From Bdellovibrio sp. BCCA (lineage in GTDB: Bacteria > Bdellovibrionota > Bdellovibrionia > Bdellovibrionales > Bdellovibrionaceae): a stretch of DNA of 64,000 bases. Under the pieces are notes generated by a model. That model saw only the letters and a list, made by a program, of their open reading frames with translations, was not told the DNA's origin and ran no database searches. The translations under genes were made by a program, and so were the position numbers. Within the stretch, counting starts at the first letter, position 1. Each line of letters begins with the position of its first letter. Positions 1 through 64,000 of the stretch are shown here, in pieces. The stretch covers positions 62,001 to 126,000 of the forward strand of contig NZ_JBBNAC010000002.1 of the NCBI RefSeq assembly GCF_037996825.1. The letters run 5' to 3'.

Positions 1-9
1 AAGCTTGCC

Positions 10-1407
10 ATGTTGAGCGAAGACTACCAAGAAAAGGTGTCCGTGGCTGTTGAAGTGACCATGGATAATGGGGCATCAATCAACTACCTTTTCGTTCCGG
101 AAGAACACTCCCTGTTCTCCCTAGCAGAAGACTTACGGATTAGTTGGGGTCCTAAGCTTCGTACTTCCAAGAACACAGAGTTCTCAATCTCCCATATTGA
201 AGACATGCCTTGGACCCAAGAACAGTTGGTGGACCTTCTGGCAAGTCTCGTCGATCTATCCAGGTGGACCCAACCAGAATTCAAAAAGATCAAGTCATCC
301 GGAGTTGTCCCGGCTTCCGCTTCTTATTCATTCAACGCGGACCTCCCCGCTGATGTCATAAATTCGATTATGGCAAAAGCATCGCACAAGGCCGTGGCTC
401 AAAATTATGCCAGAAGACTTTCAAGTCTCCCATACAGTCACTTGAATTCAGCGGACCTGGTAAACGAAGCGATCAAAGCCACCTCCGACATCCCTGGTTG
501 TGAAGTTACCCACTACACGGTCGACATGCTCAAAGATCTGGGTGCTGGGGCTTTCTGCGCGGTCGTACAAGGAACGAAAGATCCTCAAGGTGGGATTGTT
601 GTGGTCAAACGCCGCACGAACAAAACTAAACCCATTGTGTTGGTAGGGAAGGGCATCACCTTCGATACTGGTGGCCTTAACTTAAAGACGGACGGAGGAC
701 TTACCGGAATGCACCGAGATATGACGGGCGCAGCGGTAACACTCGGTTTATTCAAAGAGTTATGTTACGCACGTCCCGATCTCGATCTTTCCCTATATTT
801 AGCCATCGGGGAGAACATGATCAGTGAAAAATCCTTCCTCCCCGGAGATGTCGTGGAGGCCATGAATGGCAAAACCATTGAGATTGACGATACGGACGCG
901 GAGGGAAGACTCGTTCTTTACGACACACTTTTACTTGCGGAACGCGAAATCTTATCCAAGAAAGCGGTTGTAATCACCGTGGCTACCCTTACGGGATCGT
1001 GCGTGGATGTGGCGGGGCCGAGGCGGGCGGTTGTGGCCACGAATCGCGAAAAACTTTGGGAAGTCCTTTATGCCGTCGGAAAGAAGAGTGCTGAGCGTGT
1101 AGTTCCAGTTCCTATTGATGATGAATTCGAGGACGAACTTAAAACAAGTCTCATCGCTGATAGTACACAGAATACCGGACACTCAGCTGAGCACTGTTAC
1201 GCAGCTGCCTTCTTAGCTTCGGCGGTTAATGAGGAAAAGACATTCATCCACCTGGATATTGGTGGCACGGAGTTCGCGGCGGACGGACTTGGCCTTGTTA
1301 ATACGGCGGTTACTGGGTTTGGTTGTAGGTTCCTTTATCAACTTATTGATGAAGAGCTGTCTCCCTTGACAGTAAAGAAATTAAAAAAGGATCACCATGA
1401 AAAATAA
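10..1407 (+). CDS. M17 leucyl aminopeptidase family protein
   Basis: Cytosolic metallo-aminopeptidase that removes N-terminal residues from peptides using two divalent metals. The M17 hallmarks are visible: Lys214 and Asp219 in GKGITFDTGG, Asp237 in the following HRDMTG stretch, and DTDAEGRL at 294-301 with catalytic Arg300 (most relatives have NTDAEGRL). The length, 465 residues, is slightly short for the family. The reading frame is open to the left edge of the window, so the true start may lie upstream. A 34-codon ORF overlaps its end. Confidence 0.9.
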   Translation: MLSEDYQEKVSVAVEVTMDNGASINYLFVPEEHSLFSLAEDLRISWGPKLRTSKNTEFSISHIEDMPWTQEQLVDLLASLVDLSRWTQPEFKKIKSSGVVPASASYSFNADLPADVINSIMAKASHKAVAQNYARRLSSLPYSHLNSADLVNEAIKATSDIPGCEVTHYTVDMLKDLGAGAFCAVVQGTKDPQGGIVVVKRRTNKTKPIVLVGKGITFDTGGLNLKTDGGLTGMHRDMTGAAVTLGLFKELCYARPDLDLSLYLAIGENMISEKSFLPGDVVEAMNGKTIEIDDTDAEGRLVLYDTLLLAEREILSKKAVVITVATLTGSCVDVAGPRRAVVATNREKLWEVLYAVGKKSAERVVPVPIDDEFEDELKTSLIADSTQNTGHSAEHCYAAAFLASAVNEEKTFIHLDIGGTEFAADGLGLVNTAVTGFGCRFLYQLIDEELSPLTVKKLKKDHHEK

Positions 1408-1501
1408 TGCATTCGGTGTGATTGGACCAAATCCAAGCTTCTTTGATATGTGCTCCAGTGCAATCATTCTCGCTAAGGGTGAAAACAGATATGAATTATA
1501 A
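1397..1501 (+). CDS. small hypothetical protein overlapping the peptidase stop
   Basis: A 34-codon ORF beginning MKNNAFGVIG. It starts 11 nt before the end of the M17 peptidase gene in another frame, with an AAGGA-like site just upstream, so it could be translationally coupled. No family is recognised. It has no membrane segment and a single Cys, and is a candidate only. Confidence 0.3.
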   Translation: MKNNAFGVIGPNPSFFDMCSSAIILAKGENRYEL

Positions 1502-1532
1502 CTTTTTGTGAAGCATTGGGACTTCCTGTAAT

Positions 1533-1559
1533 TACTGTTTTCTAGACTCCTCCCATTTA
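1533..1559 (+). promoter_or_regulatory. CCCATTTA-class promoter P1 (leaderless)
   Basis: Upstream box ACTGTTTT at 1534-1541 and downstream box CCCATTTA at 1552-1559, offset 18 nt. The last A of the box is 7 nt before the ATG at 1566, where a -10 element would place the transcript start, and no Shine-Dalgarno site is present. Confidence 0.6.
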
Positions 1560-1565
1560 TATCGA

Positions 1566-2438
1566 ATGAAAATCATTCTGTTAAATGACCAACATTACGG
1601 CTGCTCTGGTACTCGAAGCGTGAAAATCCACGAACAATTCATTAGTCTTCTCGCGGATAAAATTGTGTTCCACGGTGTTGAGTTGATTTTGGTTGCAGGG
1701 GATACCGGAACAACCAAGCAAGATGACTTGGAGAAGTTCTTTAAGCTCCTTAGATCAAAGGTCTCCATTCCCGTACTTATAGTGTTTGGAAACCATTGTT
1801 ATTGGGACGAAAATCCTCCACATCCATTGAAAGCACCTCGAACATACCATCAACTCAGGGAACTTCATGATGAACTATGCCGAGAATTCGATCTTCACTA
1901 CCTGGAAAATGGCCCATTTAAGCTGCGAAATATCCAGTTCAGTGGCTATGATGGATGGTATCGATCAATCAATCCTGTAACAAACGATGTCGACTCCCCA
2001 ACTCACGCTTACATGAGAAGGACAATCGAAGGTGTCCCAACTCATTTGTATTTGAATGCTAGAGCACACAAGGAGTGTGAGAGAGTATTAAATGAGGCCT
2101 CTCCGGTAATGGTTAACGTGTGCGTTTCGCACTTTGATTCTACAACGACGGAGCAACTTTCTCATGGATTGGATGGTTATGATCCGCGCCGTGGGGATAA
2201 TCGACACCTTCAGGCACTAAGTGAATTGTATGACTTCATTTTCTACGGCCATACACACCGTGCAATAGATGAGAAATTTGGGAAGGCTCGTATCCTTTCA
2301 TCGGGCAGTGATTACCTACATCCTGTTGGACTTGTGGTGAACATTCCGGAATCTCCGGATGGTTGCCGTGCAGATGAATCTCCGGTGATTGAGCGGTTTC
2401 ACTTATCTTGGACCAAACGCACATCAGACCATTATTGA
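1566..2438 (+). CDS. calcineurin-like metallophosphoesterase
   Basis: Predicted soluble dinuclear-metal phosphoesterase of 290 residues. The family signature appears in order: D8-x-H10 near the N-terminus, GD at 45-46 (VAGDTG), GNH (FGNHCYW), an isolated H (VSHFD) and GHTH (FYGHTHRA). The substrate cannot be told; relatives act on nucleotides, proteins or DNA ends. The ATG has no ribosome-binding site but sits 7 nt after promoter box P1, which suggests a leaderless mRNA. A second, divergent phosphoesterase of this superfamily lies at 49373. Confidence 0.85.
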   Translation: MKIILLNDQHYGCSGTRSVKIHEQFISLLADKIVFHGVELILVAGDTGTTKQDDLEKFFKLLRSKVSIPVLIVFGNHCYWDENPPHPLKAPRTYHQLRELHDELCREFDLHYLENGPFKLRNIQFSGYDGWYRSINPVTNDVDSPTHAYMRRTIEGVPTHLYLNARAHKECERVLNEASPVMVNVCVSHFDSTTTEQLSHGLDGYDPRRGDNRHLQALSELYDFIFYGHTHRAIDEKFGKARILSSGSDYLHPVGLVVNIPESPDGCRADESPVIERFHLSWTKRTSDHY

Positions 2439-2442
2439 CTAC

Positions 2443-2468
2443 CTCATTATTGGCATCACCCCTATTTA
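2443..2468 (+). promoter_or_regulatory. CCCATTTA-class promoter P2
   Basis: Boxes TCATTATT (2444-2451) and CCTATTTA (2461-2468, preceded by CC) with the standard 18-nt offset. It lies just after the phosphoesterase stop and upstream of the gene at 2512. Confidence 0.55.
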
Positions 2469-2511
2469 CCGGGAGTAGAAGAATTTGCCCTGATTTATGA
2501 AGGAGAAAACC

Positions 2512-2775
2512 ATGAGCAAAAGTACAACTTACAAAATGAGAGCTGAGTGTCGTACTGACGTTAGTAGAATGATGAGTGTTGTCCAATTCTCCGATCTAAA
2601 TATTAAGCCTATTACAATTGATGGAAGAGAATTCCCAGACGTTGAAGTTACATTTGATTCAAAAATGGATCTGAAGGAAATCATCAGCAAGCTGAATAAA
2701 ATTCCAGATGGTCACGTCATGGCCGAATCAATAAATTTCCTTGAGCATTACGACGGGACGAGAAGGGATCTATAA
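2512..2775 (+). CDS. hypothetical protein
   Basis: An 87-residue soluble protein of unknown function with mixed charge. It contains an IDGREFPDVEV stretch and a helical DLKEIISKLN stretch. The ATG at 2512 is preferred over the in-frame upstream codon because AAGGAGAAAACC lies directly in front. Promoter P2 precedes it, so it probably starts a short transcription unit with the genes at 2815 and 3390. Confidence 0.6.
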   Translation: MSKSTTYKMRAECRTDVSRMMSVVQFSDLNIKPITIDGREFPDVEVTFDSKMDLKEIISKLNKIPDGHVMAESINFLEHYDGTRRDL

Positions 2776-2814
2776 TAGACTTCATCATCGTTTGTTTGGA
2801 ATAAAGGAGCATTT

Positions 2815-3393
2815 GTGATTCAAATCAAAGTTGCCAAGATCGATAAAAATTCCGGCATGTGCGAAGGGACAACTGAAGATGGTCGTTTAGTTACCTTTAG
2901 CCAATACAAAATTCAAGACGGTGATCGCACTCAGTCGACCATCTATAAATTGCAGCCGGGAGTAATTCTTTACGCCGATTCAAAGAATTTGGACACTGGA
3001 GTTGTAGGTGGATACCTATACACTTCCCCTCTGGAAAAAATGAATATCACACTTTCTATTTTGAGAGACCTCTATTCGATAGATCGCGAACAACCTCTTA
3101 TTGGCGACTGGGTGATCGATGAAGATCGCAAAATGAAGAGGTTAAGGCATTATACAGATGGCACACTTCAGTTGGTCGTTGGTTCGTTCCACTTTTGCCC
3201 AACAGATGAAGAAGAGCGAGAGCCATCAGTTACACTCTCAGCAGGCGTTCCAGACTATGAAAAGCGGTCGGTGTTGATCGATACCGGGAAAATGGCACTT
3301 GCTGAATTTTGGACTTTTAAAGACTTCGATGTGAAGGCTGAAAATCGAGTGAACATCGAGGTCCCTGTAAAGATTTGGAAGATTAGATCGTGA
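2815..3393 (+). CDS. hypothetical protein
   Basis: A 192-residue protein starting at GTG behind AAAGGAG. It looks beta-rich, with alternating short hydrophobic strands (for example LVTFSQYKIQDGD) and no signal peptide or membrane segment. No family is recognised. Its TGA overlaps the GTG of the next small ORF, suggesting coupled translation. The 39 bp upstream show no clear promoter, so it may be read from P2. Confidence 0.6.
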   Translation: MIQIKVAKIDKNSGMCEGTTEDGRLVTFSQYKIQDGDRTQSTIYKLQPGVILYADSKNLDTGVVGGYLYTSPLEKMNITLSILRDLYSIDREQPLIGDWVIDEDRKMKRLRHYTDGTLQLVVGSFHFCPTDEEEREPSVTLSAGVPDYEKRSVLIDTGKMALAEFWTFKDFDVKAENRVNIEVPVKIWKIRS

Positions 3394-3566
3394 GTAATGC
3401 ATCAGACTACAAACTAATTCTAATAACTCCTACCCTTTCTGGGAGGGTTATAGTTGTCGAAAATCAGTACTTTAAGGATCGTTTTAGAGAAAGTGCAAAC
3501 CAACTAAAACGAATCATCGAAAAACATTCTGGACGAAAGCGGCGGACTAACAATACAGAATTATGA
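3390..3566 (+). CDS. small hypothetical protein
   Basis: A 58-codon ORF whose GTG overlaps the preceding TGA. It is basic at the C-terminus (KHSGRKRRTNN) and has a beta-like N-terminal half (YKLILITPTLSGRVIVV). The protein-like composition and coupling favour a real gene. The ribosome-binding site is weak and no family is recognised. Confidence 0.5.
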   Translation: MSNASDYKLILITPTLSGRVIVVENQYFKDRFRESANQLKRIIEKHSGRKRRTNNTEL

Positions 3567-3591
3567 TCATTTCTGCTCTAGTCCCTATTTA
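3566..3591 (+). promoter_or_regulatory. CCCATTTA-class promoter P3
   Basis: ATCATTT at 3566 and CCTATTTA at 3584-3591 (preceded by TC), offset 18 nt. It lies 27 nt upstream of the ATG at 3618, leaving a short leader that contains GGAGG. Confidence 0.65.
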
Positions 3592-3617
3592 TTTGTTAGT
3601 AGAAAAACGGAGGAAAA

Positions 3618-4265
3618 ATGAAAGCTGTGTCTATGGCTATACTGTCTTTAGTGAATACTGAATTGATAAAAGAGAATTTGGTTCTGATTGTCTCTGATGT
3701 CATTGAAGATGAGCGCGGCCACACAATTATCTCCAATTACAGAATCACAAATCCTGATTTAGTAAAGCCCCACTATCGCTATTTCTTCATGAGAAATCTA
3801 AAACTCGCCCTGAAACTTCCGGTAGCCAACTCAGACAGGAGTCTCGTTGGCGTGATTGAGAATGGCGAAGTGAAAGCATATATCAATTTCAACGTCCTCG
3901 GTGAGTGCTTGTCCCTAGAGGTAAGGTGTTATCCACTACAAGTTCATGATGAGGAGCTGCCTAAGAAAGAGATTGAACAATATTGCAGAACGATCTCTGA
4001 TATCGCAAAAACAATACTTGTTGTCGGAAATGGAATGGATAGTCTAATTTGGAGCGCAAGCCAGCTGAATACTCAAGATGTCTTAAATTCTTACGGCTTT
4101 CTTATTAAGATGAATGAGAAATTGAACGCAGCTGCCATGTTCAATCGAATCACAAGGCATTCACTCAGTGATCAAAGCGACGCTGCATCGTTTTATGTTC
4201 TGAATTCGAAAATTAGTTCGTTGGAACGAACTCCAAATGGAATCACTGTCGAATTAGAAAAGTAA
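3618..4265 (+). CDS. hypothetical protein
   Basis: A 215-residue soluble protein of unknown function with no signal peptide or recognisable motif. The start is well supported by CGGAGGAAAA immediately upstream and by promoter P3. The N-terminal half is beta-like and the C-terminal half more helical and Asn/Ser-rich. It precedes the small membrane protein at 4326, from which it is separated by a possible weak promoter. Confidence 0.65.
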   Translation: MKAVSMAILSLVNTELIKENLVLIVSDVIEDERGHTIISNYRITNPDLVKPHYRYFFMRNLKLALKLPVANSDRSLVGVIENGEVKAYINFNVLGECLSLEVRCYPLQVHDEELPKKEIEQYCRTISDIAKTILVVGNGMDSLIWSASQLNTQDVLNSYGFLIKMNEKLNAAAMFNRITRHSLSDQSDAASFYVLNSKISSLERTPNGITVELEK

Positions 4266-4302
4266 ACCACTCCGACGATCTTCAATTAGTAGCGCAGCGA
4301 TT

Positions 4303-4312
4303 CTCCATTTTA
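4303..4312 (+). promoter_or_regulatory. possible degenerate CCCATTTA-class promoter P4
   Basis: CTCCATTTTA resembles the downstream box and lies 13 nt before the ATG at 4326, but the upstream ATCATTTT box is not recognisable at the right offset. Weak candidate. Confidence 0.25.
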
Positions 4313-4325
4313 ATAAAGGATTACT

Positions 4326-4700
4326 ATGACCATAACAACTGTTTCCATCATCATTCTTACAGTCGCATATTTCATATCCGGCGAGATCGTTTGTAAAAAA
4401 GTTTTGTTGAAAAAACTTCTTAGAATGAATGCGCCCGATCACATCAAGAAAAGACTCCATCACCTAGTAGAGAAATTCTCTCCAATTAAAGAGTTCTTCA
4501 AGATCACAAAAAGAATCTTTCTTGAACATGGGGAGGCTATCATAAGAGGGGTCCTTGGGGTGATCATTGGGGCCGGATACTTGACTTTGAGGGTTCTGTA
4601 TCTTCTGTTCTGGCCAATTCATCTATTCGGCGCGATTTTATCTCTTCGTCGTGCAGAGAAGGAATACGCAAAGAAAAGCGACCATCCTGCTGAAGAATAG
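4326..4700 (+). CDS. small inner-membrane protein, unknown
   Basis: A 124-residue protein with an N-terminal membrane segment (about 3-20), a basic amphipathic middle (KKVLLKKLLR onwards) and a second hydrophobic region (about 72-105) that could span once or twice. The C-terminus is charged (EKEYAKKSDH). An AAAGGA site precedes the ATG. No family is recognised. Confidence 0.65.
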   Translation: MTITTVSIIILTVAYFISGEIVCKKVLLKKLLRMNAPDHIKKRLHHLVEKFSPIKEFFKITKRIFLEHGEAIIRGVLGVIIGAGYLTLRVLYLLFWPIHLFGAILSLRRAEKEYAKKSDHPAEE

Positions 4701-4751
4701 CTCCAGACCATCATAATCTAGCTTCAAATGATCTATAGAACCCAATCGGTC

Positions 4752-4780
4752 TGGCTGAAGAAGTCACTTTCAGCCACCTT
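4752..4780 (+). terminator. hairpin, possible terminator
   Basis: An 8-bp stem, TGGCTGAA/TTCAGCCA, with a 9-nt loop, followed by CCTTTTC. It lies 50 nt after the gene ending at 4700. The U-tract is short. The rest of the gap 4701-4909 holds promoter P5 and nothing else I can support. Confidence 0.4.
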
Positions 4781-4856
4781 TTCATTGTACAAGAATCGTT
4801 CTAAACCCTTGTTTTTGCCCCAGAATGAGAATCTTCACCTCATAACAAAAAGTGTT

Positions 4857-4882
4857 GCTGGTTTTTGAACTCTCCCCATTTA
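4857..4882 (+). promoter_or_regulatory. CCCATTTA-class promoter P5
   Basis: CTGGTTTT at 4858-4865 and CCCCATTTA ending at 4882, offset 17 nt. It lies upstream of the lipoprotein gene at 4910. Confidence 0.6.
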
Positions 4883-4909
4883 AAGAGGTGAGGACCCTGG
4901 AGGTAACCC

Positions 4910-6619
4910 ATGAAACCTGCAAATACACGTTGGCATTCGATTTTAAAGCTTTCCGTGGTGATGCTTGCTACAGCGTTTGTGCTTACATCTTGCACTGCCG
5001 GAGATGAAGATAAATGCTCCGGCGTGAACAGTTTTGACCCAGTTTGCGGTGGAAAAGACATCGTTGATCCAAACATTCTAAACATCAACTACGCTGAGTC
5101 GAAGTATTTTGATGAAAATACGAACGAGTGGTCTTCGATTCGCAAAACAGATCTCGAAGAAACCATCCTTTACAAAGACATTCAGATTTATCCGCCAGTA
5201 GCAACCGCAACTCTCGATACGACTTTGGCCAACATCAAGCTGACCGAAGAAGGGGCGGCTAACGATGACCAAAAAAATCGCGCTTTCTATATCAAGCTTG
5301 AAGCGAAAGATGGTGTTTCTTATTTGTGCTCTTACAAAAAAACTAAGAATGGCACTGTCGTAGCGACAACTGATTGTACATTCAGTAAGATGGGCAATTA
5401 CGCGTATCTCCCCTTCATCAACAACAAATTTAACGGAAAAGTTTACGACGCAGGCGACCGCCTTGGTGACACGTTCGTAAATGAAATTACGATTGTCGCT
5501 CAGTACTCAGCAACACGCTCCTCATCTAAAACAATCAAGTTCAATTCAATAATTTCAGCTTCAAACACTGCTTATGTGATCGCTATGAGTGAGGCAATGC
5601 TTGATTTCTCAATTGAAAATCGTTGGGCTAAATACCACAAAAAGGTATCAAACAATAACGTAACCAATGACAACCTGGATCTTTTCAAACTTTCAGATAA
5701 GAAGGGTGCTGTTTCAAATCCAAATATCGACCTGCGTGTAATCTTTAAAGAAAGTCCACGCATCACAATCGAGCAGGAAGTGTTCATGGAAGTTCCTATC
5801 GATATGAACAAGTACGCTTCCTCTAAAGAGATTTCACCTCTTCGTGGATTTGAGTTCCGTCAGCACTTGATCTCAGTGAACTCTCAAGTAGATTTCATGC
5901 ACAAAATCACAGTTGGCGGATATGACTTGGTTAACAGCGGCTTAGAGTGGAAACGTGAAAGCTTCCCATCAGCGGTCCCATTGGACGTTCGTGTAGTGGC
6001 AAATTTGACCCAGAATGCACTTTACACAAATCCTCATTCAACAACTCTTCTCCAGCCTCTGAAGCCAAGCTGCGTTCTTGAAAAGAACTTAGCTTTTGAT
6101 CCGGTAAAAGAGGATGAAGACAAGGTTAAGAATGCAAATCTCGGTAAATGGCAGGGTACATGTCAGATCGACCAAAACAGAACCGTCGTGGTTGACGAGC
6201 CGAATTCCTCTTCTAATACCGTTCTTTTGAAGGATAGTTGGTACAATGCATTTGATTACATTCCCCTTCGTTCTAACAAGAATGCTATTGGATCGATGTA
6301 CGGTGTAAAGAAGATCACTTTCAAGGTGCAAGCCTGCTTTAAGGTTCAAACTCGTGCCGACAATGACAACTCTGAATTCAGCTGGGCAAGTGTCTCTTCA
6401 GGTGGATCCAATTGTGGCGACAGTACAAGTTCATCTGACTGGGTTTATGTGAACTACAGCAAAACATACTCACTCACGAATGATCTTGAGAAGTACGGTA
6501 ACGATCCGGAGCTTAAGAATCTTCTGGATAAGCTCCGCGTTGCATACCCCGTTAATGACTCAGCCATCAAGTTCAATGGTGAAGTCCTAAACGGCGACCA
6601 AGTAAAACACATCTACTAA
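4910..6619 (+). CDS. large predicted lipoprotein
   Basis: A 569-residue envelope protein. A basic N-terminus, a hydrophobic stretch (about 14-26) and lipobox LTSC with Cys about 28 predict processing by signal peptidase II. The mature part is acidic near its start, with Cys pairs (DKCSGVNSFDPVCGG) and beta-rich sequence after that. No domain is recognised. It begins with GGAGGTAACCC before the ATG and promoter P5, and ends before a GC-rich hairpin. Confidence 0.8.
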   Translation: MKPANTRWHSILKLSVVMLATAFVLTSCTAGDEDKCSGVNSFDPVCGGKDIVDPNILNINYAESKYFDENTNEWSSIRKTDLEETILYKDIQIYPPVATATLDTTLANIKLTEEGAANDDQKNRAFYIKLEAKDGVSYLCSYKKTKNGTVVATTDCTFSKMGNYAYLPFINNKFNGKVYDAGDRLGDTFVNEITIVAQYSATRSSSKTIKFNSIISASNTAYVIAMSEAMLDFSIENRWAKYHKKVSNNNVTNDNLDLFKLSDKKGAVSNPNIDLRVIFKESPRITIEQEVFMEVPIDMNKYASSKEISPLRGFEFRQHLISVNSQVDFMHKITVGGYDLVNSGLEWKRESFPSAVPLDVRVVANLTQNALYTNPHSTTLLQPLKPSCVLEKNLAFDPVKEDEDKVKNANLGKWQGTCQIDQNRTVVVDEPNSSSNTVLLKDSWYNAFDYIPLRSNKNAIGSMYGVKKITFKVQACFKVQTRADNDNSEFSWASVSSGGSNCGDSTSSSDWVYVNYSKTYSLTNDLEKYGNDPELKNLLDKLRVAYPVNDSAIKFNGEVLNGDQVKHIY

Positions 6620-6633
6620 TCCTAATATCTAAA

Positions 6634-6652
6634 GCTCCCCATGAAGGGGAGC
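6634..6652 (+). terminator. GC-rich hairpin after the lipoprotein gene
   Basis: Perfect 7-bp stem GCTCCCC/GGGGAGC with loop ATGAA, 15 nt after the stop at 6619. There is no U-run, so it may stabilise the mRNA 3' end rather than terminate. Confidence 0.45.
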
Positions 6653-6682
6653 AATTCTGTCAGCTGAAAACAGGAGGTTTTT

Positions 6683-6898
6683 ATGAACAGCATTCCAACT
6701 ATGGCAAATGGTGACGACGCAAGAAAAGCGCTTAAGAGATTACAAGAGCGCGGCAACCTCAATGACTCTAAAGGTCTCCTGAAACAAGACGCCGCAATCA
6801 TTGAAATGAGAAATCAAAGCTTCGACGACGTTGCAAACGAAATCAAGGATCTATCAGAACAGGATTGGGAAACATTCGTTAAATACAATTTATTGTAA
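6683..6898 (+). CDS. small hypothetical protein
   Basis: A 71-residue, largely helical, soluble protein preceded by ACAGGAGG. The sequence (RKALKRLQER... DVANEIKDLSEQDWETF) suggests a small helical bundle. It is followed after 17 nt by the gene at 6916 and probably opens a four- or five-gene operon running to 9422. Confidence 0.55.
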   Translation: MNSIPTMANGDDARKALKRLQERGNLNDSKGLLKQDAAIIEMRNQSFDDVANEIKDLSEQDWETFVKYNLL

Positions 6899-6915
6899 GG
6901 AGGTAATTCGACCCT

Positions 6916-7701
6916 GTGGACATTCAAACAAAGAGTCTGTTGGCGATAACTTTGACGTTCTTTTCAATGTTGTATCTCTTTATGCGAGATATGAATGAAA
7001 TGTTTTTGTTTCCTCAACAAACCACTGCCTCCATTAATCAGGTTGAAGAACACATCGTCGCTAAGATTACTAATGAGAGACGAATAGGAGCCATCTCTAA
7101 ATCTACAATTCAGGAAAAGAAAGTTGAAAAACGGCATGTTGCTGAAGCTCCATCGTACCAGGAGAATCCTGCCTGCTTGATGCCTGATGATATCGTCACA
7201 TGTCTAGTGGACAATCGCTTAGCTACAACATGTCTTCTTGAAAGTGATTCGTTTAGCTTAAATGATCTTTACCCTCATTCAGAAATTTATCCAGACAGAG
7301 AAAAGTATGAGTCTCTTCAATTGATTAGCGACAATCTAATGCGTGGTCAAAAGATCGCTGAAGAGGAAGAGCAAGATGAATACTTATTTCTCAAGCGGCG
7401 ATCAGCCGTAATCTGTGTGACATTCAGAGATCAATGTATTGACGCTGAAAAAAGCAAACTTGTTCGTTTTGGGGAGCCTGAATTCTTCAATCTTTTGAGT
7501 GTATTCACACCATCTGAATTATCTGACTACATTCAGTTAAGGTCGAGTCAAGAATCGCATCTTGGCTGCCAGCCAGTATATGTGGGCTCTGACGATCCAG
7601 AAATGATTTACAGGGCCATAGAAGATCTAGAAAAAGCTCAATCACAAACCCCAAACCATACAGGAGGCACGTATCATGAAGACAGAAAAGATTTTCCTTA
7701 G
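6916..7701 (+). CDS. membrane-anchored hypothetical protein
   Basis: A 261-residue protein with one N-terminal membrane segment (about 8-24) followed by a long hydrophilic domain, probably periplasmic, containing about six Cys (PACLMPDDIVTCLVDN, TTCLLES, ICVTFRDQCID). The start is GTG with AAGGAGG unusually far (12 nt) upstream, so it is the least certain start in this operon. It overlaps the next gene by 26 nt. Confidence 0.6.
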   Translation: MDIQTKSLLAITLTFFSMLYLFMRDMNEMFLFPQQTTASINQVEEHIVAKITNERRIGAISKSTIQEKKVEKRHVAEAPSYQENPACLMPDDIVTCLVDNRLATTCLLESDSFSLNDLYPHSEIYPDREKYESLQLISDNLMRGQKIAEEEEQDEYLFLKRRSAVICVTFRDQCIDAEKSKLVRFGEPEFFNLLSVFTPSELSDYIQLRSSQESHLGCQPVYVGSDDPEMIYRAIEDLEKAQSQTPNHTGGTYHEDRKDFP

Positions 7702-8110
7702 ATCTGGTTCAACAATCAATGTCCCGTCAACGGCCTACGCGCGACAAGTTCGAAAACTCGAACGGGAAGGTGCGACCACCTCCGATGCGCAAGGTATGGC
7801 AGATCTTCATTTCATCAAAAAGTTTATGGCTCGAGTGAAGGAATTCTCTGAGAAGAATCATGAGGAATTAATGGTTCTAAGAAAAGCAGTAGATTCGTTT
7901 CATAAGGTAAATGCTGAAGCGGCACCAAAAGTGAGTCAGTCAATGCTCGAAGTATCTCAAGGTATTGGAGACGCCAGTTCAATCGAGAATGTAGTCACAG
8001 CTATTCAACTAATGATTAAGTACGATATTGAAGTGGTTGGCCACACTATTGATGAACTAAAACACTGTTCAGATAAACTACTCGCTTTGTGCGACCTATC
8101 GTCAAAGTAA
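7676..8110 (+). CDS. hypothetical helical protein
   Basis: A 144-residue soluble, mostly helical protein with a basic N-terminal region (TAYARQVRKLEREG) and heptad-like helices from about 45 to 135, suggesting a coiled coil. GGAGGCACGTATC precedes the ATG. The overlap with the upstream gene indicates translational coupling. No family is recognised. Confidence 0.6.
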   Translation: MKTEKIFLRSGSTINVPSTAYARQVRKLEREGATTSDAQGMADLHFIKKFMARVKEFSEKNHEELMVLRKAVDSFHKVNAEAAPKVSQSMLEVSQGIGDASSIENVVTAIQLMIKYDIEVVGHTIDELKHCSDKLLALCDLSSK

Positions 8111-8123
8111 AAGAGGAGCTCGT

Positions 8124-9173
8124 ATGCTTAAAATGATCATGTTATTGTTTTCATTCTTCCTGTCAGCTTGCGGTGTTTACAATCTGGAAATCAGTAAATT
8201 ACGACCCGACAAGGAGCCGGATCCGAAAGTGTTCGACAATCTTCTTCCAAATAAGGTGGTACGGAATGACCTGTCGAGCCCATCAATTACCAATATTCGC
8301 AACCTTACTGGTACTCCTTTAAGCGCTGGGGATCACAATGAGACGGGAGGGTTTGTTGTTGATGCGAACTGTACTGCAACTGGCGGTGCCGTTTTTGTGG
8401 TTACAATGTTAAAGTCGCCGGGCGCTCCGGATCCCGTGAAATTATCCGTTCAATCAGCCCCATGCGACACTTCTGGCTCAGTTAATCAGATCATTAACAT
8501 GAATCATGGGGAGTTTGGTGAACTTCTTCTTAAGGTGACTCAGGAGAGATCATCAGGTTCAGAAGATATTTCCCCATATGAAACTTCAATAACCATGATC
8601 TCATCACTGCCACTTCCAACTGTGATTTCTATTGTTCCTAACCTTGCTGAGCCAAATGGCGGAATCAATATTACAATAGGCTGTAAAGAAGGTGAAAAGT
8701 ACGTTTTAGATAGCAGCCTCATGTTCCTAGGTGAAGATCCGGAACCGAAGGTCTGCCCAGCTTCTAATATCATTGTTTGGACAGTTCCTCCTTCATCTAT
8801 TTCTCTTACTGATACTGCGATTTTTGATTTTATCCCGCTCGACAGAAATGATAGCCCTTTTCCTCATCGTGCAATGAGCAGAAGTATGCCAGAAGTACTC
8901 GCGCCACCAGTACTTACGACAGCTTCTCTTGGCGGGCCCGGAAACTTAGATGTAACTGGGCAATGTAAACCAAACACTCCGGTGGAATTATTGGTTACTG
9001 AACCAGGAGGTGGAACAAAAACGAGCATGAGAGTGAATTGCTCACCTGATGGTGTTATGGCTATTTCATTTCCTCCTGGAGGATACGATCCTGCAAGTGC
9101 AGTTCAGGTAATGCATTATTTGGACGCAAGTGGAATCCGCAGTCAGTTAAGCAATTCTGTTCTAATAAATTAA
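8124..9173 (+). CDS. predicted lipoprotein with repeated beta-sandwich-like modules
   Basis: A 349-residue lipoprotein with a short signal sequence and lipobox LSAC (Cys16). The mature part contains Pro/Gly/Thr-rich beta segments with spaced Cys pairs. Similar phrases recur (GGINITIGCKEGE and GGPGNLDVTGQCKPN), suggesting two or three related Ig-like modules. It lies in the 6683-9422 operon, with AGAGGAGCT before the ATG. Confidence 0.7.
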   Translation: MLKMIMLLFSFFLSACGVYNLEISKLRPDKEPDPKVFDNLLPNKVVRNDLSSPSITNIRNLTGTPLSAGDHNETGGFVVDANCTATGGAVFVVTMLKSPGAPDPVKLSVQSAPCDTSGSVNQIINMNHGEFGELLLKVTQERSSGSEDISPYETSITMISSLPLPTVISIVPNLAEPNGGINITIGCKEGEKYVLDSSLMFLGEDPEPKVCPASNIIVWTVPPSSISLTDTAIFDFIPLDRNDSPFPHRAMSRSMPEVLAPPVLTTASLGGPGNLDVTGQCKPNTPVELLVTEPGGGTKTSMRVNCSPDGVMAISFPPGGYDPASAVQVMHYLDASGIRSQLSNSVLIN

Positions 9174-9185
9174 CAAGGAGAACCT

Positions 9186-9422
9186 ATGTTGACAGCTCAA
9201 AAAGATATTCTAGATCTCGCCACTTATTCAACAGACGATTCGGAACGTGACGATTTTATCGAACACCGTTGTGCCACCGATGAGGAAGTTGAGATCGTTA
9301 ATCACAACCATCTTAAAGAAAAGATCACACCAGAAGCTCGTGTCCTTTTCGAACGAGAGAAGAACAATCATCAATATGCACTCGGAAAGTTGGTTGCTGA
9401 TTGGACCGTCAGAAACATGTGA
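9186..9422 (+). CDS. small acidic hypothetical protein
   Basis: A 78-residue, hydrophilic, acidic protein (DDSERDDFIEH, ATDEEVEI) with one Cys and no membrane segment. AAGGAGAACCT precedes the ATG. It is the last gene of the lipoprotein operon, followed 61 nt later by the histone-like peptide. No family is recognised. Confidence 0.55.
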   Translation: MLTAQKDILDLATYSTDDSERDDFIEHRCATDEEVEIVNHNHLKEKITPEARVLFEREKNNHQYALGKLVADWTVRNM

Positions 9423-9483
9423 TATTTTTTGTTGACGATCACTTTTGCTAAAAGTAGCTTTATTTGTGAACAAGGAGGAATCC

Positions 9484-9576
9484 ATGGCAAAGAAAGCTGC
9501 GAAAAAAGCTACGAAAAAGGTCGCTAAGAAAGCTACAAAGAAAGTAGCAAAAAAGAAAGCCGCTAAGAAAGCGTAA
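9484..9576 (+). CDS. Lys/Ala-repeat histone H1-like peptide
   Basis: A 30-residue protein consisting only of Met, Ala, Lys, Thr and Val in KKA/KKV/KKAT repeats. This matches the C-terminal tails of bacterial H1-like proteins, which bind and compact DNA electrostatically. Very unusually it is only the tail, with no globular part. A strong ribosome-binding site (AAGGAGGAATCC) and a strong terminator 15 nt after the stop show that it is a deliberate, well-expressed gene. Confidence 0.8.
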   Translation: MAKKAAKKATKKVAKKATKKVAKKKAAKKA

Positions 9577-9590
9577 GTTTTTTAGATGGT

Positions 9591-9626
9591 AAAGGGGAGG
9601 GTAGAAATACTCTCCCCTTTTTTATT
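9591..9626. terminator. strong bidirectional intrinsic terminator
   Basis: A 13-bp stem (AAAGGGGAG.GTA with TAC.CTCCCCTTT, one G-T pair) capped by a GAAA tetraloop and followed by a T-run. It separates the + operon from the - strand gene ending at 9622. Confidence 0.9.
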
Positions 9627-9798
9627 GATTTGACTCATCCAGTGGAATCGCCTCAATCCTTTCGGAAGTTGCATTTCTATCGATTGGGCTAACATCCCCA
9701 TGCTCTGCAATTTCTTTTGCCTCATTTTCGCTTTCTGCATCTATATGATAGGAATACTCAACCGTTTCAGTTATTTTAACCAAGAATTTTCTTTTCAT
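9622..9798 (-). CDS. small DpnD/PcfM-like protein
   Basis: A 58-codon ORF beginning MKRKFLVKITETVEYSYHI, then acidic and helical. The pattern 'K-F-x-V-x-I-x-E-T-V-x-Y, then A-E-S-E-x-E-A-x-E-I' resembles the short DpnD/PcfM-type domain found on plasmids and phages, though this is recognition by eye. It lies 9 nt downstream of the gene ending at 9808. The ribosome-binding site is weak. It ends in the shared terminator. Confidence 0.6.
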   Translation of the reverse strand: MKRKFLVKITETVEYSYHIDAESENEAKEIAEHGDVSPIDRNATSERIEAIPLDESNQ

Positions 9799-9807
9799 CT
9801 CAAGGAC

Positions 9808-10263
9808 CTACTTTTTCTTATTTCTATCTCTTCTGTCCCGGACATACGGAAGGTGTTTTTTAAGAATTTCGATGTCGTACTCCGATACGCCATAATCTTT
9901 TAAATCCGAAACTGTATATACGCCCATGGCTTCAATGGCCTCTTCCGCTGCGATTCCGATATCATGACCTCGATCCATGCTTGCCACAGCAGCAAAATAA
10001 CCCTGAACCCAGGATTTGTCTCGGAGCTTCTTTTCTCTGTCTTTACTCTTTTGAGTTCCTTTACGAGTTGAAGTTGATTGTTTCACGGAACTATTTTCCA
10101 TAACTCCTTTAACTCCTTCTTTTGAATATGACAGATATCTATCGTAGATAGCGACTGATTCGGGTTTATTGCAATTAGCGAAAGAGAAATCACATCCACA
10201 GTGAACACCTTTGCAACTTCTGCAATACTTTTTACTCCCATAACAAGCTTTACAAGTAGCCAT
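9808..10263 (-). CDS. Cys-rich protein with C-terminal WxQG domain
   Basis: A 151-residue protein. The N-terminal 31 residues carry seven Cys (CKAC, CRSCKG, CGC, C), likely one or two zinc sites. A basic low-complexity linker follows (KGTQKSKDREKK), then a 55-residue domain, SWVQGY... GVYTVSDLKDYGVSEYDIEIL. This last domain recurs in the genes at 19748 and 57238 and resembles a short domain common in phage hypothetical proteins. A zinc-linked nucleic-acid role is plausible but unproven. Confidence 0.65.
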   Translation of the reverse strand: MATCKACYGSKKYCRSCKGVHCGCDFSFANCNKPESVAIYDRYLSYSKEGVKGVMENSSVKQSTSTRKGTQKSKDREKKLRDKSWVQGYFAAVASMDRGHDIGIAAEEAIEAMGVYTVSDLKDYGVSEYDIEILKKHLPYVRDRRDRNKKK

Positions 10264-10276
10264 TTGTCCCTCGTTA

Positions 10277-11332
10277 CTATGCCGGAATTTTCTCTTCCTG
10301 TTTCGTCTCTTTCAAGCTATCTGGAAGCCAATCAGGCCTAATCGCACGCAAACGATCACAGAACTCTTGGTCAAAGCTTTTAGCTCTCAGATATTGGTAA
10401 AGTCTTTTTGCCATTTTATTTTCTTCCACATCAGACTTAGAATTTTTTGGTTTCGGCGCCCCTGATGCCGCCAACTTTAACAGCTCTTCTTGTCTGTGCT
10501 CTTTAGAATACCTATAGCAAACCCCAATCCAATCAGGCCTGAGTGATTGAATCTTTTCTCTGAAGTCTTTGTCAAATACTCTTGAGCCTTTGCTCATATA
10601 GTTATTGAGAGCAATACCAAGCGGTGACTTAAAGTGAGGTTTTGGCTTTCCCTCGCTGGCCATAGATAACAATTCGGTTTGGTTCTGAAGCTTTCTATCC
10701 GGAGAACTCTTTTGCCCGATTCTGCCGACAAATTGGGGATTGATCTTCTTGATCTGTTTGGCAAATTCTTTATCGTAAAAGGGGCTGCGAGGATTTAGGT
10801 ATCGCGTAAGAGAGGCATGAAGTGATGATTTCCTTTTAGGTGTCGATGCACCGGATCTAGCCATTTCAAGGAGAATGGTTCTATTGTCTTGTTTTTTTAC
10901 GGACTCGAACCATTTCGGAGCTAAGGTCATTAGGTGATTTGTGAGATATTCATCGTAGTGTTTACCTGGTGTGGTATATCTTCGGAATGACCGTCGATCA
11001 AGATCGGTAGTCAAATCCTTACCATCCATAGCTAAGTATACGAGAGAGTCTTTCGCTGCTTGGCTGATGTTTTCTGCAAACCAATATGGATTAGCTTCTT
11101 CAATTTTATCTCTAAATTCTGGATATTTCAGTATCCCTACTAAGATATTCCCGAGCTTACGCTCGTTGACATCAGAGCAATTTGATCTCGGACGAGAATC
11201 GCCATTACGAGCCATCTTAAGGAATCGCTCAAAGCGAATTCTCTTCTTCTCATTAATCGATTGACCTTTTGATGATCTTTGGATTTCTTTATAAATTTCA
11301 AGATAATATGGAGAGATAGATTTTGCATTCAT
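10277..11332 (-). CDS. four-repeat protein, probable DNA-binding
   Basis: A 351-residue basic protein built from four or five imperfect repeats of about 65-75 residues, each following 'L-x-M-A-x-x-G-x-x-x-P, then L-x-x-Y, then F-x-x-x-I, then P-x-W'. Examples begin LLEMARSG, LLSMASEG and LLKLAASG. Similar repeats accompany phage homing-type or helicase-associated proteins, which suggests each unit is a small DNA-binding helical bundle; no nuclease motif is visible. It overlaps the recombinase gene stop by 4 nt, so the two are probably co-expressed. Confidence 0.6.
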   Translation of the reverse strand: MNAKSISPYYLEIYKEIQRSSKGQSINEKKRIRFERFLKMARNGDSRPRSNCSDVNERKLGNILVGILKYPEFRDKIEEANPYWFAENISQAAKDSLVYLAMDGKDLTTDLDRRSFRRYTTPGKHYDEYLTNHLMTLAPKWFESVKKQDNRTILLEMARSGASTPKRKSSLHASLTRYLNPRSPFYDKEFAKQIKKINPQFVGRIGQKSSPDRKLQNQTELLSMASEGKPKPHFKSPLGIALNNYMSKGSRVFDKDFREKIQSLRPDWIGVCYRYSKEHRQEELLKLAASGAPKPKNSKSDVEENKMAKRLYQYLRAKSFDQEFCDRLRAIRPDWLPDSLKETKQEEKIPA

Positions 11333-11934
11333 GATGCCTCCTTATTCGACGGCCATACATTCTTGAGTGTTCTTTTCTCATCAAGATGTGCATAGTGATC
11401 GATAATTTTCACTGAAATGTGCATGATCTTGGCGATCTTTTCTCGAGATAGTTCAGCCACGAAAAGATAGTAAGAAATCATGGAATGGCGCCAAGAGTGA
11501 TTGCAGATACCAATAATATTAAATGTGCGTTTTAATTTTTTGAAAATTCCATCTCTTGTATAGTCAAATAATGGCCCAACTTTGGAATTGATGTAATCCA
11601 GAACGAACTGCTGAGCTATCGGGTGAATGAGAATCATTCTTCCATCTTTTCTGCGCTTCTTGAGAACGTCAGATTCAGCGAAAAGATGTCCGTCTTCGGT
11701 AAAAAAGTCTTTCTTTGTAAGCAATAATGCCTCTGAAATTCTAAGGCCGCCACAAATCATAACCACAATCAGGACTCGGAACTGTCGATCTAAGGTTGAT
11801 TCTGCAATCCACATCTTCATGAATTCTTCGAATTTCTCCCCAATCAGAATGGAAATCTTCTTATCGCTATTTAAGCGATTGACGAGAGTGAAGAAGCCGG
11901 AATACTTCTTGGAAATATCATTCTCCATCATCAT
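11329..11934 (-). CDS. short tyrosine recombinase (catalytic domain only)
   Basis: A 201-residue phage-integrase-family protein. The catalytic set is complete: Arg65 (GGLRISEAL), Lys about 95 in the beta-hairpin, His146 and Arg149 (HSWRH), His172 (MHIS) and Tyr181 (DHYAHL). The usual arm- and core-binding N-terminal domains are missing, leaving only about 45 residues before the catalytic fold. It overlaps the upstream gene by 17 nt and the downstream repeat protein by 4 nt. Integration, resolution or inversion are possible; no attachment site was found. Confidence 0.8.
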   Translation of the reverse strand: MMMENDISKKYSGFFTLVNRLNSDKKISILIGEKFEEFMKMWIAESTLDRQFRVLIVVMICGGLRISEALLLTKKDFFTEDGHLFAESDVLKKRRKDGRMILIHPIAQQFVLDYINSKVGPLFDYTRDGIFKKLKRTFNIIGICNHSWRHSMISYYLFVAELSREKIAKIMHISVKIIDHYAHLDEKRTLKNVWPSNKEAS

Positions 11935-12256
11935 TCTCTTTTTCTGTGTATCTCGACGTTAGTTTTTCATATCTATCCCAGTACTCAGACTCGTTCACGA
12001 GCATGGGATTTGGTCCGGCACATGAAAGTAAATCCAAAGCTTCTTTAAGATCTGTTGCCATTTGTGAATCTACTACTGGCTCTTTTGTCTGTTTTTGGGA
12101 CTGGTATTCGAGAAACTTTGCTTCGTGTTCGGGAATTCCAGTAACTTCTGAACAAAGTGGCTCAGAATCAAGTGTTTCCCTTAGCTCTTCCTCACCATAA
12201 ATCTCGAACCAACATTCGCTCTCAGCATGATAGATAAGAAATCGTTCTTTACTCAT
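11918..12256 (-). CDS. small acidic hypothetical protein
   Basis: A 112-residue, strongly acidic soluble protein with three Cys and a Glu-rich C-terminus (RYTEKENDDGE). AGAGGGTGAATC precedes the ATG, and the gene lies 3 nt after the ASCH gene. It is the third gene of a five-gene - strand operon with overlapping ends (12924 to 10277). No family is recognised. Confidence 0.55.
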   Translation of the reverse strand: MSKERFLIYHAESECWFEIYGEEELRETLDSEPLCSEVTGIPEHEAKFLEYQSQKQTKEPVVDSQMATDLKEALDLLSCAGPNPMLVNESEYWDRYEKLTSRYTEKENDDGE

Positions 12257-12259
12257 GAT

Positions 12260-12604
12260 TCACCCTCTTTCAATGTCGGGAAGATTCACCCAAATCACAC
12301 AACCTTGCTTATGGTGATAATCTTTAGGTTCACGGAAATTCACCGGGTTTGACAGGATCCAAGCGTGTGGTTGTTTGTATTTCATTTCTCTACTAGCTGG
12401 AACGCAGTGCTTGTCGCGATTTTCTTCAAAATCCTGCGGTGTTAGGATTCGGGAGTCATCAATCACAACGGTCCCAATCCATTTCCCTTCACAAACGACA
12501 CCTACCGTGCCGCGAATGTTGGTATTTGAAGACCTAATTTCCCACGTCTTCTTTCCTGAGAGAATTAGATCTGCCCAAGGTTGGCGAACTATGAAGCCTT
12601 TCAC
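12260..12604 (-). CDS. ASCH-domain (PUA-like) protein
   Basis: A 114-residue protein covering a complete ASCH fold: IVRQPWADLILSGKKTWEIR near the N-terminus (the R-Q-P-W, G-K-K-T-x-E-x-R signature), then RGTVGVVCEGKWIGTV. ASCH proteins are thought to bind RNA or modified nucleotides, and some hydrolyse modified cytidines. It starts with GTG overlapping the TGA of the upstream gene. It is one of three ASCH/PUA-like proteins here (also 23222 and 59094). Confidence 0.8.
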   Translation of the reverse strand: MKGFIVRQPWADLILSGKKTWEIRSSNTNIRGTVGVVCEGKWIGTVVIDDSRILTPQDFEENRDKHCVPASREMKYKQPHAWILSNPVNFREPKDYHHKQGCVIWVNLPDIERG

Positions 12605-12924
12605 TCTGAGGTCCTTTCGGCTACCATTGTAAAGGTATAGTGGCCATCATTAGAGAGTCCGCAAAATTTTGATGGGGGAGAGTGTCCTATGATGGTAATA
12701 ACATTCCCAGGATAACAGCTTCTAATTCTTTCCAGAGCTTCAGGCTCAGAAATAAAATTTCCTTCCTGATAGAATGCTGTTCCAATCTTATCAAGATGAT
12801 CATATGTGACTTCTAAAGGTTGGTGGATACGATACGCTTGAATTATGTGTTCGCAAGCTTCAAGTTCGCGCCCGTCGCCCATCCTTCCAAATCTTTGCCC
12901 ACAGACTTTGCAGTTTCCGTACAT
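12601..12924 (-). CDS. small zinc-finger-like hypothetical protein
   Basis: A 107-residue protein with a likely zinc knuckle at the N-terminus: C5-x2-C8 (NCKVCGQRF) and C24-x-H26 (ACEHI). The remainder is a mixed alpha/beta domain of unknown family. I chose the ATG at 12924, behind AAGGTGGGG and 2 nt from the methyltransferase stop, rather than the longer in-frame alternative inside that gene. It overlaps the ASCH gene by 4 nt. Confidence 0.6.
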   Translation of the reverse strand: MYGNCKVCGQRFGRMGDGRELEACEHIIQAYRIHQPLEVTYDHLDKIGTAFYQEGNFISEPEALERIRSCYPGNVITIIGHSPPSKFCGLSNDGHYTFTMVAERTSE

Positions 12925-12925
12925 A

Positions 12926-14353
12926 CTACCCCACCTTTCTTTGAGGAATAGCTTCGAATGACGCTTCAAATGGGACACTTGCTGCGCTTAAAATCGACTG
13001 TCCAATTCTTTGGAAAACTGACACAAATGGAGGAACAATGATGGCCTGTCCAAGAACTTCATGTCCAAATGTAAGTCCAAGACCCACAACCAATGATTCA
13101 TCAACACCTTTTGCTCGCGCGTGTTCAAGGACTGTTGGAATTCTCAGAAGATCTGGTTTATCCGGATGTTTAATAAATGTGCCTGTGCTTTGTCTTTTGG
13201 TAAGAGATTTCGTCAAAGTGTTAAACTTCGTTGAATCAGCATCAACGATATTCATTTTGAAACCCTTACCAGCAGCTTTGTCAGTAATTTCTTTCGCCTT
13301 CAGGTAGGACATTTCACTCCACATTGAGCTTTCATTCGGTACACTCTCCATGATGTCGCCGACACACATTTGTTGCACATTCTTAGGTGTGATTCCTTCA
13401 AAGGAGAAAGACATCCCCTGAGTCACTGCAACCATACAAAGTCTTTTTCGATGTTCGATCATGCCCCAATCAGCAGCATTAAGAATTTCCTCGTGAACTT
13501 CGTATCCAAGATCTTTCAATTGGGTCCGGATGATACTCATTGAAGCGGAGCTTTGATAAGGAATGACATTCTCAAGAACGATTACCGCAGGGTTTGTCTT
13601 GGCAATCACTGCGAGCCAAGAAACAACCAAATGCCCAACGTCTGGATGCGCCTCAGGGTGAACAATCTTATTCTTCGCGCGACCAGCAACACTAGCGCCC
13701 GAGCAAGGAATGCCAGCAACTAGCACCTCTACTTCTGGAATTCTGGACATAATGTCTGAATCAAATACGAATTCCTGCAAAGGGGACGTGATAAGGATCG
13801 TTTCAGGCCCATAGGAATAGTTTCTCTCAGCTGCATGTTCCATACAGTCAGAGCGGATTTCATTCACAAAGGCTGTTTTTGTGCGAATCCCGGCCTCTTT
13901 TAAGCCTTGATGGGTGGCTAGATCAAGTACGCCAATACCGGATGCGACAGATCCGATCATCAAACTTTCGCCACCGCGAATACGACTAATCATGCGCGAC
14001 ATGCGCTTCATAGCGCGTATTTGGGAAGCGACTGGCAAAATAGTGATAACACTATCTTCAATTATAACGCGAACTGATTGGAGGCCTTTGAAGACCTTCA
14101 AAATCTCTTTTGAGTTCAGATCAATGACGGGAATTTCCTGATTTGACTTTGAAGTTTTTTTGGATACGACGCGAGCGCCGTCCTTTGAAATTACCAATCG
14201 CAAAAGGCATTTTTCCTCATCGACAGTCACATCGTATTTAACTTGCGGAGTAAAGCCAGCTCGGCGAGGCTGAGCCCCTTCAAGCCAAATTCTTGGGGAA
14301 CCACGGTGACTTCCAATCTTTTTGATTTCATACCCTTTAAGAGAATTCATCAT
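12926..14353 (-). CDS. C5-cytosine DNA methyltransferase with SymE/AbrB-like N-terminal domain
   Basis: A 475-residue enzyme transferring methyl from S-adenosylmethionine to C5 of cytosine. Motif I is VASGIGVLDLA, the catalytic Cys is in GIPCSGAS (about 207), motif VI is LENV (about 250) and motif VIII is EHRKRL. The first roughly 110 residues are extra. PRIWLEGAQPRRAGF and the following beta strands resemble SymE/AbrB-type swapped hairpins, which could bind DNA or RNA. A TTG alternative lies one codon upstream. The promoter contains the 9-bp operator repeats, and no cognate endonuclease is adjacent. Confidence 0.85.
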   Translation of the reverse strand: MMNSLKGYEIKKIGSHRGSPRIWLEGAQPRRAGFTPQVKYDVTVDEEKCLLRLVISKDGARVVSKKTSKSNQEIPVIDLNSKEILKVFKGLQSVRVIIEDSVITILPVASQIRAMKRMSRMISRIRGGESLMIGSVASGIGVLDLATHQGLKEAGIRTKTAFVNEIRSDCMEHAAERNYSYGPETILITSPLQEFVFDSDIMSRIPEVEVLVAGIPCSGASVAGRAKNKIVHPEAHPDVGHLVVSWLAVIAKTNPAVIVLENVIPYQSSASMSIIRTQLKDLGYEVHEEILNAADWGMIEHRKRLCMVAVTQGMSFSFEGITPKNVQQMCVGDIMESVPNESSMWSEMSYLKAKEITDKAAGKGFKMNIVDADSTKFNTLTKSLTKRQSTGTFIKHPDKPDLLRIPTVLEHARAKGVDESLVVGLGLTFGHEVLGQAIIVPPFVSVFQRIGQSILSAASVPFEASFEAIPQRKVG

Positions 14354-14425
14354 CAAACTCCAGCCTTTTGATTAAATAGCCTTCGTTAGTATATCATTTA
14401 TTATTGATTAACCGCGAGGCCAAAT

Positions 14426-14462
14426 ACCATATTTCCCACATTGATACATGGTAAATACGGTA
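14426..14462. promoter_or_regulatory. 9-bp operator array O1
   Basis: On the - strand TACCGTATT then TACCATGTA, tandem 9-mers close to the window-wide unit (T)ACCATGTTT; a further ACCATATTT lies at 14426 on the + strand. It is upstream of the C5-methyltransferase gene (-) and of a 26-codon ORF (+). Confidence 0.55.
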
Positions 14463-14506
14463 ATATAGGTAGTTCTTACACGAATTGTCGATCAAGGGAA
14501 TTAGAT

Positions 14507-14587
14507 ATGGAGAGAACGATGTGGACGAGGCCCGAATCAAAAGAATGGCTGGAAAAGTGTTTCCCAGCCAAATTTAAGGGCTTTTAA
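14507..14587 (+). CDS. possible 26-residue peptide
   Basis: A 26-codon ORF (MERTMWTRPESKEW...), basic and aromatic, between the divergent operator array O1 and the convergent gene ending at 14584. Its stop overlaps that gene's stop. AAGGGAATTAG upstream is a weak ribosome-binding site. It is the only candidate in the 14357-14583 gap and is speculative. Confidence 0.25.
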   Translation: MERTMWTRPESKEWLEKCFPAKFKGF

Positions 14588-14976
14588 GATTGAAGTGAGT
14601 CTGTGATCGCCAGAGTTGCGTAAATATCTGCGGAATCAAGCAGGCAACGATAGACATTGTAGAATCTTGAGTCTTTCAAGTTCAGTAGGGTCGCCATATA
14701 GTACTCCAATGGCATAACCACAAGGGGTGCAACAATTCTTTCGCCTTCCACGATGTATTTGCCATCGTTCTTGGTTATGATCTTGATGTTTGCAGTAGCA
14801 TCAGACATTTTTTGGATCTTTCCAAGAAGTCCAGTGCGATTAAGAATTCTCATGCCAACCTTTGCATTATCCCTCGTTAAAATGTCAGCTACGACAGCCA
14901 TGTTTGCTTCAAACTCGTGTGCATTCTTTGATGTTCTGATCAGATTTTCGGCCTCGGTTATCTTCATACTATTCAT
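14584..14976 (-). CDS. hypothetical protein
   Basis: A 130-residue soluble protein without recognisable family. The N-terminal half is helical (EAENLIRTSKNAHEFEAN), a short beta region follows (KIITKNDGKYIVEGER), and the C-terminus is helical. AGAGGGAATGAATAG precedes the ATG. It lies 24 nt after the 400-residue gene and is probably co-transcribed with it from promoter P6. Confidence 0.55.
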   Translation of the reverse strand: MNSMKITEAENLIRTSKNAHEFEANMAVVADILTRDNAKVGMRILNRTGLLGKIQKMSDATANIKIITKNDGKYIVEGERIVAPLVVMPLEYYMATLLNLKDSRFYNVYRCLLDSADIYATLAITDSLQS

Positions 14977-15000
14977 TCCCTCTTTCTCGACTTCAAATTG

Positions 15001-16203
15001 TTATTCTGATGCTTTTACAAATTTGGAGAACTTCAACGAAAGTTTTTCGTAGGCATACTTTGCTCTCTTTTCTGCTGATTTTAGCATCTTGATCGCCTCC
15101 GTCTGTTCTGAGTCAGACATCAGGGAGCCCTTGATGGCAAGCTCCACTTGAGGGGATAGTTTCAGGAAATCCTCTAGTGCGTGAATGTTGCGTTTATATC
15201 CGGTGTTGATCTCTCCTTCCATATCGAAATTCGCAAGTATGGCATTTCCGACAGCATCGTTAAGCGCTCTTCTCACGTCAGTTTTCACTGGAGTTGCAGT
15301 TGTTTCCTTTCCTGGTTCACCTCCAATAAGATCCAACGTAAAGGAAAAATCTCGAATGGCCGCGACCACTGAAGTTCTTTCATCTGCTGAAATTTGAAGA
15401 GCATCAAATGAAACCTCGGAAGATTGTTCTACGGATCCACTTGCCATTGCTGAGTCAAAGTTCGCTACCAGGTTTGGTCCTTGCTTTGCAACAACTCCCA
15501 TAACAGCGACAACAGCCGCTGTGGCAGCGATTGGTTTAACAACATCAATCAGTGTCAATTTGCCCGTATCGACAGAGTATCCTTCATCTTTTTTTACGAT
15601 TCTGTATCGTAGCTTTGTTCCAGACATGTGAACTTTCAGTTTCTCAGCTACTCCAGTCGCGTAACAAATCTCTTTACCAGCGATTCGCCTATCAAGTCTG
15701 ATAGCACTTTCATTAACGAACGAGGCGTTTCCTCTTGAAGGGTCGAATTCCGTTCTATCTAAACAACTCTCGGCAATTTTAATGAGATTGATATCCTTCC
15801 TTTCGATGAGCTCACTTTCAAAGGTACGATCAAGAAGTTGTTTAAAGTATCCATGTGGCCACAAAAGGATGATTTCATCAAAGCGATTTATTCCAAAAAC
15901 ACCTTCGTTTGTTGGGATAACCTTCACTACTTCCAAAACTTCTTGAGAATTCGATTTGGCGATTTCAAAAGCTTCATGATTTTGTTTTTTAAGAATTTTT
16001 AGAAGCTTTGCTTTTTTGGGAGATGAAATCCAAGATTCCACGGCTCGCTTTCGCCACGGCTCTTTATCTACTTGATCCTTCGAGCGCGCATACTCCAGGA
16101 CATTGTTAAGATGTTCTGCCAGAAAGATACTTTGTTCAGGTTTTAGACCATCACCCTGTAAAGAGTTGAGAATCTTTTCGTAACCATCCACACCATCTTT
16201 CAT
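15001..16203 (-). CDS. hypothetical protein with one central membrane segment
   Basis: A 400-residue protein of unknown function. The N-terminal ~225 residues look like a cytosolic alpha/beta domain. An Ala/Val-rich hydrophobic segment (VKPIAATAAVVAVMGVVA, about 227-244) could cross the membrane, and the rest is helical with a basic C-terminus. A strong site (CCGGAGG) precedes the ATG, and promoter P6 lies 28 nt upstream. Confidence 0.65.
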   Translation of the reverse strand: MKDGVDGYEKILNSLQGDGLKPEQSIFLAEHLNNVLEYARSKDQVDKEPWRKRAVESWISSPKKAKLLKILKKQNHEAFEIAKSNSQEVLEVVKVIPTNEGVFGINRFDEIILLWPHGYFKQLLDRTFESELIERKDINLIKIAESCLDRTEFDPSRGNASFVNESAIRLDRRIAGKEICYATGVAEKLKVHMSGTKLRYRIVKKDEGYSVDTGKLTLIDVVKPIAATAAVVAVMGVVAKQGPNLVANFDSAMASGSVEQSSEVSFDALQISADERTSVVAAIRDFSFTLDLIGGEPGKETTATPVKTDVRRALNDAVGNAILANFDMEGEINTGYKRNIHALEDFLKLSPQVELAIKGSLMSDSEQTEAIKMLKSAEKRAKYAYEKLSLKFSKFVKASE

Positions 16204-16230
16204 GAATAACCTCCGGTTCGACCCAAGAGA

Positions 16231-16256
16231 TAAATAGGGAAGTGGCGTAAAATGAT
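16231..16256 (-). promoter_or_regulatory. CCCATTTA-class promoter P6
   Basis: On the - strand ATCATTTT at 16256-16249 and CCTATTTA at 16238-16231, offset 18 nt, both near-perfect. It points at the gene starting at 16203. The remaining divergent gap to 16401 holds a 40-codon ORF (16252-16374) with poor start signals and nothing else recognised. Confidence 0.7.
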
Positions 16257-16401
16257 GAAATTTCGTGATTTTCCTGACTTTGCGATCTTAGCGGTGCTCG
16301 CTGCGTCAAATGCGTACCCACTTTGTTCAAAAAACCACAGCCAAGATCAAAATTTTGCGGTATTGATCGGTTGAATCGAACATGAAAGCACTGTGATACC
16401 T

Positions 16402-17313
16402 ATGAACAAGAGACATTTGCCCGATGTAGCCAATGAAACTCACCATGAAAATTACGCCCCTATTGACTGGGTAGGAATGGGCTCAATTGAGCTCCCAATA
16501 ATGCTTCGTCAATCCGATGGGATCTACAGAATTCCAGCTCGCGTAGACGCCAAAGTAAGCTTAGATAAAACTCCGTCGCGCGGAATTCATATGTCTCGTC
16601 TCTATTTGATTACCCAAGAAATTTTATCGAAGAATGAAATTTCATTAAGTCTTCTTGGTAAAGTAACTGACGATTTTCTAAGTACTCATGAAGACTTGTC
16701 CACACAAGCCTTAGTTCAAGTTCAGTTCGAGTCTCCGCTCTTACGAAAGGCTTTAAAGAGTTCAAACCAAGCATGGCGTTCATATCCAGTAATCCTTTCC
16801 TCATTTAATAAAGAAAGGGAGAAGAGTTATTTCGTAGAAGCAGTAGTGACGTATTCAAGCACTTGCCCTGCTTCAGCAGCTTTATCTCGCCAACTGATTC
16901 AGGATGGGTTTAAACAACAGTTTGAAAATCACTCTTTAGATTATGATGTTATTCACTCTTGGTTAGGAACAACAAGGGGAATTGTTGCGACACCTCATGC
17001 TCAAAGAAGTTTCGCTCGTGTAAAAGTAGAAGTAAGTTCTAAATTCAACTACTCAGATTTGATTGATATGGTCGAAGAAGCTTTGCAAACTGCCGTTCAA
17101 GGAGCTGTAAAAAGAGAAGATGAACAAGAGTTCGCCCTTCGCAACGGACAGAATCTGATGTTTTGTGAGGATGCCGCTCGTCGTGTAAAGAAATCACTGG
17201 ACGGGAATTTGGAAATCATAGACTACGTGGCTGAATTCAGCCACGTAGAAAGTTTACATCCTCACAATGCCGTTTCTCATATTTCGAAAGGAAAGAAACT
17301 AAGATCATTTTAA
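16402..17313 (+). CDS. folE2: GTP cyclohydrolase FolE2 (type IB)
   Basis: Converts GTP to dihydroneopterin triphosphate, the entry step to folate and, through preQ0, to 7-deazaguanines. Family blocks are clear: LPDVAN at the N-terminus, APIDWVGMGSIELPI, RGIHMSRLY and YSSTCPASAALSRQ. Most relatives have CPCSAALSRQ, so here the first Cys is kept and the second is Ala. The start is the ATG at 16402, since the GTG three codons earlier adds nothing conserved. No queD, queE or queC is in the window. Phages use this route for guanine modification in DNA, an inference only here. Confidence 0.85.
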   Translation: MNKRHLPDVANETHHENYAPIDWVGMGSIELPIMLRQSDGIYRIPARVDAKVSLDKTPSRGIHMSRLYLITQEILSKNEISLSLLGKVTDDFLSTHEDLSTQALVQVQFESPLLRKALKSSNQAWRSYPVILSSFNKEREKSYFVEAVVTYSSTCPASAALSRQLIQDGFKQQFENHSLDYDVIHSWLGTTRGIVATPHAQRSFARVKVEVSSKFNYSDLIDMVEEALQTAVQGAVKREDEQEFALRNGQNLMFCEDAARRVKKSLDGNLEIIDYVAEFSHVESLHPHNAVSHISKGKKLRSF

Positions 17314-17790
17314 AGTTTTAGACAAATTTTTCATGAAATTCTCATAATCCAAAAGCTTTTGGAAAATTGGTTCCCTGATCTTATATGATTGATCTTTCTG
17401 AACACACTGACATCCGATTTGCCCATGAATAACCACAGGAGCTTTCAAATTAACAGTCATCTGAGTGAGATCGTTTGGCAGAGTCACAACTCCCCATGTA
17501 GGCATATCTTCGCTTATTTTCGGCGGTGTGGAAGGGGAGAAACCTAATGCTTTTGCATCATCTCCATAAGCGCCAATTATGAGATCTGGAAAATGAGTTC
17601 GGAGATTAATAAGAGGGAAAGCAATAGCCGACTTCTCACAACTTACTAGCCAGTGAAAGGTCTTCTCACCATCAGGTTTTACAATTGCGAATTTCTGACA
17701 CTCTGGAAACCCAATCATTCCATTTTGAAAATGAATCACGGAAGAATCATCTATTTCAATTTCACCGAATCTTAGCGAATCAATTTTCAT
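17305..17790 (-). CDS. fliW: FliW, CsrA-binding flagellar assembly factor
   Basis: A 161-residue full-length FliW. The signature RFGEIEIDDSSVIHFQNG followed by MIGFPECQKFAIV is typical, as is the FHWLVS block. FliW sequesters the RNA-binding regulator CsrA and releases it when flagellin is abundant, so it controls flagellin translation. There is no csrA or flagellin gene nearby, so it could titrate the host's CsrA. Good ribosome-binding site (TAGGAGATAG). It overlaps the convergent folE2 stop by 9 nt. Confidence 0.85.
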   Translation of the reverse strand: MKIDSLRFGEIEIDDSSVIHFQNGMIGFPECQKFAIVKPDGEKTFHWLVSCEKSAIAFPLINLRTHFPDLIIGAYGDDAKALGFSPSTPPKISEDMPTWGVVTLPNDLTQMTVNLKAPVVIHGQIGCQCVQKDQSYKIREPIFQKLLDYENFMKNLSKTLK

Positions 17791-17802
17791 AAAAACTATC
17801 TC

Positions 17803-17982
17803 CTACTTCTTGTTATTTGAAGAAGAGAATTGATCATTGCATTGGTTATTCTTCTTACTGATTACAATCTGAGGAAACAGTATGACCTTAATGTCGAGAT
17901 CTCTGAAGAGATCTGAACCGACCTTTATTTCAATATGAACTATAGAGAAAAATAGTGCTAAGGCCACGCATAATTCAATCAT
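17803..17982 (-). CDS. small membrane-anchored protein
   Basis: A 59-codon ORF behind AAGAGGAGTCAATC. An N-terminal hydrophobic segment (ELCVALALFFSIVHI) is followed by a charged tail rich in Asn, Ser and Lys, a single-pass or secreted peptide. It lies 12 nt upstream of fliW in the same direction, so it is probably in the same transcript. No family is recognised. Confidence 0.55.
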   Translation of the reverse strand: MIELCVALALFFSIVHIEIKVGSDLFRDLDIKVILFPQIVISKKNNQCNDQFSSSNNKK

Positions 17983-18002
17983 GATTGACTCCTCTTAATA
18001 AA

Positions 18003-18209
18003 CTATTCAGGCATTTTATCAGTGCGAATCAACTCATCATATCGAGCAAAGCAGCAGGGCGATGAAGGGGTAATATTCTGAATGGTTCGAAACTGAGAGA
18101 GCTTTTCTTCGTCTTTTCTTCTAGCCGCCGCGATACTAAAGGAAATTGCTCCCAGAACAAAAACTGAAATAAAATAGATGTTCCCGAAATTTGCAAAAAC
18201 CGACTCCAA
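18003..18209 (-). CDS. small membrane-anchored protein
   Basis: A 68-residue protein with one N-terminal membrane segment (about 10-28, NIYFISVFVLGAISFSIAAA) followed by a basic cytosolic tail containing a CC pair. The start is TTG behind AGGAGGTATTT. It lies 23 nt downstream of the tRNA-like gene on the same strand and may be on the same transcript. Confidence 0.55.
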   Translation of the reverse strand: MESVFANFGNIYFISVFVLGAISFSIAAARRKDEEKLSQFRTIQNITPSSPCCFARYDELIRTDKMPE

Positions 18210-18232
18210 AAATACCTCCTGGCTTGAGTGAA

Positions 18233-18318
18233 GAGACTGAAGGGAGTTGAACCCCCACCATTCCCGCTGACGGACATGACCCTGCCAACGAGCGCTCTGA
18301 CCGTTAAGCTACAGCCTC
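18233..18318 (-). tRNA. tRNA-like gene, anticodon loop reads CAT, irregular anticodon arm
   Basis: An 86-nt cloverleaf candidate. Acceptor GAGGCTG/CAGTCTC is 7 bp with one G-U. The D-arm GCTT/GAGC is 4 bp. The T-arm GGGGG-TTCAACT-CCCTT has a canonical loop. The anticodon region is abnormal: six nucleotides instead of one separate it from the D-arm, and the best stem is TGGC-A-GG/CC-GTCA with a bulged A and a 7-nt loop GTCATGT whose central triplet is CAT. No CCA is encoded. It may be a specialised or decaying tRNA. Upstream TATACT and TATATT could be -10 elements. Confidence 0.55.
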
Positions 18319-18329
18319 AAGTTCAATAT

Positions 18330-18480
18330 AACGGAAATGCAGTATAAAATGAAGTTATATAATTGAAATTTCAATGAATGTCTCAAAAAGTATCCATTAT
18401 AGCTAATAATGTATATTATTTATATATTTATTGCTTTTAATAGGTATTTGAGTGACTATTTAATGCATATTGCGTTTTAT
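18330..18480. promoter_or_regulatory. AT-rich divergent regulatory region with palindromes
   Basis: About 150 bp of strongly AT-rich DNA between the tRNA-like gene and the gene at 18496. It holds a perfect 14-bp palindrome, ATTGAAATTTCAAT (18362-18375), and an imperfect one, AATAATGTATATTATT (18405-18420). Probably promoter and operator DNA; no clear consensus pair was chosen. Confidence 0.4.
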
Positions 18481-18495
18481 CAATAGAGGTTCTTT

Positions 18496-18846
18496 ATGTT
18501 CGGTTGGAATGACGAAGAAAACGAAACTGAAACCACTACAACTTACGAAGAAGTTGCCAAAGCACTTGAGAATAACCGTATGAGACTTACTTCGAGCGAC
18601 TGGGAGATTGTTGTGCAAATCATGGTGGATCTGATCGACATGAAAATAGACGGTATGCACACTCGCGAGATCTCTGACAAATATGGGTTATCTATGAAAA
18701 AGACTCTTTATGTGATGAAAGAACTCTACGCCACAGAATATCTCAACGACGAAGAAACTCTAGCTCTGGATATGTGTTCCAATGACGGCAAAGACGGCTT
18801 TATGAAGCATACTTACTGGAGAATGTTGGACAAAATTAACAAGTAG
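18496..18846 (+). CDS. probable helix-turn-helix protein
   Basis: A 116-residue acidic protein. After a Glu/Thr-rich N-terminus, the stretch about 52-85 (MKIDGMHTREISDKYGLSMKKTLYVMKELY) reads as a helix-turn-helix, so transcriptional regulation is plausible. It opens a chain of tightly packed + strand genes (18496-20485) downstream of the AT-rich region. An AGAGG site precedes the ATG. Confidence 0.55.
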   Translation: MFGWNDEENETETTTTYEEVAKALENNRMRLTSSDWEIVVQIMVDLIDMKIDGMHTREISDKYGLSMKKTLYVMKELYATEYLNDEETLALDMCSNDGKDGFMKHTYWRMLDKINK

Positions 18847-18861
18847 TTATTCGGAGGCTCA

Positions 18862-19281
18862 ATGAATAAAGAGAAGAATCTCAATGTGGATCTTAGCTTC
18901 CTTTTAGGAAAAACAATCATTTCTCACAAGTTAGTTGATCAAAAATCAAATCTTCTCTTGGTTGGCGACGACGGAATGCACTATTGGCTTGGCGGATTCA
19001 GTTCTGACGGCGGACACGTTCACCTTGAAGATATTAATGGCAATCTAGACGATTTGCTTAACTCACCAATTCTTCGTGCGGAAGAGAAGACTGTTCTTGT
19101 ACCAGAAGATCAGAAAACACATCCAGGATATACAGAAGACTATTACTTCTACTATGAAATTTCGACGATTAAGGGATCGGTGCATATGCGGTTCTATGGA
19201 GAAGAAGGGGCGTATTACTCAGCTAGCGCTTGGTTTTATTACTGCATTCCACAAATGGAGAGTACGCATGAAAAACACTAG
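18862..19281 (+). CDS. DUF7448-like phage-type protein
   Basis: A 139-residue soluble protein. The order of conserved phrases LLGKTI, LVGDDGMHYWL, HVHLEDINGNLDDLLNSPIL, RAEEKT and SVHMRFYGEEGAYYS matches the DUF7448 pattern I know from phage and plasmid proteins. The biochemical role is unknown. CGGAGG precedes the ATG. It overlaps the next gene by 14 nt. Its presence supports a phage-like origin for this operon. Confidence 0.7.
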   Translation: MNKEKNLNVDLSFLLGKTIISHKLVDQKSNLLLVGDDGMHYWLGGFSSDGGHVHLEDINGNLDDLLNSPILRAEEKTVLVPEDQKTHPGYTEDYYFYYEISTIKGSVHMRFYGEEGAYYSASAWFYYCIPQMESTHEKH

Positions 19282-19555
19282 GGTAAAGCTAACTAGAGCA
19301 CAAGCACATGTAATTTTAGACGCTGGAGACGTTCTTTTCTTCACAAATCACAGCGGCTCTTCATCTTACTATAAGCGAGAGAATGGAATGACCTCTCTTA
19401 TTAATGCCAAGGTTTTCGAATCACTGAAAAAATTGGGTATGTTTAATGTCGTGAAGAACACACCAGAGAGATCTGATTACAATCTTTCAAACAAAGGTCT
19501 TCGAGTCCTAAATGATCTAAGAGATCAATCCTTAAAGAAAAGTGTGAAGCGATGA
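19268..19555 (+). CDS. hypothetical protein, winged-helix-like
   Basis: A 95-residue protein. The ATG at 19268, inside the end of the upstream gene, is chosen because the longer frame is only a shadow of that gene. The C-terminal half (FESLKKLGMF, then LSNKGLRVLNDLRDQ) resembles the recognition helix and wing of small winged-helix proteins, a weak inference. It overlaps the next gene by 4 nt (ATGA). Confidence 0.5.
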   Translation: MKNTRVKLTRAQAHVILDAGDVLFFTNHSGSSSYYKRENGMTSLINAKVFESLKKLGMFNVVKNTPERSDYNLSNKGLRVLNDLRDQSLKKSVKR

Positions 19556-19740
19556 AGGCACGTCGACCAACGATCTACAGCAAAAGTAAAATCATTGACG
19601 TTTATGAATCTGGAATGTCCATCGATCAGGTCTGTAAGGAAATTGGGTGCTCCAAAACAACAGCATATAAAGCCTTAAAAGGCTATAGTTCACTTAAAAG
19701 AAGAGCCAACAAAAGAAGCCAATCAAACCTTAGGAGGTAG
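19552..19740 (+). CDS. small helix-turn-helix DNA-binding protein
   Basis: A 62-residue basic protein consisting of one resolvase-type helix-turn-helix: YESGMSIDQVCKEIGCSKTTAYKAL (about 18-42), with a basic tail (KRRANKRSQSNLRR). It is probably a DNA-binding regulator or the DNA-binding part of a recombination system. The ATGA overlap with the upstream gene implies coupled translation. Confidence 0.75.
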   Translation: MKARRPTIYSKSKIIDVYESGMSIDQVCKEIGCSKTTAYKALKGYSSLKRRANKRSQSNLRR

Positions 19741-19747
19741 ATTTCTT

Positions 19748-20485
19748 ATGGCAAAACTAAAGATTTTCGGAACATCTTATCCTTTTGGCGATGACGATAA
19801 CATCAATGGTTATTGCTATGTGGCCACAAGCTCGATGATCAAAGCTCAAATCCTTCTAGGAAATGCGAATGGCCCAGGTATGGATGGCGTTGTAATCTCT
19901 CAAGTGCGTGAGCGAGAATTAAGCACGCAGATGTACGGCGATCTAATCACAAATCCAGACAAAGTATTCAATCAAAAGGGATTAGAAGCAACAGGTGAAA
20001 AGTTTCTCGAAGCTCGAAATAAGCTTAAAAAAGCTATGGAGGAAAGAAAGAGTGCTCGAGGAAAACGTCACGCCGAAATAAAGAAGATAGCACAGTACCA
20101 ATCCTCTTCTAATACCCATTTCGTCAAAAAGGGAGCTAAAACAACTGAAGAACAAGATTTGGTCGTAAAATTAGTCCTTGAAGACTTGAGGGCGGCTGGA
20201 TTTGAAGATATCGCTTTCGCGGCCAGGGTAGGTGAAAAGAAGCCTCGAAAATTGTCGAAAACAAAGAATCCACAATCGCACAAAGACTTGAACCGCGCAT
20301 ACCTACAAGGGGTTGGATGGGCATTAGGTGTACTCGGCTCGTATAATGGAATGGGTGAACCAGATACTGCTAAAATGATTCTAAGTGAGGGAAACTATAC
20401 CAGAGCAGATCTTGTTGAAGCCGGGGTTCCGGAGAATGACATCAACAAAATCTTCAGTGGAGAAGAAGACGGAAACGAGACTTAG
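19748..20485 (+). CDS. hypothetical protein with C-terminal WxQG-type domain
   Basis: A 245-residue soluble protein. Residues 1-90 are a mixed domain (KIFGTSYPFGDDDNINGYCYV). A basic helical stretch follows (about 85-105, KLKKAMEERKSARGKRH). The last ~60 residues (RAYLQGVGWALG... GNYTRADLVEAGVPENDINKIF) are homologous to the C-terminal domain of the gene at 9808 and to the gene at 57238. AGGAGGTAG precedes the ATG. The role is unknown. Confidence 0.6.
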   Translation: MAKLKIFGTSYPFGDDDNINGYCYVATSSMIKAQILLGNANGPGMDGVVISQVRERELSTQMYGDLITNPDKVFNQKGLEATGEKFLEARNKLKKAMEERKSARGKRHAEIKKIAQYQSSSNTHFVKKGAKTTEEQDLVVKLVLEDLRAAGFEDIAFAARVGEKKPRKLSKTKNPQSHKDLNRAYLQGVGWALGVLGSYNGMGEPDTAKMILSEGNYTRADLVEAGVPENDINKIFSGEEDGNET

Positions 20486-20526
20486 TCCGTCTCATTACTA
20501 CACATCTTTATAGGTTTCATAGTTTT

Positions 20527-20559
20527 ACCATGTTAACCATGTTTTAATAAGGTAATGGA
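20527..20559 (+). promoter_or_regulatory. 9-bp operator array O2 with promoter
   Basis: ACCATGTTA then ACCATGTTT in tandem at 20527-20544, followed by AATAAGGTAATGG. The array lies where -35 and spacer would be for the gene at 20569, so a bound protein would block RNA polymerase. Confidence 0.65.
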
Positions 20560-20568
20560 TAACTTAAG

Positions 20569-20949
20569 ATGAATGGCGACCAAATAAGTCCAGAAATAAA
20601 GTATATTTTGACGGAGATTCAAAAAGGGATCTTTCCGACAAGGATTAAAAAATCTCACGCCTCCCTGCGAGGATGGTATCGGGCCCGTCTTTATGTCGTT
20701 CGAGAAAAACTGAGAGTGGCGGATCCATCCAAATACCTCGACAAAATCGAAGAAATTTACAATGCATTCAATCGCAACTGTTTCGAAAATGGAGTCGTAG
20801 ATGCAATCCAAAAGATGCAAACAAGTATCAGCCTTCTCATTGATCAACCTCCAGTAATTAAGCATGATTGCTCGTCAAGTTGTCACAAGTGCCACTGTTC
20901 AAGCTATCAACTATTTCATGGTGATGGCTGTACTTGCGGCGGAGTTTAA
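20569..20949 (+). CDS. hypothetical protein with Cys/His-rich tail
   Basis: A 126-residue protein. The N-terminal ~90 residues are helical and basic. The last ~30 carry a dense Cys/His cluster (HDCSSSCHKCHCSS, HGDGCTCGG), likely one or two zinc sites. No ribosome-binding site is obvious before the ATG. It is under operator array O2 and so groups with the DNA-metabolism regulon rather than the CCCATTTA class. Confidence 0.6.
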   Translation: MNGDQISPEIKYILTEIQKGIFPTRIKKSHASLRGWYRARLYVVREKLRVADPSKYLDKIEEIYNAFNRNCFENGVVDAIQKMQTSISLLIDQPPVIKHDCSSSCHKCHCSSYQLFHGDGCTCGGV

Positions 20950-20975
20950 CTCATTATCCGCGACGAACCCATTTA
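20950..20975 (+). promoter_or_regulatory. CCCATTTA-class promoter P7 (leaderless)
   Basis: CTCATTAT at 20950 and CCCATTTA at 20968-20975, offset 18 nt. The last A is 7 nt before the ATG at 20982, exactly as at P1, and there is no Shine-Dalgarno site. Confidence 0.65.
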
Positions 20976-20981
20976 TCGCAT

Positions 20982-21386
20982 ATGGAAGAAAGAATATTCA
21001 CTTACAAAGAAGTTTGCGAAAGTGCCGTGAGAACGGGGCATAATCCATCTCCAAGGGATGCTAGATTTGGTATGCTATTTTCTGAGAGTACACACTTTGT
21101 ACTAAAAGCTGTTCCTGTATCTCGCCTGCACTATATGGGCAGCTGGACTCCAGATCAGCCATTAAGATGTGGGGAGACCAATGCATACCAGGATGAAAAT
21201 GGAAATCCAATCGATAGCGACGAATACTACGCCAGAAAATATGCGAAAGAATACAAAACTGGGTTAACTGCTGAACCAGTAATCTGTACATCAAGATTTG
21301 ACCTTGCTGATGGTAGACATCGAACACGATCGGCTTATCTTCGAGGTGAAGAAATTATCCAAGCGTTTGTCGAAGTTTCAAAATAG
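20982..21386 (+). CDS. ParB/sulfiredoxin-like domain protein
   Basis: A 134-residue protein. The C-terminal half (EPVICTSRFDLADGRHRTRSAYLRGEE... IIQAFV) has the ParB-N/Srx pattern 'v-D-G-x-H-R-x-x-A-x-x-x-G', a fold used for CTP or DNA binding, or as a nuclease. Its small size rules out a full partition ParB. The ATG at 20982 is favoured over upstream in-frame codons because promoter P7 places the transcript start exactly there, giving a leaderless mRNA. It is followed 10 nt later by the CysQ-like gene. Confidence 0.65.
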   Translation: MEERIFTYKEVCESAVRTGHNPSPRDARFGMLFSESTHFVLKAVPVSRLHYMGSWTPDQPLRCGETNAYQDENGNPIDSDEYYARKYAKEYKTGLTAEPVICTSRFDLADGRHRTRSAYLRGEEIIQAFVEVSK

Positions 21387-21396
21387 GAGAAAGCGC

Positions 21397-22203
21397 GTGG
21401 AAGTCCTTCATTTTACCGAGATAATAGATGAAAATTCATTCAACAAACTAAAAGAGATCATCTTTGAAGCCGCAAGGCTTGCTAATTCCGCACAAAGTGG
21501 TCTTGCTGTTAGTATAAAGAGTGACGGAAGTCGCGTCACTAATGGCGATGTTGTCGTATCAGAGTTTTTAACAAAGAATCTAAAAAGAAACTTTCCAGAT
21601 TACGACGTTTTCTCAGAAGAAAATTGTTTGGAGATTCCAACCAAGGCGAAGGTATTTATCATCGACCCAATTGATGGCACTGAGGAATATCTTCGTGGCT
21701 CTACTGATTGGACAATCGTCATTGGGCTTGTTCATGACAAAGTGCCTGTTGGTGGATTGGTTTATCATCCCGCGACGGATAGGTTGTATTTTGCTTTTCA
21801 AAACGGGGGAGCATTCATCCAGCACGGAACAGTAACTAAGAGGATAATAATCGAGCCAAGAAGACCTATCGAAGCGGTGCTTTCTAAAACTGACGCTGGA
21901 GAAAGAGAATTTCTGACATTGGCAAATATTGGAAATTACCAAACAATGGGCTCGTGCTCACTCAAAATATTGAGTGTTGCTGAGGGGACATTCGACATTT
22001 ATCCAAATTTCAAACAACAATGCTCATGGTGGGACATAGTTGGGCCTGGCGTGATTCTTAGTGAATCTGGTGGATTCATACTATTCTCAAAAAGCATTCC
22101 TCTCTCCTTCGAAATACCAAAAATTCCCGCAAGATTATTAGTACTTGGAAGCAGAACAGAGAGTATTATGGGTAGTTTGTCTGCATTATTTTCTAGCCTA
22201 TAA
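21397..22203 (+). CDS. CysQ-like 3'(2'),5'-bisphosphate nucleotidase (inositol monophosphatase family)
   Basis: A 268-residue Mg-dependent phosphatase. The family motifs are all there: SEEN (metal-binding Glu), DPIDGTEEYLRGS (catalytic loop, cf. DPIDGTKEF) and WWDIVGPGVILSESGG near the C-terminus. CysQ hydrolyses 3'-phosphoadenosine 5'-phosphate. I chose GTG at 21397 (TAGGAGAAAGC in front) because the longer frame lies inside the upstream gene. It is probably co-transcribed with the ParB-like gene. Another substrate of this broad family is possible. Confidence 0.8.
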   Translation: MEVLHFTEIIDENSFNKLKEIIFEAARLANSAQSGLAVSIKSDGSRVTNGDVVVSEFLTKNLKRNFPDYDVFSEENCLEIPTKAKVFIIDPIDGTEEYLRGSTDWTIVIGLVHDKVPVGGLVYHPATDRLYFAFQNGGAFIQHGTVTKRIIIEPRRPIEAVLSKTDAGEREFLTLANIGNYQTMGSCSLKILSVAEGTFDIYPNFKQQCSWWDIVGPGVILSESGGFILFSKSIPLSFEIPKIPARLLVLGSRTESIMGSLSALFSSL

Positions 22204-22250
22204 ATTGCAAGTGGCTCATAACGAAACAACATAACGGACGATCTTTAAAT

Positions 22251-22280
22251 ACCATGTTTACCATGTTTTAATGTGGTAAG
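22251..22280 (+). promoter_or_regulatory. 9-bp operator array O3 with promoter
   Basis: Two perfect ACCATGTTT units in tandem (22251-22268), followed by TAATGTGGTAAG as the likely -10 region, upstream of the methyltransferase at 22290. Confidence 0.7.
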
Positions 22281-22289
22281 AGGTAAATT

Positions 22290-23225
22290 ATGTCCGGAAA
22301 AATGTCACTTTCTTCAAAAATCGAAGACTTTGTATCTGGCTTAAATGAATCCTTTCGCCTTTCTGATATTTACAGGAAATTCCCTAATGAAAAGAAGACT
22401 ACCATTCGCGGAAGAATTTATCGTGAACTGATCGGAAGAGGAGTTATCACTCGTATTTCTGATGGTTTATATGAATTCGCTGGAAACGATGGTCAAAGTG
22501 GTCTCGTAGTGCAAGGAAATGCCAGAGATCTATCGTCAATTCAGGATTCATCTATTTCTTTAATCATTGCCGACCACCCATATAAGATTCAAACTGGTCG
22601 AAACCGTGACTTCACCAAAGGCTATCAGGCATCACTATTCGAATACCAGCAAGACGACTTTAATGAAAAGTCTCGCGTGCTTTGCGAAGGGTGTTTCCTT
22701 GTTGAATTTCTTCCAGAAATGAAAGATGGGAATGCAGACTACATATCAAATATTATCCAAATGGCAAAAGGTGCAGGACTTCGTCTCTATGCAAGAGTAC
22801 CTTGGTATAAAGCTGAAGTAAGAAATGGGAAGTTGATTGATCACTCGGCAAATGTTGGAAGAAAAGGTGTTATGGAAGATATCTACATCTTTTCAAAAGG
22901 TGCTCCTCGTAAATTGAGAATGCGAAATCAGGGCGGAGTGATTCGCTCTGAATCTGGCGCGAAGTCTATTCTTCCAGCTGTATTTATGGAAAAACCACTT
23001 CTAAGAAGTGAGAAATCTCATCAATCAGCAAAACCACCTCAACTAATTAGAAAACTAATTGATCTTTTCACATTAGAAATGGAAGTGGTTCTTGATCAAT
23101 TTGCGGGATCATTTGTCGCATTCTGGGAAGCAATCGGAATGAAACGCAAAGCAATTGCAATTGAACTCTGTCAAGAATACATCGACACCAACTTCCTTGA
23201 TTTACAAACGGAGGAAGCCGCGTGA
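22290..23225 (+). CDS. DNA amino-methyltransferase (adenine-N6 or cytosine-N4)
   Basis: A 311-residue enzyme in the beta-class order: catalytic motif first (IIADHPY, residues 95-98, where most have DPPY or NPPY), then the target region, then the AdoMet-binding motif LDQFAGSFVAFWEA near 273. The N-terminal 60 residues form a winged-helix-like domain (RLSDIYRKFPNEKKTTIRGR). The His in DHPY is unusual; relatives should be checked for activity. GAGG precedes the ATG and operator array O3 controls it. No restriction endonuclease is adjacent. It overlaps the next gene by 4 nt. Confidence 0.8.
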   Translation: MSGKMSLSSKIEDFVSGLNESFRLSDIYRKFPNEKKTTIRGRIYRELIGRGVITRISDGLYEFAGNDGQSGLVVQGNARDLSSIQDSSISLIIADHPYKIQTGRNRDFTKGYQASLFEYQQDDFNEKSRVLCEGCFLVEFLPEMKDGNADYISNIIQMAKGAGLRLYARVPWYKAEVRNGKLIDHSANVGRKGVMEDIYIFSKGAPRKLRMRNQGGVIRSESGAKSILPAVFMEKPLLRSEKSHQSAKPPQLIRKLIDLFTLEMEVVLDQFAGSFVAFWEAIGMKRKAIAIELCQEYIDTNFLDLQTEEAA

Positions 23226-23545
23226 GTGATCTTGTGAGAATATCTTTTACCGCGAGAAACCTGCATCTTATATCAATCGGTCTCAAAACTACCACACTAA
23301 GAAGCCCAGCGCAGGCCGCAAAGATAAATTTAAAGGTTGGGCATACGGGAGTTATGCAGATTCGCGGAGTAAGATACAGGGTAACCCACGTTGGCCTACT
23401 GAATGTTGATGAAGCAGGTGGTAGACGTTCAATTTGGAATTCTGAAGGGTTTGATTACACGGGCGAACCGATGTTTGCGCAAACTATGGAGTTTCTGGAC
23501 GGCAATAGAAAATTGCACCTTTATCGCTTTGAAAGGATTTGGTAG
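23222..23545 (+). CDS. ASCH/PUA-like protein
   Basis: A 107-residue protein with an ASCH-like pattern: FTARNLHLISIGLKTTTLR (the G-x-K-T-x-x-x-R signature) then IRGVRYRVTHVG. It starts at GTG overlapping the methyltransferase TGA and is therefore translationally coupled to it. Pairing with a DNA methyltransferase suggests, by inference, recognition or turnover of a modified base or nucleotide. It is more divergent than the ASCH gene at 12260. Confidence 0.6.
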   Translation: MSDLVRISFTARNLHLISIGLKTTTLRSPAQAAKINLKVGHTGVMQIRGVRYRVTHVGLLNVDEAGGRRSIWNSEGFDYTGEPMFAQTMEFLDGNRKLHLYRFERIW

Positions 23546-23937
23546 TGCGAGCGCTCGTAAGTCTACATAGCAACAAGTTCTCATTGGATGTTAAAGAAGA
23601 AATAGAATCGGCTTTGTATTCCAAGCTCTTTGATCCGTACATTGATGGGTACGATCCTTTAGAATACTTCAAAACATATCTTCAGGATGCATATGTTGTT
23701 CTTATCGATGTTCGAGGACTTGTTGATTGTGGAAGAAACGTAAGAACGGAACTAATTCTTAAGGAATCAATGCGACTCCAAAAACAGATCGTCTTTTTTG
23801 ATTCGCTGGGAAGCGAGTTAACCGAAGAGGAGTACGAAGATTTGCCAGAAATTAGGAATGAAATCTTCAGAAGTTTAAAGCCTGTAATTTATAGAAACAT
23901 AAATGCAGCCGTAACTCATATAAAGATTAAAAGATAA
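23545..23937 (+). CDS. hypothetical protein, possible nucleoside-deoxyribosyltransferase-like fold
   Basis: A 130-residue protein. 'DAYVVLIDVRGLVDCGRNVRTEL... KQIVFFD' recalls the Rossmann-like deoxyribosyltransferase/DUF4406 pattern, in which a strand ending in D is followed by N/G-R and a Glu. This is a weak family guess. GTG at 23545 behind AAAGGATTTG is chosen, overlapping the preceding stop by 1 nt. It belongs to the operon started by the methyltransferase. Confidence 0.5.
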   Translation: MRALVSLHSNKFSLDVKEEIESALYSKLFDPYIDGYDPLEYFKTYLQDAYVVLIDVRGLVDCGRNVRTELILKESMRLQKQIVFFDSLGSELTEEEYEDLPEIRNEIFRSLKPVIYRNINAAVTHIKIKR

Positions 23938-23949
23938 TAGGGGAGTTTT

Positions 23950-24309
23950 GTGATCAATTCAAATAGTGTGATTGACCCAGATTTGGAAGTCTCGAGTCCT
24001 CCAAGAAGTAAGTGGGAGTACCCTTATTCATATGACCCTTTCGTGATTTGGAGATCTGGAACTCAGGCCGCGCAACACACAGCCTATTCAGATCGCCTTC
24101 AGCGAGAAGATGCCTTCAATGAGGCTGCCAAAGTTGTTATGGGAAACCAATCCTTGGCTTTTGGAACGGACATGGATCCCGAAATCATCGAAAAAGTGAT
24201 GCAGATGTATCTAAAGAAACCGTCGCTAAAGATCATTCGTGTTGTCGAGTACTGCAACCCTTCTTCTGGATCTCCATATTGGCGCCTGGATTATGTGACA
24301 AATGGGTGA
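23950..24309 (+). CDS. hypothetical protein
   Basis: A 119-residue soluble protein with GTG start behind AGGGGAG. Aromatic and Pro-rich at both ends (SPPRSKWEYPYSYDPFVIW and PSSGSPYWRLDYV) with a helical centre. No family is recognised. It overlaps the next gene by 8 nt. Confidence 0.5.
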   Translation: MINSNSVIDPDLEVSSPPRSKWEYPYSYDPFVIWRSGTQAAQHTAYSDRLQREDAFNEAAKVVMGNQSLAFGTDMDPEIIEKVMQMYLKKPSLKIIRVVEYCNPSSGSPYWRLDYVTNG

Positions 24310-24637
24310 TTCCTTGAATTTTTCAAACAACCTGCGAATTCTTAAGGAACATCTTGAGAAGAATGGCCTCACTATTCCGCCTGATCATCATTTCGCCAGG
24401 GCATATGCTAAACCTGTCACCGGAGACTGGACGTGGAGCGTATTCGTTGTTTCAAAGAAGACAGGAAAGAGATTCATTCTTGGATCCGGTGATCCTTTAA
24501 AAACGCTCGCAAAAAAGAAGTGTGTGCTTGAGTTCACATGGGAAATAAAGGGCCACTACATCAATGTTGAAGACATTTCTCATCTTAAGAATGTCGATAG
24601 AAAAAAGTGTCTAAGCCTTATTCCAGCGGACATTTGA
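24302..24637 (+). CDS. hypothetical protein
   Basis: A 111-residue basic protein with an alpha/beta pattern (NLRILKEHLEKNGL, WTWSVFVVSKKTGKRFI). It overlaps the upstream gene by 8 nt with no independent ribosome-binding site, so it is probably translated by coupling. No family is recognised. Confidence 0.5.
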   Translation: MGDSLNFSNNLRILKEHLEKNGLTIPPDHHFARAYAKPVTGDWTWSVFVVSKKTGKRFILGSGDPLKTLAKKKCVLEFTWEIKGHYINVEDISHLKNVDRKKCLSLIPADI

Positions 24638-24645
24638 GGTGTCCT

Positions 24646-24981
24646 ATGCGTGTGCGCGTATTTATTGAAGTGAAGAGTGGTAAATGGACGATCTGGAGTG
24701 AAGATGGAAAGAGGCATCTTGGATATAGAAAATCACTTGCTCTCCAGGATGTCGAATTTCATGTTGATCAAAAGAAAAGGGCCCATGTAAAGAAGACTGG
24801 TAAGAGGCTACCTCATGCATGGGCCACAGGAATTCTCACTAAGAAATCTACGCAGACAAGGGACTTTCGCGAAGTTACCTACGACCCGTTTACTCACCGA
24901 TACTTTCAGAAAAGTGGCCGGAAGATTACTAAAGCCAATAGGGCGTCTTTTAGCACTGCTTTAAGGGTATTTGCCATCTAA
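24646..24981 (+). CDS. small basic hypothetical protein
   Basis: A 111-residue, very basic protein (more than 20 Lys/Arg) with an N-terminal beta hairpin (RVRVFIEVKSGKWTIW). Charge and size are compatible with a nucleic-acid-binding protein, but no family is recognised. The ATG at 24646, following GAGGTGTCCT, is preferred to the in-frame start inside the previous gene. It is the last gene of the 22290 operon. Confidence 0.5.
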   Translation: MRVRVFIEVKSGKWTIWSEDGKRHLGYRKSLALQDVEFHVDQKKRAHVKKTGKRLPHAWATGILTKKSTQTRDFREVTYDPFTHRYFQKSGRKITKANRASFSTALRVFAI

Positions 24982-25043
24982 TTTACTTCGTGTTTTCAGC
25001 ACCTTAACCAGTATATTCAGGCTTAGTTTAATTTTACCCTTCA

Positions 25044-25064
25044 AAGTATACCGTAGGTGTACTT
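25044..25064. terminator. inverted repeat in the 24982-25207 gap
   Basis: AAGTATACC-GTA-GGTGTACTT, a 9-bp stem with one G-T pair and a 3-nt loop. It may be a weak terminator for the upstream operon or a protein site; the following sequence is not a U-run. The gap also contains promoter P8. Confidence 0.35.
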
Positions 25065-25106
25065 ATAGTGACAAAGTTAAACCGATCTAATCCTCAGAAT
25101 TTCTTC

Positions 25107-25131
25107 ATCATTTTTGATGTCACCCCATTTA
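25107..25131 (+). promoter_or_regulatory. CCCATTTA-class promoter P8
   Basis: Perfect ATCATTTT at 25107 and CCCCATTTA ending at 25131, offset 17 nt. It is upstream of the secreted protein gene at 25208, with a leader of about 70 nt. Confidence 0.75.
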
Positions 25132-25207
25132 CAAAACAGAGCTGAAAAAGTGCTTTTGTGAGCTAAGTCTCCAATAGCACGAGGCTAACTGTAACTGGGA
25201 GGCTGTT

Positions 25208-27220
25208 ATGGTCATCAAAAGAATACTGGTTGCGATCTTTTTCATGATTGCACACACAAATCCCGCATCTGCGACGGGCGTGGTCATTTCGCCTACTGGT
25301 AGCGGAGTCTTCGCAGCCGACAACGGCACTTCGTCAAGTATTGCAACATCAAATGGCAAACCAGTCGTGAATACCACTGCCGCGATGAACACTGGCACGT
25401 TGGATGTTCTAACTGAAGCCAATACGCCAACAAGTATTGTGAATGTGTACCTGGATAACAAGAACACTCTTGGCAGTGCAGTAAACGTAAATCTCGATCT
25501 TTCAGCAAAATTTAATAAAGCTGCTTCATACGCTCCAGTATCTTCGCAAGACGCTTCTAATGCATTGGTGGTAACTTCTTTTCTCGGCAATATCACAGCT
25601 GACGTTTCTGGTTATGAAGGCCTTGCAGGAAAAAACTCTTCAATGATTTGTGCTGACCGCATCATGGCGGGCGATTACGGAGTTGATGTAAAAACGGCGT
25701 TCGAGGCTCGGCGTCAAGCTGACAGTGCTTTGTCATTGAGTGTGTGTGATGCCACGGATGTAGCGTCCGTTACAAATGCAAAAGCACCAGTTTGTTCGAT
25801 TGGCACCTACGACAATTCTAAAAATGGTCAAAGCTCTCCAATTTTCACGGTGAAAAAAGCTGTGAAGAAAAGAAAGTGTGAACGCGACGTTGCGGTTGGG
25901 TATCAATGTTACCTTCAGACTTATAACTACGAGTGTGGATTTTGGGGAGGTTTGATGACTGGAATTCAAACTACTCCAAAAGCCTTCTCTTACACCATGA
26001 CTGGTCTCATTACTAACAATGCAGGAACAGTAAGTTTTTCTTGGAGATCGAATATTTATCCATCCTCTCCATCTTCTCATCCTAGATTTTCTTCTGCGAC
26101 GAGGCCGAACTTCTATGAAGTTTGTAGTGGCTCATCCGTAGCGACACCAATGGGTACTGGTGCTTACGGTGAGCCCATTTCTGTTTGTTCTGGAAGTGCA
26201 GCAAAGATTCACTCTGCGACGCTTGCTAATCAAGGATCTCTATGGCCAGTTTACGACTATAACACTGGCTCTGATATCAGAGGAAGCTATCCGGCGAAAA
26301 CTGGAAATGTCAGATTCTTCGAATCTTTACAAGGTCCCTTTTCTGGATATTTTGGTTCATTCAAGTCTTTTAAATCGAAACAATCACGACCAACTCACTA
26401 TGAAGTGGCACTCCAATGTCAAAGCAACGGGCCATGGTCAGAAGGTTATACTATTTTTGGATCAGGAAACGTGGAATATAGCGGTGGATGGATAAGTGGA
26501 ACTGGTGCCCCCTTTCGAGTTGGCGATGCTGAATTACAAATCATCGACACAGGTAGCATCTCAAAAACTTGTTCAGCATGGAAAGCAGAGCGTCCAGCCT
26601 ATGACAACTATGAAATCGCTCAATCCGTTTTGAAAACTCAAAAAGAAGTTACTTGGGTTGATGATGCTGTAACCACAACTTGCCCAGCTGGCACGAACGA
26701 TATGGGTCTATCAGACGATTGGTCAAACAATCCTGCGGATTATCAGAACCCTGCAAACCAAGTAAGCATTGACTGTGCTTACGGAACAAACTGCGGCGCT
26801 GGCGTTCAAACTTCTTTCACATCAACTGAGCAACGTGGTGAGATTCTTCGTCCAGATGCCGGAGAAACAGGCTCAATGGGTGGTCGTGTCGATGCTTTAG
26901 TTTACTCATTCACTGGCGTTCAAACTGGATCTGTTACTAACGGGTCAAACGGAACAAACGGCGCTATCGATATCAATGCAGTATCTTCACCGAAGTTCTG
27001 CGCAGACATCAAGAACACGACTGCTGAACAAATTAAAGTCCCAATTCTGAACATTGAAAAAGTCATGTATTTCCCTTGGGATTTGAGGCCTGTTTCATAC
27101 TCGGAATCAAAGACTTTCCCAACTCGCAATCAAACTGATTACTTCAAGATTTATACGGGAATAACAGAACCGTTCCGAGACTATCTGAAACGAGTAAACT
27201 GCCCAACTTGTCCAAGATAG
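25208..27220 (+). CDS. large secreted Cys-containing protein
   Basis: A 670-residue exported protein. The signal peptide (MVIKRILVAIFFMIAH... ASA) has a likely cleavage site before TGVV. The mature N-terminal ~120 residues are Ser/Thr/Asn/Ala-rich and nearly Cys-free, like surface or fibre proteins. The rest carries about 20 Cys, presumably disulphides formed outside the cytoplasm. The C-terminus ends in CPTCPR. No domain is recognised. GGGAGGCTGTT precedes the ATG. It is the first of three large surface-protein genes. Confidence 0.75.
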   Translation: MVIKRILVAIFFMIAHTNPASATGVVISPTGSGVFAADNGTSSSIATSNGKPVVNTTAAMNTGTLDVLTEANTPTSIVNVYLDNKNTLGSAVNVNLDLSAKFNKAASYAPVSSQDASNALVVTSFLGNITADVSGYEGLAGKNSSMICADRIMAGDYGVDVKTAFEARRQADSALSLSVCDATDVASVTNAKAPVCSIGTYDNSKNGQSSPIFTVKKAVKKRKCERDVAVGYQCYLQTYNYECGFWGGLMTGIQTTPKAFSYTMTGLITNNAGTVSFSWRSNIYPSSPSSHPRFSSATRPNFYEVCSGSSVATPMGTGAYGEPISVCSGSAAKIHSATLANQGSLWPVYDYNTGSDIRGSYPAKTGNVRFFESLQGPFSGYFGSFKSFKSKQSRPTHYEVALQCQSNGPWSEGYTIFGSGNVEYSGGWISGTGAPFRVGDAELQIIDTGSISKTCSAWKAERPAYDNYEIAQSVLKTQKEVTWVDDAVTTTCPAGTNDMGLSDDWSNNPADYQNPANQVSIDCAYGTNCGAGVQTSFTSTEQRGEILRPDAGETGSMGGRVDALVYSFTGVQTGSVTNGSNGTNGAIDINAVSSPKFCADIKNTTAEQIKVPILNIEKVMYFPWDLRPVSYSESKTFPTRNQTDYFKIYTGITEPFRDYLKRVNCPTCPR

Positions 27221-27228
27221 ATCAGCAA

Positions 27229-27249
27229 AAGGGGCCATCAGAGCCCCTT
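27229..27249 (+). terminator. hairpin after the secreted protein gene
   Basis: AAGGGGC/GCCCCTT stem of 7 bp with a 7-nt loop, starting 8 nt after the stop at 27220. There is no U-tract, so termination is probably partial and the next lipoprotein gene may be read through. Confidence 0.45.
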
Positions 27250-27288
27250 AGATTTGAAAGTTTAAAGAACTGTTTTTATGGAGGTAAA

Positions 27289-30276
27289 ATGAAACTCTTT
27301 ATTGTTCTACTAACAGCATTATTGTTCGCCGGATGCTCCGGTGGAGGCGGTGGAGGTAGCTCTACACCAACCGTACCTACATATTCTGCTGAATATCAAT
27401 TCCCCGCAAACGATATGCAGCCCGGAGATGGCGAAAGAGTTGTTGAGGCAATCGGTGTTCTTAAGTGCGTCGATACTTCAAGCGGTCAAGAAGTTGATCT
27501 ATCACATTGTCCAATGCCAACCGATAACAAGCCAACTTCGACTCAGCAGTCACCTTCTGGCTTCCGAGATGTTGTCGTTGATGGCGCTACATCAGCTCGC
27601 GAATATGTCGAAGCTGGAAGTGCAGTTTGGATCCTTAAGCCGGAGTTCATCGTTTGTGACTTTTCAAATGGGTACACGGCTGTTGGAGTGACGTGTAAAA
27701 TTCCAGGATATGAATCGGTATATTCAGCGTATTCTTCTCCTACAAAAATACTCGCCTGTGATGGGACAGAACTTTTAACAAGAACTTATCAAACTTGTCG
27801 GAACAATATTACCTTGGAACAAGTTGACGATACTCTTTGTGCAGGACAAACAGATCCAAATCCTACTCAGGAGTACAAATCTCCTGCTGGATTGAGAATC
27901 TTCAATGTTGCTGAAGGAACTCAGACAGTCCAATGTATTGCAGGTCAAGAAAAAGCGGCTGGTACTGTTGTTGATGTTACCTGCACTCTTCCAGATCAGC
28001 ATAAGTCTGGCCTTTCATGTTTGAATGACACATACTCTTCTGTCTTCAGAGACCCGGTAAACAGTAAAACGGCAGTTTGTTCAGGAACAGAAACGCTGAA
28101 TCGAGTTTATGACTATTGTAGAAGAGATCATGACAATGTGGTTGTCGACGGTTCTAAGTGTCCTACGAAAACAACCACTGACAACGTCACTTACAAATCC
28201 CCATATGGAACTCGTCCTCTGAATATCACAAATTCAGATGGTACGGCGTATGAAGAATGCCAAGAGGGTCAAACTACTTTTGCGGCTGTACCAAGTTCAG
28301 TTGTTTGTTTGCCAGGAAACCACGTTAATGGTCTTTCATGCGATTCTGATATTATCGCTTGTACAGGATTAGAAAGTGATGCAATTAAAGCTCTCACTGG
28401 CGATAGAACGTGGAATTCCGGAACTTCGACATACGAGACATGCGTTGCAAGAACTTGCCAAGATGGGCACTACCTAACTGGATCGACATGTTCTGAAGTT
28501 GGTGTTGGATATTATTCTGACACTCTAATTACAAGAACTCAGCGCCTTCAATGTCCAACCAACTCTTCGACATCGTCGACGACATCATCCTTGATCGGAG
28601 ATTGTCTTGCAGTATCCGGCTATTATAAAGTCACTGATACGCAATTTGATCCTGTTGGACTTGGACACTATTCTGGCAATCTAGACAATAATCGAAATGC
28701 ATGTTTAAGTGGCACATATTCTGATATTACTGACGCCTCATCTTGCAAATCGTGCGATAATAAGCCAGCGAACTCAGATACTGTAACCTATGATCCCATG
28801 GAGTATGGAGTTTCCACTAACTCTTGTTCTTATGCTTCGATAACTTGTACCTCGGGATATAAAGATCACAACTATTCATGTCATCCAGTATCATATGTTG
28901 GTCAATATAGCGACTTCTTCAATCCAGACATAACAACTATTTCTTGTTCCGGCACTGAAGATAACCCTCGTACTGTAGATTCTTGCGAAATGCACTACTC
29001 TACGCAAAGTGAGCCTGTAGCAAATTCGTATTGTGAGAGTTTGCCCGAGCGAGGTACAACAACAAGTTCTTCACCTGAGGGTGATGTAACTGAACCAATA
29101 CCTAACGGTTCCGCTACATATCACTGCCTTGCTGGATCCACGACAAAATCAGAAGTTTCAAGAACGTGTGATTCAGGGTACGTTCTTAATGGCCAAAATT
29201 GTGAAATGAAGGTCGAACAACTCACTTTGACTATGCAACATACTTGCGCAAGGCTTAGTGGAGGCAAGGTTAAATGTTGGGGCGACAATACCAACTCACA
29301 AATCGGCGATGGGACAACAGCTCACAGCTTTACTTCGAAACTCACTTCGCCTGATTTTAATTTCAGTCAGTTTTCGTCGGGCTCTGGGTATTCGTGTGGC
29401 CTTTCCGAAGGAGCAGTTTTCTGTATCGGAGCAAATAACTTTGGTAAGCTTGGCGATTCATCAACGACCAACAGAACGACTTATGTACCTAATACCGAAC
29501 AAACTGAAACAATGAAGATCGTGGCTGGTTGGTCACACACATGCGCGATTAATTCAGGTAAAGTAAAGTGCTGGGGAAGAAATAGTAACGGTCAACTTGG
29601 AGACGGCACCACGGTAGATAAAACTCACCCAATGGCATCTACTTATGTGACTGGTATCACTAACGCTACAATGATTTCACTTGGTCAAAACCATACCTGC
29701 GCTCTTGATGGTACGACAATTAAATGTTGGGGATGGAACACCTACGGTCAGCTGGGAAATGGAACCACAACAACCAGCTCGACGCCAGTTGTCGCAATGA
29801 CAAACGCGAAATTCGTAGCATTGGGAGCCAGCCATTCATGCGGTATTGATAACTCAAATGTGGCAAAATGTTGGGGATTGAATACTATGGGGCAGCTCGG
29901 CGATACTACAACAACCAATCGTAGCTCTCCGACGACGGTCAATACTGCTTTGGTGCCTCCTGTAAATTCCATTCACGCAGGCTTCCAACATACATGTGCA
30001 GTTCAGTCCAACAATCAAGTAAAGTGCTGGGGAGCAAATGAGTCTGGACAGTTGGGTAATAACACAACTACTGGGCTTCACACGCCTACACCACAATTGG
30101 TTCAAGGTGGAGCATTGTATACCCAAGTCGTGGCAGGAGGATATCACTCTTGCGGCCTTCGAACGGACGAAAAAACCGTATCCTGTTGGGGCCTCAATGA
30201 TAAAGGTCAGCTGGGTGATGGATCATCAACTCAAAGACTGACCCCGGCGACAACGGTTCAAGGTCTCATCCCTTAA
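27289..30276 (+). CDS. large lipoprotein with Cys-rich modules and RCC1-like repeats
   Basis: A 995-residue lipoprotein: signal sequence, lipobox FAGC (Cys16), then a Gly6 linker. Residues ~40-340 hold at least two tandem Cys modules with a shared core 'C-G-T-E-x-L-x-R-x-Y-x-x-C', loosely like thrombospondin type 1. Residues ~340-650 contain more Cys-rich loops. Residues ~655-995 contain seven RCC1-like blades, each with HTCA and KCWG followed by GQLGDGT. The paired Cys in each blade suggest stapled propellers. ATG at 27289 follows GGAGG. Likely surface-exposed adhesion or interaction protein, by inference. Confidence 0.8.
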   Translation: MKLFIVLLTALLFAGCSGGGGGGSSTPTVPTYSAEYQFPANDMQPGDGERVVEAIGVLKCVDTSSGQEVDLSHCPMPTDNKPTSTQQSPSGFRDVVVDGATSAREYVEAGSAVWILKPEFIVCDFSNGYTAVGVTCKIPGYESVYSAYSSPTKILACDGTELLTRTYQTCRNNITLEQVDDTLCAGQTDPNPTQEYKSPAGLRIFNVAEGTQTVQCIAGQEKAAGTVVDVTCTLPDQHKSGLSCLNDTYSSVFRDPVNSKTAVCSGTETLNRVYDYCRRDHDNVVVDGSKCPTKTTTDNVTYKSPYGTRPLNITNSDGTAYEECQEGQTTFAAVPSSVVCLPGNHVNGLSCDSDIIACTGLESDAIKALTGDRTWNSGTSTYETCVARTCQDGHYLTGSTCSEVGVGYYSDTLITRTQRLQCPTNSSTSSTTSSLIGDCLAVSGYYKVTDTQFDPVGLGHYSGNLDNNRNACLSGTYSDITDASSCKSCDNKPANSDTVTYDPMEYGVSTNSCSYASITCTSGYKDHNYSCHPVSYVGQYSDFFNPDITTISCSGTEDNPRTVDSCEMHYSTQSEPVANSYCESLPERGTTTSSSPEGDVTEPIPNGSATYHCLAGSTTKSEVSRTCDSGYVLNGQNCEMKVEQLTLTMQHTCARLSGGKVKCWGDNTNSQIGDGTTAHSFTSKLTSPDFNFSQFSSGSGYSCGLSEGAVFCIGANNFGKLGDSSTTNRTTYVPNTEQTETMKIVAGWSHTCAINSGKVKCWGRNSNGQLGDGTTVDKTHPMASTYVTGITNATMISLGQNHTCALDGTTIKCWGWNTYGQLGNGTTTTSSTPVVAMTNAKFVALGASHSCGIDNSNVAKCWGLNTMGQLGDTTTTNRSSPTTVNTALVPPVNSIHAGFQHTCAVQSNNQVKCWGANESGQLGNNTTTGLHTPTPQLVQGGALYTQVVAGGYHSCGLRTDEKTVSCWGLNDKGQLGDGSSTQRLTPATTVQGLIP

Positions 30277-30297
30277 TTCAAAAAATGATACTTTTTA

Positions 30298-30323
30298 TGG
30301 GGCAGAGTCGACAATCTGCCCCA
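30298..30323 (+). terminator. hairpin after the RCC1 lipoprotein gene
   Basis: TGGGGCAGA/TCTGCCCCA, a perfect 9-bp stem with an 8-nt loop, starting 21 nt after the stop. No U-run follows. Confidence 0.5.
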
Positions 30324-30375
30324 TTCACTATCGAACAAATATCAATAAAATTCTTTTTATTCTCAGATTATTTTT

Positions 30376-30400
30376 ATCATTTTTTAACTTCCTCCATTTA
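30376..30400 (+). promoter_or_regulatory. CCCATTTA-class promoter P9
   Basis: Perfect ATCATTTT at 30376 and TCCATTTA at 30393-30400, offset 17 nt, upstream of the second RCC1 lipoprotein gene. Confidence 0.7.
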
Positions 30401-30447
30401 GAAAGTAGGGACCACAGGAGTTCCGACTTAACCAAGGAGGATTTTAA

Positions 30448-32826
30448 ATGCTTAAACTTTCACACTGGTTCGTTTCGATTGTGACGTGCCTATTTTTTTC
30501 AGGCTGCGGAGGCGGAGGGGGCGGGGGTTCAGGCGAAGCAAAATCCCCAGCTCCGGAAATTATTCTGGCATCAATTGTTGCTACAGAAAACAATCTCCCC
30601 TCATGCAGTAGTTCCACTGAGAACTACATTTTCTTCGTAAAAGACGTTATTCAACTCAAACAGTGCCGCACTGGCACTTACCACGATATTGATCTAAGCA
30701 ACAAAGGTGTAACCCTTCTCCCGGATGGTGCAAATGACGGCCAAACTGTCGTTTGGAGCGCCTCAGAACAAAAATGGATTGATGCTCCACTACTTCCAGG
30801 TACAACAAGTTCTGAATGTTCTATGACCGTTAAGGAAGGTTATATGGTGATCGGACTAATTGAGGGAAACACTATCACCGTATCCAAAATCGGTGAAATC
30901 TCAAATGGTAGACAAATTACTGTATCTGACGCTACCTGTATGAGCGGCACCGTAGTTTTGACAAATCCAATTGTTTCAGTGTTTTCATGCGAGACAGACT
31001 TCTACAATGATGGAACAAATGCATGTATCGCAGTTGGTAACGGATTCTATCGCCCAGCTGGAACGAGCAATCCATCGCAACGATTTGCTTGCTCTGTTAA
31101 TACTATTGGAGCATCTTCCGCGAACTTCACAAGTTCCGGTAATGGCGCTGATAATTGTTCATACGATTCAGTGACGTGCGGATCCGGTTATGCCAACTCC
31201 AATTCTTTAACATGTGTGGCATCTTGCGATGGCACTTTTTACAGCGACGACTCAAGTGTAGGATATACGGTTAGTTCACTATTAGACGGACAATCAACTG
31301 ATATCACTGTTGACCAAGCATCAAACGGAGTTAGTGGAGACCTTAACAACTTTCAGAACGGATACATAAGAGAAGCTTCGGCTCATATCACTTGTAATGG
31401 TGGAGCTCCAGAAATCACCAGCGAGAATGTTTCAGTAGATATGTGTGACTGGGGTTACTATCAAAATGGCATGGTTTGCGATCAAAATCCAATAGGGATG
31501 TACAATCCGGATCCATATGGCAATCCTTCTTTAATCGCTTCGTGTGAAGTGAACAATCCGAAGATAGATCAAGTTTTATTCACTTCTCCAGGCGGAGCAG
31601 GGGATCAATACTCATGCTCGTATGATATCGTCTCTTGTAAATCTGGATATATCGCAAATGGCGGAAGCTGCATCAATGAATACACTGACGTAGCACTTGT
31701 ACCTGGTGGTACATTCTTCCTTAAACCAAATGGAAAGGTGGATTATGCTGGATACAACCAATTTGACGGCACAAACGGCGCCACACAACCGTCAATCGTT
31801 TCAGTTGCAACTCCATTTGTGGATATCGGCACTGTAACCGGAATGCTCGGAACGAACAGCGGAACAGTTTGCTTTAAGGTACTCGATTCAGGTGTCGTTA
31901 AGATTAAGTGTATGGGTTACAACGGCAGTGGTGAAGTAGGAGTTGGTACTGTAGGTGACATTTATAGTTCTCATCCAGAAAACAATAAACAAACCATTTC
32001 CAACAACAACTTTGTTGCTGGATTAAATGCAGTGAAAGATCTTGCTGTATCTGGAAAAACTTTCTGTGCAATTGCTGATAATGCCGGAACTGACGTTGTT
32101 AAATGTTGGGGAGCTGGCGAAAATTATCTCACTGGCCAAGGGAATACAACAAACATTGGTACGCCTGCTATTGTTGCTGGCACAAACGGCGCCACTGCGA
32201 TCTTCGGTGGAGGATCATCGTTCTGCGCGAAGATGAATGATTTAAGCGTTAAGTGTTGGGGTAAAATGCGAAACGATAGCTCTACGGAAACCACATATCA
32301 AAATCCAACGTCTATTCCAATGTTTGATGGGGCTGATAAGGTGTACGTTGGCGCGGGTTCAACTTGCGTGTCTAAAACTGTTTCGAGCGATACACAGTAT
32401 TACTGTGTCGGCACGAACGACTCTGGAGACTTAGGTCTCGACTGGGATCACTCGGGATGGTTTGCTCTTTCATTGATTCCTGAGCTTACCAATGCCGCAG
32501 CTTTGTTTAAAGGCGGCTACAATAGAAACTTCGCGATTCTTCAAGGAAGTGGTGAGGTTGTTGCTTACGGTTACAACAATCAGAACGGATTAGGAATTCC
32601 AAGCGGAGCCGACTCGTATCTTTTCATGAATGCTCGTGTTCAAAATTTGTCAAATGCGCGAAAGGTTGTTATTGCTCCAAGTGGCAATATTGCCTGCTCA
32701 GTTTATAGTCCAAATAATGACACCCATACTTCTGTAAAATGCTGGGGTGGTGGTAATAATAGCGGACAGATGGCGACAGGATCTACGTTCGGATACGGTC
32801 TTAATTCGGCCACACAAGTTCAATAA
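30448..32826 (+). CDS. second RCC1-like lipoprotein, paralogue of 27289
   Basis: A 792-residue lipoprotein with lipobox FSGC and a Gly7 stretch after Cys20. The architecture mirrors the gene at 27289: Cys-rich EGF-like loops (SCKSGYIANGGSC, TCGSGYANSNSLTC) in residues ~180-410, then degenerate RCC1-like blades (VVKCWGAGENYL, SVKCWGKMRN, SVKCWGGGNNSGQ) to the C-terminus. AAGGAGG precedes the ATG. It has its own promoter (P9) and terminator, so it can be expressed independently of its paralogue. Confidence 0.8.
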   Translation: MLKLSHWFVSIVTCLFFSGCGGGGGGGSGEAKSPAPEIILASIVATENNLPSCSSSTENYIFFVKDVIQLKQCRTGTYHDIDLSNKGVTLLPDGANDGQTVVWSASEQKWIDAPLLPGTTSSECSMTVKEGYMVIGLIEGNTITVSKIGEISNGRQITVSDATCMSGTVVLTNPIVSVFSCETDFYNDGTNACIAVGNGFYRPAGTSNPSQRFACSVNTIGASSANFTSSGNGADNCSYDSVTCGSGYANSNSLTCVASCDGTFYSDDSSVGYTVSSLLDGQSTDITVDQASNGVSGDLNNFQNGYIREASAHITCNGGAPEITSENVSVDMCDWGYYQNGMVCDQNPIGMYNPDPYGNPSLIASCEVNNPKIDQVLFTSPGGAGDQYSCSYDIVSCKSGYIANGGSCINEYTDVALVPGGTFFLKPNGKVDYAGYNQFDGTNGATQPSIVSVATPFVDIGTVTGMLGTNSGTVCFKVLDSGVVKIKCMGYNGSGEVGVGTVGDIYSSHPENNKQTISNNNFVAGLNAVKDLAVSGKTFCAIADNAGTDVVKCWGAGENYLTGQGNTTNIGTPAIVAGTNGATAIFGGGSSFCAKMNDLSVKCWGKMRNDSSTETTYQNPTSIPMFDGADKVYVGAGSTCVSKTVSSDTQYYCVGTNDSGDLGLDWDHSGWFALSLIPELTNAAALFKGGYNRNFAILQGSGEVVAYGYNNQNGLGIPSGADSYLFMNARVQNLSNARKVVIAPSGNIACSVYSPNNDTHTSVKCWGGGNNSGQMATGSTFGYGLNSATQVQ

Positions 32827-32832
32827 AAACAT

Positions 32833-32860
32833 AAAGGGGCAAACAAGCCCCTTTATTTTG
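32833..32860 (+). terminator. intrinsic terminator
   Basis: AAAGGGGC/GCCCCTTT, an 8-bp stem with a 6-nt AAACAA loop followed by ATTTTG, directly after the lipoprotein gene. Confidence 0.75.
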
Positions 32861-32974
32861 AGATTTGTTCAGTTTACGCCAGATCAAGGTCGAGTTTATT
32901 ACGAAGATGCGTCCATTTTGTTGTTTCAGTATTCCATATCTTGTTTATATGAAGTGAAGAGGTTATTAAAAGGT

Positions 32975-33256
32975 ATGGCAAAGAAAAACAAGAACGTAAT
33001 CGGTGAATTTCTAAAGCAAAAACGCATAGCCGCAGGTCTATCCCAAGCTGATGTTGCTGAAAAAATGGGATACTCGACGCCGCAGTTCATTTCAAATTGG
33101 GAAAGGGGAGTTTCTCACCCTCCAATTAATGCTCTTAAAAAGCTAGCTGAAATCTACACAATTCCATACCGTTCATTAAAAAGTGACTTCAGAGAGGCAG
33201 CGATCAAAGACTTCGTCAATTCACTTGATCGTAAGCTCGATAGCGCATTTTCATAG
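32975..33256 (+). CDS. XRE/Cro-CI family transcriptional regulator
   Basis: A 93-residue DNA-binding protein. A full HTH_3 domain spans about 9-65: FLKQKRIAAGLSQADVAEKMG, then STPQFISNWERGVSHPPINAL, then KKLAEIYTIP. No effector or protease domain follows, so it is Cro-like. The ATG at 32975 follows AAAAGGT. It lies near the divergent TTGCAY-N6-RTGCAA operator pair (33478-33525), a plausible target. It is also a candidate binder of the 9-bp operator arrays; neither is shown. Confidence 0.85.
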   Translation: MAKKNKNVIGEFLKQKRIAAGLSQADVAEKMGYSTPQFISNWERGVSHPPINALKKLAEIYTIPYRSLKSDFREAAIKDFVNSLDRKLDSAFS

Positions 33257-33264
33257 TTCCCTTT

Positions 33265-33288
33265 AGGAGATGGTGGTTATCATCTCCT
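33265..33288. terminator. convergent hairpin
   Basis: AGGAGATG/CATCTCCT stem of 8 bp, loop of 8 nt, between the regulator (+) and the small - strand gene, whose stop lies inside it. It probably terminates both directions weakly. Confidence 0.5.
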
Positions 33289-33423
33289 TCCAATTTCTCC
33301 CAGAACTATAGCCAATCCAATGATCACTCCAATTTTTATTGGGCCGTTATTGTCACGCCCATTCGATGCTATGGAATCAATCGGCGTCAAAAGCACAATT
33401 AATACCAGTATCAGTTTTATCAT
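33280..33423 (-). CDS. small exported or membrane peptide
   Basis: A 47-residue protein with a signal-like hydrophobic N-terminus (MIKLILVLIVLLTPIDSIA), a charged middle (SNGRDNNG) and a second hydrophobic stretch (IKIGVIIGLAIVLGEIG). The ATG at 33423 is chosen for its AAGGAGGTTACTA site; longer in-frame versions run into the operator region. It faces the gene at 33538 across the operator pair. Confidence 0.55.
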   Translation of the reverse strand: MIKLILVLIVLLTPIDSIASNGRDNNGPIKIGVIIGLAIVLGEIGRR

Positions 33424-33477
33424 TAGTAACCTCCTTCTCATAATATGCTTACTTTTTAAATAGGCGCCTGATTTAAG

Positions 33478-33525
33478 TTGCATGGATGTATGCAAAATCG
33501 ATAAAGTTTGCACGTTCTGATGCAA
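33478..33525. promoter_or_regulatory. double inverted-repeat operator TTGCAY-N6-RTGCAA
   Basis: TTGCAT-N6-ATGCAA at 33478-33495 and TTGCAC-N6-ATGCAA at 33508-33525, with centres 30 bp apart (about three helical turns). They lie between divergent genes (33423 - and 33538 +). The first overlaps a possible -35 (TTGCAT, 17 nt before ATAAAG). Likely bound by a dimeric HTH repressor such as the XRE protein. Confidence 0.6.
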
Positions 33526-33537
33526 AACAGGAAGAAT

Positions 33538-33780
33538 ATGAAAAGTGAAAATCTGATAGTGCTAGCGAAGGGTAGTGACATAGGGAAGAAAGCTTTTGTG
33601 GTTGGTGAAATATACGTGGGCAAGTACATCGAACCAAAGTCGCTAGTGATCATCTCTGATTTTGATCACAAAGATGAAGCAGAAAAGTTTATCTCAACTA
33701 ACTACTCTGGACACTCAAAATCATCGTCACTAAACTCACCAAGTGCCGATATTTATGGGATTTGGAGCAAGGGGCAATAG
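33538..33780 (+). CDS. small hypothetical protein
   Basis: An 80-residue soluble protein with a beta-like first half (ENLIVLAKGSDIGKKAFVVGEIYVGKYI) and a Ser-rich end. CAGGAAGA precedes the ATG at 33538. It is probably controlled by the double TTGCAY operator. No family is recognised. It is convergent with the ligase gene. Confidence 0.5.
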   Translation: MKSENLIVLAKGSDIGKKAFVVGEIYVGKYIEPKSLVIISDFDHKDEAEKFISTNYSGHSKSSSLNSPSADIYGIWSKGQ

Positions 33781-33786
33781 TTGCCA

Positions 33787-34632
33787 TTAGCCTTCGACTG
33801 ATATAACTGCGGCTTCGCGAAGCATTCCGCTCTTAGTTATTTCAAGAAATGATATTTCAGCCGTAACAAGTTCCCTGAAGAGTATCACTTCGCCATTCTT
33901 TTGAGATGAATTATTTCGTGGAATTCTTCTATAAAGCTTCTTTCTTACTTCAGAAGACAATCCAAATTCAGCTCTTGCAATGACTCTTCCATCAAGAGCG
34001 ACAATGGCGTGTTCAATTTTTCCGTCTGAGTCGACTTTAACTCCTGATATGAAAGCCTTCGCCCTGGATCGTAATTTGATCTTCAGCCATTTGTTGTTTC
34101 TTACTGAGTCATAAAATGAATCGACTTTCTTGGAAACAATGCCTTCTAAATTATACTTAGATGCAAGTTTCAATAAAGCCTCCCCATCGTCTCCGTCAAA
34201 ATGTTCGACGTACTTAACTCTTTTTAGATTACATTCGGAAAGAAACTGTTTCAGGTGATTTTTTCTCTGTAGAAGGGGAGTGGATAGAAACGACCTCCTT
34301 CTCAACTTGAGTAAATCAAAGACCATAAAGTGTGCATCAGCTTTTCCAGACCTTGCATTCGCTTGAAGAGATTCAAAATCTGGCTTTCCTTCACGGTCAA
34401 AAACAACTATTTCTCCATCAACGAAGAAGCTTTCCTTAATTGACGATAGTTCTTTTACTATTGCGGGAAATTTTTTTGACCAATCAAGACCTTCTCGACT
34501 GATCAAATAAACACATTTGCCAACCTTGTACGCACGCATTCGATATCCATCATACTTTAGCTCATGGATCCATTCCGAGCCGCTGGGCGGGCTTTTTGCT
34601 GTTAAAAGTGGTTTTGCGGGAACATTTATCAT
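33787..34632 (-). CDS. ATP-dependent DNA ligase (LigD/LigC-like catalytic core)
   Basis: A 281-residue ligase that seals nicks using ATP. Nucleotidyltransferase motifs: motif I HELKYDGYR with adenylated Lys26, motif III FFVDGEIVVFD, motif IV EGIVSKK and motif V KWLKIKLR, followed by a short OB-fold-like C-terminus. This size matches the minimal ligase core of LigD-type enzymes; no polymerase or phosphoesterase domain and no ku gene is nearby. The start is placed at the ATG 34632, where homology begins. An NAD-dependent ligase is also encoded (61776). Confidence 0.85.
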   Translation of the reverse strand: MINVPAKPLLTAKSPPSGSEWIHELKYDGYRMRAYKVGKCVYLISREGLDWSKKFPAIVKELSSIKESFFVDGEIVVFDREGKPDFESLQANARSGKADAHFMVFDLLKLRRRSFLSTPLLQRKNHLKQFLSECNLKRVKYVEHFDGDDGEALLKLASKYNLEGIVSKKVDSFYDSVRNNKWLKIKLRSRAKAFISGVKVDSDGKIEHAIVALDGRVIARAEFGLSSEVRKKLYRRIPRNNSSQKNGEVILFRELVTAEISFLEITKSGMLREAAVISVEG

Positions 34633-34756
34633 TCTGGAAATATAACAGAATCTTGGATACATTTTACGCAACAACAGATCTTCTGGACCGCGACTTTACC
34701 AGAAGTATTGACCAGAAGATGATACTGAGTAGAATTCAGCTATTAAGAGGTGAAAA

Positions 34757-35002
34757 ATGTCACGAGATGAATGGACTGATGAAGAATTCGCTAGATTCAC
34801 AAAAAGAATGAATTTGTTCAAAGAAGATCCTAAAAGCCTAAGCACTGAAGTTTACGAAAAGTGCAAAGCTCTGCACGAGGAAATCAAGAAAGATTCAAAG
34901 GAAATCCAGTCACTAATTTCAAAAGGAATAGATCTCAATACTTTGAAAGAAGAAAATCCGATCAGAGCCGAACTTTCTGATTGGATTGCGAAAACTCCTT
35001 AA
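34757..35002 (+). CDS. small helical hypothetical protein
   Basis: An 81-residue, highly charged helical protein (EKCKALHEEIKKDSKEIQSLI) probably forming a coiled coil. AAGAGGTGAAAA precedes the ATG. No family is recognised. It is convergent with the gene ending at 35004, with only 1 nt between stops. Confidence 0.5.
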   Translation: MSRDEWTDEEFARFTKRMNLFKEDPKSLSTEVYEKCKALHEEIKKDSKEIQSLISKGIDLNTLKEENPIRAELSDWIAKTP

Positions 35003-35003
35003 C

Positions 35004-35258
35004 TTACTTTCCGGTATCCATCCGATCTACGTCAAGTGTCACGGCCATTAAGTCTAAGACTTTGCTCTGTAGATTTGAAATTATATCTTTGGACATTTTA
35101 AGTTGAAGTAGGTCGTTTGGTTCTACCAATAAGCCCTTCGATTCAAAGGAATTAATCTTTGCCCATATTTCATTTAGCTCAAGATACATTTTTCCAGCCT
35201 CAGAGTGAATGGCATCATCAGTAGCTAATTGTGAAATAGAATTGAATTTGTTAGTCAT
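35004..35258 (-). CDS. small helical hypothetical protein
   Basis: An 84-residue helical acidic protein (LELNEIWAKINSFESKG, then LKMSKDIISNLQSKVLDL). TGAGGATATGCA precedes the ATG. No family is recognised. The gap behind it (35259-35455, about 197 bp) is AT-rich, and I see no confident element in it beyond presumed promoters. Confidence 0.5.
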   Translation of the reverse strand: MTNKFNSISQLATDDAIHSEAGKMYLELNEIWAKINSFESKGLLVEPNDLLQLKMSKDIISNLQSKVLDLMAVTLDVDRMDTGK

Positions 35259-35455
35259 TGCATATCCTCAGTTAAGCTCGTTTTTAATATTAATTTCTCC
35301 ACATAAGCGAAAGCAATAATCAACCTCCCAATAGAAGCCGCATTTAATAAGATTGGAATCAGAATTTCTTGCAGAATACATGAAAAATTCCTGACATGAA
35401 TTATTCCGATAAGTGACCTTATGTTACGTTAACTATTTGATATTATTACTAAATT

Positions 35456-36154
35456 CTAAATCATCATTTTTCTGAAAGCAATCTCTTGTTGAAGTTTTGC
35501 TTCCTGCTCGGCAACGCGACGCTCCCACCCTTTCGCCATTGACCTCTCACGCCCAACGATAAATTCAGAAGGGTTTGGACTACCAGAGAGAATTTCGAAC
35601 CGCTGGCGGGCATCCTGGGCCTTTAAATACGGCAAAACAGACTCGCGCCCAAGTACCTTTACTTGGCGATGATGATAGCCAAGCATGAACTCGGTCGCTA
35701 AATCAGTAATCAAGGCAAACGCACTTAAATTCGGACCGGGTGGCCTTTTCGGCGAAAGAAGAATTCCGGCTACGAACATTATTTCATCGTCCGAAAATCT
35801 TACTATGTTCCCCTTTTCTTTTCCCCAATAGGCTGGCTCAAAAAAGGCGGTCATTGGTACGACACAGGGATTTGATTGAAATCCATCCCTCCACGTCGGC
35901 AAATCTGAAATTCTCCTTACTACAGCCTCGCCATTAGGCAGGAATTGAGCGCCAGACAATCTCGCGTTTGGGAATGGCATAACAGGAAAAGTCTTTTCGA
36001 CGACCTGAAGACTATCTCCCTTTGCGACAATGACGGGAGCCTTCATGCTCATTTTTACCCGTAGATTCCATAAGTCATTTCCTGAAACGATAGGGTGCGA
36101 CAGATTCTCCTCCAAAATCTTTTTCGTGACTGTAATTTCGTATTCACTGCACAT
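35456..36154 (-). CDS. SRAP-domain protein (HMCES/YedK family)
   Basis: A 232-residue DNA-repair or self-cleaving protein that crosslinks to abasic sites in single-stranded DNA through its N-terminal Cys2 after Met removal. Cys2 is present (MCSEYE; most are MCGRY), as are NAR near 80, the FFEP glutamate after NPCVVPMTA, and the YHHRQVKVL histidine. It starts at ATG 36154, required for the Cys2 chemistry. It stands alone, divergent from the zinc-ribbon gene at 36270. It fits with the other DNA-repair genes here. Confidence 0.85.
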   Translation of the reverse strand: MCSEYEITVTKKILEENLSHPIVSGNDLWNLRVKMSMKAPVIVAKGDSLQVVEKTFPVMPFPNARLSGAQFLPNGEAVVRRISDLPTWRDGFQSNPCVVPMTAFFEPAYWGKEKGNIVRFSDDEIMFVAGILLSPKRPPGPNLSAFALITDLATEFMLGYHHRQVKVLGRESVLPYLKAQDARQRFEILSGSPNPSEFIVGRERSMAKGWERRVAEQEAKLQQEIAFRKMMI

Positions 36155-36228
36155 TCATCAACTCTAGCTATGACCATTCTATTCATCAATGTGTATTTGA
36201 TTGAGACAAAAACCGCGATACGTGGAAA

Positions 36229-36255
36229 AACATGGTAATCATGATTAACATGAAA
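36229..36255 (+). promoter_or_regulatory. 9-bp operator array O4
   Basis: AACATGGTA, ATCATGATT and AACATGAAA in tandem, the reverse-complement orientation of the ACCATGTTT unit, 14 nt upstream of the ATG at 36270. It could also affect the divergent SRAP gene. Confidence 0.5.
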
Positions 36256-36269
36256 AAGAGGTGTGTTTT

Positions 36270-36464
36270 ATGAAGTGCAAATGTGGCAAAGAAACCGAGC
36301 TCAAGGAGTTCCGAACATTTTCATATCACTACTGTTCAACATGCAAGGAAGAGGTAAAATCCGACCTTTCTCCGAATACACCTCCTCCTCAAGTGCCAAA
36401 GAAAACTGATAACTCCGGCGTTGATGAAGATGGCGAGCCACTTAACGGCGTTTACATGTTCTGA
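36270..36464 (+). CDS. small zinc-ribbon protein
   Basis: A 64-residue protein with two CxC/CxxC knuckles (MKCKCGKE and YCSTCKEE), a classical zinc ribbon, followed by a Pro-rich flexible tail. The ATG at 36270 with AAAAGAGGTG in front is preferred to the GTG three codons earlier. It is under operator array O4. The target (DNA, RNA or protein) is unknown. The 3' end overlaps the convergent gene by 13 nt. Confidence 0.65.
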   Translation: MKCKCGKETELKEFRTFSYHYCSTCKEEVKSDLSPNTPPPQVPKKTDNSGVDEDGEPLNGVYMF

Positions 36465-37039
36465 CCACGCATTGGTTCTTGAACTCCCAAGGCATTGATT
36501 AATGAAACTACTCTTCTTTCAGTATCATGAAACGGAGACGTTTGTGCCAGTATTGCCGTTCGAGGATCAATTCGAATACCCATTTGCATAAGTCTTTCTC
36601 TGTATACCTCTTCACGCGATTGTCGATCAAAATTTTCTTTCTTTGCCAGACAGATAATAGTTTCAGCTGAGTCTCGAGGATACGCCTCTGAACCTATCGC
36701 AATGATGCGATCCTCCCCGTCTAAACCTCGAATATACTCCGAGTGAACAACTGGCAAGTCCGACAATAAGATAACTCTACAACCTATATTTCTATTCTTC
36801 CTTGCAATCATTTTGCAAATATTTAGATCGGTTGTTGTATTTCCAGATCCGATTACAACAACAGAAAGCAGTCCTTCGTTTTCATAATTTGGTTGATAAG
36901 AAATTATCACTTCAGTACTTTTCCATTTGGGATCTAAAGATTGCCCCAAAAATTGCGAAGAAACTTGGAAATCATCAGCTGCAATATTTTTGATGAGTCC
37001 AGCAATTAACTTATAAGTAGGAATTTCAACCTTAGTCAC
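36452..37039 (-). CDS. hypothetical protein
   Basis: A 195-residue soluble alpha/beta protein with Rossmann-like strands (LLSVVVIGSGNTTTD, CRVILLSDLP, RIIAIGSEAYP) suggesting a nucleotide-binding or SLOG/TIR-like fold, not assigned. GTG at 37039 with AAGGAG in front is chosen; it overlaps the upstream membrane-protein stop by 8 nt, so the two are coupled. A sensor and membrane-effector pair is conceivable but unproven. Confidence 0.5.
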   Translation of the reverse strand: MTKVEIPTYKLIAGLIKNIAADDFQVSSQFLGQSLDPKWKSTEVIISYQPNYENEGLLSVVVIGSGNTTTDLNICKMIARKNRNIGCRVILLSDLPVVHSEYIRGLDGEDRIIAIGSEAYPRDSAETIICLAKKENFDRQSREEVYRERLMQMGIRIDPRTAILAQTSPFHDTERRVVSLINALGVQEPMRGQNM

Positions 37040-37613
37040 GGACGAACTCCTTGTTGTTTTCAAATAATGGCGCAATATACGTCAGAGACACTGTTACCAG
37101 AAATGACGTAAGAAGAGCATATTTAGCTTTCGATAAAAAATCTCCCTCTACGGCAAAACCAACCACAATCAAAATTATCAAAAAAGACGGCAACACCGAT
37201 TTAAAGAACTCTGCCTTAAAAGCCTTCTTAGCCCTCGCGAAGTATGAATGTTTTGTCCACGTTATCAACTCAACGACCTCTTCAGTACCTTCGCCTTCTG
37301 GATAGTAAAGTAATCTAGCAGTCATCTTTTCCGCACCGAGATCTTTGCATTTTGTTATTAACTGCGGTGAGTATTCTTTAAAACTGGCCAATATCCTTGT
37401 TAAAGAATGTTGGTGCATAGCTGTTTGAATAATTCCGTGAAGCTCTTTGTCGTTAGCGCTCGTCATCCAACGAACAATCAAACTTCGATCACTTTTCAGG
37501 ATCTGACCCGGCTCAATAGGATTGCCTGGGCCCAGTGAAAGTGGCAATTGCTCAGTCCCTACTGTCTGCGAAAAACATATGGTAGATTCAATTTGAACGA
37601 AACCTTTACTCAT
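37032..37613 (-). CDS. hypothetical protein with two C-terminal membrane segments
   Basis: A 193-residue protein. The first ~130 residues are soluble. Two hydrophobic helices follow (SVLPSFLIILIVVGFAVEG and YALLTSFLVTVSLTYIAPLF), leaving a short tail. The arrangement of a cytosolic domain plus a two-helix anchor, encoded with a Rossmann-like partner (36452), is reminiscent of effector/sensor pairs. No family is recognised. The ATG at 37613 is preferred to the adjacent TTG. Confidence 0.55.
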   Translation of the reverse strand: MSKGFVQIESTICFSQTVGTEQLPLSLGPGNPIEPGQILKSDRSLIVRWMTSANDKELHGIIQTAMHQHSLTRILASFKEYSPQLITKCKDLGAEKMTARLLYYPEGEGTEEVVELITWTKHSYFARAKKAFKAEFFKSVLPSFLIILIVVGFAVEGDFLSKAKYALLTSFLVTVSLTYIAPLFENNKEFVRD

Positions 37614-37713
37614 CAAAAGCTCTCATTTTGGTTTACAAAATAGTAGCATCGAGTGCTGATAGACAAAAACCTATTTATTGAACAAAAAGAACGATAACAC
37701 AATGCGACTGACA

Positions 37714-38283
37714 TTAACCCTTAAACAAATCATCAATACGACACTTTAAAACAAAATCATCGGAAGCATAAGAGATTTTAGCCAAATCTAGAAACGTCTT
37801 GCATATATCCCACGCTTCTCTCATTGTCCGAGATTCTCTTCTGTACCTAACACGCTCGCACTCGACGATCAGATAACTCAAACAGACTCTAGCCATAGAC
37901 TTATTTTCCGAACTTAGGGATGACGAGTTTACTTTAGTTCTTAATGAAGCAAAGAATTCTTCAGGTCGCGCTGGCCGACATTCGACTGGAATGATTGGCT
38001 TAACTTCAAATCCATGGTCAAAATTTGCTATTTTTGAAAGCTGAATCCAAGCTTCCCTTTCTTGCTTGAGAAATTCTGTGAATCCAGTTCCTTTAGATCT
38101 GATAAGAAAATCCTTCCACAACTGAGAAACTTTGTCTGAATCATTTGTAAGTACAGCTTCTTCGATCTCAGAAACAGACCTAACAAAACTATCCCGTACA
38201 CCTTTCTGTAATTCGCATTCAGAAATTCTCTCTTTGAGTTTTCTGATTTGTTTTAAAAGTGTTGTATCTAGGAGTGGATTCAT
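37714..38283 (-). CDS. helical hypothetical protein
   Basis: A 189-residue soluble protein, almost entirely helical, with a coiled-coil start (LLKQIRKLKERISECELQKG). No family or catalytic motif is recognised. It is divergent from the nucleotidyltransferase gene at 38496 across a region with a GC-rich patch, and the ribosome-binding site is weak. Confidence 0.5.
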   Translation of the reverse strand: MNPLLDTTLLKQIRKLKERISECELQKGVRDSFVRSVSEIEEAVLTNDSDKVSQLWKDFLIRSKGTGFTEFLKQEREAWIQLSKIANFDHGFEVKPIIPVECRPARPEEFFASLRTKVNSSSLSSENKSMARVCLSYLIVECERVRYRRESRTMREAWDICKTFLDLAKISYASDDFVLKCRIDDLFKG

Positions 38284-38320
38284 CAGACGATGATAGATTG
38301 ATGAGTTTGGGCAGTCAAAT

Positions 38321-38380
38321 TCTCAGAGCGGGACACCCCCGAGGCTCGCCCGATACCCTGGAAAGCGGGGCCCGTATACG
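38321..38380. other. GC-rich structured patch in an intergenic region
   Basis: About 60 bp far more GC-rich than its surroundings, with nested complementary segments (GAGC...GCTC, GGG...CCC) and the palindrome CGGGGCCCG. It may encode a structured RNA or be a foreign remnant. It has no ORF and no recognised RNA family. Confidence 0.3.
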
Positions 38381-38460
38381 TTGATTTTTGTCATATTTCC
38401 CTTTGAAAAACTTCCCATTGCCTCATAAATTCGTTTAAAATACTAAAAAGTAAAGTTTTA

Positions 38461-38489
38461 TTGAAATTGTAGGCATTTAAGCCTATAAT
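38461..38489 (+). promoter_or_regulatory. sigma-70 promoter with palindromic operator (leaderless)
   Basis: TTGAAA (38461) and TATAAT (38484) with a 17-bp spacer, the best housekeeping promoter in the window. TAGGC-N6-GCCTA (38470-38485) overlaps the spacer and -10. The predicted start falls on or next to the ATG at 38496, and there is no Shine-Dalgarno site. Confidence 0.7.
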
Positions 38490-38495
38490 TTACTT

Positions 38496-39032
38496 ATGAG
38501 ACAAGAATTAAACAGAAATTTAGGAATGAAGGCTCTTTCTCTTTTGGATGAAAAGCTCGCCGCTGCGGGCATGAGTCAAATCAAGGTCATTATTGGTGGG
38601 GGCGGCTCTATGATGATTTGCCACGGTTATGACGGCCAAACCCGCGATATCGACGCAATTCCACTTGGAATAGATTTCGAAACCGTGAAGCCATTCATCG
38701 CAGAAGTAGCAAAGGAATTGAATATTGACGAAGATTGGTTCAATCCACACTTTCAATCATTCACTCTGTACCTGGATGAAGATGCAAAAGATCGTTATGA
38801 AAAAGTTTTTACTGGCAAAGTAATAGCAGCGTACTCACTCGGCGCAGAAGACATATTGATCATGAAATTCATGGCCGGACGACCAAAAGACATGAGTCAC
38901 ATCAACTTCCTTCTTAGAAGGAAGCAAATCTCTCTTGAAAGCATAGAGAAAAGATTAATAGAACTCGAAGCAATCTTCCCAAAGGAAGCGACAAGAGCGT
39001 TGGAACTTTTTTACGACAAAACTGAGGAGTAA
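38496..39032 (+). CDS. nucleotidyltransferase (DUF6036-like), possible toxin/antitoxin component
   Basis: A 178-residue protein with the nucleotidyltransferase signature IGGGGSMMICHGYDGQTRDIDAI: a GG-S loop followed by D-x-D about 17 residues later, and a third acidic residue further on. DUF6036/AbiEii-like enzymes transfer a nucleotide and often form toxin-antitoxin pairs with a helix-turn-helix partner. Here the next gene, 2 nt away, has such a C-terminal domain. A palindrome over the -10 suggests autoregulation. The mRNA appears leaderless. Confidence 0.7.
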   Translation: MRQELNRNLGMKALSLLDEKLAAAGMSQIKVIIGGGGSMMICHGYDGQTRDIDAIPLGIDFETVKPFIAEVAKELNIDEDWFNPHFQSFTLYLDEDAKDRYEKVFTGKVIAAYSLGAEDILIMKFMAGRPKDMSHINFLLRRKQISLESIEKRLIELEAIFPKEATRALELFYDKTEE

Positions 39033-39034
39033 TA

Positions 39035-39721
39035 ATGAAGAGCGCAAGCAAGGCTGAAACATACAGCTTCATTCAGAATTCACCTTTCTCAATTGGTGAG
39101 TCCGACCTTGTTGCGTACCTTGATGAGTCTCGCTTAGATCCCCGCTTGATGGAGGTCTGCGTAGAATTCATAAGAGACTTCTGGTACATTCTCGATCCAA
39201 AACTTCTCAATAGAAAAGCGAAGGCATCTCAATTTCCATTTATGATAAAAGCTGCCGCAATTCTCGTGCTCTCATACTGTGGACCTGAATCTGGGCAAGC
39301 TGCGGTTCAGTTTACTAGATGGATGAAAGAGGCGATCACTGGAATTAAAGATCCTGCCCCCCAGTTCCTATATGTAGGAGTCATTCCTATTGGCTCGAAG
39401 ATGGCGACCAGAACGCTTCATGAGGCCATTCCAGAACTCCTCAACCATAACTTGGTAGAGGCTCACCTTCCTTTTAATAAAGGCATCCCAAAAGACATTA
39501 AAGACGAAGCATGGGCCCGCTCTAGATTCGGCATAGAAGCTTTGAAAGCACACTACGCTTCGCAAGTTAAATCATTAAAGGTGAATCACTCAAACTCGTC
39601 TATCGAAAAGATAACAGGAGCAAACAGAATGTTTGTCTCCAAAATCCTTAATAACAAGCTGAACGGAATTTCTCTAGAATATTTAATGAAGGCCGCAGAA
39701 GCGGCGCAATCAATTTCTTAG
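39035..39721 (+). CDS. HTH-tailed partner of the nucleotidyltransferase
   Basis: A 228-residue protein. Residues ~1-180 form a helical domain of unknown family. The end (SSIEKITGANRMFVSKILNNKLNGISLEYLMKAAEA) reads as an XRE-type helix-turn-helix. GAGGAGTA precedes the ATG and the gene is 2 nt from the nucleotidyltransferase. By analogy with known pairs it may bind the TAGGC-N6-GCCTA operator and control or neutralise its partner. Confidence 0.6.
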   Translation: MKSASKAETYSFIQNSPFSIGESDLVAYLDESRLDPRLMEVCVEFIRDFWYILDPKLLNRKAKASQFPFMIKAAAILVLSYCGPESGQAAVQFTRWMKEAITGIKDPAPQFLYVGVIPIGSKMATRTLHEAIPELLNHNLVEAHLPFNKGIPKDIKDEAWARSRFGIEALKAHYASQVKSLKVNHSNSSIEKITGANRMFVSKILNNKLNGISLEYLMKAAEAAQSIS

Positions 39722-39741
39722 ATTTAAGATAGCGAGCTTCT

Positions 39742-40434
39742 TTACACTTTTTCTTTAATCGTGCGAAGAAGTCGCAAAACTTCGAGATACAGCCAGATAA
39801 TACCAACAAGAAGACCAAATGCGAGATACCATTCATGTCGCTTTTCAAGACCTTCTTCGACAGCCTTCTCAACTTCTTTGAAGTCGAGAATAAAAGAGTA
39901 AGTTGCAACGCCAACGACTACGGCTTGAATTCCGATGCCAAAAAAACCACTCGCGGGAATTAAAGCTCCTCCCATAGCAAGATCAACAAGCCGAAGGACG
40001 AGAATGCTTAGCAGAGCGCCGCAGATATAAAGTACTGTATTCTCATTCGTTTTAAGAATGCGCTTTTTATAGAGAGTCAAAACCACTGTGAACAAAATGA
40101 TAGTCACCACAGCTGCCGATACGGCAATTCCTTGATACTGTTGTTCAGCCATTGAAGAGATGAATGAGATTACTAATCCTTGAAGGGCTGCATAAACTGG
40201 TGAGAGATATGGGGCCGTGCTCTGCTTAAAGATTACAACAAGCCCAATTACAAACCCGGTAAGAGCGATACCGATCAAAGCGATATTTCCAAGTGCCATG
40301 TACGGAAAAAGCAACATAGCACACACCATTATTGCCAACAAAATTAGAGTCTTAACTTTGACTCCAGCAAAGGACACTTTATCGTTTCCAATTGATGTTC
40401 GTTCAACTCTTTTTAGCGCAAAATTCTCAGACAT
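39742..40434 (-). CDS. Bax inhibitor-1/YccA-like membrane protein
   Basis: A 230-residue polytopic protein with about seven membrane helices beginning near residue 27 (VKTLILLAIMVCAMLLFPYMAL). The phrase SPVYAALQGLVISFISSMAE and the helical spacing match the BaxI_1 subgroup of bacterial Bax-inhibitor-like proteins, linked to calcium leak and membrane-protease modulation. It stands alone, convergent with the HTH gene. The 93-bp gap to the next - strand gene has no clear element. Confidence 0.8.
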   Translation of the reverse strand: MSENFALKRVERTSIGNDKVSFAGVKVKTLILLAIMVCAMLLFPYMALGNIALIGIALTGFVIGLVVIFKQSTAPYLSPVYAALQGLVISFISSMAEQQYQGIAVSAAVVTIILFTVVLTLYKKRILKTNENTVLYICGALLSILVLRLVDLAMGGALIPASGFFGIGIQAVVVGVATYSFILDFKEVEKAVEEGLEKRHEWYLAFGLLVGIIWLYLEVLRLLRTIKEKV

Positions 40435-40527
40435 TTTCTTCCCCTGTGGGTTGATTGTTCTGAGCTCTTAGCCATCAAGGTGCATTTTTTGTGTGTAAAA
40501 AATCGAACAAATTCTGCTTTCTAAAAG

Positions 40528-41163
40528 CTAAAGAACCTTAGATGCATAAAGTCCTCTGAGTACCTTTTCCTCCTCGGAATATCCCTCGTGACGGTACTTA
40601 AGGTTGATTTGGCAGTGCATATCGCGAGATTCATCTGAAGCCATTCTTCTAAACTGAAGGGTATTGGGAATCCAAGTCAAAACACCCTCATCCTCATTCA
40701 TTGTTGAAGACGTGGAACTCCAACAAGTAATGTGTTCTGTTGCGACTGGAGGGATGAATGAAACCATCCAGTAAGTAATATTGTCCTTCGATACATTCTT
40801 AACTGTTACCCGAATCTGATAGCTGTGTGAACGTCCCTCTGGGACATATTGGACGACTGTAAGCGACTCGGGATCGTCAGACGACCCATTAGGATTTTCT
40901 GGCGTCTCTGGAGTAATCTCATCTCCACCCTCACCTTCTCCAGAACCTGGCTCTTGCGTCTCTCCACTTCCAGGCACTGATGGGTTGCTATTTCCTGGAG
41001 CCTCAGGCACAAGCACGGGCTGTTCTGGCAGAACGCCAGGATTTTCTGCCGGAATCGTCGTAGGGGGATTTGTGTGATCGTCAGCCCCTCCCCCAGAAGA
41101 ACAACCCATAGTAGTAATCAACACCGCGAATACGAACAGTAAAACGTGAAGATAGCGCATCAT
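40528..41163 (-). CDS. predicted lipoprotein with Pro/Glu-rich linker
   Basis: A 211-residue lipoprotein with a hydrophobic signal (HVLLFVFAVLITT) and lipobox TMGC (Cys21). Residues ~30-105 are Pro/Glu/Gly/Asn-rich and low-complexity, a flexible spacer. Residues ~105-211 form a beta-rich domain with conserved-looking Cys (HITCWSS, MHCQINL). AGGGGACA precedes the ATG. It lies 11 nt after the exonuclease gene. Confidence 0.75.
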   Translation of the reverse strand: MMRYLHVLLFVFAVLITTMGCSSGGGADDHTNPPTTIPAENPGVLPEQPVLVPEAPGNSNPSVPGSGETQEPGSGEGEGGDEITPETPENPNGSSDDPESLTVVQYVPEGRSHSYQIRVTVKNVSKDNITYWMVSFIPPVATEHITCWSSTSSTMNEDEGVLTWIPNTLQFRRMASDESRDMHCQINLKYRHEGYSEEEKVLRGLYASKVL

Positions 41164-41174
41164 TGTCCCCTATT

Positions 41175-42113
41175 TTAACCAGCAAGTGACATGTTGGTTT
41201 TGTAAACATCAACTCTTGGAATTCTTTGAACAACGGACAAATCAGCACCGTTGTAAATTCGATCTTTCAAGAAAGCCTTCTCTGCTTCGAGCTCGGCCTC
41301 CGGAAGATTTTTGAACCAATACTTGTACTCCGCATTCCACAGGTATCCCTTCACCTTTAGAAGGTTCTTCATATCAAACGGGGAGTTTTTTGCGATAACA
41401 CGGACTTTAGGCATTCGTGCACGCTCAAGGAGCTCGTGGAAGTTTGTCTCGAACTCTGAATGATCACCTTTACGAGATTTTGCTAAAATATGAACCAGAA
41501 CATCCACATCCGCCATTGCGCGGTGAGCGTTCGAGAATACGCCGTGGTAAACGGACAATAACTCAAGCTTTGCACTTGGCATACCCTGAGCTTTCCATTT
41601 GATACAATCAATAGAGCAGGCCCAAACTTTCTCTCTCGACATCGTAGACTTCACATCGACAAATGATCGGTCAAATGGCGCATTGTGAGCAATTACTACT
41701 CCACAAGGAGACAAAAGCGTCTCAAACGCCCCCCAGTCGATAGACTTACCTTTAACTTGGTCAATGGTAATCCCGGTCAACTCCGTAATCTCTTCAGAGA
41801 TATGACCACTCTTTGGTTCCTGGAACGCTTGATATGAACCAGTGATTGCAAGAAATTCACCAGTCTTTTTGTTATAAAGAACTCTTTTTGCTGCCAATTC
41901 AATAATCTCGCAATAGAAAGCATCAGTTCCGGTCGTTTCACAGTCGAGAATAAGAGCTTCAGCAACAGATTCTGCATTTGAATCCAACCACTCTTTATTG
42001 TAGTAGGCTGGGGGTTCAAATAATGGATCTTGCAGACGACGAAGGATTACAGATTCCCCGTCCGGAGACAGATTCTTCCAAGGAATTGCTTTGGCCGATC
42101 CGAGCTTAATCAT
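41175..42113 (-). CDS. DnaQ-like DEDDh 3'-5' exonuclease
   Basis: A 312-residue exonuclease. Exo I is LILDCETTG (Asp57, Glu59), Exo II is AHNAPFDRSFVD, and Exo III is AHRAMADVDVL with the catalytic His. The last ~75 residues form an extra small domain (GYLWNAEYKYWFKNLP), also seen attached to such exonucleases. It could proofread or degrade single-stranded DNA. GGCGGAGGATAA precedes the ATG, and operator array O5 is upstream. Confidence 0.85.
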   Translation of the reverse strand: MIKLGSAKAIPWKNLSPDGESVILRRLQDPLFEPPAYYNKEWLDSNAESVAEALILDCETTGTDAFYCEIIELAAKRVLYNKKTGEFLAITGSYQAFQEPKSGHISEEITELTGITIDQVKGKSIDWGAFETLLSPCGVVIAHNAPFDRSFVDVKSTMSREKVWACSIDCIKWKAQGMPSAKLELLSVYHGVFSNAHRAMADVDVLVHILAKSRKGDHSEFETNFHELLERARMPKVRVIAKNSPFDMKNLLKVKGYLWNAEYKYWFKNLPEAELEAEKAFLKDRIYNGADLSVVQRIPRVDVYKTNMSLAG

Positions 42114-42134
42114 TTATCCTCCGCCTTTGCTTAT

Positions 42135-42161
42135 ACCATATTTACCATGTTAACCAAGATA
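42135..42161. promoter_or_regulatory. 9-bp operator array O5
   Basis: ACCATATTT, ACCATGTTA and ACCAAGATA in tandem. On the - strand it ends in TGGTATAAG, an extended -10, facing the exonuclease gene at 42113. GATAAT lies at the + end. The divergent + gene has its own promoter P10. Confidence 0.6.
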
Positions 42162-42248
42162 ATGACAACTGAAGGTGGTAGACTGAAAGAATTACGCACC
42201 AATATGGCACAAAAACAAATCCCGTCACTTTTAACATCTCCAAAGATT

Positions 42249-42273
42249 CTCATTTTGAGCCCGTCCCCATTTA
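42249..42273 (+). promoter_or_regulatory. CCCATTTA-class promoter P10
   Basis: CTCATTTT at 42249 and CCCCATTTA ending at 42273, offset 17 nt. It is 17 nt upstream of the ATG at 42291. It lies within the longer open frame, arguing for the shorter gene. Confidence 0.7.
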
Positions 42274-42290
42274 ATGTCTGTGGAGGAGTC

Positions 42291-42815
42291 ATGACGAAAG
42301 CGGAAAAAACACTTCTGACAGTTCTGAAGAAGCGAGTATCTCCGGAGGACACAATTAAGGCGGTAGAAATATATTACCGAACGCTATACGGACGCAGTTT
42401 CATGATTCATGTGTTCGACGCTGGCGTCATTGAGGTCATGAACCTACTTTTATCAATTCCCGTGAAAAGCCATAACATCCCGATTTACACGAGGGCTACA
42501 AAAATGCTGGCATTAAAAGGGCTCATGAGTCATTTTGCAATTTGTGCCACCAAGGCTGCCACTAAAGTATCTACGCATGAATATCCAGATCGCAAGAGAG
42601 CCTTCATTGCTCATTACATCCATGAGCTAATTGATGATATTTTTATGAGAAATATTGCCTTCCTTATTGGACACCAAGGAGTCGTAAACCTAAACTCACT
42701 CGAAGTACGCCTGGCTGGCATTTACGGGTATCTTGAAGATCTCTTAAAGAATTCTAGATTCGATTCGATAATCTCAGACGTAGAGAGGTATCACGCAATC
42801 AATTTGAAAAGGTAA
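42291..42815 (+). CDS. hypothetical protein
   Basis: A 174-residue helical soluble protein (MTKAEKTLLTVLKKRVSPED...). The frame is open further upstream, but GTGGAGGAGTC before this ATG and promoter P10 fix the start. No family is recognised. It ends 17 nt before the convergent MazG-like gene; a short GGGG/CCCC hairpin lies between. Confidence 0.6.
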   Translation: MTKAEKTLLTVLKKRVSPEDTIKAVEIYYRTLYGRSFMIHVFDAGVIEVMNLLLSIPVKSHNIPIYTRATKMLALKGLMSHFAICATKAATKVSTHEYPDRKRAFIAHYIHELIDDIFMRNIAFLIGHQGVVNLNSLEVRLAGIYGYLEDLLKNSRFDSIISDVERYHAINLKR

Positions 42816-42831
42816 AGGGGAGTTTATCCCC

Positions 42832-43347
42832 CTATTTAATACGATCACTTGGAGGCTTCTCCAGGTTCTTTGCGATCTTCATCTCCATATGTCGATAAAC
42901 GTCAACTCCAAGATCAGAAGCAACTATGAGAACCATTGCTAGAATGTCACACAAGCATTCGCAGTAATGCTGGGTAACTTTCATTTTTCTAGCCTCATTC
43001 ATTGCTTTAGCAATTGGAAAAAGCGTATGTGTCACAGCATCTTTAGGGGTGATATATGACATCCAAGATTCGTTGGACCTAACCCGCGCGACAGCATCTT
43101 CAATCCACATTGGATTTACCAGAATCGCTTTGTACCGGAAAATGATGCCAATAGCCCTAAGACCAATGTCAGAAATTTCTTCATGAAAGCGCTCTTCACC
43201 TTCGTTTTCGATCAACGCAATAATTGCTTCAGAAGTTTCTGAACTTACAAGGCCAAGGGCCTCAAGATCGGTTGAACTGTTATAATTGCGTGACACAAGA
43301 AATCCGTGATGACTAAGACCAATATCGATAAGACGTTGCTTTTGCAC
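42832..43347 (-). CDS. MazG-like NTP pyrophosphohydrolase family protein
   Basis: A 171-residue all-helical protein. ETSEAIIALIENEGEE followed by FHEEISDIGLRAIGI matches the metal-binding E-x2-E ... E-x2-D pattern of MazG-type pyrophosphatases, which hydrolyse (d)NTPs and are common in phages. A second similar helix pair (YCECLCDILAMVLIVASDLGVDV) follows. No strong ribosome-binding site is visible. It stands upstream of the small-gene cluster ending at 43448. Confidence 0.65.
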   Translation of the reverse strand: MQKQRLIDIGLSHHGFLVSRNYNSSTDLEALGLVSSETSEAIIALIENEGEERFHEEISDIGLRAIGIIFRYKAILVNPMWIEDAVARVRSNESWMSYITPKDAVTHTLFPIAKAMNEARKMKVTQHYCECLCDILAMVLIVASDLGVDVYRHMEMKIAKNLEKPPSDRIK

Positions 43348-43447
43348 TGTGACTCCTAACTAAGTTCGTTTCCGGGTACTTAAAAAATGCACCGAAGAAA
43401 ATTTCTCAGTGCAATCAGGTTGATGCAGGATTCCTTAGTGAATCCAT

Positions 43448-43717
43448 CTATCTTTTAATCTTTCCTTCGGAAAGAAACTCGCCAATCATTTTCCGAACTA
43501 ACCAAGAAACTTCACTATTTCCATCAAAACTTCTTCTGAGGAATTCATCCTTTTTCAATCCGGATTTTTGTAATGATTCTTCAGTTATTCGCTCAATTAA
43601 TTCATCAAATTTAAAGCTCTGAACTGCAATCTTGACATTACTAATAAGTTCATCAACTAATTCATCATTCTTTTCGCCATTGGTATCGAAATCTTGGTTT
43701 CTTTCGTCATTTTTCAT
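43448..43717 (-). CDS. small acidic hypothetical protein
   Basis: An 89-residue hydrophilic, acidic helical protein (KNDERNQDFDTNGEKNDELVDEL). The ATG at 43717 with AAAGGGGAAATT in front is preferred to the longer frame, which overlaps the upstream gene. It is the last gene of a - strand operon that starts near 44878. No family is recognised. Confidence 0.5.
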   Translation of the reverse strand: MKNDERNQDFDTNGEKNDELVDELISNVKIAVQSFKFDELIERITEESLQKSGLKKDEFLRRSFDGNSEVSWLVRKMIGEFLSEGKIKR

Positions 43718-43727
43718 AATTTCCCCT

Positions 43728-43982
43728 TTATTCGAAATGAAGATCCCATAACTCATTGATTTTCTCGATCTGAACAGTGCTGGGTGTCCACTTTGGTTGT
43801 TCTTTAACCTTTTTAGAAAGTTGATTGATAAAATCTCTCTCCCAAGGCGACAGAGCGAGAGGTGAGTCGTGATCAGCACCTCTCTTTAAATCATTGAGCC
43901 GAGCGAGAAGTATTTCGCGCTTCTCGCTTTTTCTGCCCGTGACATTGCAATTCGTGGCTTTGTTCATTATCACGCCATTCAT
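43728..43982 (-). CDS. small hypothetical protein
   Basis: An 84-residue basic N-terminus (TGRKSEKREILLARLNDLKRG) followed by a helical region rich in Trp and Lys. The ATG overlaps the upstream TAA (TAATG), with GAGGAGTTCAGG in front, so translation is coupled. No family is recognised. Confidence 0.5.
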   Translation of the reverse strand: MNGVIMNKATNCNVTGRKSEKREILLARLNDLKRGADHDSPLALSPWERDFINQLSKKVKEQPKWTPSTVQIEKINELWDLHFE

Positions 43983-44521
43983 TACCTGAACTCCTCTGTG
44001 TAGTTTTCAATGATTCTATTGACAACCTTCGTGATGTCCTCGACACGATAGCAATCAAAAGGAAGTGAGTGGTTTCTTCCACCAGTGTGATCCTTGAGAT
44101 GCTTAATGGCGCGAGCATAAGACCATGTTCCTCCCAAAACGATGGAGAAACCCTGCCCCTTTGAATTCATCGCCATTAAGGTAGTTTCACCGATTGATGC
44201 AATCCCTGCCTGATTAGAAGATACTTCAATCTTTTCGAAACCAAGATTCATCGCTAGCTTCTTTAGCTCCTTTCGAGCCAGTTTGTGATAAGCCTCTTTC
44301 AGTTCAGCTCTTGATGGATTATATTTTTGAATTAGCCTTGCAGCTCTGTCTAGATTGTCTGGTTTATCAATCTTGTCGAGCTTATCGATAACATCACGAA
44401 GTTCTTCGATACAAACGCGATGGTTTTCAAGTAGGAAAGACACATCATTCGAATTCTGAAGCTGTTCGTCGTTCTTAAAATATGCCGATAAAATAACAGT
44501 CATCTTCTTCAAGTTTTCCAT
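43982..44521 (-). CDS. hypothetical protein
   Basis: A 179-residue protein. Residues ~1-100 are helical, with possible coiled coil (CIEELRDVIDKLDKIDK). Residues ~100-179 are a mixed domain with a small Gly-rich turn (FSIVLGGTWSYARAIKHLKDHTGGRNHSLPFD). GGAGGGAAGTAAG precedes the ATG. No family is recognised. Confidence 0.55.
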   Translation of the reverse strand: MENLKKMTVILSAYFKNDEQLQNSNDVSFLLENHRVCIEELRDVIDKLDKIDKPDNLDRAARLIQKYNPSRAELKEAYHKLARKELKKLAMNLGFEKIEVSSNQAGIASIGETTLMAMNSKGQGFSIVLGGTWSYARAIKHLKDHTGGRNHSLPFDCYRVEDITKVVNRIIENYTEEFR

Positions 44522-44534
44522 TCTTACTTCCCTC

Positions 44535-44645
44535 CTAATTCTGGAATGCTGAATTCAAAATACATATTTCATATTTCAAGCCGTATGGTCCTTTAACTCT
44601 ATCCCATCCACCAAACTGTGACGTAACTTTTTCGATTCTATCCAC
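44535..44645 (-). CDS. possible 36-residue peptide
   Basis: A 36-codon ORF starting at GTG, 8 nt after the upstream stop, with a GGAGTAGGGGG-like site. It encodes a mixed sequence (DRIEKVTSQFGGWDRVKGPYG). It fills an otherwise empty 130-bp gap inside the operon. Plausible but unproven. Confidence 0.4.
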   Translation of the reverse strand: MDRIEKVTSQFGGWDRVKGPYGLKYEICILNSAFQN

Positions 44646-44653
44646 GATGCCCC

Positions 44654-44878
44654 CTACTCCGTCAGCTCCGGCTCTCTAATTAGAAGATGTGTTTTTCCAC
44701 TCGTCTTATCAAAGCCGTGATCCACATATCGAGCGCCAGCTTTAGTAAGATTACTCATTGCCTCGTGGAATTCGGCAGGCTCCCATCCATTGAAAAAGAG
44801 AATCAGAGTGTCGCCTTTCTTCCTGTCCCAATGTGTTGTCTGCTGTTCTACTAACTCAAACCATTTTGCTCTCTGCAT
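44654..44878 (-). CDS. small hypothetical protein
   Basis: A 74-residue protein with a compact alpha/beta pattern (RAKWFELVEQQ, DTLILFFNGWEPAEFHEAMSNL, HLLIREPEL). The ATG at 44878 is preferred to the longer frame because promoter P11 and GGCGGGAACAGT lie in front of it. It is encoded just downstream of the SNF2 helicase-nuclease. No family is recognised. Confidence 0.6.
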   Translation of the reverse strand: MQRAKWFELVEQQTTHWDRKKGDTLILFFNGWEPAEFHEAMSNLTKAGARYVDHGFDKTSGKTHLLIREPELTE

Positions 44879-44897
44879 ACTGTTCCCGCCGAACAGG

Positions 44898-44923
44898 TAA
44901 ATAGGGACCATGTCAAAAATGAT
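44898..44923 (-). promoter_or_regulatory. CCCATTTA-class promoter P11
   Basis: On the - strand ATCATTTT at 44923-44916 and CCTATTTA at 44905-44898 (preceded by TC), offset 18 nt, upstream of the gene at 44878. It overlaps the 3' end of the helicase gene. Confidence 0.7.
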
Positions 44924-47073
44924 TAAACCTTTAGAGCTCCGCGATTTGTGTCGATGATAACCACTGGAATTCCATCAATATTGAATGAATTAATTCCCGA
45001 CCATGGAGCAAACAAAATAACGCCAGAAATGCCGCCTTTATCCTTAAAGGCCTCGATATATCTTCGAACCTGGTTATAGACGCCTTTCTTGTTGTCGGAA
45101 GTTTTCTTAAGCTCAACAACGACGCGATCATCACTGTTAGGATCTTCAACCAAGAAATCGAGCCTATTGCGCTTATCGAGGATATATTCGCGATGCACCG
45201 TAAGGTGAGAAAGGTGCTCTTTAAACACATTGTGAGTTGCAACCTGCATAGAGGTTTCGGTGGTTGTTGGTACTGACATGTTGTCTAGTAACTCCGCAAC
45301 GGCACGAGTGACACCTTTAGTTACCACTTCCTCAGGTAGTTCAAATCCATTTTCTTTTAAGAATGCTCTGGCGGCCTCTTTCATTCTTTCCGTTGTTTGC
45401 GACTGCGAATTACCTTCAAATACCTTCGCTTTATTGACGTTGCCTTCAATAACGCCTAAATGTTGGCTTTTCTTAATTCCAAGAACATTCATCATGAATG
45501 GATCAAGGCCATAGTTTGTTACGAGGATATAAGCATTTCCATATTTCAACTGGCCGATACGGTCGATTCGCCCAACAATCTGCTCAAGCATATTTGGAGA
45601 CCAATCAAGCTCAGCAATTACCATAGTTGAGCAGACATGCTGTAAACCATCAACGCCCGCTCCGCCGCGAAGACTCAAGATAAAGACAGAAGCATTTGTT
45701 TCAAGGAATTCCTTTTTAGAACGCTCTTTTTCTTTCGGATCTTCACTTCCGGTGCACATGACATATCGAATGCCATTTTGCTTAAGATACTTTTCCCAAA
45801 TGTCGTAGACTTCACGGTGCCATCCGACCAGGACCACCTTTTCTCCCTGATCCACCAAATTCTTTACGAACTCAATAGCTGGGCGGGCCTTAGCTACTCC
45901 AGTAAGTTTCCGAAGTGTTAGGTTAAAAGTGGATGAGCGGTGACCTTCATCACTAATACCACCAGTCAGTAGCGATATGGCTAGCTTGGCAGCAATAGCT
46001 TTTTCATCATTCACCTTCCCGAGGTCTGGCGGGATGCTGATGACTTGAGTCGAAATTTTATTGCTAGACTTTCCTTCCCTGCGAATCATAAGGCCACTTG
46101 AAATCAAGAATTCATTGAGGGCTTCAGGCTTCTTAATCTCTTTTCCACCTTGGCACCACTCACTGACGAAATTACTTCTCGTTCCAAGTGCAGTAGGGTA
46201 AATCGCATCAATTACATCCCACACTTCGGAACCATAGTTCATGATGGGAGTCGCTGACATTCCAACGCAGTAGTTAACTGTTTCTGAAATCGCACGGCAC
46301 GCCTGACTTTTAGATGAGCTTGCGTTTCTTAGCTCATGAACTTCGTCTATCAGCAAATACTTAAAGCGAGGATCGTTAATATCAACGAGAGCATCTTGCC
46401 AATATGGGAGGCAGTTGTAAGAGATTATGAATACATCTGTGGTATCCCAAGGTAAATCGTAGTTTTTGTAACCACGGATGATATGTGTTCGCAGATCGGG
46501 AAATGCGAGTTTAACATTCTCTTCCCATTGGGGAGTGATGTTCGAAGGACACACAATCAGACATCGTAGGGTGTCTTCATATGAAAGTACTGAAAGACCT
46601 GAAAAGGTTTTACCTTTACCCACGGGATCGGCAAGAAGCGTGCGCTTTAGAGCACCAATTAGGTTATAGAACACCTTTTGATCTTCGAAGAGATCAATCT
46701 TCATTTCGCGGCCACGCTCTGGAATTTTGTACTGATTGTTTTTTGCAGAATTCCTGACCGTCTCTTGAACCTCGTCAAACTCGCGAGCCTTGCTAAGGAT
46801 TTCATCCAGAAGATCTTCATCAATACAGAAGTCATACCGAGACAAGAACATTTCTAGATCGCGGCACTGACTTCTTGTTAGGCTGATTTCAACAATTTCG
46901 TGAGTGAAGATACCTTTAATTTGACTGACATCCGCCTTAAAGAAGGGGCGAATCTTCTGCATAACATGAGGACGCGCGTCGATAGCGATTGAATTTTTAT
47001 CGCTTCGAACCACCTGGCCATCAAAATCTTTTGCCTCGTCAAGAGACATTGTTTGCAGAAGCTTCTCGAGCAT
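44923..47073 (-). CDS. SNF2-family DNA translocase with C-terminal PD-(D/E)XK nuclease domain
   Basis: A 716-residue fusion. An N-terminal ~120-residue domain is unassigned. The SF2 core follows: motif I ADPVGKGKT (about 148-156), motif II DEVH (243-246), SATP, then the second lobe with GWHREVYDIW, LSLRGGAGVDGLQ and EQIVGRIDRIGQ (arginine finger). The last ~90 residues hold RLDFLV and, after about 10 residues, VVVELKK, the D...E-x-K nuclease pattern. Such fusions couple ATP-driven DNA tracking to cleavage, as in defence or repair systems. The neighbouring DUF4942 methyltransferase is a possible partner. Confidence 0.8.
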   Translation of the reverse strand: MLEKLLQTMSLDEAKDFDGQVVRSDKNSIAIDARPHVMQKIRPFFKADVSQIKGIFTHEIVEISLTRSQCRDLEMFLSRYDFCIDEDLLDEILSKAREFDEVQETVRNSAKNNQYKIPERGREMKIDLFEDQKVFYNLIGALKRTLLADPVGKGKTFSGLSVLSYEDTLRCLIVCPSNITPQWEENVKLAFPDLRTHIIRGYKNYDLPWDTTDVFIISYNCLPYWQDALVDINDPRFKYLLIDEVHELRNASSSKSQACRAISETVNYCVGMSATPIMNYGSEVWDVIDAIYPTALGTRSNFVSEWCQGGKEIKKPEALNEFLISSGLMIRREGKSSNKISTQVISIPPDLGKVNDEKAIAAKLAISLLTGGISDEGHRSSTFNLTLRKLTGVAKARPAIEFVKNLVDQGEKVVLVGWHREVYDIWEKYLKQNGIRYVMCTGSEDPKEKERSKKEFLETNASVFILSLRGGAGVDGLQHVCSTMVIAELDWSPNMLEQIVGRIDRIGQLKYGNAYILVTNYGLDPFMMNVLGIKKSQHLGVIEGNVNKAKVFEGNSQSQTTERMKEAARAFLKENGFELPEEVVTKGVTRAVAELLDNMSVPTTTETSMQVATHNVFKEHLSHLTVHREYILDKRNRLDFLVEDPNSDDRVVVELKKTSDNKKGVYNQVRRYIEAFKDKGGISGVILFAPWSGINSFNIDGIPVVIIDTNRGALKV

Positions 47074-47134
47074 ACAGAGGCTTAATGCAGATCTTCTGCT
47101 TTCTAGATACTATTTGTCCTAATAAATGAAATTT

Positions 47135-47497
47135 CTATGGATTTTCAACTTTTGAAAACGAGGAAGAATCAAGAAGACCGTCGATAGTTGATTTTTCCAC
47201 TTCTCCGTTGATCAATATGAAACGATAAGTATTCCCGTGGGGCTGAATGGCCACTAAATCATGCTTAAAAAGAAGGTGAGACTGCCACCCGTTTGCAGAA
47301 GACCGCCTAGATGCGATTTCTAATGCACGGTCAACAATTTCATGCAAACTCAAGTTAAGATCGTCCGTTATTGTGAAAAAGTCGACATCCTTTGATAGAA
47401 ATAGTTCATGATGACCGAACTTTCGATTCTTCTTTTTTGGGAATAGGTAAATTATCGAACCTATTCCGCTAAAAATATTCTTCCAAAAGTGCTTCAT
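47135..47497 (-). CDS. hypothetical protein
   Basis: A 120-residue protein with a basic, mildly hydrophobic N-terminus (WKNIFSGIGSIIYLFPKKKNRK) and a helical core (ITDDLNLSLHEIVDRALEIASRR), then beta strands. It lies between the DUF4942 methyltransferase and the SNF2-nuclease in the same direction, so it probably belongs to their operon. No family is recognised. Confidence 0.5.
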   Translation of the reverse strand: MKHFWKNIFSGIGSIIYLFPKKKNRKFGHHELFLSKDVDFFTITDDLNLSLHEIVDRALEIASRRSSANGWQSHLLFKHDLVAIQPHGNTYRFILINGEVEKSTIDGLLDSSSFSKVENP

Positions 47498-47505
47498 CCA
47501 TACCC

Positions 47506-48996
47506 TTATTTATTAATAGTCAGCACTGTGACTCTTACGTTTGTATCGTCGAATTGTCCCTCAATAGGTTCACTCCATTCGATTGCAGCGCCACTCACAT
47601 CGACCTTCCCAACTAACGAACAAGGAAGAATGGCGACCAATGTCCCACCATCATCTAGCAGTTCAATGGCCTTATTAAGATGCTGAAGAGCTCTTCCGTC
47701 AGAGAATGGTGGGTTCATTGCGATTTTTTGAAACTTGCGCTCAAAACTCTGAGAAAGAAAATCTCCTTCAACTACGCTGAAACCTTTTTCTTTTAGAATG
47801 GAGCAATTCACCGGGTCAATTTCCACACAGGTAGTTCTCTTTTTAGGAAGGCGATCAGACAATCCACCCTGCCCGGCAGATGGCTCCAGAACTCGGTCCC
47901 AACTTTCAATGTAACCAAGTTTTGAAATTACCATGCTAGCGAGAGCGGATTTCGTTGGGTAGAACTGATTTGATTTCTTTTCTGGATAACAACCCATTCT
48001 GATAATTTCATTTAGTCCTGCAATGGATTCTTCAGGAATATGGAATGTCCCACTTTCTTCAATAGCGCCAAGGTATAAGAGGATCTCTTTAACGACTTGA
48101 TTCTTGGTATAAATTGAACGATTCCGATATTCGGAAATATCCATCAATATTCTAAGAACTTCATCGCTCAAAAAATTCTTCTGAAGGGGTTTGTCGTATG
48201 CTTTCTTTGCCTTAGAAGGTCGACCTTTAGATGAAGCAATAACCGCAGGATACAAGTTCGAAAGAACATCATTAAGGTATATCGCAATCTCTGGATGAAC
48301 TTGGATATGAATGGTCCCAACCTTGAATATCTTCAAAGTAAGAGCTCCCCCATCTATCTTAACTTCTTGACCGAATTCCGTAATTCGCAAAGTAGATCGC
48401 GTTCTTGGATCATAATCATCAGTATCCCGACCCATGTACTTAGCAACAATAAGGCGAAGATCATCAAGAGTTTCGCAAGTGCGATAATTTGGAGAGCCAA
48501 AGCTATCTAAAGCATTTGAAATGATCATCTTCTTTGAAAACGCCATTGGATTATTGGTAACGTGATGACCCGATAAAGATCGAAAAATTCCATCGACCTT
48601 TTTAGCTAAAAGTTGATCTTTGTTTTTAATGAATTGATCAAGTGTGGCATAGAGATTCTTCGCGCTGAATTCTGGTGTTTTGAATTCGGAAATCATGTTA
48701 TGCCACTCGGATCTTTCTTGTGCCGACATATAGTCAAGCATATCGGTCTTCTTGATAGCTCGGTCCCAATATTCGGAGTTTAAGGCTTTTACGGCCAGAT
48801 CAGGGTCCATGTGGCGAGTGTAGGAAGAATGTAGCTTGTTACCCTTGATAAAATATTGAAAAGGCCCTTCAAAATTCTTAAGCAGTTTTCCTAGTTCCGA
48901 GATTTTCGCAAGCTCAATTTGATATTCGTTAAACAGATCGGATACATCAGACGCGATTTGATTTTCACTTTTTTGAGCAACGATTTCCGGCAGCAT
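47506..48996 (-). CDS. DUF4942-type DNA methyltransferase
   Basis: A 496-residue protein. The N-terminal ~270 residues match the DUF4942 pattern (KVDGIFRSLSGHHVTNNPMAFSK, DDLRLIVAKYMGRDTD). The C-terminal ~150 residues are a class I methyltransferase with YPTKSALA, RVLEPSAGQGGLSD (AdoMet motif), CVEIDP and the catalytic NPPF (MNPPFSDGRA), fitting adenine-N6 specificity. I place the start at ATG 48996 behind AAGGAGATCAGT; the longer frame runs into operator array O6. It is 8 nt upstream of the next gene and heads the SNF2-nuclease operon. Confidence 0.8.
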   Translation of the reverse strand: MLPEIVAQKSENQIASDVSDLFNEYQIELAKISELGKLLKNFEGPFQYFIKGNKLHSSYTRHMDPDLAVKALNSEYWDRAIKKTDMLDYMSAQERSEWHNMISEFKTPEFSAKNLYATLDQFIKNKDQLLAKKVDGIFRSLSGHHVTNNPMAFSKKMIISNALDSFGSPNYRTCETLDDLRLIVAKYMGRDTDDYDPRTRSTLRITEFGQEVKIDGGALTLKIFKVGTIHIQVHPEIAIYLNDVLSNLYPAVIASSKGRPSKAKKAYDKPLQKNFLSDEVLRILMDISEYRNRSIYTKNQVVKEILLYLGAIEESGTFHIPEESIAGLNEIIRMGCYPEKKSNQFYPTKSALASMVISKLGYIESWDRVLEPSAGQGGLSDRLPKKRTTCVEIDPVNCSILKEKGFSVVEGDFLSQSFERKFQKIAMNPPFSDGRALQHLNKAIELLDDGGTLVAILPCSLVGKVDVSGAAIEWSEPIEGQFDDTNVRVTVLTINK

Positions 48997-49047
48997 TACT
49001 GATCTCCTTATACGGAATTTCAATATGATACATCCTATCATACAACT

Positions 49048-49074
49048 ACCATGTTTACCATGTTTACCGCTATA
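49048..49074. promoter_or_regulatory. 9-bp operator array O6 with TATAAT
   Basis: Two perfect ACCATGTTT units and a third partial one (ACCGCTATA) in tandem, with TATAAT (49071-49076) at the + end, 20 nt before the ATG at 49096. It lies between this gene and the divergent methyltransferase operon, whose side has TATGAT. It is the clearest copy of the array. Confidence 0.75.
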
Positions 49075-49095
49075 ATGAATGGCAGGAGGCACATA

Positions 49096-49362
49096 ATGAG
49101 ATTCCTTATTGTCCTTGTAGTCGGTCTAGTATTTTTTCCACTATCCGACATGAGTAAAGCCACCACGCTTCTTCCTAACATTCTCATTGGAACAGTTAGT
49201 GAGGTAACCTGTTACGATTTCAATGGCGAGAAGCTTTATCAAACCATGGTGGTCGGTGAAGTAAAGAAAGTTAAAGGTGGCTGGTATTTCAGAACTCTCG
49301 AGAAGGGAAACAAAATTACGGTCCACCTCGATTGCTACAAAAGACAGATCACTAAAAGGTAA
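49096..49362 (+). CDS. small secreted protein
   Basis: An 88-residue protein with a signal peptide (MRFLIVLVVGLVFFPLSDMSKA, cleavage likely after SKA). The mature part of ~65 residues is beta-rich, with two Cys (VTCYDF, HLDCYK) that could form a disulphide. GGCAGGAGGCACATA precedes the ATG. It is 10 nt upstream of the phosphoesterase gene and under operator array O6. Confidence 0.6.
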   Translation: MRFLIVLVVGLVFFPLSDMSKATTLLPNILIGTVSEVTCYDFNGEKLYQTMVVGEVKKVKGGWYFRTLEKGNKITVHLDCYKRQITKR

Positions 49363-49372
49363 GGGGTTCGCT

Positions 49373-50050
49373 GTGTCACGCTTCTTTATCTCTGATATTC
49401 ATGCCTTTCATGAATTGCAACTGTATGAAAAGTACAGGAATTTTCCTTCGCTTGAAAATATGCACGAAATTATAGTCTATCGTTGGAACAAAGTGGTTTC
49501 TAAGCATGATACGACGTATATTGTCGGCGATTTCTCTTTTGGTAAATTTGAGGAAACTAAGGAGTTCTTGTCGCGACTTAACGGCAAGAAGATTCTTATC
49601 GTTGGAAATCATGACCGACGATCCAAGCGCCTACTAAAATACCGTGACTATATCGAAATGGGTTTTAGTGACATAATGGATGAGGACGTGATCAAGTTTT
49701 CCGTTAACGAAAACGGGACAACGCGAAAAATTCCGGTGCACCTTAAGCACTATCCCTATCATTGGCATCCACTCCGGGAAATTTACAACAAGGTTGCCCA
49801 GCTTTTTGGAGCCTTCCGAGAGGATTCGAAAACCTATCATCAATTTTATCCCAAATACACTCCTATGTGGCACATTCATGGGCACTATCACGCTGGCCCC
49901 TTGGTTCATGACAACGAGATCAATGTAAGTTGGGATACATTGGGCGGATACCCAATCTCTGAAAGCAAGATTATTGCACTTATTCGCGAACAGGAGAAAA
50001 GGTCCAAGATAATCCGTTACCTGGAGAGAATTCTTGGGCGATCAATATAA
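49373..50050 (+). CDS. calcineurin-like metallophosphoesterase
   Basis: A 225-residue phosphoesterase with the complete metal-binding set: FISDIHAFH (D-x-H), VGDFSFG (GD), VGNHDRR (GNHD), LKHYPY (H) and HIHGHYH (GH-x-H). The pattern resembles the small phage-type 'ligase-associated or ICC-like' phosphoesterases. GTG at 49373 (AAGGGGTTCGCT in front) is chosen, as homology starts there. It overlaps the next gene by 17 nt. Confidence 0.85.
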   Translation: MSRFFISDIHAFHELQLYEKYRNFPSLENMHEIIVYRWNKVVSKHDTTYIVGDFSFGKFEETKEFLSRLNGKKILIVGNHDRRSKRLLKYRDYIEMGFSDIMDEDVIKFSVNENGTTRKIPVHLKHYPYHWHPLREIYNKVAQLFGAFREDSKTYHQFYPKYTPMWHIHGHYHAGPLVHDNEINVSWDTLGGYPISESKIIALIREQEKRSKIIRYLERILGRSI

Positions 50051-50258
50051 GGAAATATTCAAAAAAGTCATCTCGGCATTATTCTTTTGTTTTCTTGTTT
50101 TGGGAGCATATCAAGGATATGCCAATGATTGGCCTTGCGCTCATGGATTCGCAGTACTATTGACTATTATGTGCGCCTTTAAGCTAAAGAAGATGGCGAA
50201 GAGGCATCAACAATATGAGTCTGATATCTCTTCGTGCCTAGACGGTCAGGATCATTAA
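50034..50258 (+). CDS. small two-helix membrane protein
   Basis: A 74-residue protein starting at TTG behind GGAGAG, with hydrophobic stretches SALFFCFLVLGAYQGY and GFAVLLTIMCAF and a basic, then acidic tail. It overlaps the phosphoesterase stop by 17 nt, suggesting coupling. The TTG start is the weak point. It overlaps the convergent gene by 4 nt. Confidence 0.45.
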   Translation: MGDQYKEIFKKVISALFFCFLVLGAYQGYANDWPCAHGFAVLLTIMCAFKLKKMAKRHQQYESDISSCLDGQDH

Positions 50259-50533
50259 GCTGATTTTGACTCGCTCGGCTGTATCTGGTTAGAAACTCGA
50301 CGTGTACGATAGGCTGCGAGATCTACAACTTCAGCCATGTGTTGCTCTTTTTTGAATCTCTTCTTTAAATCAAAGCACATCTGACGGATTCGTACATAAG
50401 TCCAGCGGATTGGATTCTGTTCTTTAACCGTCACATCGAAGTCCGGAATCTCAACAACATTAAGGATGGCGGATCCAATAGCCATAAGGCCGATCACTTG
50501 GAGAACCATTTGAATAAGCATTAAACCGTTCAT
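50255..50533 (-). CDS. small membrane-anchored protein
   Basis: A 92-residue protein with an N-terminal membrane helix (MLIQMVLQVIGLMAIGSAILNVV) and a basic cytosolic tail (RIRQMCFDLKKRFKKE). TGGAGGTATT precedes the ATG, and operator array O7 lies 18 nt upstream. No family is recognised. Confidence 0.6.
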   Translation of the reverse strand: MNGLMLIQMVLQVIGLMAIGSAILNVVEIPDFDVTVKEQNPIRWTYVRIRQMCFDLKKRFKKEQHMAEVVDLAAYRTRRVSNQIQPSESKSA

Positions 50534-50550
50534 AATACCTCCATCGCTCT

Positions 50551-50577
50551 ATCATGGTAACCATGTTTACCATGTTT
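50551..50577. promoter_or_regulatory. 9-bp operator array O7
   Basis: ATCATGGTA, ACCATGTTT, ACCATGTTT in tandem, upstream of the - strand gene at 50533. On the - strand it ends in CATGATAG, a weak extended -10. Confidence 0.6.
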
Positions 50578-50651
50578 TTGAAAGAATTACATGGCAAGCG
50601 TACCAAGGTGAGATGAACAATCTGACAATTTATGAACAGAAATAATGTGAT

Positions 50652-51263
50652 CTATTTGGCAGATTTCTTCTCGCGGATGAGTTGTGGAAATGGTTGATAC
50701 CTCTTCTTTACAGCCTTCTTAAGTTCTCGAAAAAGCTCACGCCTCATCGTAGGTTTTGAATCAAAAATGGATACTTCCGGCATCACTTCAAAAATTTGGT
50801 CTTCTGGGCCGTGAATTGCTACCTTCCTTAAACTTGAAACACAAACCATTGACCAAATAAGGAAGATGATCATTTCACGGGTGATCAGCCCGCCCATAAG
50901 AATGTAGATTCGAATTGCTGCACTCCCTGCGAGCAAGCAATGCCTCTCTAAGGCTTTGGTTGGATGAGTATGAGCATCTATTACGTCAATATTGAGATTC
51001 ATATCGGAAAGTACCCGTTGAACTTCCTTTGGATAGAGTTCTTTGATTGAATTTATAGTCGCATGAAAAATAATGATGTTAGTCAGCGTTACACTCTCAT
51101 TCTTTTCAAAATACAAATATATAGCTTCGGTAATTGTAGATCTCGCTGCTGCGACGTTGTCTTCTTTGAAAAAAGAAATTTGCGGAGTGATCAAATGATC
51201 CCTAAGTTCAGTCTCTTTAATGCGTTTACGATATCGTCCGTGTGAAATATATCCGTTTTTCAT
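50652..51263 (-). CDS. hypothetical protein with one or two membrane segments
   Basis: A 203-residue protein. The N-terminal ~110 residues are soluble. A hydrophobic region (AIRIYILMGGLITREMIIFLIWSMVCV, about 118-146) may span the membrane. The C-terminus is basic (RELKKAVKKRYQ). A long T-rich stretch precedes the start and no clear ribosome-binding site is visible. No family is recognised. Confidence 0.5.
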   Translation of the reverse strand: MKNGYISHGRYRKRIKETELRDHLITPQISFFKEDNVAAARSTITEAIYLYFEKNESVTLTNIIIFHATINSIKELYPKEVQRVLSDMNLNIDVIDAHTHPTKALERHCLLAGSAAIRIYILMGGLITREMIIFLIWSMVCVSSLRKVAIHGPEDQIFEVMPEVSIFDSKPTMRRELFRELKKAVKKRYQPFPQLIREKKSAK

Positions 51264-51326
51264 GGCAAGTTTGTATCTCTCGCCTTTTAGAAAAACAATA
51301 TCCCCTATAAACTTTCCAGGCTTTAT

Positions 51327-52088
51327 CTAGGCAACTTTTTTCGCGAGTATTTGAGCTAGTTCGGATCTGAAAATTTCGGCCATATTTTCGTAATGCTGAT
51401 ATGAATTTGGATCATGAGACGAGGGTGCAATTACCTTTGCAACTCCGTCGCTGTGAATCTTAACATTTCTTACCCCGATTACATTTTCACACATTTCAAC
51501 AATGCAGCAGTTCGGAGTATCCACATATAGGTTCATCTGTTTGAATTGTTCAGTGGTAATATCAAGCCATTCGCAAATCGCTGCAATAATGAACTCTTGA
51601 TGAGTAAATGCAAGCACAATTGGAACGTGCGCGTACTTCAATTGAAGAGTTGTGAATCGAGATTTTACCTGATTTAGACTCTCCCCGTTTGGAATAATCA
51701 CGCCGAACGGATCAGCTTCTTTCTTCCTTCTCAGGGAGTTCTTTTCAGAAAGCGGTAGCTGTTCGTATATTCCCCAGTTCCTTTCATTTAGAAGAGGATC
51801 CACCGTAAATGAAATTTCTCGACCCATTGCTACGCCCGCAAGTTGTATCGTTTCTTGAGTTCTTGCGTAATCAGAAGTGAGAATGCGAACCCCGTTATCA
51901 AGAATTGACAGAAGTTTAGTTGCCATCTCGTTGATTTGGCTCTCCGCTTCAGGCAGGAGGACGCGAGTTTCTCGGTCGACGTGATTCCTGAATGATTCTG
52001 GATAATCAACGCCCTCGCTGTGGCATGTATGAATCACCAAGTTACCCTCGGACTTTGCATGTCTAACAAGAAAGATCTTTCTTCTCAT
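51327..52088 (-). CDS. histidine phosphatase family protein (phosphoglycerate mutase-like)
   Basis: A 253-residue protein. The catalytic R-H motif is FLVRHAKSEGN (Arg9, His10; most have RHG), with SDYARTQETI containing the second Arg and FTHQEFI the second His. The substrate cannot be predicted; relatives dephosphorylate sugars, nucleotides or proteins. The promoter region (52089-52215) contains the divergent start of the gene at 52216 and no confident element. Confidence 0.8.
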   Translation of the reverse strand: MRRKIFLVRHAKSEGNLVIHTCHSEGVDYPESFRNHVDRETRVLLPEAESQINEMATKLLSILDNGVRILTSDYARTQETIQLAGVAMGREISFTVDPLLNERNWGIYEQLPLSEKNSLRRKKEADPFGVIIPNGESLNQVKSRFTTLQLKYAHVPIVLAFTHQEFIIAAICEWLDITTEQFKQMNLYVDTPNCCIVEMCENVIGVRNVKIHSDGVAKVIAPSSHDPNSYQHYENMAEIFRSELAQILAKKVA

Positions 52089-52215
52089 CTGTCGTCTCCC
52101 ATTCTCATTAGCTTACAAAGCCAATTTTTTAGTCATAAATAACGACAGCGTCCCACTTTGAATCATTATGTTACTTTCGGCAACCATCTTTGTCATATTT
52201 TGTTAGAATGGAACC

Positions 52216-52611
52216 ATGGGAAACATGATTACCGTGGTAGTGCTGAAAATATTACTTATCGTCATCTCACTTCCAAGTTTGACGTATGCTGGCTTTTCAA
52301 ATGGGGAGTGCATCAAGCATAGGTTCACGCCGGATATTACCTATGCCGTTACCGGACTAAATTCTGAGGGCAGCAGATACGGGTTAACAGTGATCGAGAT
52401 TAACAGTGCTGGTCGAATGCAACCACGATCAATGATTATGGGATTTCCGATACATTCATCCACCATTTTCGTCGATCAAATGTTCGAAAAAATCGAGTGC
52501 CATTGGTCAAGTACGGCCTCAAAAACCGAAATTTACGATGATTGGTATGACCCATATTTGAACAGCAAAGAAACCATTGTCGCGGCAAATAAACGCATCC
52601 AAATGAAATAA
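52216..52611 (+). CDS. small secreted protein
   Basis: A 131-residue protein with a signal peptide (MITVVVLKILLIVISLPSLTYA), leaving ~105 mature residues with two Cys (GECIKHR, IECHWSS) and beta-like pattern. The second Met may be the true start. No family is recognised. Followed 11 nt later by the gene at 52623. Confidence 0.6.
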   Translation: MGNMITVVVLKILLIVISLPSLTYAGFSNGECIKHRFTPDITYAVTGLNSEGSRYGLTVIEINSAGRMQPRSMIMGFPIHSSTIFVDQMFEKIECHWSSTASKTEIYDDWYDPYLNSKETIVAANKRIQMK

Positions 52612-52622
52612 GGAGAATTGCT

Positions 52623-52814
52623 ATGAAAAGCCTTATGTACTTCTTTTTTGAGTTGATCGAAAACTCCCTAAAAATGGTGAGTCAACCAGAGCCCGTAAAC
52701 GGCGGCATGATTAACCTAACTGGAGCAAAACAGAAACACTTTTGTAAATGCGAAATAATCCTCCAAAGCAACAATGGAGAAATCAGAGACCTCAGCCGTT
52801 TGAGACTTCAATAG
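52623..52814 (+). CDS. small hypothetical protein
   Basis: A 63-residue protein with a hydrophobic start (MKSLMYFFFELIENSLKMV), not a typical signal peptide, and two Cys (FCKCE). AAGGAGAATTGCT precedes the ATG. It is probably co-transcribed with the gene at 52216. No family is recognised. Confidence 0.45.
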   Translation: MKSLMYFFFELIENSLKMVSQPEPVNGGMINLTGAKQKHFCKCEIILQSNNGEIRDLSRLRLQ

Positions 52815-52817
52815 TTG

Positions 52818-52842
52818 ATCATTTTCTAGGTCCTCCCATTGA
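52818..52842 (+). promoter_or_regulatory. CCCATTTA-class promoter P12
   Basis: Perfect ATCATTTT at 52818 and CCCATTGA at 52835-52842 (one change), offset 17 nt, upstream of the lipoprotein gene at 52872. Confidence 0.65.
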
Positions 52843-52871
52843 ATAGATAGAGGGCCTGGAGCCTCAAAAAC

Positions 52872-53912
52872 ATGATTAGACTAACTATAATCCTCATTTT
52901 TATTCTGATGCTTTGTAGCTGTTCACAGGAGAACTCCGATAGCGCCTCTGATCAAGGTGGCTACAACGCGGTTGGTATGTCTATTCTTGGAACAAAAGCA
53001 TTTCCAACCACAAAGTATGACACCCCATTTGCAACGCAGATCCTTGTCGTGAATGATTCAAGTTCCAGTGGCGTCTTATCCTATTCGACATCAAGTGCGC
53101 TTGTCGATGTCGTAGTGACGGTCCGAGAAGGCTCATGTGCCTTCCCATTGATTCCAGCAGAGACAAGGTGTCTATTTGATGCTGTTGTTAAAGGGACAGA
53201 CATCGGTGTTCATAGCGTTAGTTTCTCATATGGCGACAGAACTTTTACAATTCCGTTTACTTCGACTGCTCCAGCTGACCTGGTATTTGATAGTAATCCC
53301 ATCGTTAACTTTGGAACCATCAAAGCCGGGGAGTATCGCAGTACAGTCATTCGCATAAGAAATGCAGGCGGCATTCCCACAGTATTTTCACTAGCTGGAG
53401 TTCCATCTTATGCTCTATTAAACTCAGTGAGCTGTGATGGGGAGCTTGATCCTTTAGAGGCTTGCGACATCACTGTAAACTTCAGTCCAACGGTAAATTT
53501 AGGGCTACTACAATCAAATATCGTCATCAGCACCAGCGAGCAAAGTTTGATCGCCGATGTCTCCCTCACTGTGATTCCAGCTGATCCTTCGGGCACTATT
53601 GGTCAAAAGAACAACCTTACTGAAGTTACCCTATCTGGCGGCCCTAAAGAGGTTGAGACTTTGTTTGTTACCGATGTTTACGGGAATATTGTACCTGAGG
53701 GAACGACTGGCGTAATACAGTTTTCTGGCTTGGATGTCGAGCTCCAAGACGGCACGCCAATCGCGAGCGGATCCACAATCGCAATTACGAGCACAAATAA
53801 TTTCATCTTCAGAATCAAAGCGCCTGCCGGAACTGCGTCGGAATCCTCAGGCGAGGTGAGAATCATATCAGGCTCAGCGGAATTCTTCCGGTCTTATACG
53901 GTTCGCCCATAA
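52872..53912 (+). CDS. lipoprotein with choice-of-anchor/ASH-like beta domains
   Basis: A 346-residue lipoprotein: hydrophobic signal (LTIILIFILMLCSC) with lipobox Cys about 17. The mature part shows beta-sandwich features of the choice-of-anchor D/ASH type, e.g. VNFGTIKAGEYRSTVIRIRNAGG, then CDGELDPLEACDITVNFSP. Such domains usually mediate protein contacts at the cell surface. CCTGGAGCC precedes the ATG. Promoter P12 drives it. Confidence 0.75.
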   Translation: MIRLTIILIFILMLCSCSQENSDSASDQGGYNAVGMSILGTKAFPTTKYDTPFATQILVVNDSSSSGVLSYSTSSALVDVVVTVREGSCAFPLIPAETRCLFDAVVKGTDIGVHSVSFSYGDRTFTIPFTSTAPADLVFDSNPIVNFGTIKAGEYRSTVIRIRNAGGIPTVFSLAGVPSYALLNSVSCDGELDPLEACDITVNFSPTVNLGLLQSNIVISTSEQSLIADVSLTVIPADPSGTIGQKNNLTEVTLSGGPKEVETLFVTDVYGNIVPEGTTGVIQFSGLDVELQDGTPIASGSTIAITSTNNFIFRIKAPAGTASESSGEVRIISGSAEFFRSYTVRP

Positions 53913-53929
53913 GCTTGTTGAGGCATTTT

Positions 53930-53955
53930 ATCGGTTTTCGACTTCTCCCCATTTA
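53930..53955 (+). promoter_or_regulatory. CCCATTTA-class promoter P13
   Basis: TCGGTTTT at 53931 and CCCCATTTA ending at 53955, offset 17 nt, 19 nt upstream of the ATG at 53975. The upstream box is the weaker half. Confidence 0.6.
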
Positions 53956-53974
53956 GCTATCAGATGGAGATAAT

Positions 53975-55225
53975 ATGAATATTCGCGAAAATGATAAAAT
54001 TTTACTTCCGACGATCAATCAAATCATTAGCTCCGCAGCTGATGCAAAAATTGACTTTGCAACAATTTACAGTTCAGAGGATATCAGCTTCAAGGAATCA
54101 TTCCGAAAGACTGTTCTTGAGCTTATGCCCCTTTCAAAACTAACATTACTCAAAGGTAGATTTGGTGACGCCCTTGTTGAAATTGAGAGTGAGAGCTCTA
54201 AATCGAACACGAAAGAGATTCAGCAGTCTCTTCGCTATGGTATTCTCAAGCAACTAAACGAAATCAATGAATCCGGCATCATCCACAAGGCCTTTCATGA
54301 GCTCACAAATGAAAGCACCGAGCTTAAGCTTCATCTGCAAAAGAGAGTGAAAGAAGAGATTCCGAGCCAATTCCACCAGTTCATCAACATCTGTCAATCC
54401 ACGATTGATGATTTAATGTCTGAGCAGGAGTTGACCATCACACGAGCAAGACAAATCAAAAAGAGAATTGATCAAGAAATTGAATCGTTAAAGTATTCAT
54501 GCCTTTTTGAAAACATCTCTGACAAGCTCCTAAAGATTCTACCGGAAATCGGCGAAGGCATTGTCCCGATTGAAAAACTAAAAGAAGTAAGTGATGAGCT
54601 CTACTATCTTGTTGCATATGAAGCGATGACAAAGTTCCTGGAAGTGGTATCGGGAGGAGAAAAAAGTTTAGCTATGACCACCTTGAAGGACTACGTTATT
54701 GAAGATCTTGGTTTTGTTCAACGCACTCCGAATCCAGCAGATTTATATGTAAAGATCATCGAGGCATCAACAAGGCGGAATGCCCTAACTCTTAACAAAG
54801 ATGAATCTTCAGCATCAGAGCTAAAGCGCATAATGGAAAAAAATGAGGAGCTTGTTCAGGCGGAGTATCGTCAGTTCCTAAAGGACTATAAGAACTCGCA
54901 AAAGGCAAGCTTCATCCCAGCCAAAGGCTCATATCGCGGTGTGAAGTTTGAGGGGATCGGCCTTGAAATGCTTTCTCATGAAAAGTTGTTCGAAAATGAA
55001 GTAACTGTTCATAAAGAACAAGAAACTAAGAATGGCGAAACTATTTCCAAGTACAAGATCATTGATTCTAAAGACAGAGCATGGGAAACGAATTCGATCA
55101 TCGTTGATCTTACAAGGCACATCAAGGAACATAAGATCCTTGGCGGTATGATTTCAGCTAAATTCAGGGTTTCAGTAACGGTTTATTCACGATGTGCTGT
55201 CTACAAACGGGCGCCGATTTTCTAA
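53975..55225 (+). CDS. hypothetical helical protein
   Basis: A 416-residue soluble protein. Residues ~90-310 are helical with coiled-coil tendency (ELTITRARQIKKRIDQEIESLK). The last ~100 residues are more mixed, ending in KFRVSVTVYSRCAVYKRAP. There is no signal peptide or recognised motif. GATGGAGATAAT precedes the ATG, and a strong terminator follows the stop. With its own promoter and terminator it is a single-gene unit. Confidence 0.65.
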   Translation: MNIRENDKILLPTINQIISSAADAKIDFATIYSSEDISFKESFRKTVLELMPLSKLTLLKGRFGDALVEIESESSKSNTKEIQQSLRYGILKQLNEINESGIIHKAFHELTNESTELKLHLQKRVKEEIPSQFHQFINICQSTIDDLMSEQELTITRARQIKKRIDQEIESLKYSCLFENISDKLLKILPEIGEGIVPIEKLKEVSDELYYLVAYEAMTKFLEVVSGGEKSLAMTTLKDYVIEDLGFVQRTPNPADLYVKIIEASTRRNALTLNKDESSASELKRIMEKNEELVQAEYRQFLKDYKNSQKASFIPAKGSYRGVKFEGIGLEMLSHEKLFENEVTVHKEQETKNGETISKYKIIDSKDRAWETNSIIVDLTRHIKEHKILGGMISAKFRVSVTVYSRCAVYKRAPIF

Positions 55226-55239
55226 GAAAGAACAAAAAA

Positions 55240-55268
55240 GGGGGAGTGAATTCCACTCCCCTGTTTTT
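55240..55268. terminator. bidirectional intrinsic terminator
   Basis: GGGGAGTG/CACTCCCC stem of 8 bp with a 5-nt loop, an A-run on the left and TGTTTTT on the right, between convergent genes ending at 55225 and 55267. Confidence 0.85.
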
Positions 55269-55725
55269 ATGCGTAGGCATTCTTAATAAGTTCAAACAGA
55301 GAAGTCTTTGGCAAAAATACCTTGTCTTGGTTTATTCCATCACTAATTCGACATATCTCGGACGCTTGACTCTTCTCCAACATCTCAGCAAAATCCGAAA
55401 AACTCACTACTGTCAGATTGAGTGAAGCAAACGGATCCGGAGAGCCAGAGCGCTCCCATTCACCAACCGTTTTATCTAAGAACCTGTCCCAATCAGCATT
55501 GTCCTTTAGCGTGAAAACACCAGGCTCAGCTCCCTTATCCCTTTTTTCAGCAATGGCATTTAGTTCAGAGTACAACATTAAAGTAATGAAGCAGTATGCC
55601 TTACCATCGATAACGAATGTGTAAACGCTTTGATCTTGCGGGAACTTAGCTTTCAAGAAAGATAGATTGATATCACAAGGATTAATTTCGACGAACTGAA
55701 TGGGATTTATTGCAGATGTGGTCAC
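55267..55725 (-). CDS. hypothetical protein
   Basis: A 152-residue soluble protein of unknown family. GTG at 55725 is chosen because GGAGG lies 9 nt upstream, although the frame extends 20 codons further through an inverted repeat. The sequence is mixed alpha/beta (AYCFITLMLYSELNAIAEKRDKG, FTLKDNADWDRFLDK). It has promoter P15 and a structured leader. Confidence 0.55.
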   Translation of the reverse strand: MTTSAINPIQFVEINPCDINLSFLKAKFPQDQSVYTFVIDGKAYCFITLMLYSELNAIAEKRDKGAEPGVFTLKDNADWDRFLDKTVGEWERSGSPDPFASLNLTVVSFSDFAEMLEKSQASEICRISDGINQDKVFLPKTSLFELIKNAYA

Positions 55726-55761
55726 TTCCTTGGACCTCCACTTCAAATTAGAGATAGAGCA

Positions 55762-55782
55762 CCCAGAACTTCCTATTCTGGG
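55762..55782 (-). promoter_or_regulatory. hairpin in the 5' leader of the 55725 gene
   Basis: CCCAGAA/TTCTGGG, a perfect 7-bp stem with a 7-nt loop, between promoter P15 and the ribosome-binding site. It may modulate translation or be a protein-binding site. Confidence 0.4.
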
Positions 55783-55799
55783 CACGCCCTTCTAAATTA

Positions 55800-55824
55800 T
55801 AAATGGATCGGCACTAAAAATGAT
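55800..55824 (-). promoter_or_regulatory. CCCATTTA-class promoter P15
   Basis: On the - strand ATCATTTT at 55824-55817 and TCCATTTA at 55807-55800, offset 17 nt, upstream of the 55725 gene. The rest of the gap to 55848 is empty. Confidence 0.65.
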
Positions 55825-55848
55825 CAAAAAATGTACAACTGGACCATA

Positions 55849-56265
55849 TCATTGAGGATCTCCACTCGTCGTCTGCATGACAGACGAAGACGGCGCCCCA
55901 ATGATCAAGCTTTCTGAATTTACCACCCCATCGAGTGACATGCTTACGGCATTAAGATCAGCCCTTACCTCAAATTTTGCGCCGTTTGTAAAGGAAAGTT
56001 GACAATATTCACCGCAATCAACGATTGAAACGATTTGATCTTTGTCGACCGAGATGGAGTCAGAAACAGGACTGAGATGAGTCATGCCATTCGCGATGCA
56101 TAACTGAAGCACTTCGCGATATGAGGCATCCAAAACAATTGGCGACCCAGTTTTCATCGAAAGAAGAGTCCTTCGATTTGAAAGACTTAGAGTGGCACAC
56201 ATAACTGCAACAACCTCTTGTAAAGAAACGATTGTTTTGTGATCCAATTTTACCAAGCGATTCAT
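55849..56265 (-). CDS. hypothetical protein
   Basis: A 138-residue protein with beta-rich C-terminal half (DQIVSIVDCGEYCQLSFTNGAKFEVRADL), four Cys and no membrane segment. CCAGGAGGAAGT precedes the ATG. It lies 12 nt downstream of the CarD-like gene and is presumably in its operon. No family is recognised. Confidence 0.5.
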   Translation of the reverse strand: MNRLVKLDHKTIVSLQEVVAVMCATLSLSNRRTLLSMKTGSPIVLDASYREVLQLCIANGMTHLSPVSDSISVDKDQIVSIVDCGEYCQLSFTNGAKFEVRADLNAVSMSLDGVVNSESLIIGAPSSSVMQTTSGDPQ

Positions 56266-56277
56266 ACTTCCTCCTGG

Positions 56278-56793
56278 TTATGCGGCAGCTGTATTTTTGC
56301 CCATAAATCGCTGAGCTCGCTCAACTTGATCTCGGGTCGCGTGTTTTGAAAGAGCAATCAGGTTGTAACAATGCTCGCCAAGCTGCTCAAAAAGGCGTTT
56401 GTCGGTCTTATCAATATTTTCGATTCCAACCGCTTCAATAAAATCCAACAAGACAACCATCGGACGCGCGGCGGTAGTAATATCGGAAGTTAAAAGAGCT
56501 TTGGAAACCATTTGGTATCGTTCAAATGGAGCAAGAGAAAGATTTGGAGGTGAGCTGAAATTGAGAACCTCGAAGAATGCATTAATTTGCTCTCGGTTAG
56601 GAAGTTCTGAAACTATCGCATCTCGCTCCACATTCTCATATTCAAGAGCAAAGGTGACTTTTGTACTCACTGCTATGAAAGCGAACATCATACGATGCCC
56701 CTGGCTGACAGTCCCATTGTAGAGACACACACCGTTGCCAGCGACATAGTAATATTCACCCTTTTTCAGATCAGTACACTTTCCAACAACCAT
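56278..56793 (-). CDS. CarD-like transcription regulator (tentative)
   Basis: A 171-residue protein. KKGEYYYVAGNGVCLYNGTV resembles the beta-barrel RNA-polymerase-binding domain of CarD. The C-terminal half (ERYQMVSKALLTSDITTAARPMVVLLDFI, then helices to the end) resembles its helical DNA-minor-groove domain, 'R-Y-x(n)-L-x-S-x-D-x(n)-A-x-x-V-x-x-L'. CarD stabilises open promoter complexes. If correct, it is a candidate regulator of one of the two promoter classes. Its promoter contains both signals. TGGAGGCGCA precedes the ATG. Confidence 0.5.
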   Translation of the reverse strand: MVVGKCTDLKKGEYYYVAGNGVCLYNGTVSQGHRMMFAFIAVSTKVTFALEYENVERDAIVSELPNREQINAFFEVLNFSSPPNLSLAPFERYQMVSKALLTSDITTAARPMVVLLDFIEAVGIENIDKTDKRLFEQLGEHCYNLIALSKHATRDQVERAQRFMGKNTAAA

Positions 56794-56807
56794 TGCGCCT
56801 CCATAAT

Positions 56808-56834
56808 ACCATGGTAACCATGTTTACCATGTTT
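56808..56834. promoter_or_regulatory. 9-bp operator array O8
   Basis: ACCATGGTA, ACCATGTTT and ACCATGTTT in tandem. On the - strand it ends in TGGTATTAT, an extended -10, 14 nt before the ATG at 56793. It lies 9 nt from promoter P14. Confidence 0.7.
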
Positions 56835-56843
56835 CTGCGATGG

Positions 56844-56869
56844 TAAATAGGGAGATGTGTCGAAATGAT
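56844..56869 (-). promoter_or_regulatory. CCCATTTA-class promoter P14
   Basis: On the - strand ATCATTT at 56869-56863 and CCTATTTA at 56851-56844 (preceded by TC), offset 18 nt. It reads through operator array O8 into the CarD-like gene. Confidence 0.65.
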
Positions 56870-56879
56870 TCAAATTTAT

Positions 56880-57275
56880 CTATTTTGGATTTAGGCCGAG
56901 AGCGGCCTCTATTAAAAAAGAGACGATGTATGCCTGAACCTCATCATTTAAAGCATCAGGTCTGGCCCCTATTCCAGCCAATGTCCGGTTTGCTGCATGT
57001 ACACACTCATGAGTTAATGCTGAAATTCCATATGGATTAGAAAGATCCCTCTTGGTCCAAATTACAATTGTTTTTGCAAAATTCGAATCAAAAGAAAGAC
57101 ACTTACCAAGGCCCCATGACTGGGAGGATAAGTCCGAAGCAAAGTGTCTTTTGCAGTATGATGTCACCAGTTCTGGATCAGTACCGATAAAGAACACGAA
57201 GTCTTGGTTAAAGACTGCTATCCGTGTCTTGAGTGGCTTATGATTGACCGTTCTTTTTTCTTTTCGTGTCCTCAT
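56880..57275 (-). CDS. small zincin-type protein (HExxH)
   Basis: A 131-residue protein. ALTHECVHAANRTL contains the zinc-protease motif H-E-C-V-H in a helix, and NDEVQAYIVSFLIE about 20 residues later supplies a candidate third ligand Glu, a gluzincin-like arrangement. A basic N-terminus precedes. The size is minimal for a peptidase, similar to phage-borne zincin domains. It overlaps the upstream gene by 38 nt. Confidence 0.6.
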   Translation of the reverse strand: MRTRKEKRTVNHKPLKTRIAVFNQDFVFFIGTDPELVTSYCKRHFASDLSSQSWGLGKCLSFDSNFAKTIVIWTKRDLSNPYGISALTHECVHAANRTLAGIGARPDALNDEVQAYIVSFLIEAALGLNPK

Positions 57276-57456
57276 AGATGAATTCCACTTCGTCAGAACT
57301 TAACGCTTTAGAGCGTTCTACGTCTTCTCTGGTATATCCACCATTTTTAAGAAGTTCCTGAGCGTTCTGTGAACCAAGACCGTCAAGTCTCGCCTGCACT
57401 AAAGCAGCACATATAAATCCTTGGTCCCATGCTGTAAGTTTCTTTCTACCCTTCAT
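57238..57456 (-). CDS. WxQG-domain protein
   Basis: A 72-residue protein made up of a single copy of the domain also found at the C-termini of the genes at 9808 and 19748: AWDQGFICAALVQARLDGLG, then NGGYTREDVERSKALSSDEVEFI. A basic N-terminus (MKGRKK) and C-terminus (TKRKKN) suggest nucleic-acid contact. ATG at 57456 overlaps the stop of the upstream VPAKRG gene; GGAGGGTGG precedes it. Confidence 0.65.
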   Translation of the reverse strand: MKGRKKLTAWDQGFICAALVQARLDGLGSQNAQELLKNGGYTREDVERSKALSSDEVEFIYEDTKRKKNGQS

Positions 57457-57626
57457 GAATATTCCACCCTCCAAGTTGGGTGGATCGTAATCTTTTTCGC
57501 GCCATCGTTCACTCGCAAATATGCACCTTTAGCAGAGGTAATTCTATATTCTTTACCTTGGAATTTGACCGTCGCACCACGTTTCGCTGGAACTTGATAA
57601 TAGTTTCGGATATACGCAAGACTCAT
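57453..57626 (-). CDS. VPAKRG-type small phage protein
   Basis: A 57-codon gene with CAGGAGCC before its ATG, overlapping both neighbours by 4 nt (ATGA). The sequence YYQVPAKRGATVKFQGKEY followed by GAYLRVNDG matches a small protein family common in phage genomes (pattern V-P-A-K-R-G, then Y-L-R-V), of unknown function. Its tight placement leaves little doubt that it is real. Confidence 0.75.
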   Translation of the reverse strand: MSLAYIRNYYQVPAKRGATVKFQGKEYRITSAKGAYLRVNDGAKKITIHPTWRVEYS

Positions 57627-58120
57627 GCAGGCTCCTGTTTCGTTTGGTTTTTCCTTCTTTCATCCAAAATTATCTTCAGAATCTCCGGATTCAATAAGTA
57701 CTGGCGATATTCTTCCTCGGAGATCCCGAGATAATCCCATTCTTTAATATCAAGTCCGGACATTTTAAGCTTTGCAAGGTACACCTTGATTTCTTTGAAC
57801 TCAACAAGGCCGTTCTGATAGTCCGAAGAGAACGGCTTGGAATTTACAATTTCCGCTTTCAATTCGGTGTTCATTTCTTCCAAGAGTTTAAAAACATCTT
57901 CAGCATATATGATCAAAAGAACAACTATTGGCCACAGTAGCAGAAAGATAAAGTAATCGAACATTGTATTGGAGCTAGAGCTAATTTTATCGCGCGGGGA
58001 ATGTTTTTTAGCCAGAACCAAAAAATTAGCAAGCAAAGTCGGCGCGTGATTGAAAAGTGTGTAGATAACCACTCCGCCCGAAACCATATACAATAAAAAA
58101 AGATATAAAAAATGATTCAT
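57623..58120 (-). CDS. hypothetical membrane protein
   Basis: A 165-residue protein with two membrane helices (FLYLFLLYMVSGGVVIYTLF and FDYFIFLLLWPIVVLLIIYA) and a C-terminal ~90-residue charged, helical cytosolic domain (EFKEIKVYLAKLKMSG). ATG at 58120 is preferred to the GTG two codons earlier. No family is recognised. It is part of the tightly overlapping operon 58626-57238. Confidence 0.6.
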   Translation of the reverse strand: MNHFLYLFLLYMVSGGVVIYTLFNHAPTLLANFLVLAKKHSPRDKISSSSNTMFDYFIFLLLWPIVVLLIIYAEDVFKLLEEMNTELKAEIVNSKPFSSDYQNGLVEFKEIKVYLAKLKMSGLDIKEWDYLGISEEEYRQYLLNPEILKIILDERRKNQTKQEPA

Positions 58121-58122
58121 AA

Positions 58123-58626
58123 TCACTCCGTCAACTTAATGAATTCTTGATCGCCTTTAACATAGAGCGGATGTCTTGGTTCGCCGTTCTTTGTTTTACC
58201 TAAGCAGAATAGGTCGTTGTACATTCCCACAATCTGTGTCGCGCGATCTTTAGCGAACTTATGAGCTCCCCACGCTGCAATAATTGGAAGGCCTTTATGT
58301 TTTCCGATCTGTTCTGCGATATGTCGATCATTCTCTGGACCGATTGGGTCGGAACTTTTAGCTAAAGATTCTGGATCCGGCGATCTAAGAGCGAATAAGT
58401 TAACTACCGTGAGCTGAGTGGCCCCAGCACGCTTAGCAAACGCAATACATCTTCTGATTGTAGGATCATCAACAGAAGCATCTGCCGTCGAAGGATTTAA
58501 CATAATGAAAAGCATTGGCTTATGCCACCTTAAGACGGAATTTAAACTTCTCGTGAGAACGTATCGATATTTTCCACACTCACTAAGGATAGCCGTTCCC
58601 TTATTTTCTTCTTTTGTTTCAATCAT
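58123..58626 (-). CDS. DUF1643 protein
   Basis: A 167-residue soluble protein with the DUF1643 signature: FIMLNPSTADASVDDPTIRRCIAFA, then VNLFALRSPDPESL, then GPENDRHI, then AAWGAHK. DUF1643 is found mainly on phages and plasmids; its biochemical role is unknown to me. The stop overlaps the start region of the next gene. Confidence 0.85.
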   Translation of the reverse strand: MIETKEENKGTAILSECGKYRYVLTRSLNSVLRWHKPMLFIMLNPSTADASVDDPTIRRCIAFAKRAGATQLTVVNLFALRSPDPESLAKSSDPIGPENDRHIAEQIGKHKGLPIIAAWGAHKFAKDRATQIVGMYNDLFCLGKTKNGEPRHPLYVKGDQEFIKLTE

Positions 58627-58637
58627 AACAATTGTTC

Positions 58638-58982
58638 CTACCGTTTTCTGCTCTTTGGCTGAAATCCGTGATTTGGCCTGAAAATATCTCTCTTATTCAT
58701 TTTCCGATAGTGAGGAATATTCTCTTCCGCTTTATCAAAAACAGATGTATTCACTTCAATCAAGGAAGGTGCCCCGAAATCAACGCTCTCAATTGTTTTG
58801 ATACTTTCATTTACTGACATGTTTCCACTTCGCACGTCGGATGGTGTAATTTCAGTTGGTAGAGGATTCACAATAAAAATATCGCGAGATCTTAGTTGTG
58901 CCTGTAGAAGGATAAGAGTCATCAAATGTAGGTGTCGCACGATTCTTCCTGAGCCAGCATAGAAAACCTCACTGTAGTTCAT
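58638..58982 (-). CDS. hypothetical protein
   Basis: A 114-residue protein with a mildly hydrophobic N-terminal third (RHLHLMTLILLQAQL) and a basic C-terminal tail (NHGFQPKSRKR). No family is recognised. AAAAGGTAATTACTC precedes the ATG; operator array O9 lies ~66 nt upstream. It lies 11 nt upstream of the DUF1643 gene and is probably the operon's first gene. Confidence 0.5.
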   Translation of the reverse strand: MNYSEVFYAGSGRIVRHLHLMTLILLQAQLRSRDIFIVNPLPTEITPSDVRSGNMSVNESIKTIESVDFGAPSLIEVNTSVFDKAEENIPHYRKMNKRDIFRPNHGFQPKSRKR

Positions 58983-59047
58983 GAGTAATTACCTTTTTTT
59001 GGATGAAATAAATGATATACTCATGATATCAGTTCACTGCCACCTTT

Positions 59048-59065
59048 ACCATGTTTACCGTAGTT
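59048..59065. promoter_or_regulatory. 9-bp operator array O9
   Basis: ACCATGTTT and ACCGTAGTT in tandem (plus ACCTTT before them) in the gap 58983-59093. It is upstream of the - strand gene at 58982. TATCAT sequences between could be the -10. Confidence 0.5.
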
Positions 59066-59093
59066 AAAGATGATGGCCGTATCATTTCGGGAA

Positions 59094-59621
59094 TCACCAA
59101 TCCAAGCTCGTCAAGGCAACCTTCCAAAAAGACTTTTTCCCGACCACAACTTCAACTTTTTCAACGCGAAGTGTGAATCTGGATAATTCTTTGGGCATTT
59201 TTGATGGGCCTGACCACTTAAAATTTCCTTCCCGTTCCTGAGCGCAAGCTGCACAATCGGAAAAATTTCCTGGACAGCCCTTTATATGAACGGGATCGCG
59301 AGGCTCATCAAAACGTCCGAAGAAGTCAGTCTTATACCAAGCCTTAGGGCACGGATACATACAAGTAAATGACGTACTGAAGGTCTCTTTAATCCATAAC
59401 GTCTGACCTTCAAAGAATGGTGAATTTACAACTTGGGAAAGGCTCTGCTTGTTATCTTTCGTCCACCAACTCCATTGTGATCCTTTGTTGTATCGGTCAA
59501 AATAGGCATCATTGCATGGAGGGATGAGAAAGATGTCTAGGGGTCGAAGAATCTCAATTCGCCGCTTAGAGTAAAGTTCTCTGATTTCTTTAGTTGATAG
59601 AACAATTGATTCAAGTGACAT
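59094..59621 (-). CDS. phage-type ASCH/PUA-like protein
   Basis: A 175-residue protein. The motif set 'FEGQTLWIKETF' (cf. G-x-x-L-x-V-x-E) and WSGPSKMPKELSRFTLRVEKVEV (cf. S-x-x-M-P-x-x-x-S-R) matches the ASCH-like proteins frequent in phages. Four Cys in a short loop (FSDCAACAQ plus two earlier) may bind zinc. It ends at VALTSLDW. The ATG at 59621 overlaps the preceding TAA. Confidence 0.7.
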   Translation of the reverse strand: MSLESIVLSTKEIRELYSKRRIEILRPLDIFLIPPCNDAYFDRYNKGSQWSWWTKDNKQSLSQVVNSPFFEGQTLWIKETFSTSFTCMYPCPKAWYKTDFFGRFDEPRDPVHIKGCPGNFSDCAACAQEREGNFKWSGPSKMPKELSRFTLRVEKVEVVVGKKSFWKVALTSLDW

Positions 59622-60307
59622 TATTGACCCCTCTCTTGACAATATTCTCTGCGCTGGTCTTCCCTGTATTGTTTCAACAGAGCTTCTTTTTCTTTTTCTT
59701 CATAATGGATAACAAGATCGGTGTATTCGAGCATCGCACCTTTATCTAGTATCTCTTTTAATTCGGTTCTCGTGAACTTACTCAACTGAGATCCGATCAC
59801 CGGGCAATGTTTCTGTTTGACGACGCAGTATTGATCAGTGTTAGTGTAGTTCCAGCAGATTGTATCGTCCCGATGAGGCGCATGTTCTGATTGAAGGCCG
59901 CTGTCCCTTAAGAATTCGACAATATCTTCCTCAAGAACTGGACAGATAACCGGGATTTTTTCGTTCTTAAGTTCTTGGACTTGGTCCATTGTTTGACGAA
60001 AACCGTAAAATTCACCTTTGTCACAAAAGTAAGGGTTCTCGAAATCTTCATCAGATATCACAATTTTCGGTTCAATTTCCATGTCACAAGATGACGCATT
60101 CTCATTCTCAAAATATTCATTTACGAATGGTTCGGTTTGCGTCGACTTTACCTCTACCTTCGCTTTCGAATAGACTGCGGTGTGCGATGGTACTTTTAGA
60201 TTATTAGCAGCCGCTATCGGCGTTTTTGTATCAATATTCAATGAGGTATAAACGCCAATAGTGATCAGACTTGATAATAAGCAGAGTAATATTTCCCTAA
60301 GGACCAT
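59621..60307 (-). CDS. membrane-anchored protein with Cys-containing periplasmic domain
   Basis: A 228-residue protein: an N-terminal helix (EILLCLLSSLITIGVYTSL) as signal anchor, a ~35-residue linker, then a hydrophilic domain with about nine Cys (PYFCDKGE, VICPVLEED, TICWNYTNTDQYCVVKQKHCPV), likely disulphide-bonded outside the cytoplasm. The end is charged and helical. ATG at 60307 follows AGAGGAGTGGCG. No family is recognised. Confidence 0.6.
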   Translation of the reverse strand: MVLREILLCLLSSLITIGVYTSLNIDTKTPIAAANNLKVPSHTAVYSKAKVEVKSTQTEPFVNEYFENENASSCDMEIEPKIVISDEDFENPYFCDKGEFYGFRQTMDQVQELKNEKIPVICPVLEEDIVEFLRDSGLQSEHAPHRDDTICWNYTNTDQYCVVKQKHCPVIGSQLSKFTRTELKEILDKGAMLEYTDLVIHYEEKEKEALLKQYREDQRREYCQERGQ

Positions 60308-60324
60308 CGCCACTCCTCTATTAG

Positions 60325-60606
60325 CTACTTCTGAAGCCCTTGGTATACCTTGGTAAATTTCTTTCCTCTTACGTGAACTGTGACCTTACATTTACCTTTG
60401 AAAGTCGTTAAGTGGCTGACAATCGTTGGACCCACAACTTGGAATGGATCCGCGCCTTTTGGTAATTGTGGACGAGAATCAAAAGTGACAAGATCACCAG
60501 ACTTCAAATCGCGTTTTTGAGCATTCTTTTTGAAAATGGCCGTACTAATTCTTCCATTGTCTTCAGTTGTTACTTTATAGATTTTCTGTACTTTGTTTGT
60601 ATTCAT
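60325..60606 (-). CDS. small basic hypothetical protein
   Basis: A 93-residue basic, beta-rich protein (KVTTEDNGRISTAIF, GDLVTFDSRPQLPKGADPF, CKVTVHVRGKKFTKVYQG). It overlaps the 3' end of the GIY-YIG gene in another frame; the ATG at 60606 has GAGGAAGAAAATC in front. No family is recognised. Confidence 0.55.
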   Translation of the reverse strand: MNTNKVQKIYKVTTEDNGRISTAIFKKNAQKRDLKSGDLVTFDSRPQLPKGADPFQVVGPTIVSHLTTFKGKCKVTVHVRGKKFTKVYQGLQK

Positions 60607-61375
60607 GATTTTCTTCCTCTTTCTTATCGTCATTATTGGAGCTCGCGTCTTGGCTCTTTTGACGTTTTTTGGATTTATCTTCCGCTTTGGCGGTAGCTGT
60701 ATTGTAACCACTATTGATTGAATCGTAGTGGTTGATCCAGTGCTGCTCTCGTTCATTTAGAGTTTTGACATCCTTTACAACCTCAATTACCTCAAACTGC
60801 CAATCATCGATCTTTGAATTCAATACATGCTCATGAAACTTTGTGCCCGTAAGGTGGAACATATGCTGATACCACCGAAGAGTTACTGGCTGAGTCGTCT
60901 GGCCGATATAGACCATGCCGCTTTCTTTATTGGTTATCTTATAAATGCATGGAGGGCTTTTCCCATACTGGAGACGATACTCGTCAATTTTATCTTTGCG
61001 CACCAGAAGATTGCATCGATCAGAACACACCTCAGAGTTGCAATATTCGTTCATTTGTTTCTTCATAAGGTGTGTGTAAGGAGTTTCGCAGACTTTGCAA
61101 ACATGAACGGTTGTCCAATGTTTTCTCCATTCATTTGTTAATTCAACAATGAAGATTTTGAATTCAGCCTTAGTTTCTTTTTTCGTGATTTTTTCCGCAA
61201 GAATTACATCTAGTTCAGATTCAATCTGCGCCTTGGCTGACTTTTTGTCCTTGGCGGAAATGATGTCAATGTGCCAAATCTTGGCATAGAAATGATCTTT
61301 TTCAAGAGTCTTCAATTGATAGAAGAACTCTTTCAATTCTCCATCGTCTTTCAGGTCAGATTTTGCATCAGGCAT
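60575..61375 (-). CDS. GIY-YIG nuclease with N-terminal zinc-finger-like domain
   Basis: A 266-residue endonuclease. The GIY-YIG fold lies at ~142-230: CIYKITNKESGMVYIGQT (I144-Y145, Y156-I-G158), Arg167 in TLRWYQHM, and the catalytic Glu in LNEREQHWI. Residues ~93-121 carry a Cys cluster (CKVCETPY, YCNSEVCSDRC), a likely zinc finger for DNA contact. The C-terminus is charged and low-complexity. Free-standing members act as homing or defence nucleases. Confidence 0.8.
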   Translation of the reverse strand: MPDAKSDLKDDGELKEFFYQLKTLEKDHFYAKIWHIDIISAKDKKSAKAQIESELDVILAEKITKKETKAEFKIFIVELTNEWRKHWTTVHVCKVCETPYTHLMKKQMNEYCNSEVCSDRCNLLVRKDKIDEYRLQYGKSPPCIYKITNKESGMVYIGQTTQPVTLRWYQHMFHLTGTKFHEHVLNSKIDDWQFEVIEVVKDVKTLNEREQHWINHYDSINSGYNTATAKAEDKSKKRQKSQDASSNNDDKKEEENHEYKQSTENL

Positions 61376-61389
61376 TTAAGTTCCGCGCC

Positions 61390-61707
61390 TTACTTGTTGT
61401 CAGTTGATTTAACGACGACGTATTTTGCTTTGAATTTCCCTGGCTCAAGAACTTCAAGTTTGTTGTTGTCTTTATCGTAGACAATCCAATTCCCTTGACG
61501 AACTTTCTTTGGTTGACCGCCACAATCAACGTCAATATCGTAACCGTTGTCATCTTCCATTGCGCCAAGGTCTAATGCCGAAATGGCATCCATGACATCG
61601 TTGTCGTAGGATCCATAATAAATCGCGAACGCCTTCGCTTCAGTTTTTACTGATTTGACTGCCTTCAATACTCGAAGAGCTCCAGTAGTTGCATTCAGTG
61701 TGTTCAT
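61390..61707 (-). CDS. small hypothetical protein
   Basis: A 105-residue acidic protein with a helical first half and a beta-like second half (DIDVDCGGQPKKVRQGNWIVYDKDNNKLEVLEPGKFKAKY), typical of small phage proteins but not assigned. GGTGGAGATAAACT precedes the ATG. It is followed 14 nt later by the GIY-YIG gene. Confidence 0.55.
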   Translation of the reverse strand: MNTLNATTGALRVLKAVKSVKTEAKAFAIYYGSYDNDVMDAISALDLGAMEDDNGYDIDVDCGGQPKKVRQGNWIVYDKDNNKLEVLEPGKFKAKYVVVKSTDNK

Positions 61708-61775
61708 AGTTTATCTCCACCATCAGAGCAATTAGCTTGAAAAGCTCAATTTTTGAGAATGAATTCTTCTTTTCT

Positions 61776-63776
61776 TTATGCGGCGATCATCTTTAGCACA
61801 CCATCCCAGTTTAGAACGACGGCCCCTTTCGATTTTGCCTTTTCAACTTTGTCGCCTGGGTCATCCCCTACAATCAGAAAATTCAGTTTATTGGAAACGG
61901 AACCAAGTACGGAACCACCAGCCTCTTCAATGACCGCTTTAGCAGCATCTCGTTTAATAGGAAGTGTCCCGGTGATAAGAAATGTTTTACCACTTAGAGG
62001 TCCACCGATTCGCTCAACCATTTCTTCAATTTGGACGCCGTTTTTGATAATTTCTCGAACTTCTTCCTGAAAATCGACGGAACTAACTGTTCTAGAAATA
62101 GACTCTTGCATCACTACCCCGACATCTGGGATTTTTGCGAGCTCTTCGGCTCTACTTGCACCTAAAAGGAAGCCTTCTACCGTCTTGAAAGTTTTGGCTA
62201 AGTCTTTAGAGGTCGACTCGCCGACGTGACGAATGCCCATGGCGTGAATAAACTGCCATAATGTATGCTTTTTGGTAGATTTTATGTTTTTCAGGATGTT
62301 TTCGACAGATTTCTTACCCTGTTTTTCCAATGTGAGCAGTTGTTCTTCCGAAAGTTTATACAAGTCAGATGGCTTTTTAACCAATCCCTTACGAACGAGT
62401 ACCTCAATGAGCCTTTCGCCCACTTTATCGATATTCATTCCCTTACGGGAAACATAGTGCGCCAGAGAAGCTACAACGACGCCTGTGCACTTATTATTGG
62501 TACAGCGGATGATGGCCTCCCCTTCAGGTCTAACTGCAACAGATCCGCATTCTGGGCATTCTGGCTTCATTTTATAGACCTTCAGGATTGGGCAGCTTCG
62601 CTCGGGAAGATATCGCACGACTTCCGGGATCACATCGCCGCTCCGACGAATTGCCACGTAGCCTCCAATACGAACTCCCATGGCATCAATTTCACTTTGG
62701 TTATGGAGAGTGGCCCGTTCAACCGTCACTCCACCAACCGGAACTGGATCTAAAATCGCAACAGGAGTGAGGGCGCCAGTCCTCCCCACTTGCACGATAA
62801 TATCGAGGACCTTAGTAACAATTTCCTCGGGCTCAAATTTCAAAGCTGTAGCCCATTTCGGCGACTTTGAAATCATCCCAAGCTCTTCCTGTTCTTTGAG
62901 TTTGTTCACCTTAACTGTGAGGCCGTCAATGGGGAATGGTAGTTCTGCACGTACCTTCTGGAGTAAATTATAGATCTCGATAATCTTGTTAGGGTCTTTA
63001 GTTACCAATGGAAGCTTAACTAACGGAGTATTGATTGTGGTCTGAAAACCGTATTCGGCCAAAGTCGACAGCACTTCGTCTTGTTGCTCAAACTGATCCT
63101 GTTCAAGAATTTGGTACGCAATGAACCTTAGAGGCCGTTTTGCAGCAATGGTTGAATCGAGCTGACGAACTGAACCAGCCGCCAGATTTCGCGGATTAGC
63201 GTATATCTTCTCGCCTTTTTCTGCCTGCTGTCTGTTGATCAAATCGAAGGAAGCAAAATCAATTACCACCTCCCCGCGAATCGTGACTGTCTTACCAGTG
63301 CCAACCAAAGATTCGATTTTCAAAGGAAGATTCTTGATCGTCCTTACGTTCTCGGTGACATCTTCACCTACTGTACCGTCGCCCCTTGTTGCTGCTTGAT
63401 GGTAAAAGCCTCCAACGTACTTGATTTCCATTGAAAGGCCATCGTGTTTAAACTCGGTGACTGTTTCTCGATCTCCAACCTTTTTTAGAAAATCAAGTAG
63501 CTCTTCCACATTGTAGGTATTCCCGAGGCTCAACATAGGAACATCGCGAACAACCTTATTGAACCCTGAAAGGACAGGGCCACCAACGCGTCTTGATGGG
63601 GAGTCGAACTCAATAAGCTCCGGAAACTCCTGTTCAAGCATCAAAAGTTCAGCATAAAGAACGTCATATTCTTTATCTGTGATCGAAGGAGCATCGAGCG
63701 TATAATAGTTGTAGTTATGGCGGTTGATGACTTTAACTAACTCAGAATAACGAGATTTGGCCTCATTAAAATTCAC
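61776..63776 (-). CDS. ligA: NAD-dependent DNA ligase
   Basis: A 666-residue, full-length LigA that seals nicks in DNA using NAD. The adenylated Lys110 is in EFKHDGLSMEIKY (K-x-D-G). The NAD-binding N-terminal Ia domain, OB-fold, Cys4 zinc finger (CPECGS... RCTNNKCTG), helix-hairpin-helix region and C-terminal BRCT domain (LSGKTFLITGTL to the end) are all present. GTG start with GGGAGAATATC in front. It could be the host's essential copy or an element-borne one; an ATP-type ligase is also present (33787). Confidence 0.95.
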   Translation of the reverse strand: MNFNEAKSRYSELVKVINRHNYNYYTLDAPSITDKEYDVLYAELLMLEQEFPELIEFDSPSRRVGGPVLSGFNKVVRDVPMLSLGNTYNVEELLDFLKKVGDRETVTEFKHDGLSMEIKYVGGFYHQAATRGDGTVGEDVTENVRTIKNLPLKIESLVGTGKTVTIRGEVVIDFASFDLINRQQAEKGEKIYANPRNLAAGSVRQLDSTIAAKRPLRFIAYQILEQDQFEQQDEVLSTLAEYGFQTTINTPLVKLPLVTKDPNKIIEIYNLLQKVRAELPFPIDGLTVKVNKLKEQEELGMISKSPKWATALKFEPEEIVTKVLDIIVQVGRTGALTPVAILDPVPVGGVTVERATLHNQSEIDAMGVRIGGYVAIRRSGDVIPEVVRYLPERSCPILKVYKMKPECPECGSVAVRPEGEAIIRCTNNKCTGVVVASLAHYVSRKGMNIDKVGERLIEVLVRKGLVKKPSDLYKLSEEQLLTLEKQGKKSVENILKNIKSTKKHTLWQFIHAMGIRHVGESTSKDLAKTFKTVEGFLLGASRAEELAKIPDVGVVMQESISRTVSSVDFQEEVREIIKNGVQIEEMVERIGGPLSGKTFLITGTLPIKRDAAKAVIEEAGGSVLGSVSNKLNFLIVGDDPGDKVEKAKSKGAVVLNWDGVLKMIAA

Positions 63777-63803
63777 GATATTCTCCCGGCGCGAATGTTA
63801 GTT

Positions 63804-64000
63804 CTATCGATTTTTTATTTGTTCGAGTTTGGCGTAGGAGTACATCAAACCAACAAAGTAAAGGTCCGACGCAACCATCATCAAATGTGCGAAGGTAAAG
63901 GTCATCCACGCGGCCAATAAAACTACCTGGGATCCGGATAGATGAGAAAGAAATGTTATGCTGGAGGTAACTGGCAGAATGGCGAGATAAATGTTTATAT
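63804..64000 (-). CDS. membrane protein, partial (runs off right edge)
   Basis: The C-terminal 64 codons of a gene whose start lies beyond the window. The sequence is hydrophobic, with about three membrane stretches (IYLAILPVTSSITFL, VVLLAAWMTFTFAHLMMVA, LYFVGLMYSYAKLEQI). Stop is TAG at 63804. It is upstream of ligA in the same direction. No family is recognised. Confidence 0.6.
   Translation of the reverse strand, partial: INIYLAILPVTSSITFLSHLSGSQVVLLAAWMTFTFAHLMMVASDLYFVGLMYSYAKLEQIKNR

What the first reader, a model, noticed from the sequence alone, without database searches (positions are those of the whole stretch)
44923..48996. SNF2 translocase fused to a PD-(D/E)XK nuclease beside a DUF4942 methyltransferase
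The 716-residue protein has complete SF2 motifs and a C-terminal RLDFLV...VVVELKK nuclease pattern. In the same direction, with one small gene between, lies a DUF4942/NPPF methyltransferase, all downstream of operator array O6. Methylation plus a DNA-tracking nuclease is the logic of several restriction-like defence systems. I do not know this exact combination as a described system.
Basis: partly seen in the sequence, partly recalled or inferred. Interest (0 to 1): 0.72.

Follow-up and report, generated by a model that had tools for sequence, protein, structure and literature searches.

The report
Plasmid SNF2 motor fused to nuclease
On a 209-kb plasmid of a Bdellovibrio-like bacterium, a DNA-tracking motor protein is joined to a DNA-cutting domain that phages and other large plasmids nearly always encode as a separate gene beside the motor, so the two form one machine, most likely for repairing or recombining the element's own DNA rather than a restriction system with the neighbouring methylase.

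Summary
The protein is real. Window 44923-47073(-) encodes a complete SNF2 translocase with a C-terminal PD-(D/E)XK nuclease. AlphaFold of the C-terminal 125 residues, with 74 aligned sequences, gives pLDDT 94, and Foldseek finds NucS/EndoMS, Bax1 and BamHI. The D, ExK and QxxxY residues are invariant across all 74.

The proposed restriction system with the DUF4942 methylase is not supported. No DUF4942 gene was found near any of 168 other SNF2 loci. Of 82 DUF4942 loci, none has the nuclease and one has a weaker SNF2 hit. DUF4942 is a common orphan methylase of phages and plasmids.

The real partnership is motor plus nuclease. In 145 non-redundant homologues the nuclease is an upstream gene in 128 and a C-terminal fusion in 10. 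Fusion arose at least twice, in an order opposite to gene order. Searching with the nuclease alone finds the SNF2 gene in 45 of 46 loci.

The window lies on a 209-kb plasmid-like replicon. An operator (TTTACCATG repeats; 11 exact cores on the replicon, none on the chromosome) overlaps the promoter predicted for this operon. It also precedes recA, ssb, an operon containing ligase, and another methylase.

Best explanation: a DNA-processing (recombination/repair) machine of mobile elements, here in one chain. Substrate and cutting activity are inferred.

The parts
44923..47073 (-). SNF2 translocase fused to a C-terminal PD-(D/E)XK nuclease, 716 aa (start at codon 1 or at Met9, nearer to where homologues begin)
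45502..46680 (-). SNF2/SF2 motor core, about residues 132-524: GKGKT, DEVH, SATP, RGGAGVDGLQ, QIVGRIDRIGQ
44926..45300 (-). PD-(D/E)XK nuclease domain, residues 592-716
   Evidence: AF2 pLDDT 94.4; Foldseek; PHROG 5928 8.3e-10
45058..45159 (-). Active-site codons D639 (45157-45159), E654 (45112-45114), K656 (45106-45108), Q668 (45070-45072) and Y672 (45058-45060)
   Evidence: invariant in 74 aligned nuclease domains
47135..47497 (-). 120-aa protein of unknown family between methylase and SNF2 gene
   Evidence: no Pfam/PHROG/PADLOC hit; no relative at the other 168 SNF2 loci
47506..48996 (-). DUF4942 orphan DNA methyltransferase (EPSAGQGGL motif I, NPPF motif IV), 496 aa
   Evidence: PF13708 2.1e-31; PHROG 6263 1.6e-117; translation
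49047..49068 (.). Operator: two and a half copies of the 9-bp unit TTTACCATG
49037..49066 (-). Sigma-70-like promoter (TAAACA-18-TATGAT) overlapped by the operator; consensus match only
44654..44911 (-). 85-aa ORF 11 bp downstream of the SNF2 gene, same strand
43448..44521 (-). 179-, 84- and 143-aa ORFs, rest of the presumed operon
43388..43413 (-). Terminator-like hairpin with T-run closing the presumed operon
   Evidence: 12 found in the region against 7.3 expected in shuffles, so weak alone

Best explanation
This is the single-chain version of a two-part DNA machine of phages and large plasmids: a small PD-(D/E)XK nuclease plus an SNF2 double-strand translocase. Most likely the motor tracks along the element's DNA, stops at a branch, stalled fork or bound protein, and presents one strand to the nuclease, which incises or resects it. 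This would serve recombination-dependent replication, repair or establishment of the plasmid. Here the machine shares an operator with RecA, SSB, a ligase operon, a DnaQ-type exonuclease and a second DNA methylase. Shown: the fold (as a confident model), the conserved active site, the near-obligate motor-nuclease association, at least two separate fusions, and the shared operator sequence. Inferred: nuclease and translocase activity, the substrate, the repair role, and that the operator regulates these genes.
For: Nuclease fold at pLDDT 94.4. PDB structural relatives include the repair nucleases NucS/EndoMS and Bax1, the partner of an SF2 helicase (PMC7293015). D, ExK and QxxxY are invariant in 74 domains. 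Of 145 non-redundant SNF2 homologues 113 have the nuclease gene directly upstream, 15 further upstream, 10 fused, 7 none (2 of these at a contig end); no fused locus has a second nuclease. Reciprocal: 45 of 46 nuclease loci have the SNF2 gene. The nuclease is the only widely conserved neighbour (88 loci by clustering; next family 17). Fusion falls in two groups on the tree, forced by well-supported branches. Phage neighbours include sliding clamp, RusA, SSB and a DnaC-like loader. The operator lies 27-56 bp before recA, ssb, the first gene of the ligase operon and this operon.
Against: No biochemical data on this family were found. SNF2-nuclease fusions also occur in defence: ZorD (PADLOC) and Type-1 BREX-related helicases (PMC12839542). 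Operator sites also precede lipoprotein and unknown genes, so the regulon is not purely DNA repair. Phages can carry the pair for host takeover or competition.
Confidence: 0.62

Rival explanations
1. Restriction-like defence or inter-element weapon: the SNF2-nuclease destroys unmodified incoming DNA and the DUF4942 methylase marks plasmid DNA as self.
For: Methylase, ORF120 and SNF2-nuclease are co-directional with 8- and 61-bp gaps behind one promoter-like site. Helicase-nuclease plus N6-methylase is the logic of Type-1 BREX-related systems (PMC12839542).
Against: No DUF4942 found within about 10 kb of 168 other SNF2 loci. 82 DUF4942 loci have no such nuclease and one weaker SNF2 hit. DUF4942 proteins occur on at least 5000 plasmids and many phages. 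The family is frequent in phages, including a 308-kb phage genome. The best PADLOC ZorD/DpdE/DrmD stretches lie in the motor region.
Confidence: 0.15
2. Methylase-helicase dyad for transfer, like DarB of phage P1: the SNF2 motor assists methylation of newly entered plasmid DNA against host restriction; the nuclease trims ends or branches.
For: SWI2/SNF2-adenine-methylase couples are described in phages and conjugative elements (PMC5512222). The replicon has a TrbI/VirB10-like gene. The operator also precedes an N6/N4 methylase.
Against: Motor-methylase linkage is not conserved in this family; the C5-methylase-like neighbour family is near only 14 of 169 loci.
Confidence: 0.13
3. Host-takeover nuclease: the machine degrades host chromosomal DNA or evicts resident replicons.
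For: Present in phages and in large plasmids; the DdmD helicase-nuclease (a plasmid-destroying defence enzyme) is among the structural neighbours of the domain.
Against: Carried by resident plasmids and chromosomal (prophage-like) loci, which must tolerate it; shares an operator with recA and ssb.
Confidence: 0.07

Closest known systems
Phage/plasmid SNF2 helicase (PHROG 62) with upstream PHROG 5928 nuclease gene
   Same: Same motor family and same nuclease family, on the same strand
   Different: There two genes, nuclease first; here one chain with the nuclease at the C-terminus. PHROG 5928 is listed as unknown function, and I found no description of the pair
Vibrio nigripulchritudo plasmid SNF2-related protein WP_200769095
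   Same: Match over residues 17-714 including the fused nuclease
   Different: About 30% identical; on the tree a separate fusion; no DUF4942 nearby
VRR-NUC plus SNF2 gene pair of phages (e.g. orf24-orf25 of phi1207.3, PMC4260502)
   Same: Small PD-(D/E)XK-superfamily nuclease gene directly before an SNF2 gene
   Different: Nuclease here gives no VRR-NUC hit; the SNF2 protein there is 458 aa
Archaeal XPB-Bax1 helicase-nuclease
   Same: SF2 motor plus nuclease as a repair machine; Bax1 binds the C-terminal half of XPB, in line with the C-terminal fusion here (PMC7293015)
   Different: XPB is not an SNF2 protein; Bax1 has extra domains
ZorD of Zorya I and Type-1 BREX-related helicase-nucleases
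   Same: SNF2 motor with a nuclease domain in one chain
   Different: Other domains and obligate partners that are absent here

Membership tests
PHROG 62 / PHROG 5928 motor-nuclease module | SNF2 core of the PHROG 62 family | tested here: met
   1.9e-75; SF2 motifs aligned
PHROG 62 / PHROG 5928 motor-nuclease module | PHROG 5928-type nuclease adjacent or fused | tested here: met
   8.3e-10 for the isolated domain; own HMM 2.8e-23, the window sequence being one of its rows
PHROG 62 / PHROG 5928 motor-nuclease module | Nuclease and translocase activity | not testable with these tools
   needs biochemistry
PD-(D/E)XK nuclease superfamily | alpha-beta-beta-beta-alpha-beta core with D and ExK | tested here: met
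VRR-NUC nucleases | VRR-NUC sequence profile | tested here: not met
   no VRR-NUC hit for this protein or for the stand-alone relatives
Zorya type I (ZorD) | ZorA/ZorB/ZorC partners | tested here: not met
   PADLOC scan of this protein and six neighbours: none
Zorya type I (ZorD) | ZorD match over motor and nuclease | tested here: not met
   best stretch 98-313 only
Type-1 BREX-related system | DUF499 ATPase and DUF1156 N6-methylase with helicase-nuclease | tested here: not met
   Pfam of neighbours: DUF4942, no DUF499/DUF1156; definition from PMC12839542
DISARM | DrmA, DrmB, DrmC with DrmD and methylase | tested here: not met
   DrmD/DrmA models match the motor only; no DrmA/B/C hit among the neighbours scanned
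Restriction-modification system with DUF4942 | Conserved linkage of methylase and nuclease | tested here: not met
   0 of 168 SNF2 loci with DUF4942 and 0 of 82 DUF4942 loci with the nuclease
Restriction-modification system with DUF4942 | Methylation blocks cleavage | not testable with these tools
   needs methylome and cleavage assay

The most novel reading that the evidence does not exclude
The operator-linked genes (RecA, SSB, ligase operon, two DNA methylases, SNF2-nuclease) form an establishment programme switched on when the plasmid enters a new cell, in which the methylases mark plasmid DNA and the SNF2-nuclease removes competing or host DNA, so that a widespread phage/plasmid helicase-nuclease pair of unknown function is an inter-replicon weapon.
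Probability: 0.1. Interest if true: 0.78.

Novelty: new variant of a known kind. Interest (0 to 1): 0.5.

Why it matters
It links two phage protein families, an SNF2 'DNA helicase' and a nuclease of 'unknown function', into one machine by three kinds of evidence: near-universal adjacency in both directions, repeated fusion, and mutual exclusion of fused and separate forms. That gives a defined two-component target found in phages of many hosts and on large plasmids of Acinetobacter, Pseudomonas and Vibrio. The plasmid operator gives a second, independent handle on function, because recA and ssb carry it too.

Tried and rejected
Close relatives in related genomes: only distant SNF2 proteins, and DUF4942 absent from all 59 other genomes. 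Single-protein scan of viral contigs: nothing. AF2 of the whole protein without alignment: pLDDT 38, discarded. tblastn of the C-terminal domain alone against plasmids: nothing, too divergent; profiles were needed. PDB sequence search with the nuclease profile: one weak hit, E 0.04, not used. Alignment A3 was too diverse for a collection scan, so a closer subset A5 was used. Idea that ORF120 is the displaced upstream nuclease: rejected, no nuclease match. Idea that the replicon is a phage: not supported; a TrbI/VirB10-like gene and a HerA-type ATPase were found and no phage structural gene among the proteins scanned, but not all proteins were scanned.

Full report
What was checked. The finding names a 716-aa SNF2 protein with a C-terminal nuclease pattern, a DUF4942 methylase in the same direction and one small gene between. 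All are there. The SNF2 core is secure (Pfam 3.9e-20, PHROG 62 1.9e-75). Pfam alone left the C-terminus weak (NucS_C 2.5e-4, PDDEXK_3 0.004).

The C-terminal domain. An alignment of 74 sequences (A3) leaves E606, E629, D639, E654, K656, Q668 and Y672 invariant, that is D, ExK and QxxxY; QxxxY is, from my own knowledge, a motif of RecB/Cas4-type nucleases. AlphaFold2 with this alignment gives pLDDT 94.4 and pTM 0.88, with the order helix, three strands, helix, strand. Foldseek against the PDB returns R.BspD6I small subunit (2e-4), then NucS, EndoMS, Bax1, BamHI and DdmD. TM-scores are about 0.5 and only the first hit is below E = 0.001, so the superfamily is clear but the closest family is not.

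The replicon. The window is bases 62001-126000 of contig C2, 209,039 bp, in a two-contig, complete genome; C1 is a 3.80-Mb chromosome. C2 has 42% G+C and carries PolIII alpha parts, DnaB-like and UvrD helicases, ribonucleotide reductase, NAD ligase, RecA and SSB, plus a TrbI/VirB10-like and a HerA-like protein. It is most simply a giant, possibly transferable plasmid. Close relatives of the SNF2-nuclease and of DUF4942 are absent from 59 related genomes. 'Bdellovibrio-like' is my reading of the genome's size and content; the tools gave no name.

Who are the relatives. By tblastn the motor matches 182 phage records (Gordonia, Arthrobacter, Pseudomonas, Caulobacter and others) and 424 plasmids (many 250-340 kb Acinetobacter plasmids). 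In every unfused phage or plasmid example opened, a gene of about 120 aa lies directly before the motor. It is annotated variously as 'Cas4 family exonuclease', 'endonuclease', 'primosomal protein' or hypothetical. All seven match PHROG 5928 (2.8e-25 to 2.1e-58), the same family as the fused domain of the window protein (8.3e-10) and of the Vibrio nigripulchritudo plasmid protein (1.7e-27).

Systematic test. Loci were collected with motor patterns only and scored with a nuclease profile. Of 169 loci, 127 have the nuclease less than 100 bp upstream, 20 within 2.5 kb, one further upstream, 12 fused at the C-terminus and 9 none (3 at a contig end). Non-redundant (145): 113, 14, 1, 10 and 7. No fused locus has a second nuclease. 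In reverse, 45 of 46 viral loci found by the nuclease alone have the motor, mostly starting within tens of bases; in the phage collection all ten nuclease records belong to phages already in the motor list. Within 6 kb the nuclease is by far the most frequent neighbour (88 loci by clustering against 17 for the next). On a 90-protein tree the fused proteins need two changes, also when only well-supported branches count: one group of eight with the window protein, and the Vibrio plasmid/L087 pair. Gene order is nuclease then motor, but every fusion found is motor then nuclease, so loss of a stop codon cannot explain it.

The methylase. None of the other window genes tested, DUF4942 included, recurs around the other 168 motor loci, apart from one metallophosphatase at one locus (L042 was fetched for its methylase and is excluded). 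Among 82 DUF4942 loci there is no nuclease and a single weaker SNF2 hit. DUF4942 proteins occur without this pair in phages and on at least 5000 plasmids, one beside a conjugation cluster. The obvious role is protection of the element's own DNA. The pairing with the SNF2 gene is local to this plasmid.

Regulation. TACCATGTTTACCATGTTTACC at 49047-49068 overlaps the -35 of a promoter-like site at 49066-49037, about 50 bp before the methylase ATG; promoter-like matches are not enriched over shuffles in this region, so the promoter is a lead only. The core TGGTAAACATGG occurs 11 times on C2 and never on the chromosome (reversed control 0). Sites lie 56 bp before recA, 47 bp before ssb, 27 bp before the first gene of the operon containing NAD ligase, 38 bp before an N6/N4 methylase, and 25-44 bp before several unknown or lipoprotein genes. 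A 2-mismatch site lies 21 bp before the DnaQ-type exonuclease at 41175-42113. The motor-nuclease operon therefore appears to share control with plasmid recombination and replication genes.

Mechanism. SNF2 enzymes translocate on duplex DNA without separating it (PMC5512222). Structural parallels for the nuclease include NucS/EndoMS, which cut branched or mismatched DNA (own knowledge), and Bax1, which binds the C-terminal half of the SF2 helicase XPB and is placed to incise forked DNA (PMC7293015). Jumbo-phage authors also proposed that phage SNF2 helicases could replace UvsW in recombination (PMC7824862). I therefore favour a tracking-and-cutting machine for recombination-dependent replication or repair. 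Restriction, transfer protection or takeover remain possible but have less support.

Novelty. I found no description of the PHROG 62/PHROG 5928 pair as a system, but the library holds open-access papers only. Motor-nuclease pairs of other families are known (VRR-NUC plus SNF2 in phi1207.3, PMC4260502; XPB-Bax1; ZorD; Type-1 BREX-related). This is a new variant of a known kind.

Noticed in passing
C2 operator sites; in window 22250, 42134, 49047, 50550, 56807, 59038: Replicon-restricted operator of 9-bp direct repeats TTTACCATG (11 exact cores on C2, 0 on the 3.8-Mb chromosome) before recA, ssb, a ligase operon, methylases and lipoprotein genes; the binding protein is unknown.
   Followed up: partly
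G000:C2 (loci L044, L004, L005): The 209-kb replicon carries its own PolIII alpha pieces, DnaB-like helicase, UvrD helicase, RecA, SSB, NAD ligase and ribonucleotide reductase, an unusually complete replication set for a plasmid.
   Followed up: partly
L044:9311-11758 and L045:1428-2852: PolIII alpha appears split: PHP domain plus start of the polymerase domain in one ORF and the finger domain in another about 10 kb away. Possibly a split gene or intein; not examined.
   Followed up: no
window 27208-30276 and L005:16345-18966: Two large proteins with RCC1-type repeats.
   Followed up: no
window 12926-14356 and 22290-23225: A C5-cytosine methylase and an N6/N4 methylase; with DUF4942 at least three DNA methylases on the replicon.
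   Followed up: no
L044:1378-2628: OrfB/TnpB-like IS605-family protein on the replicon.
   Followed up: no
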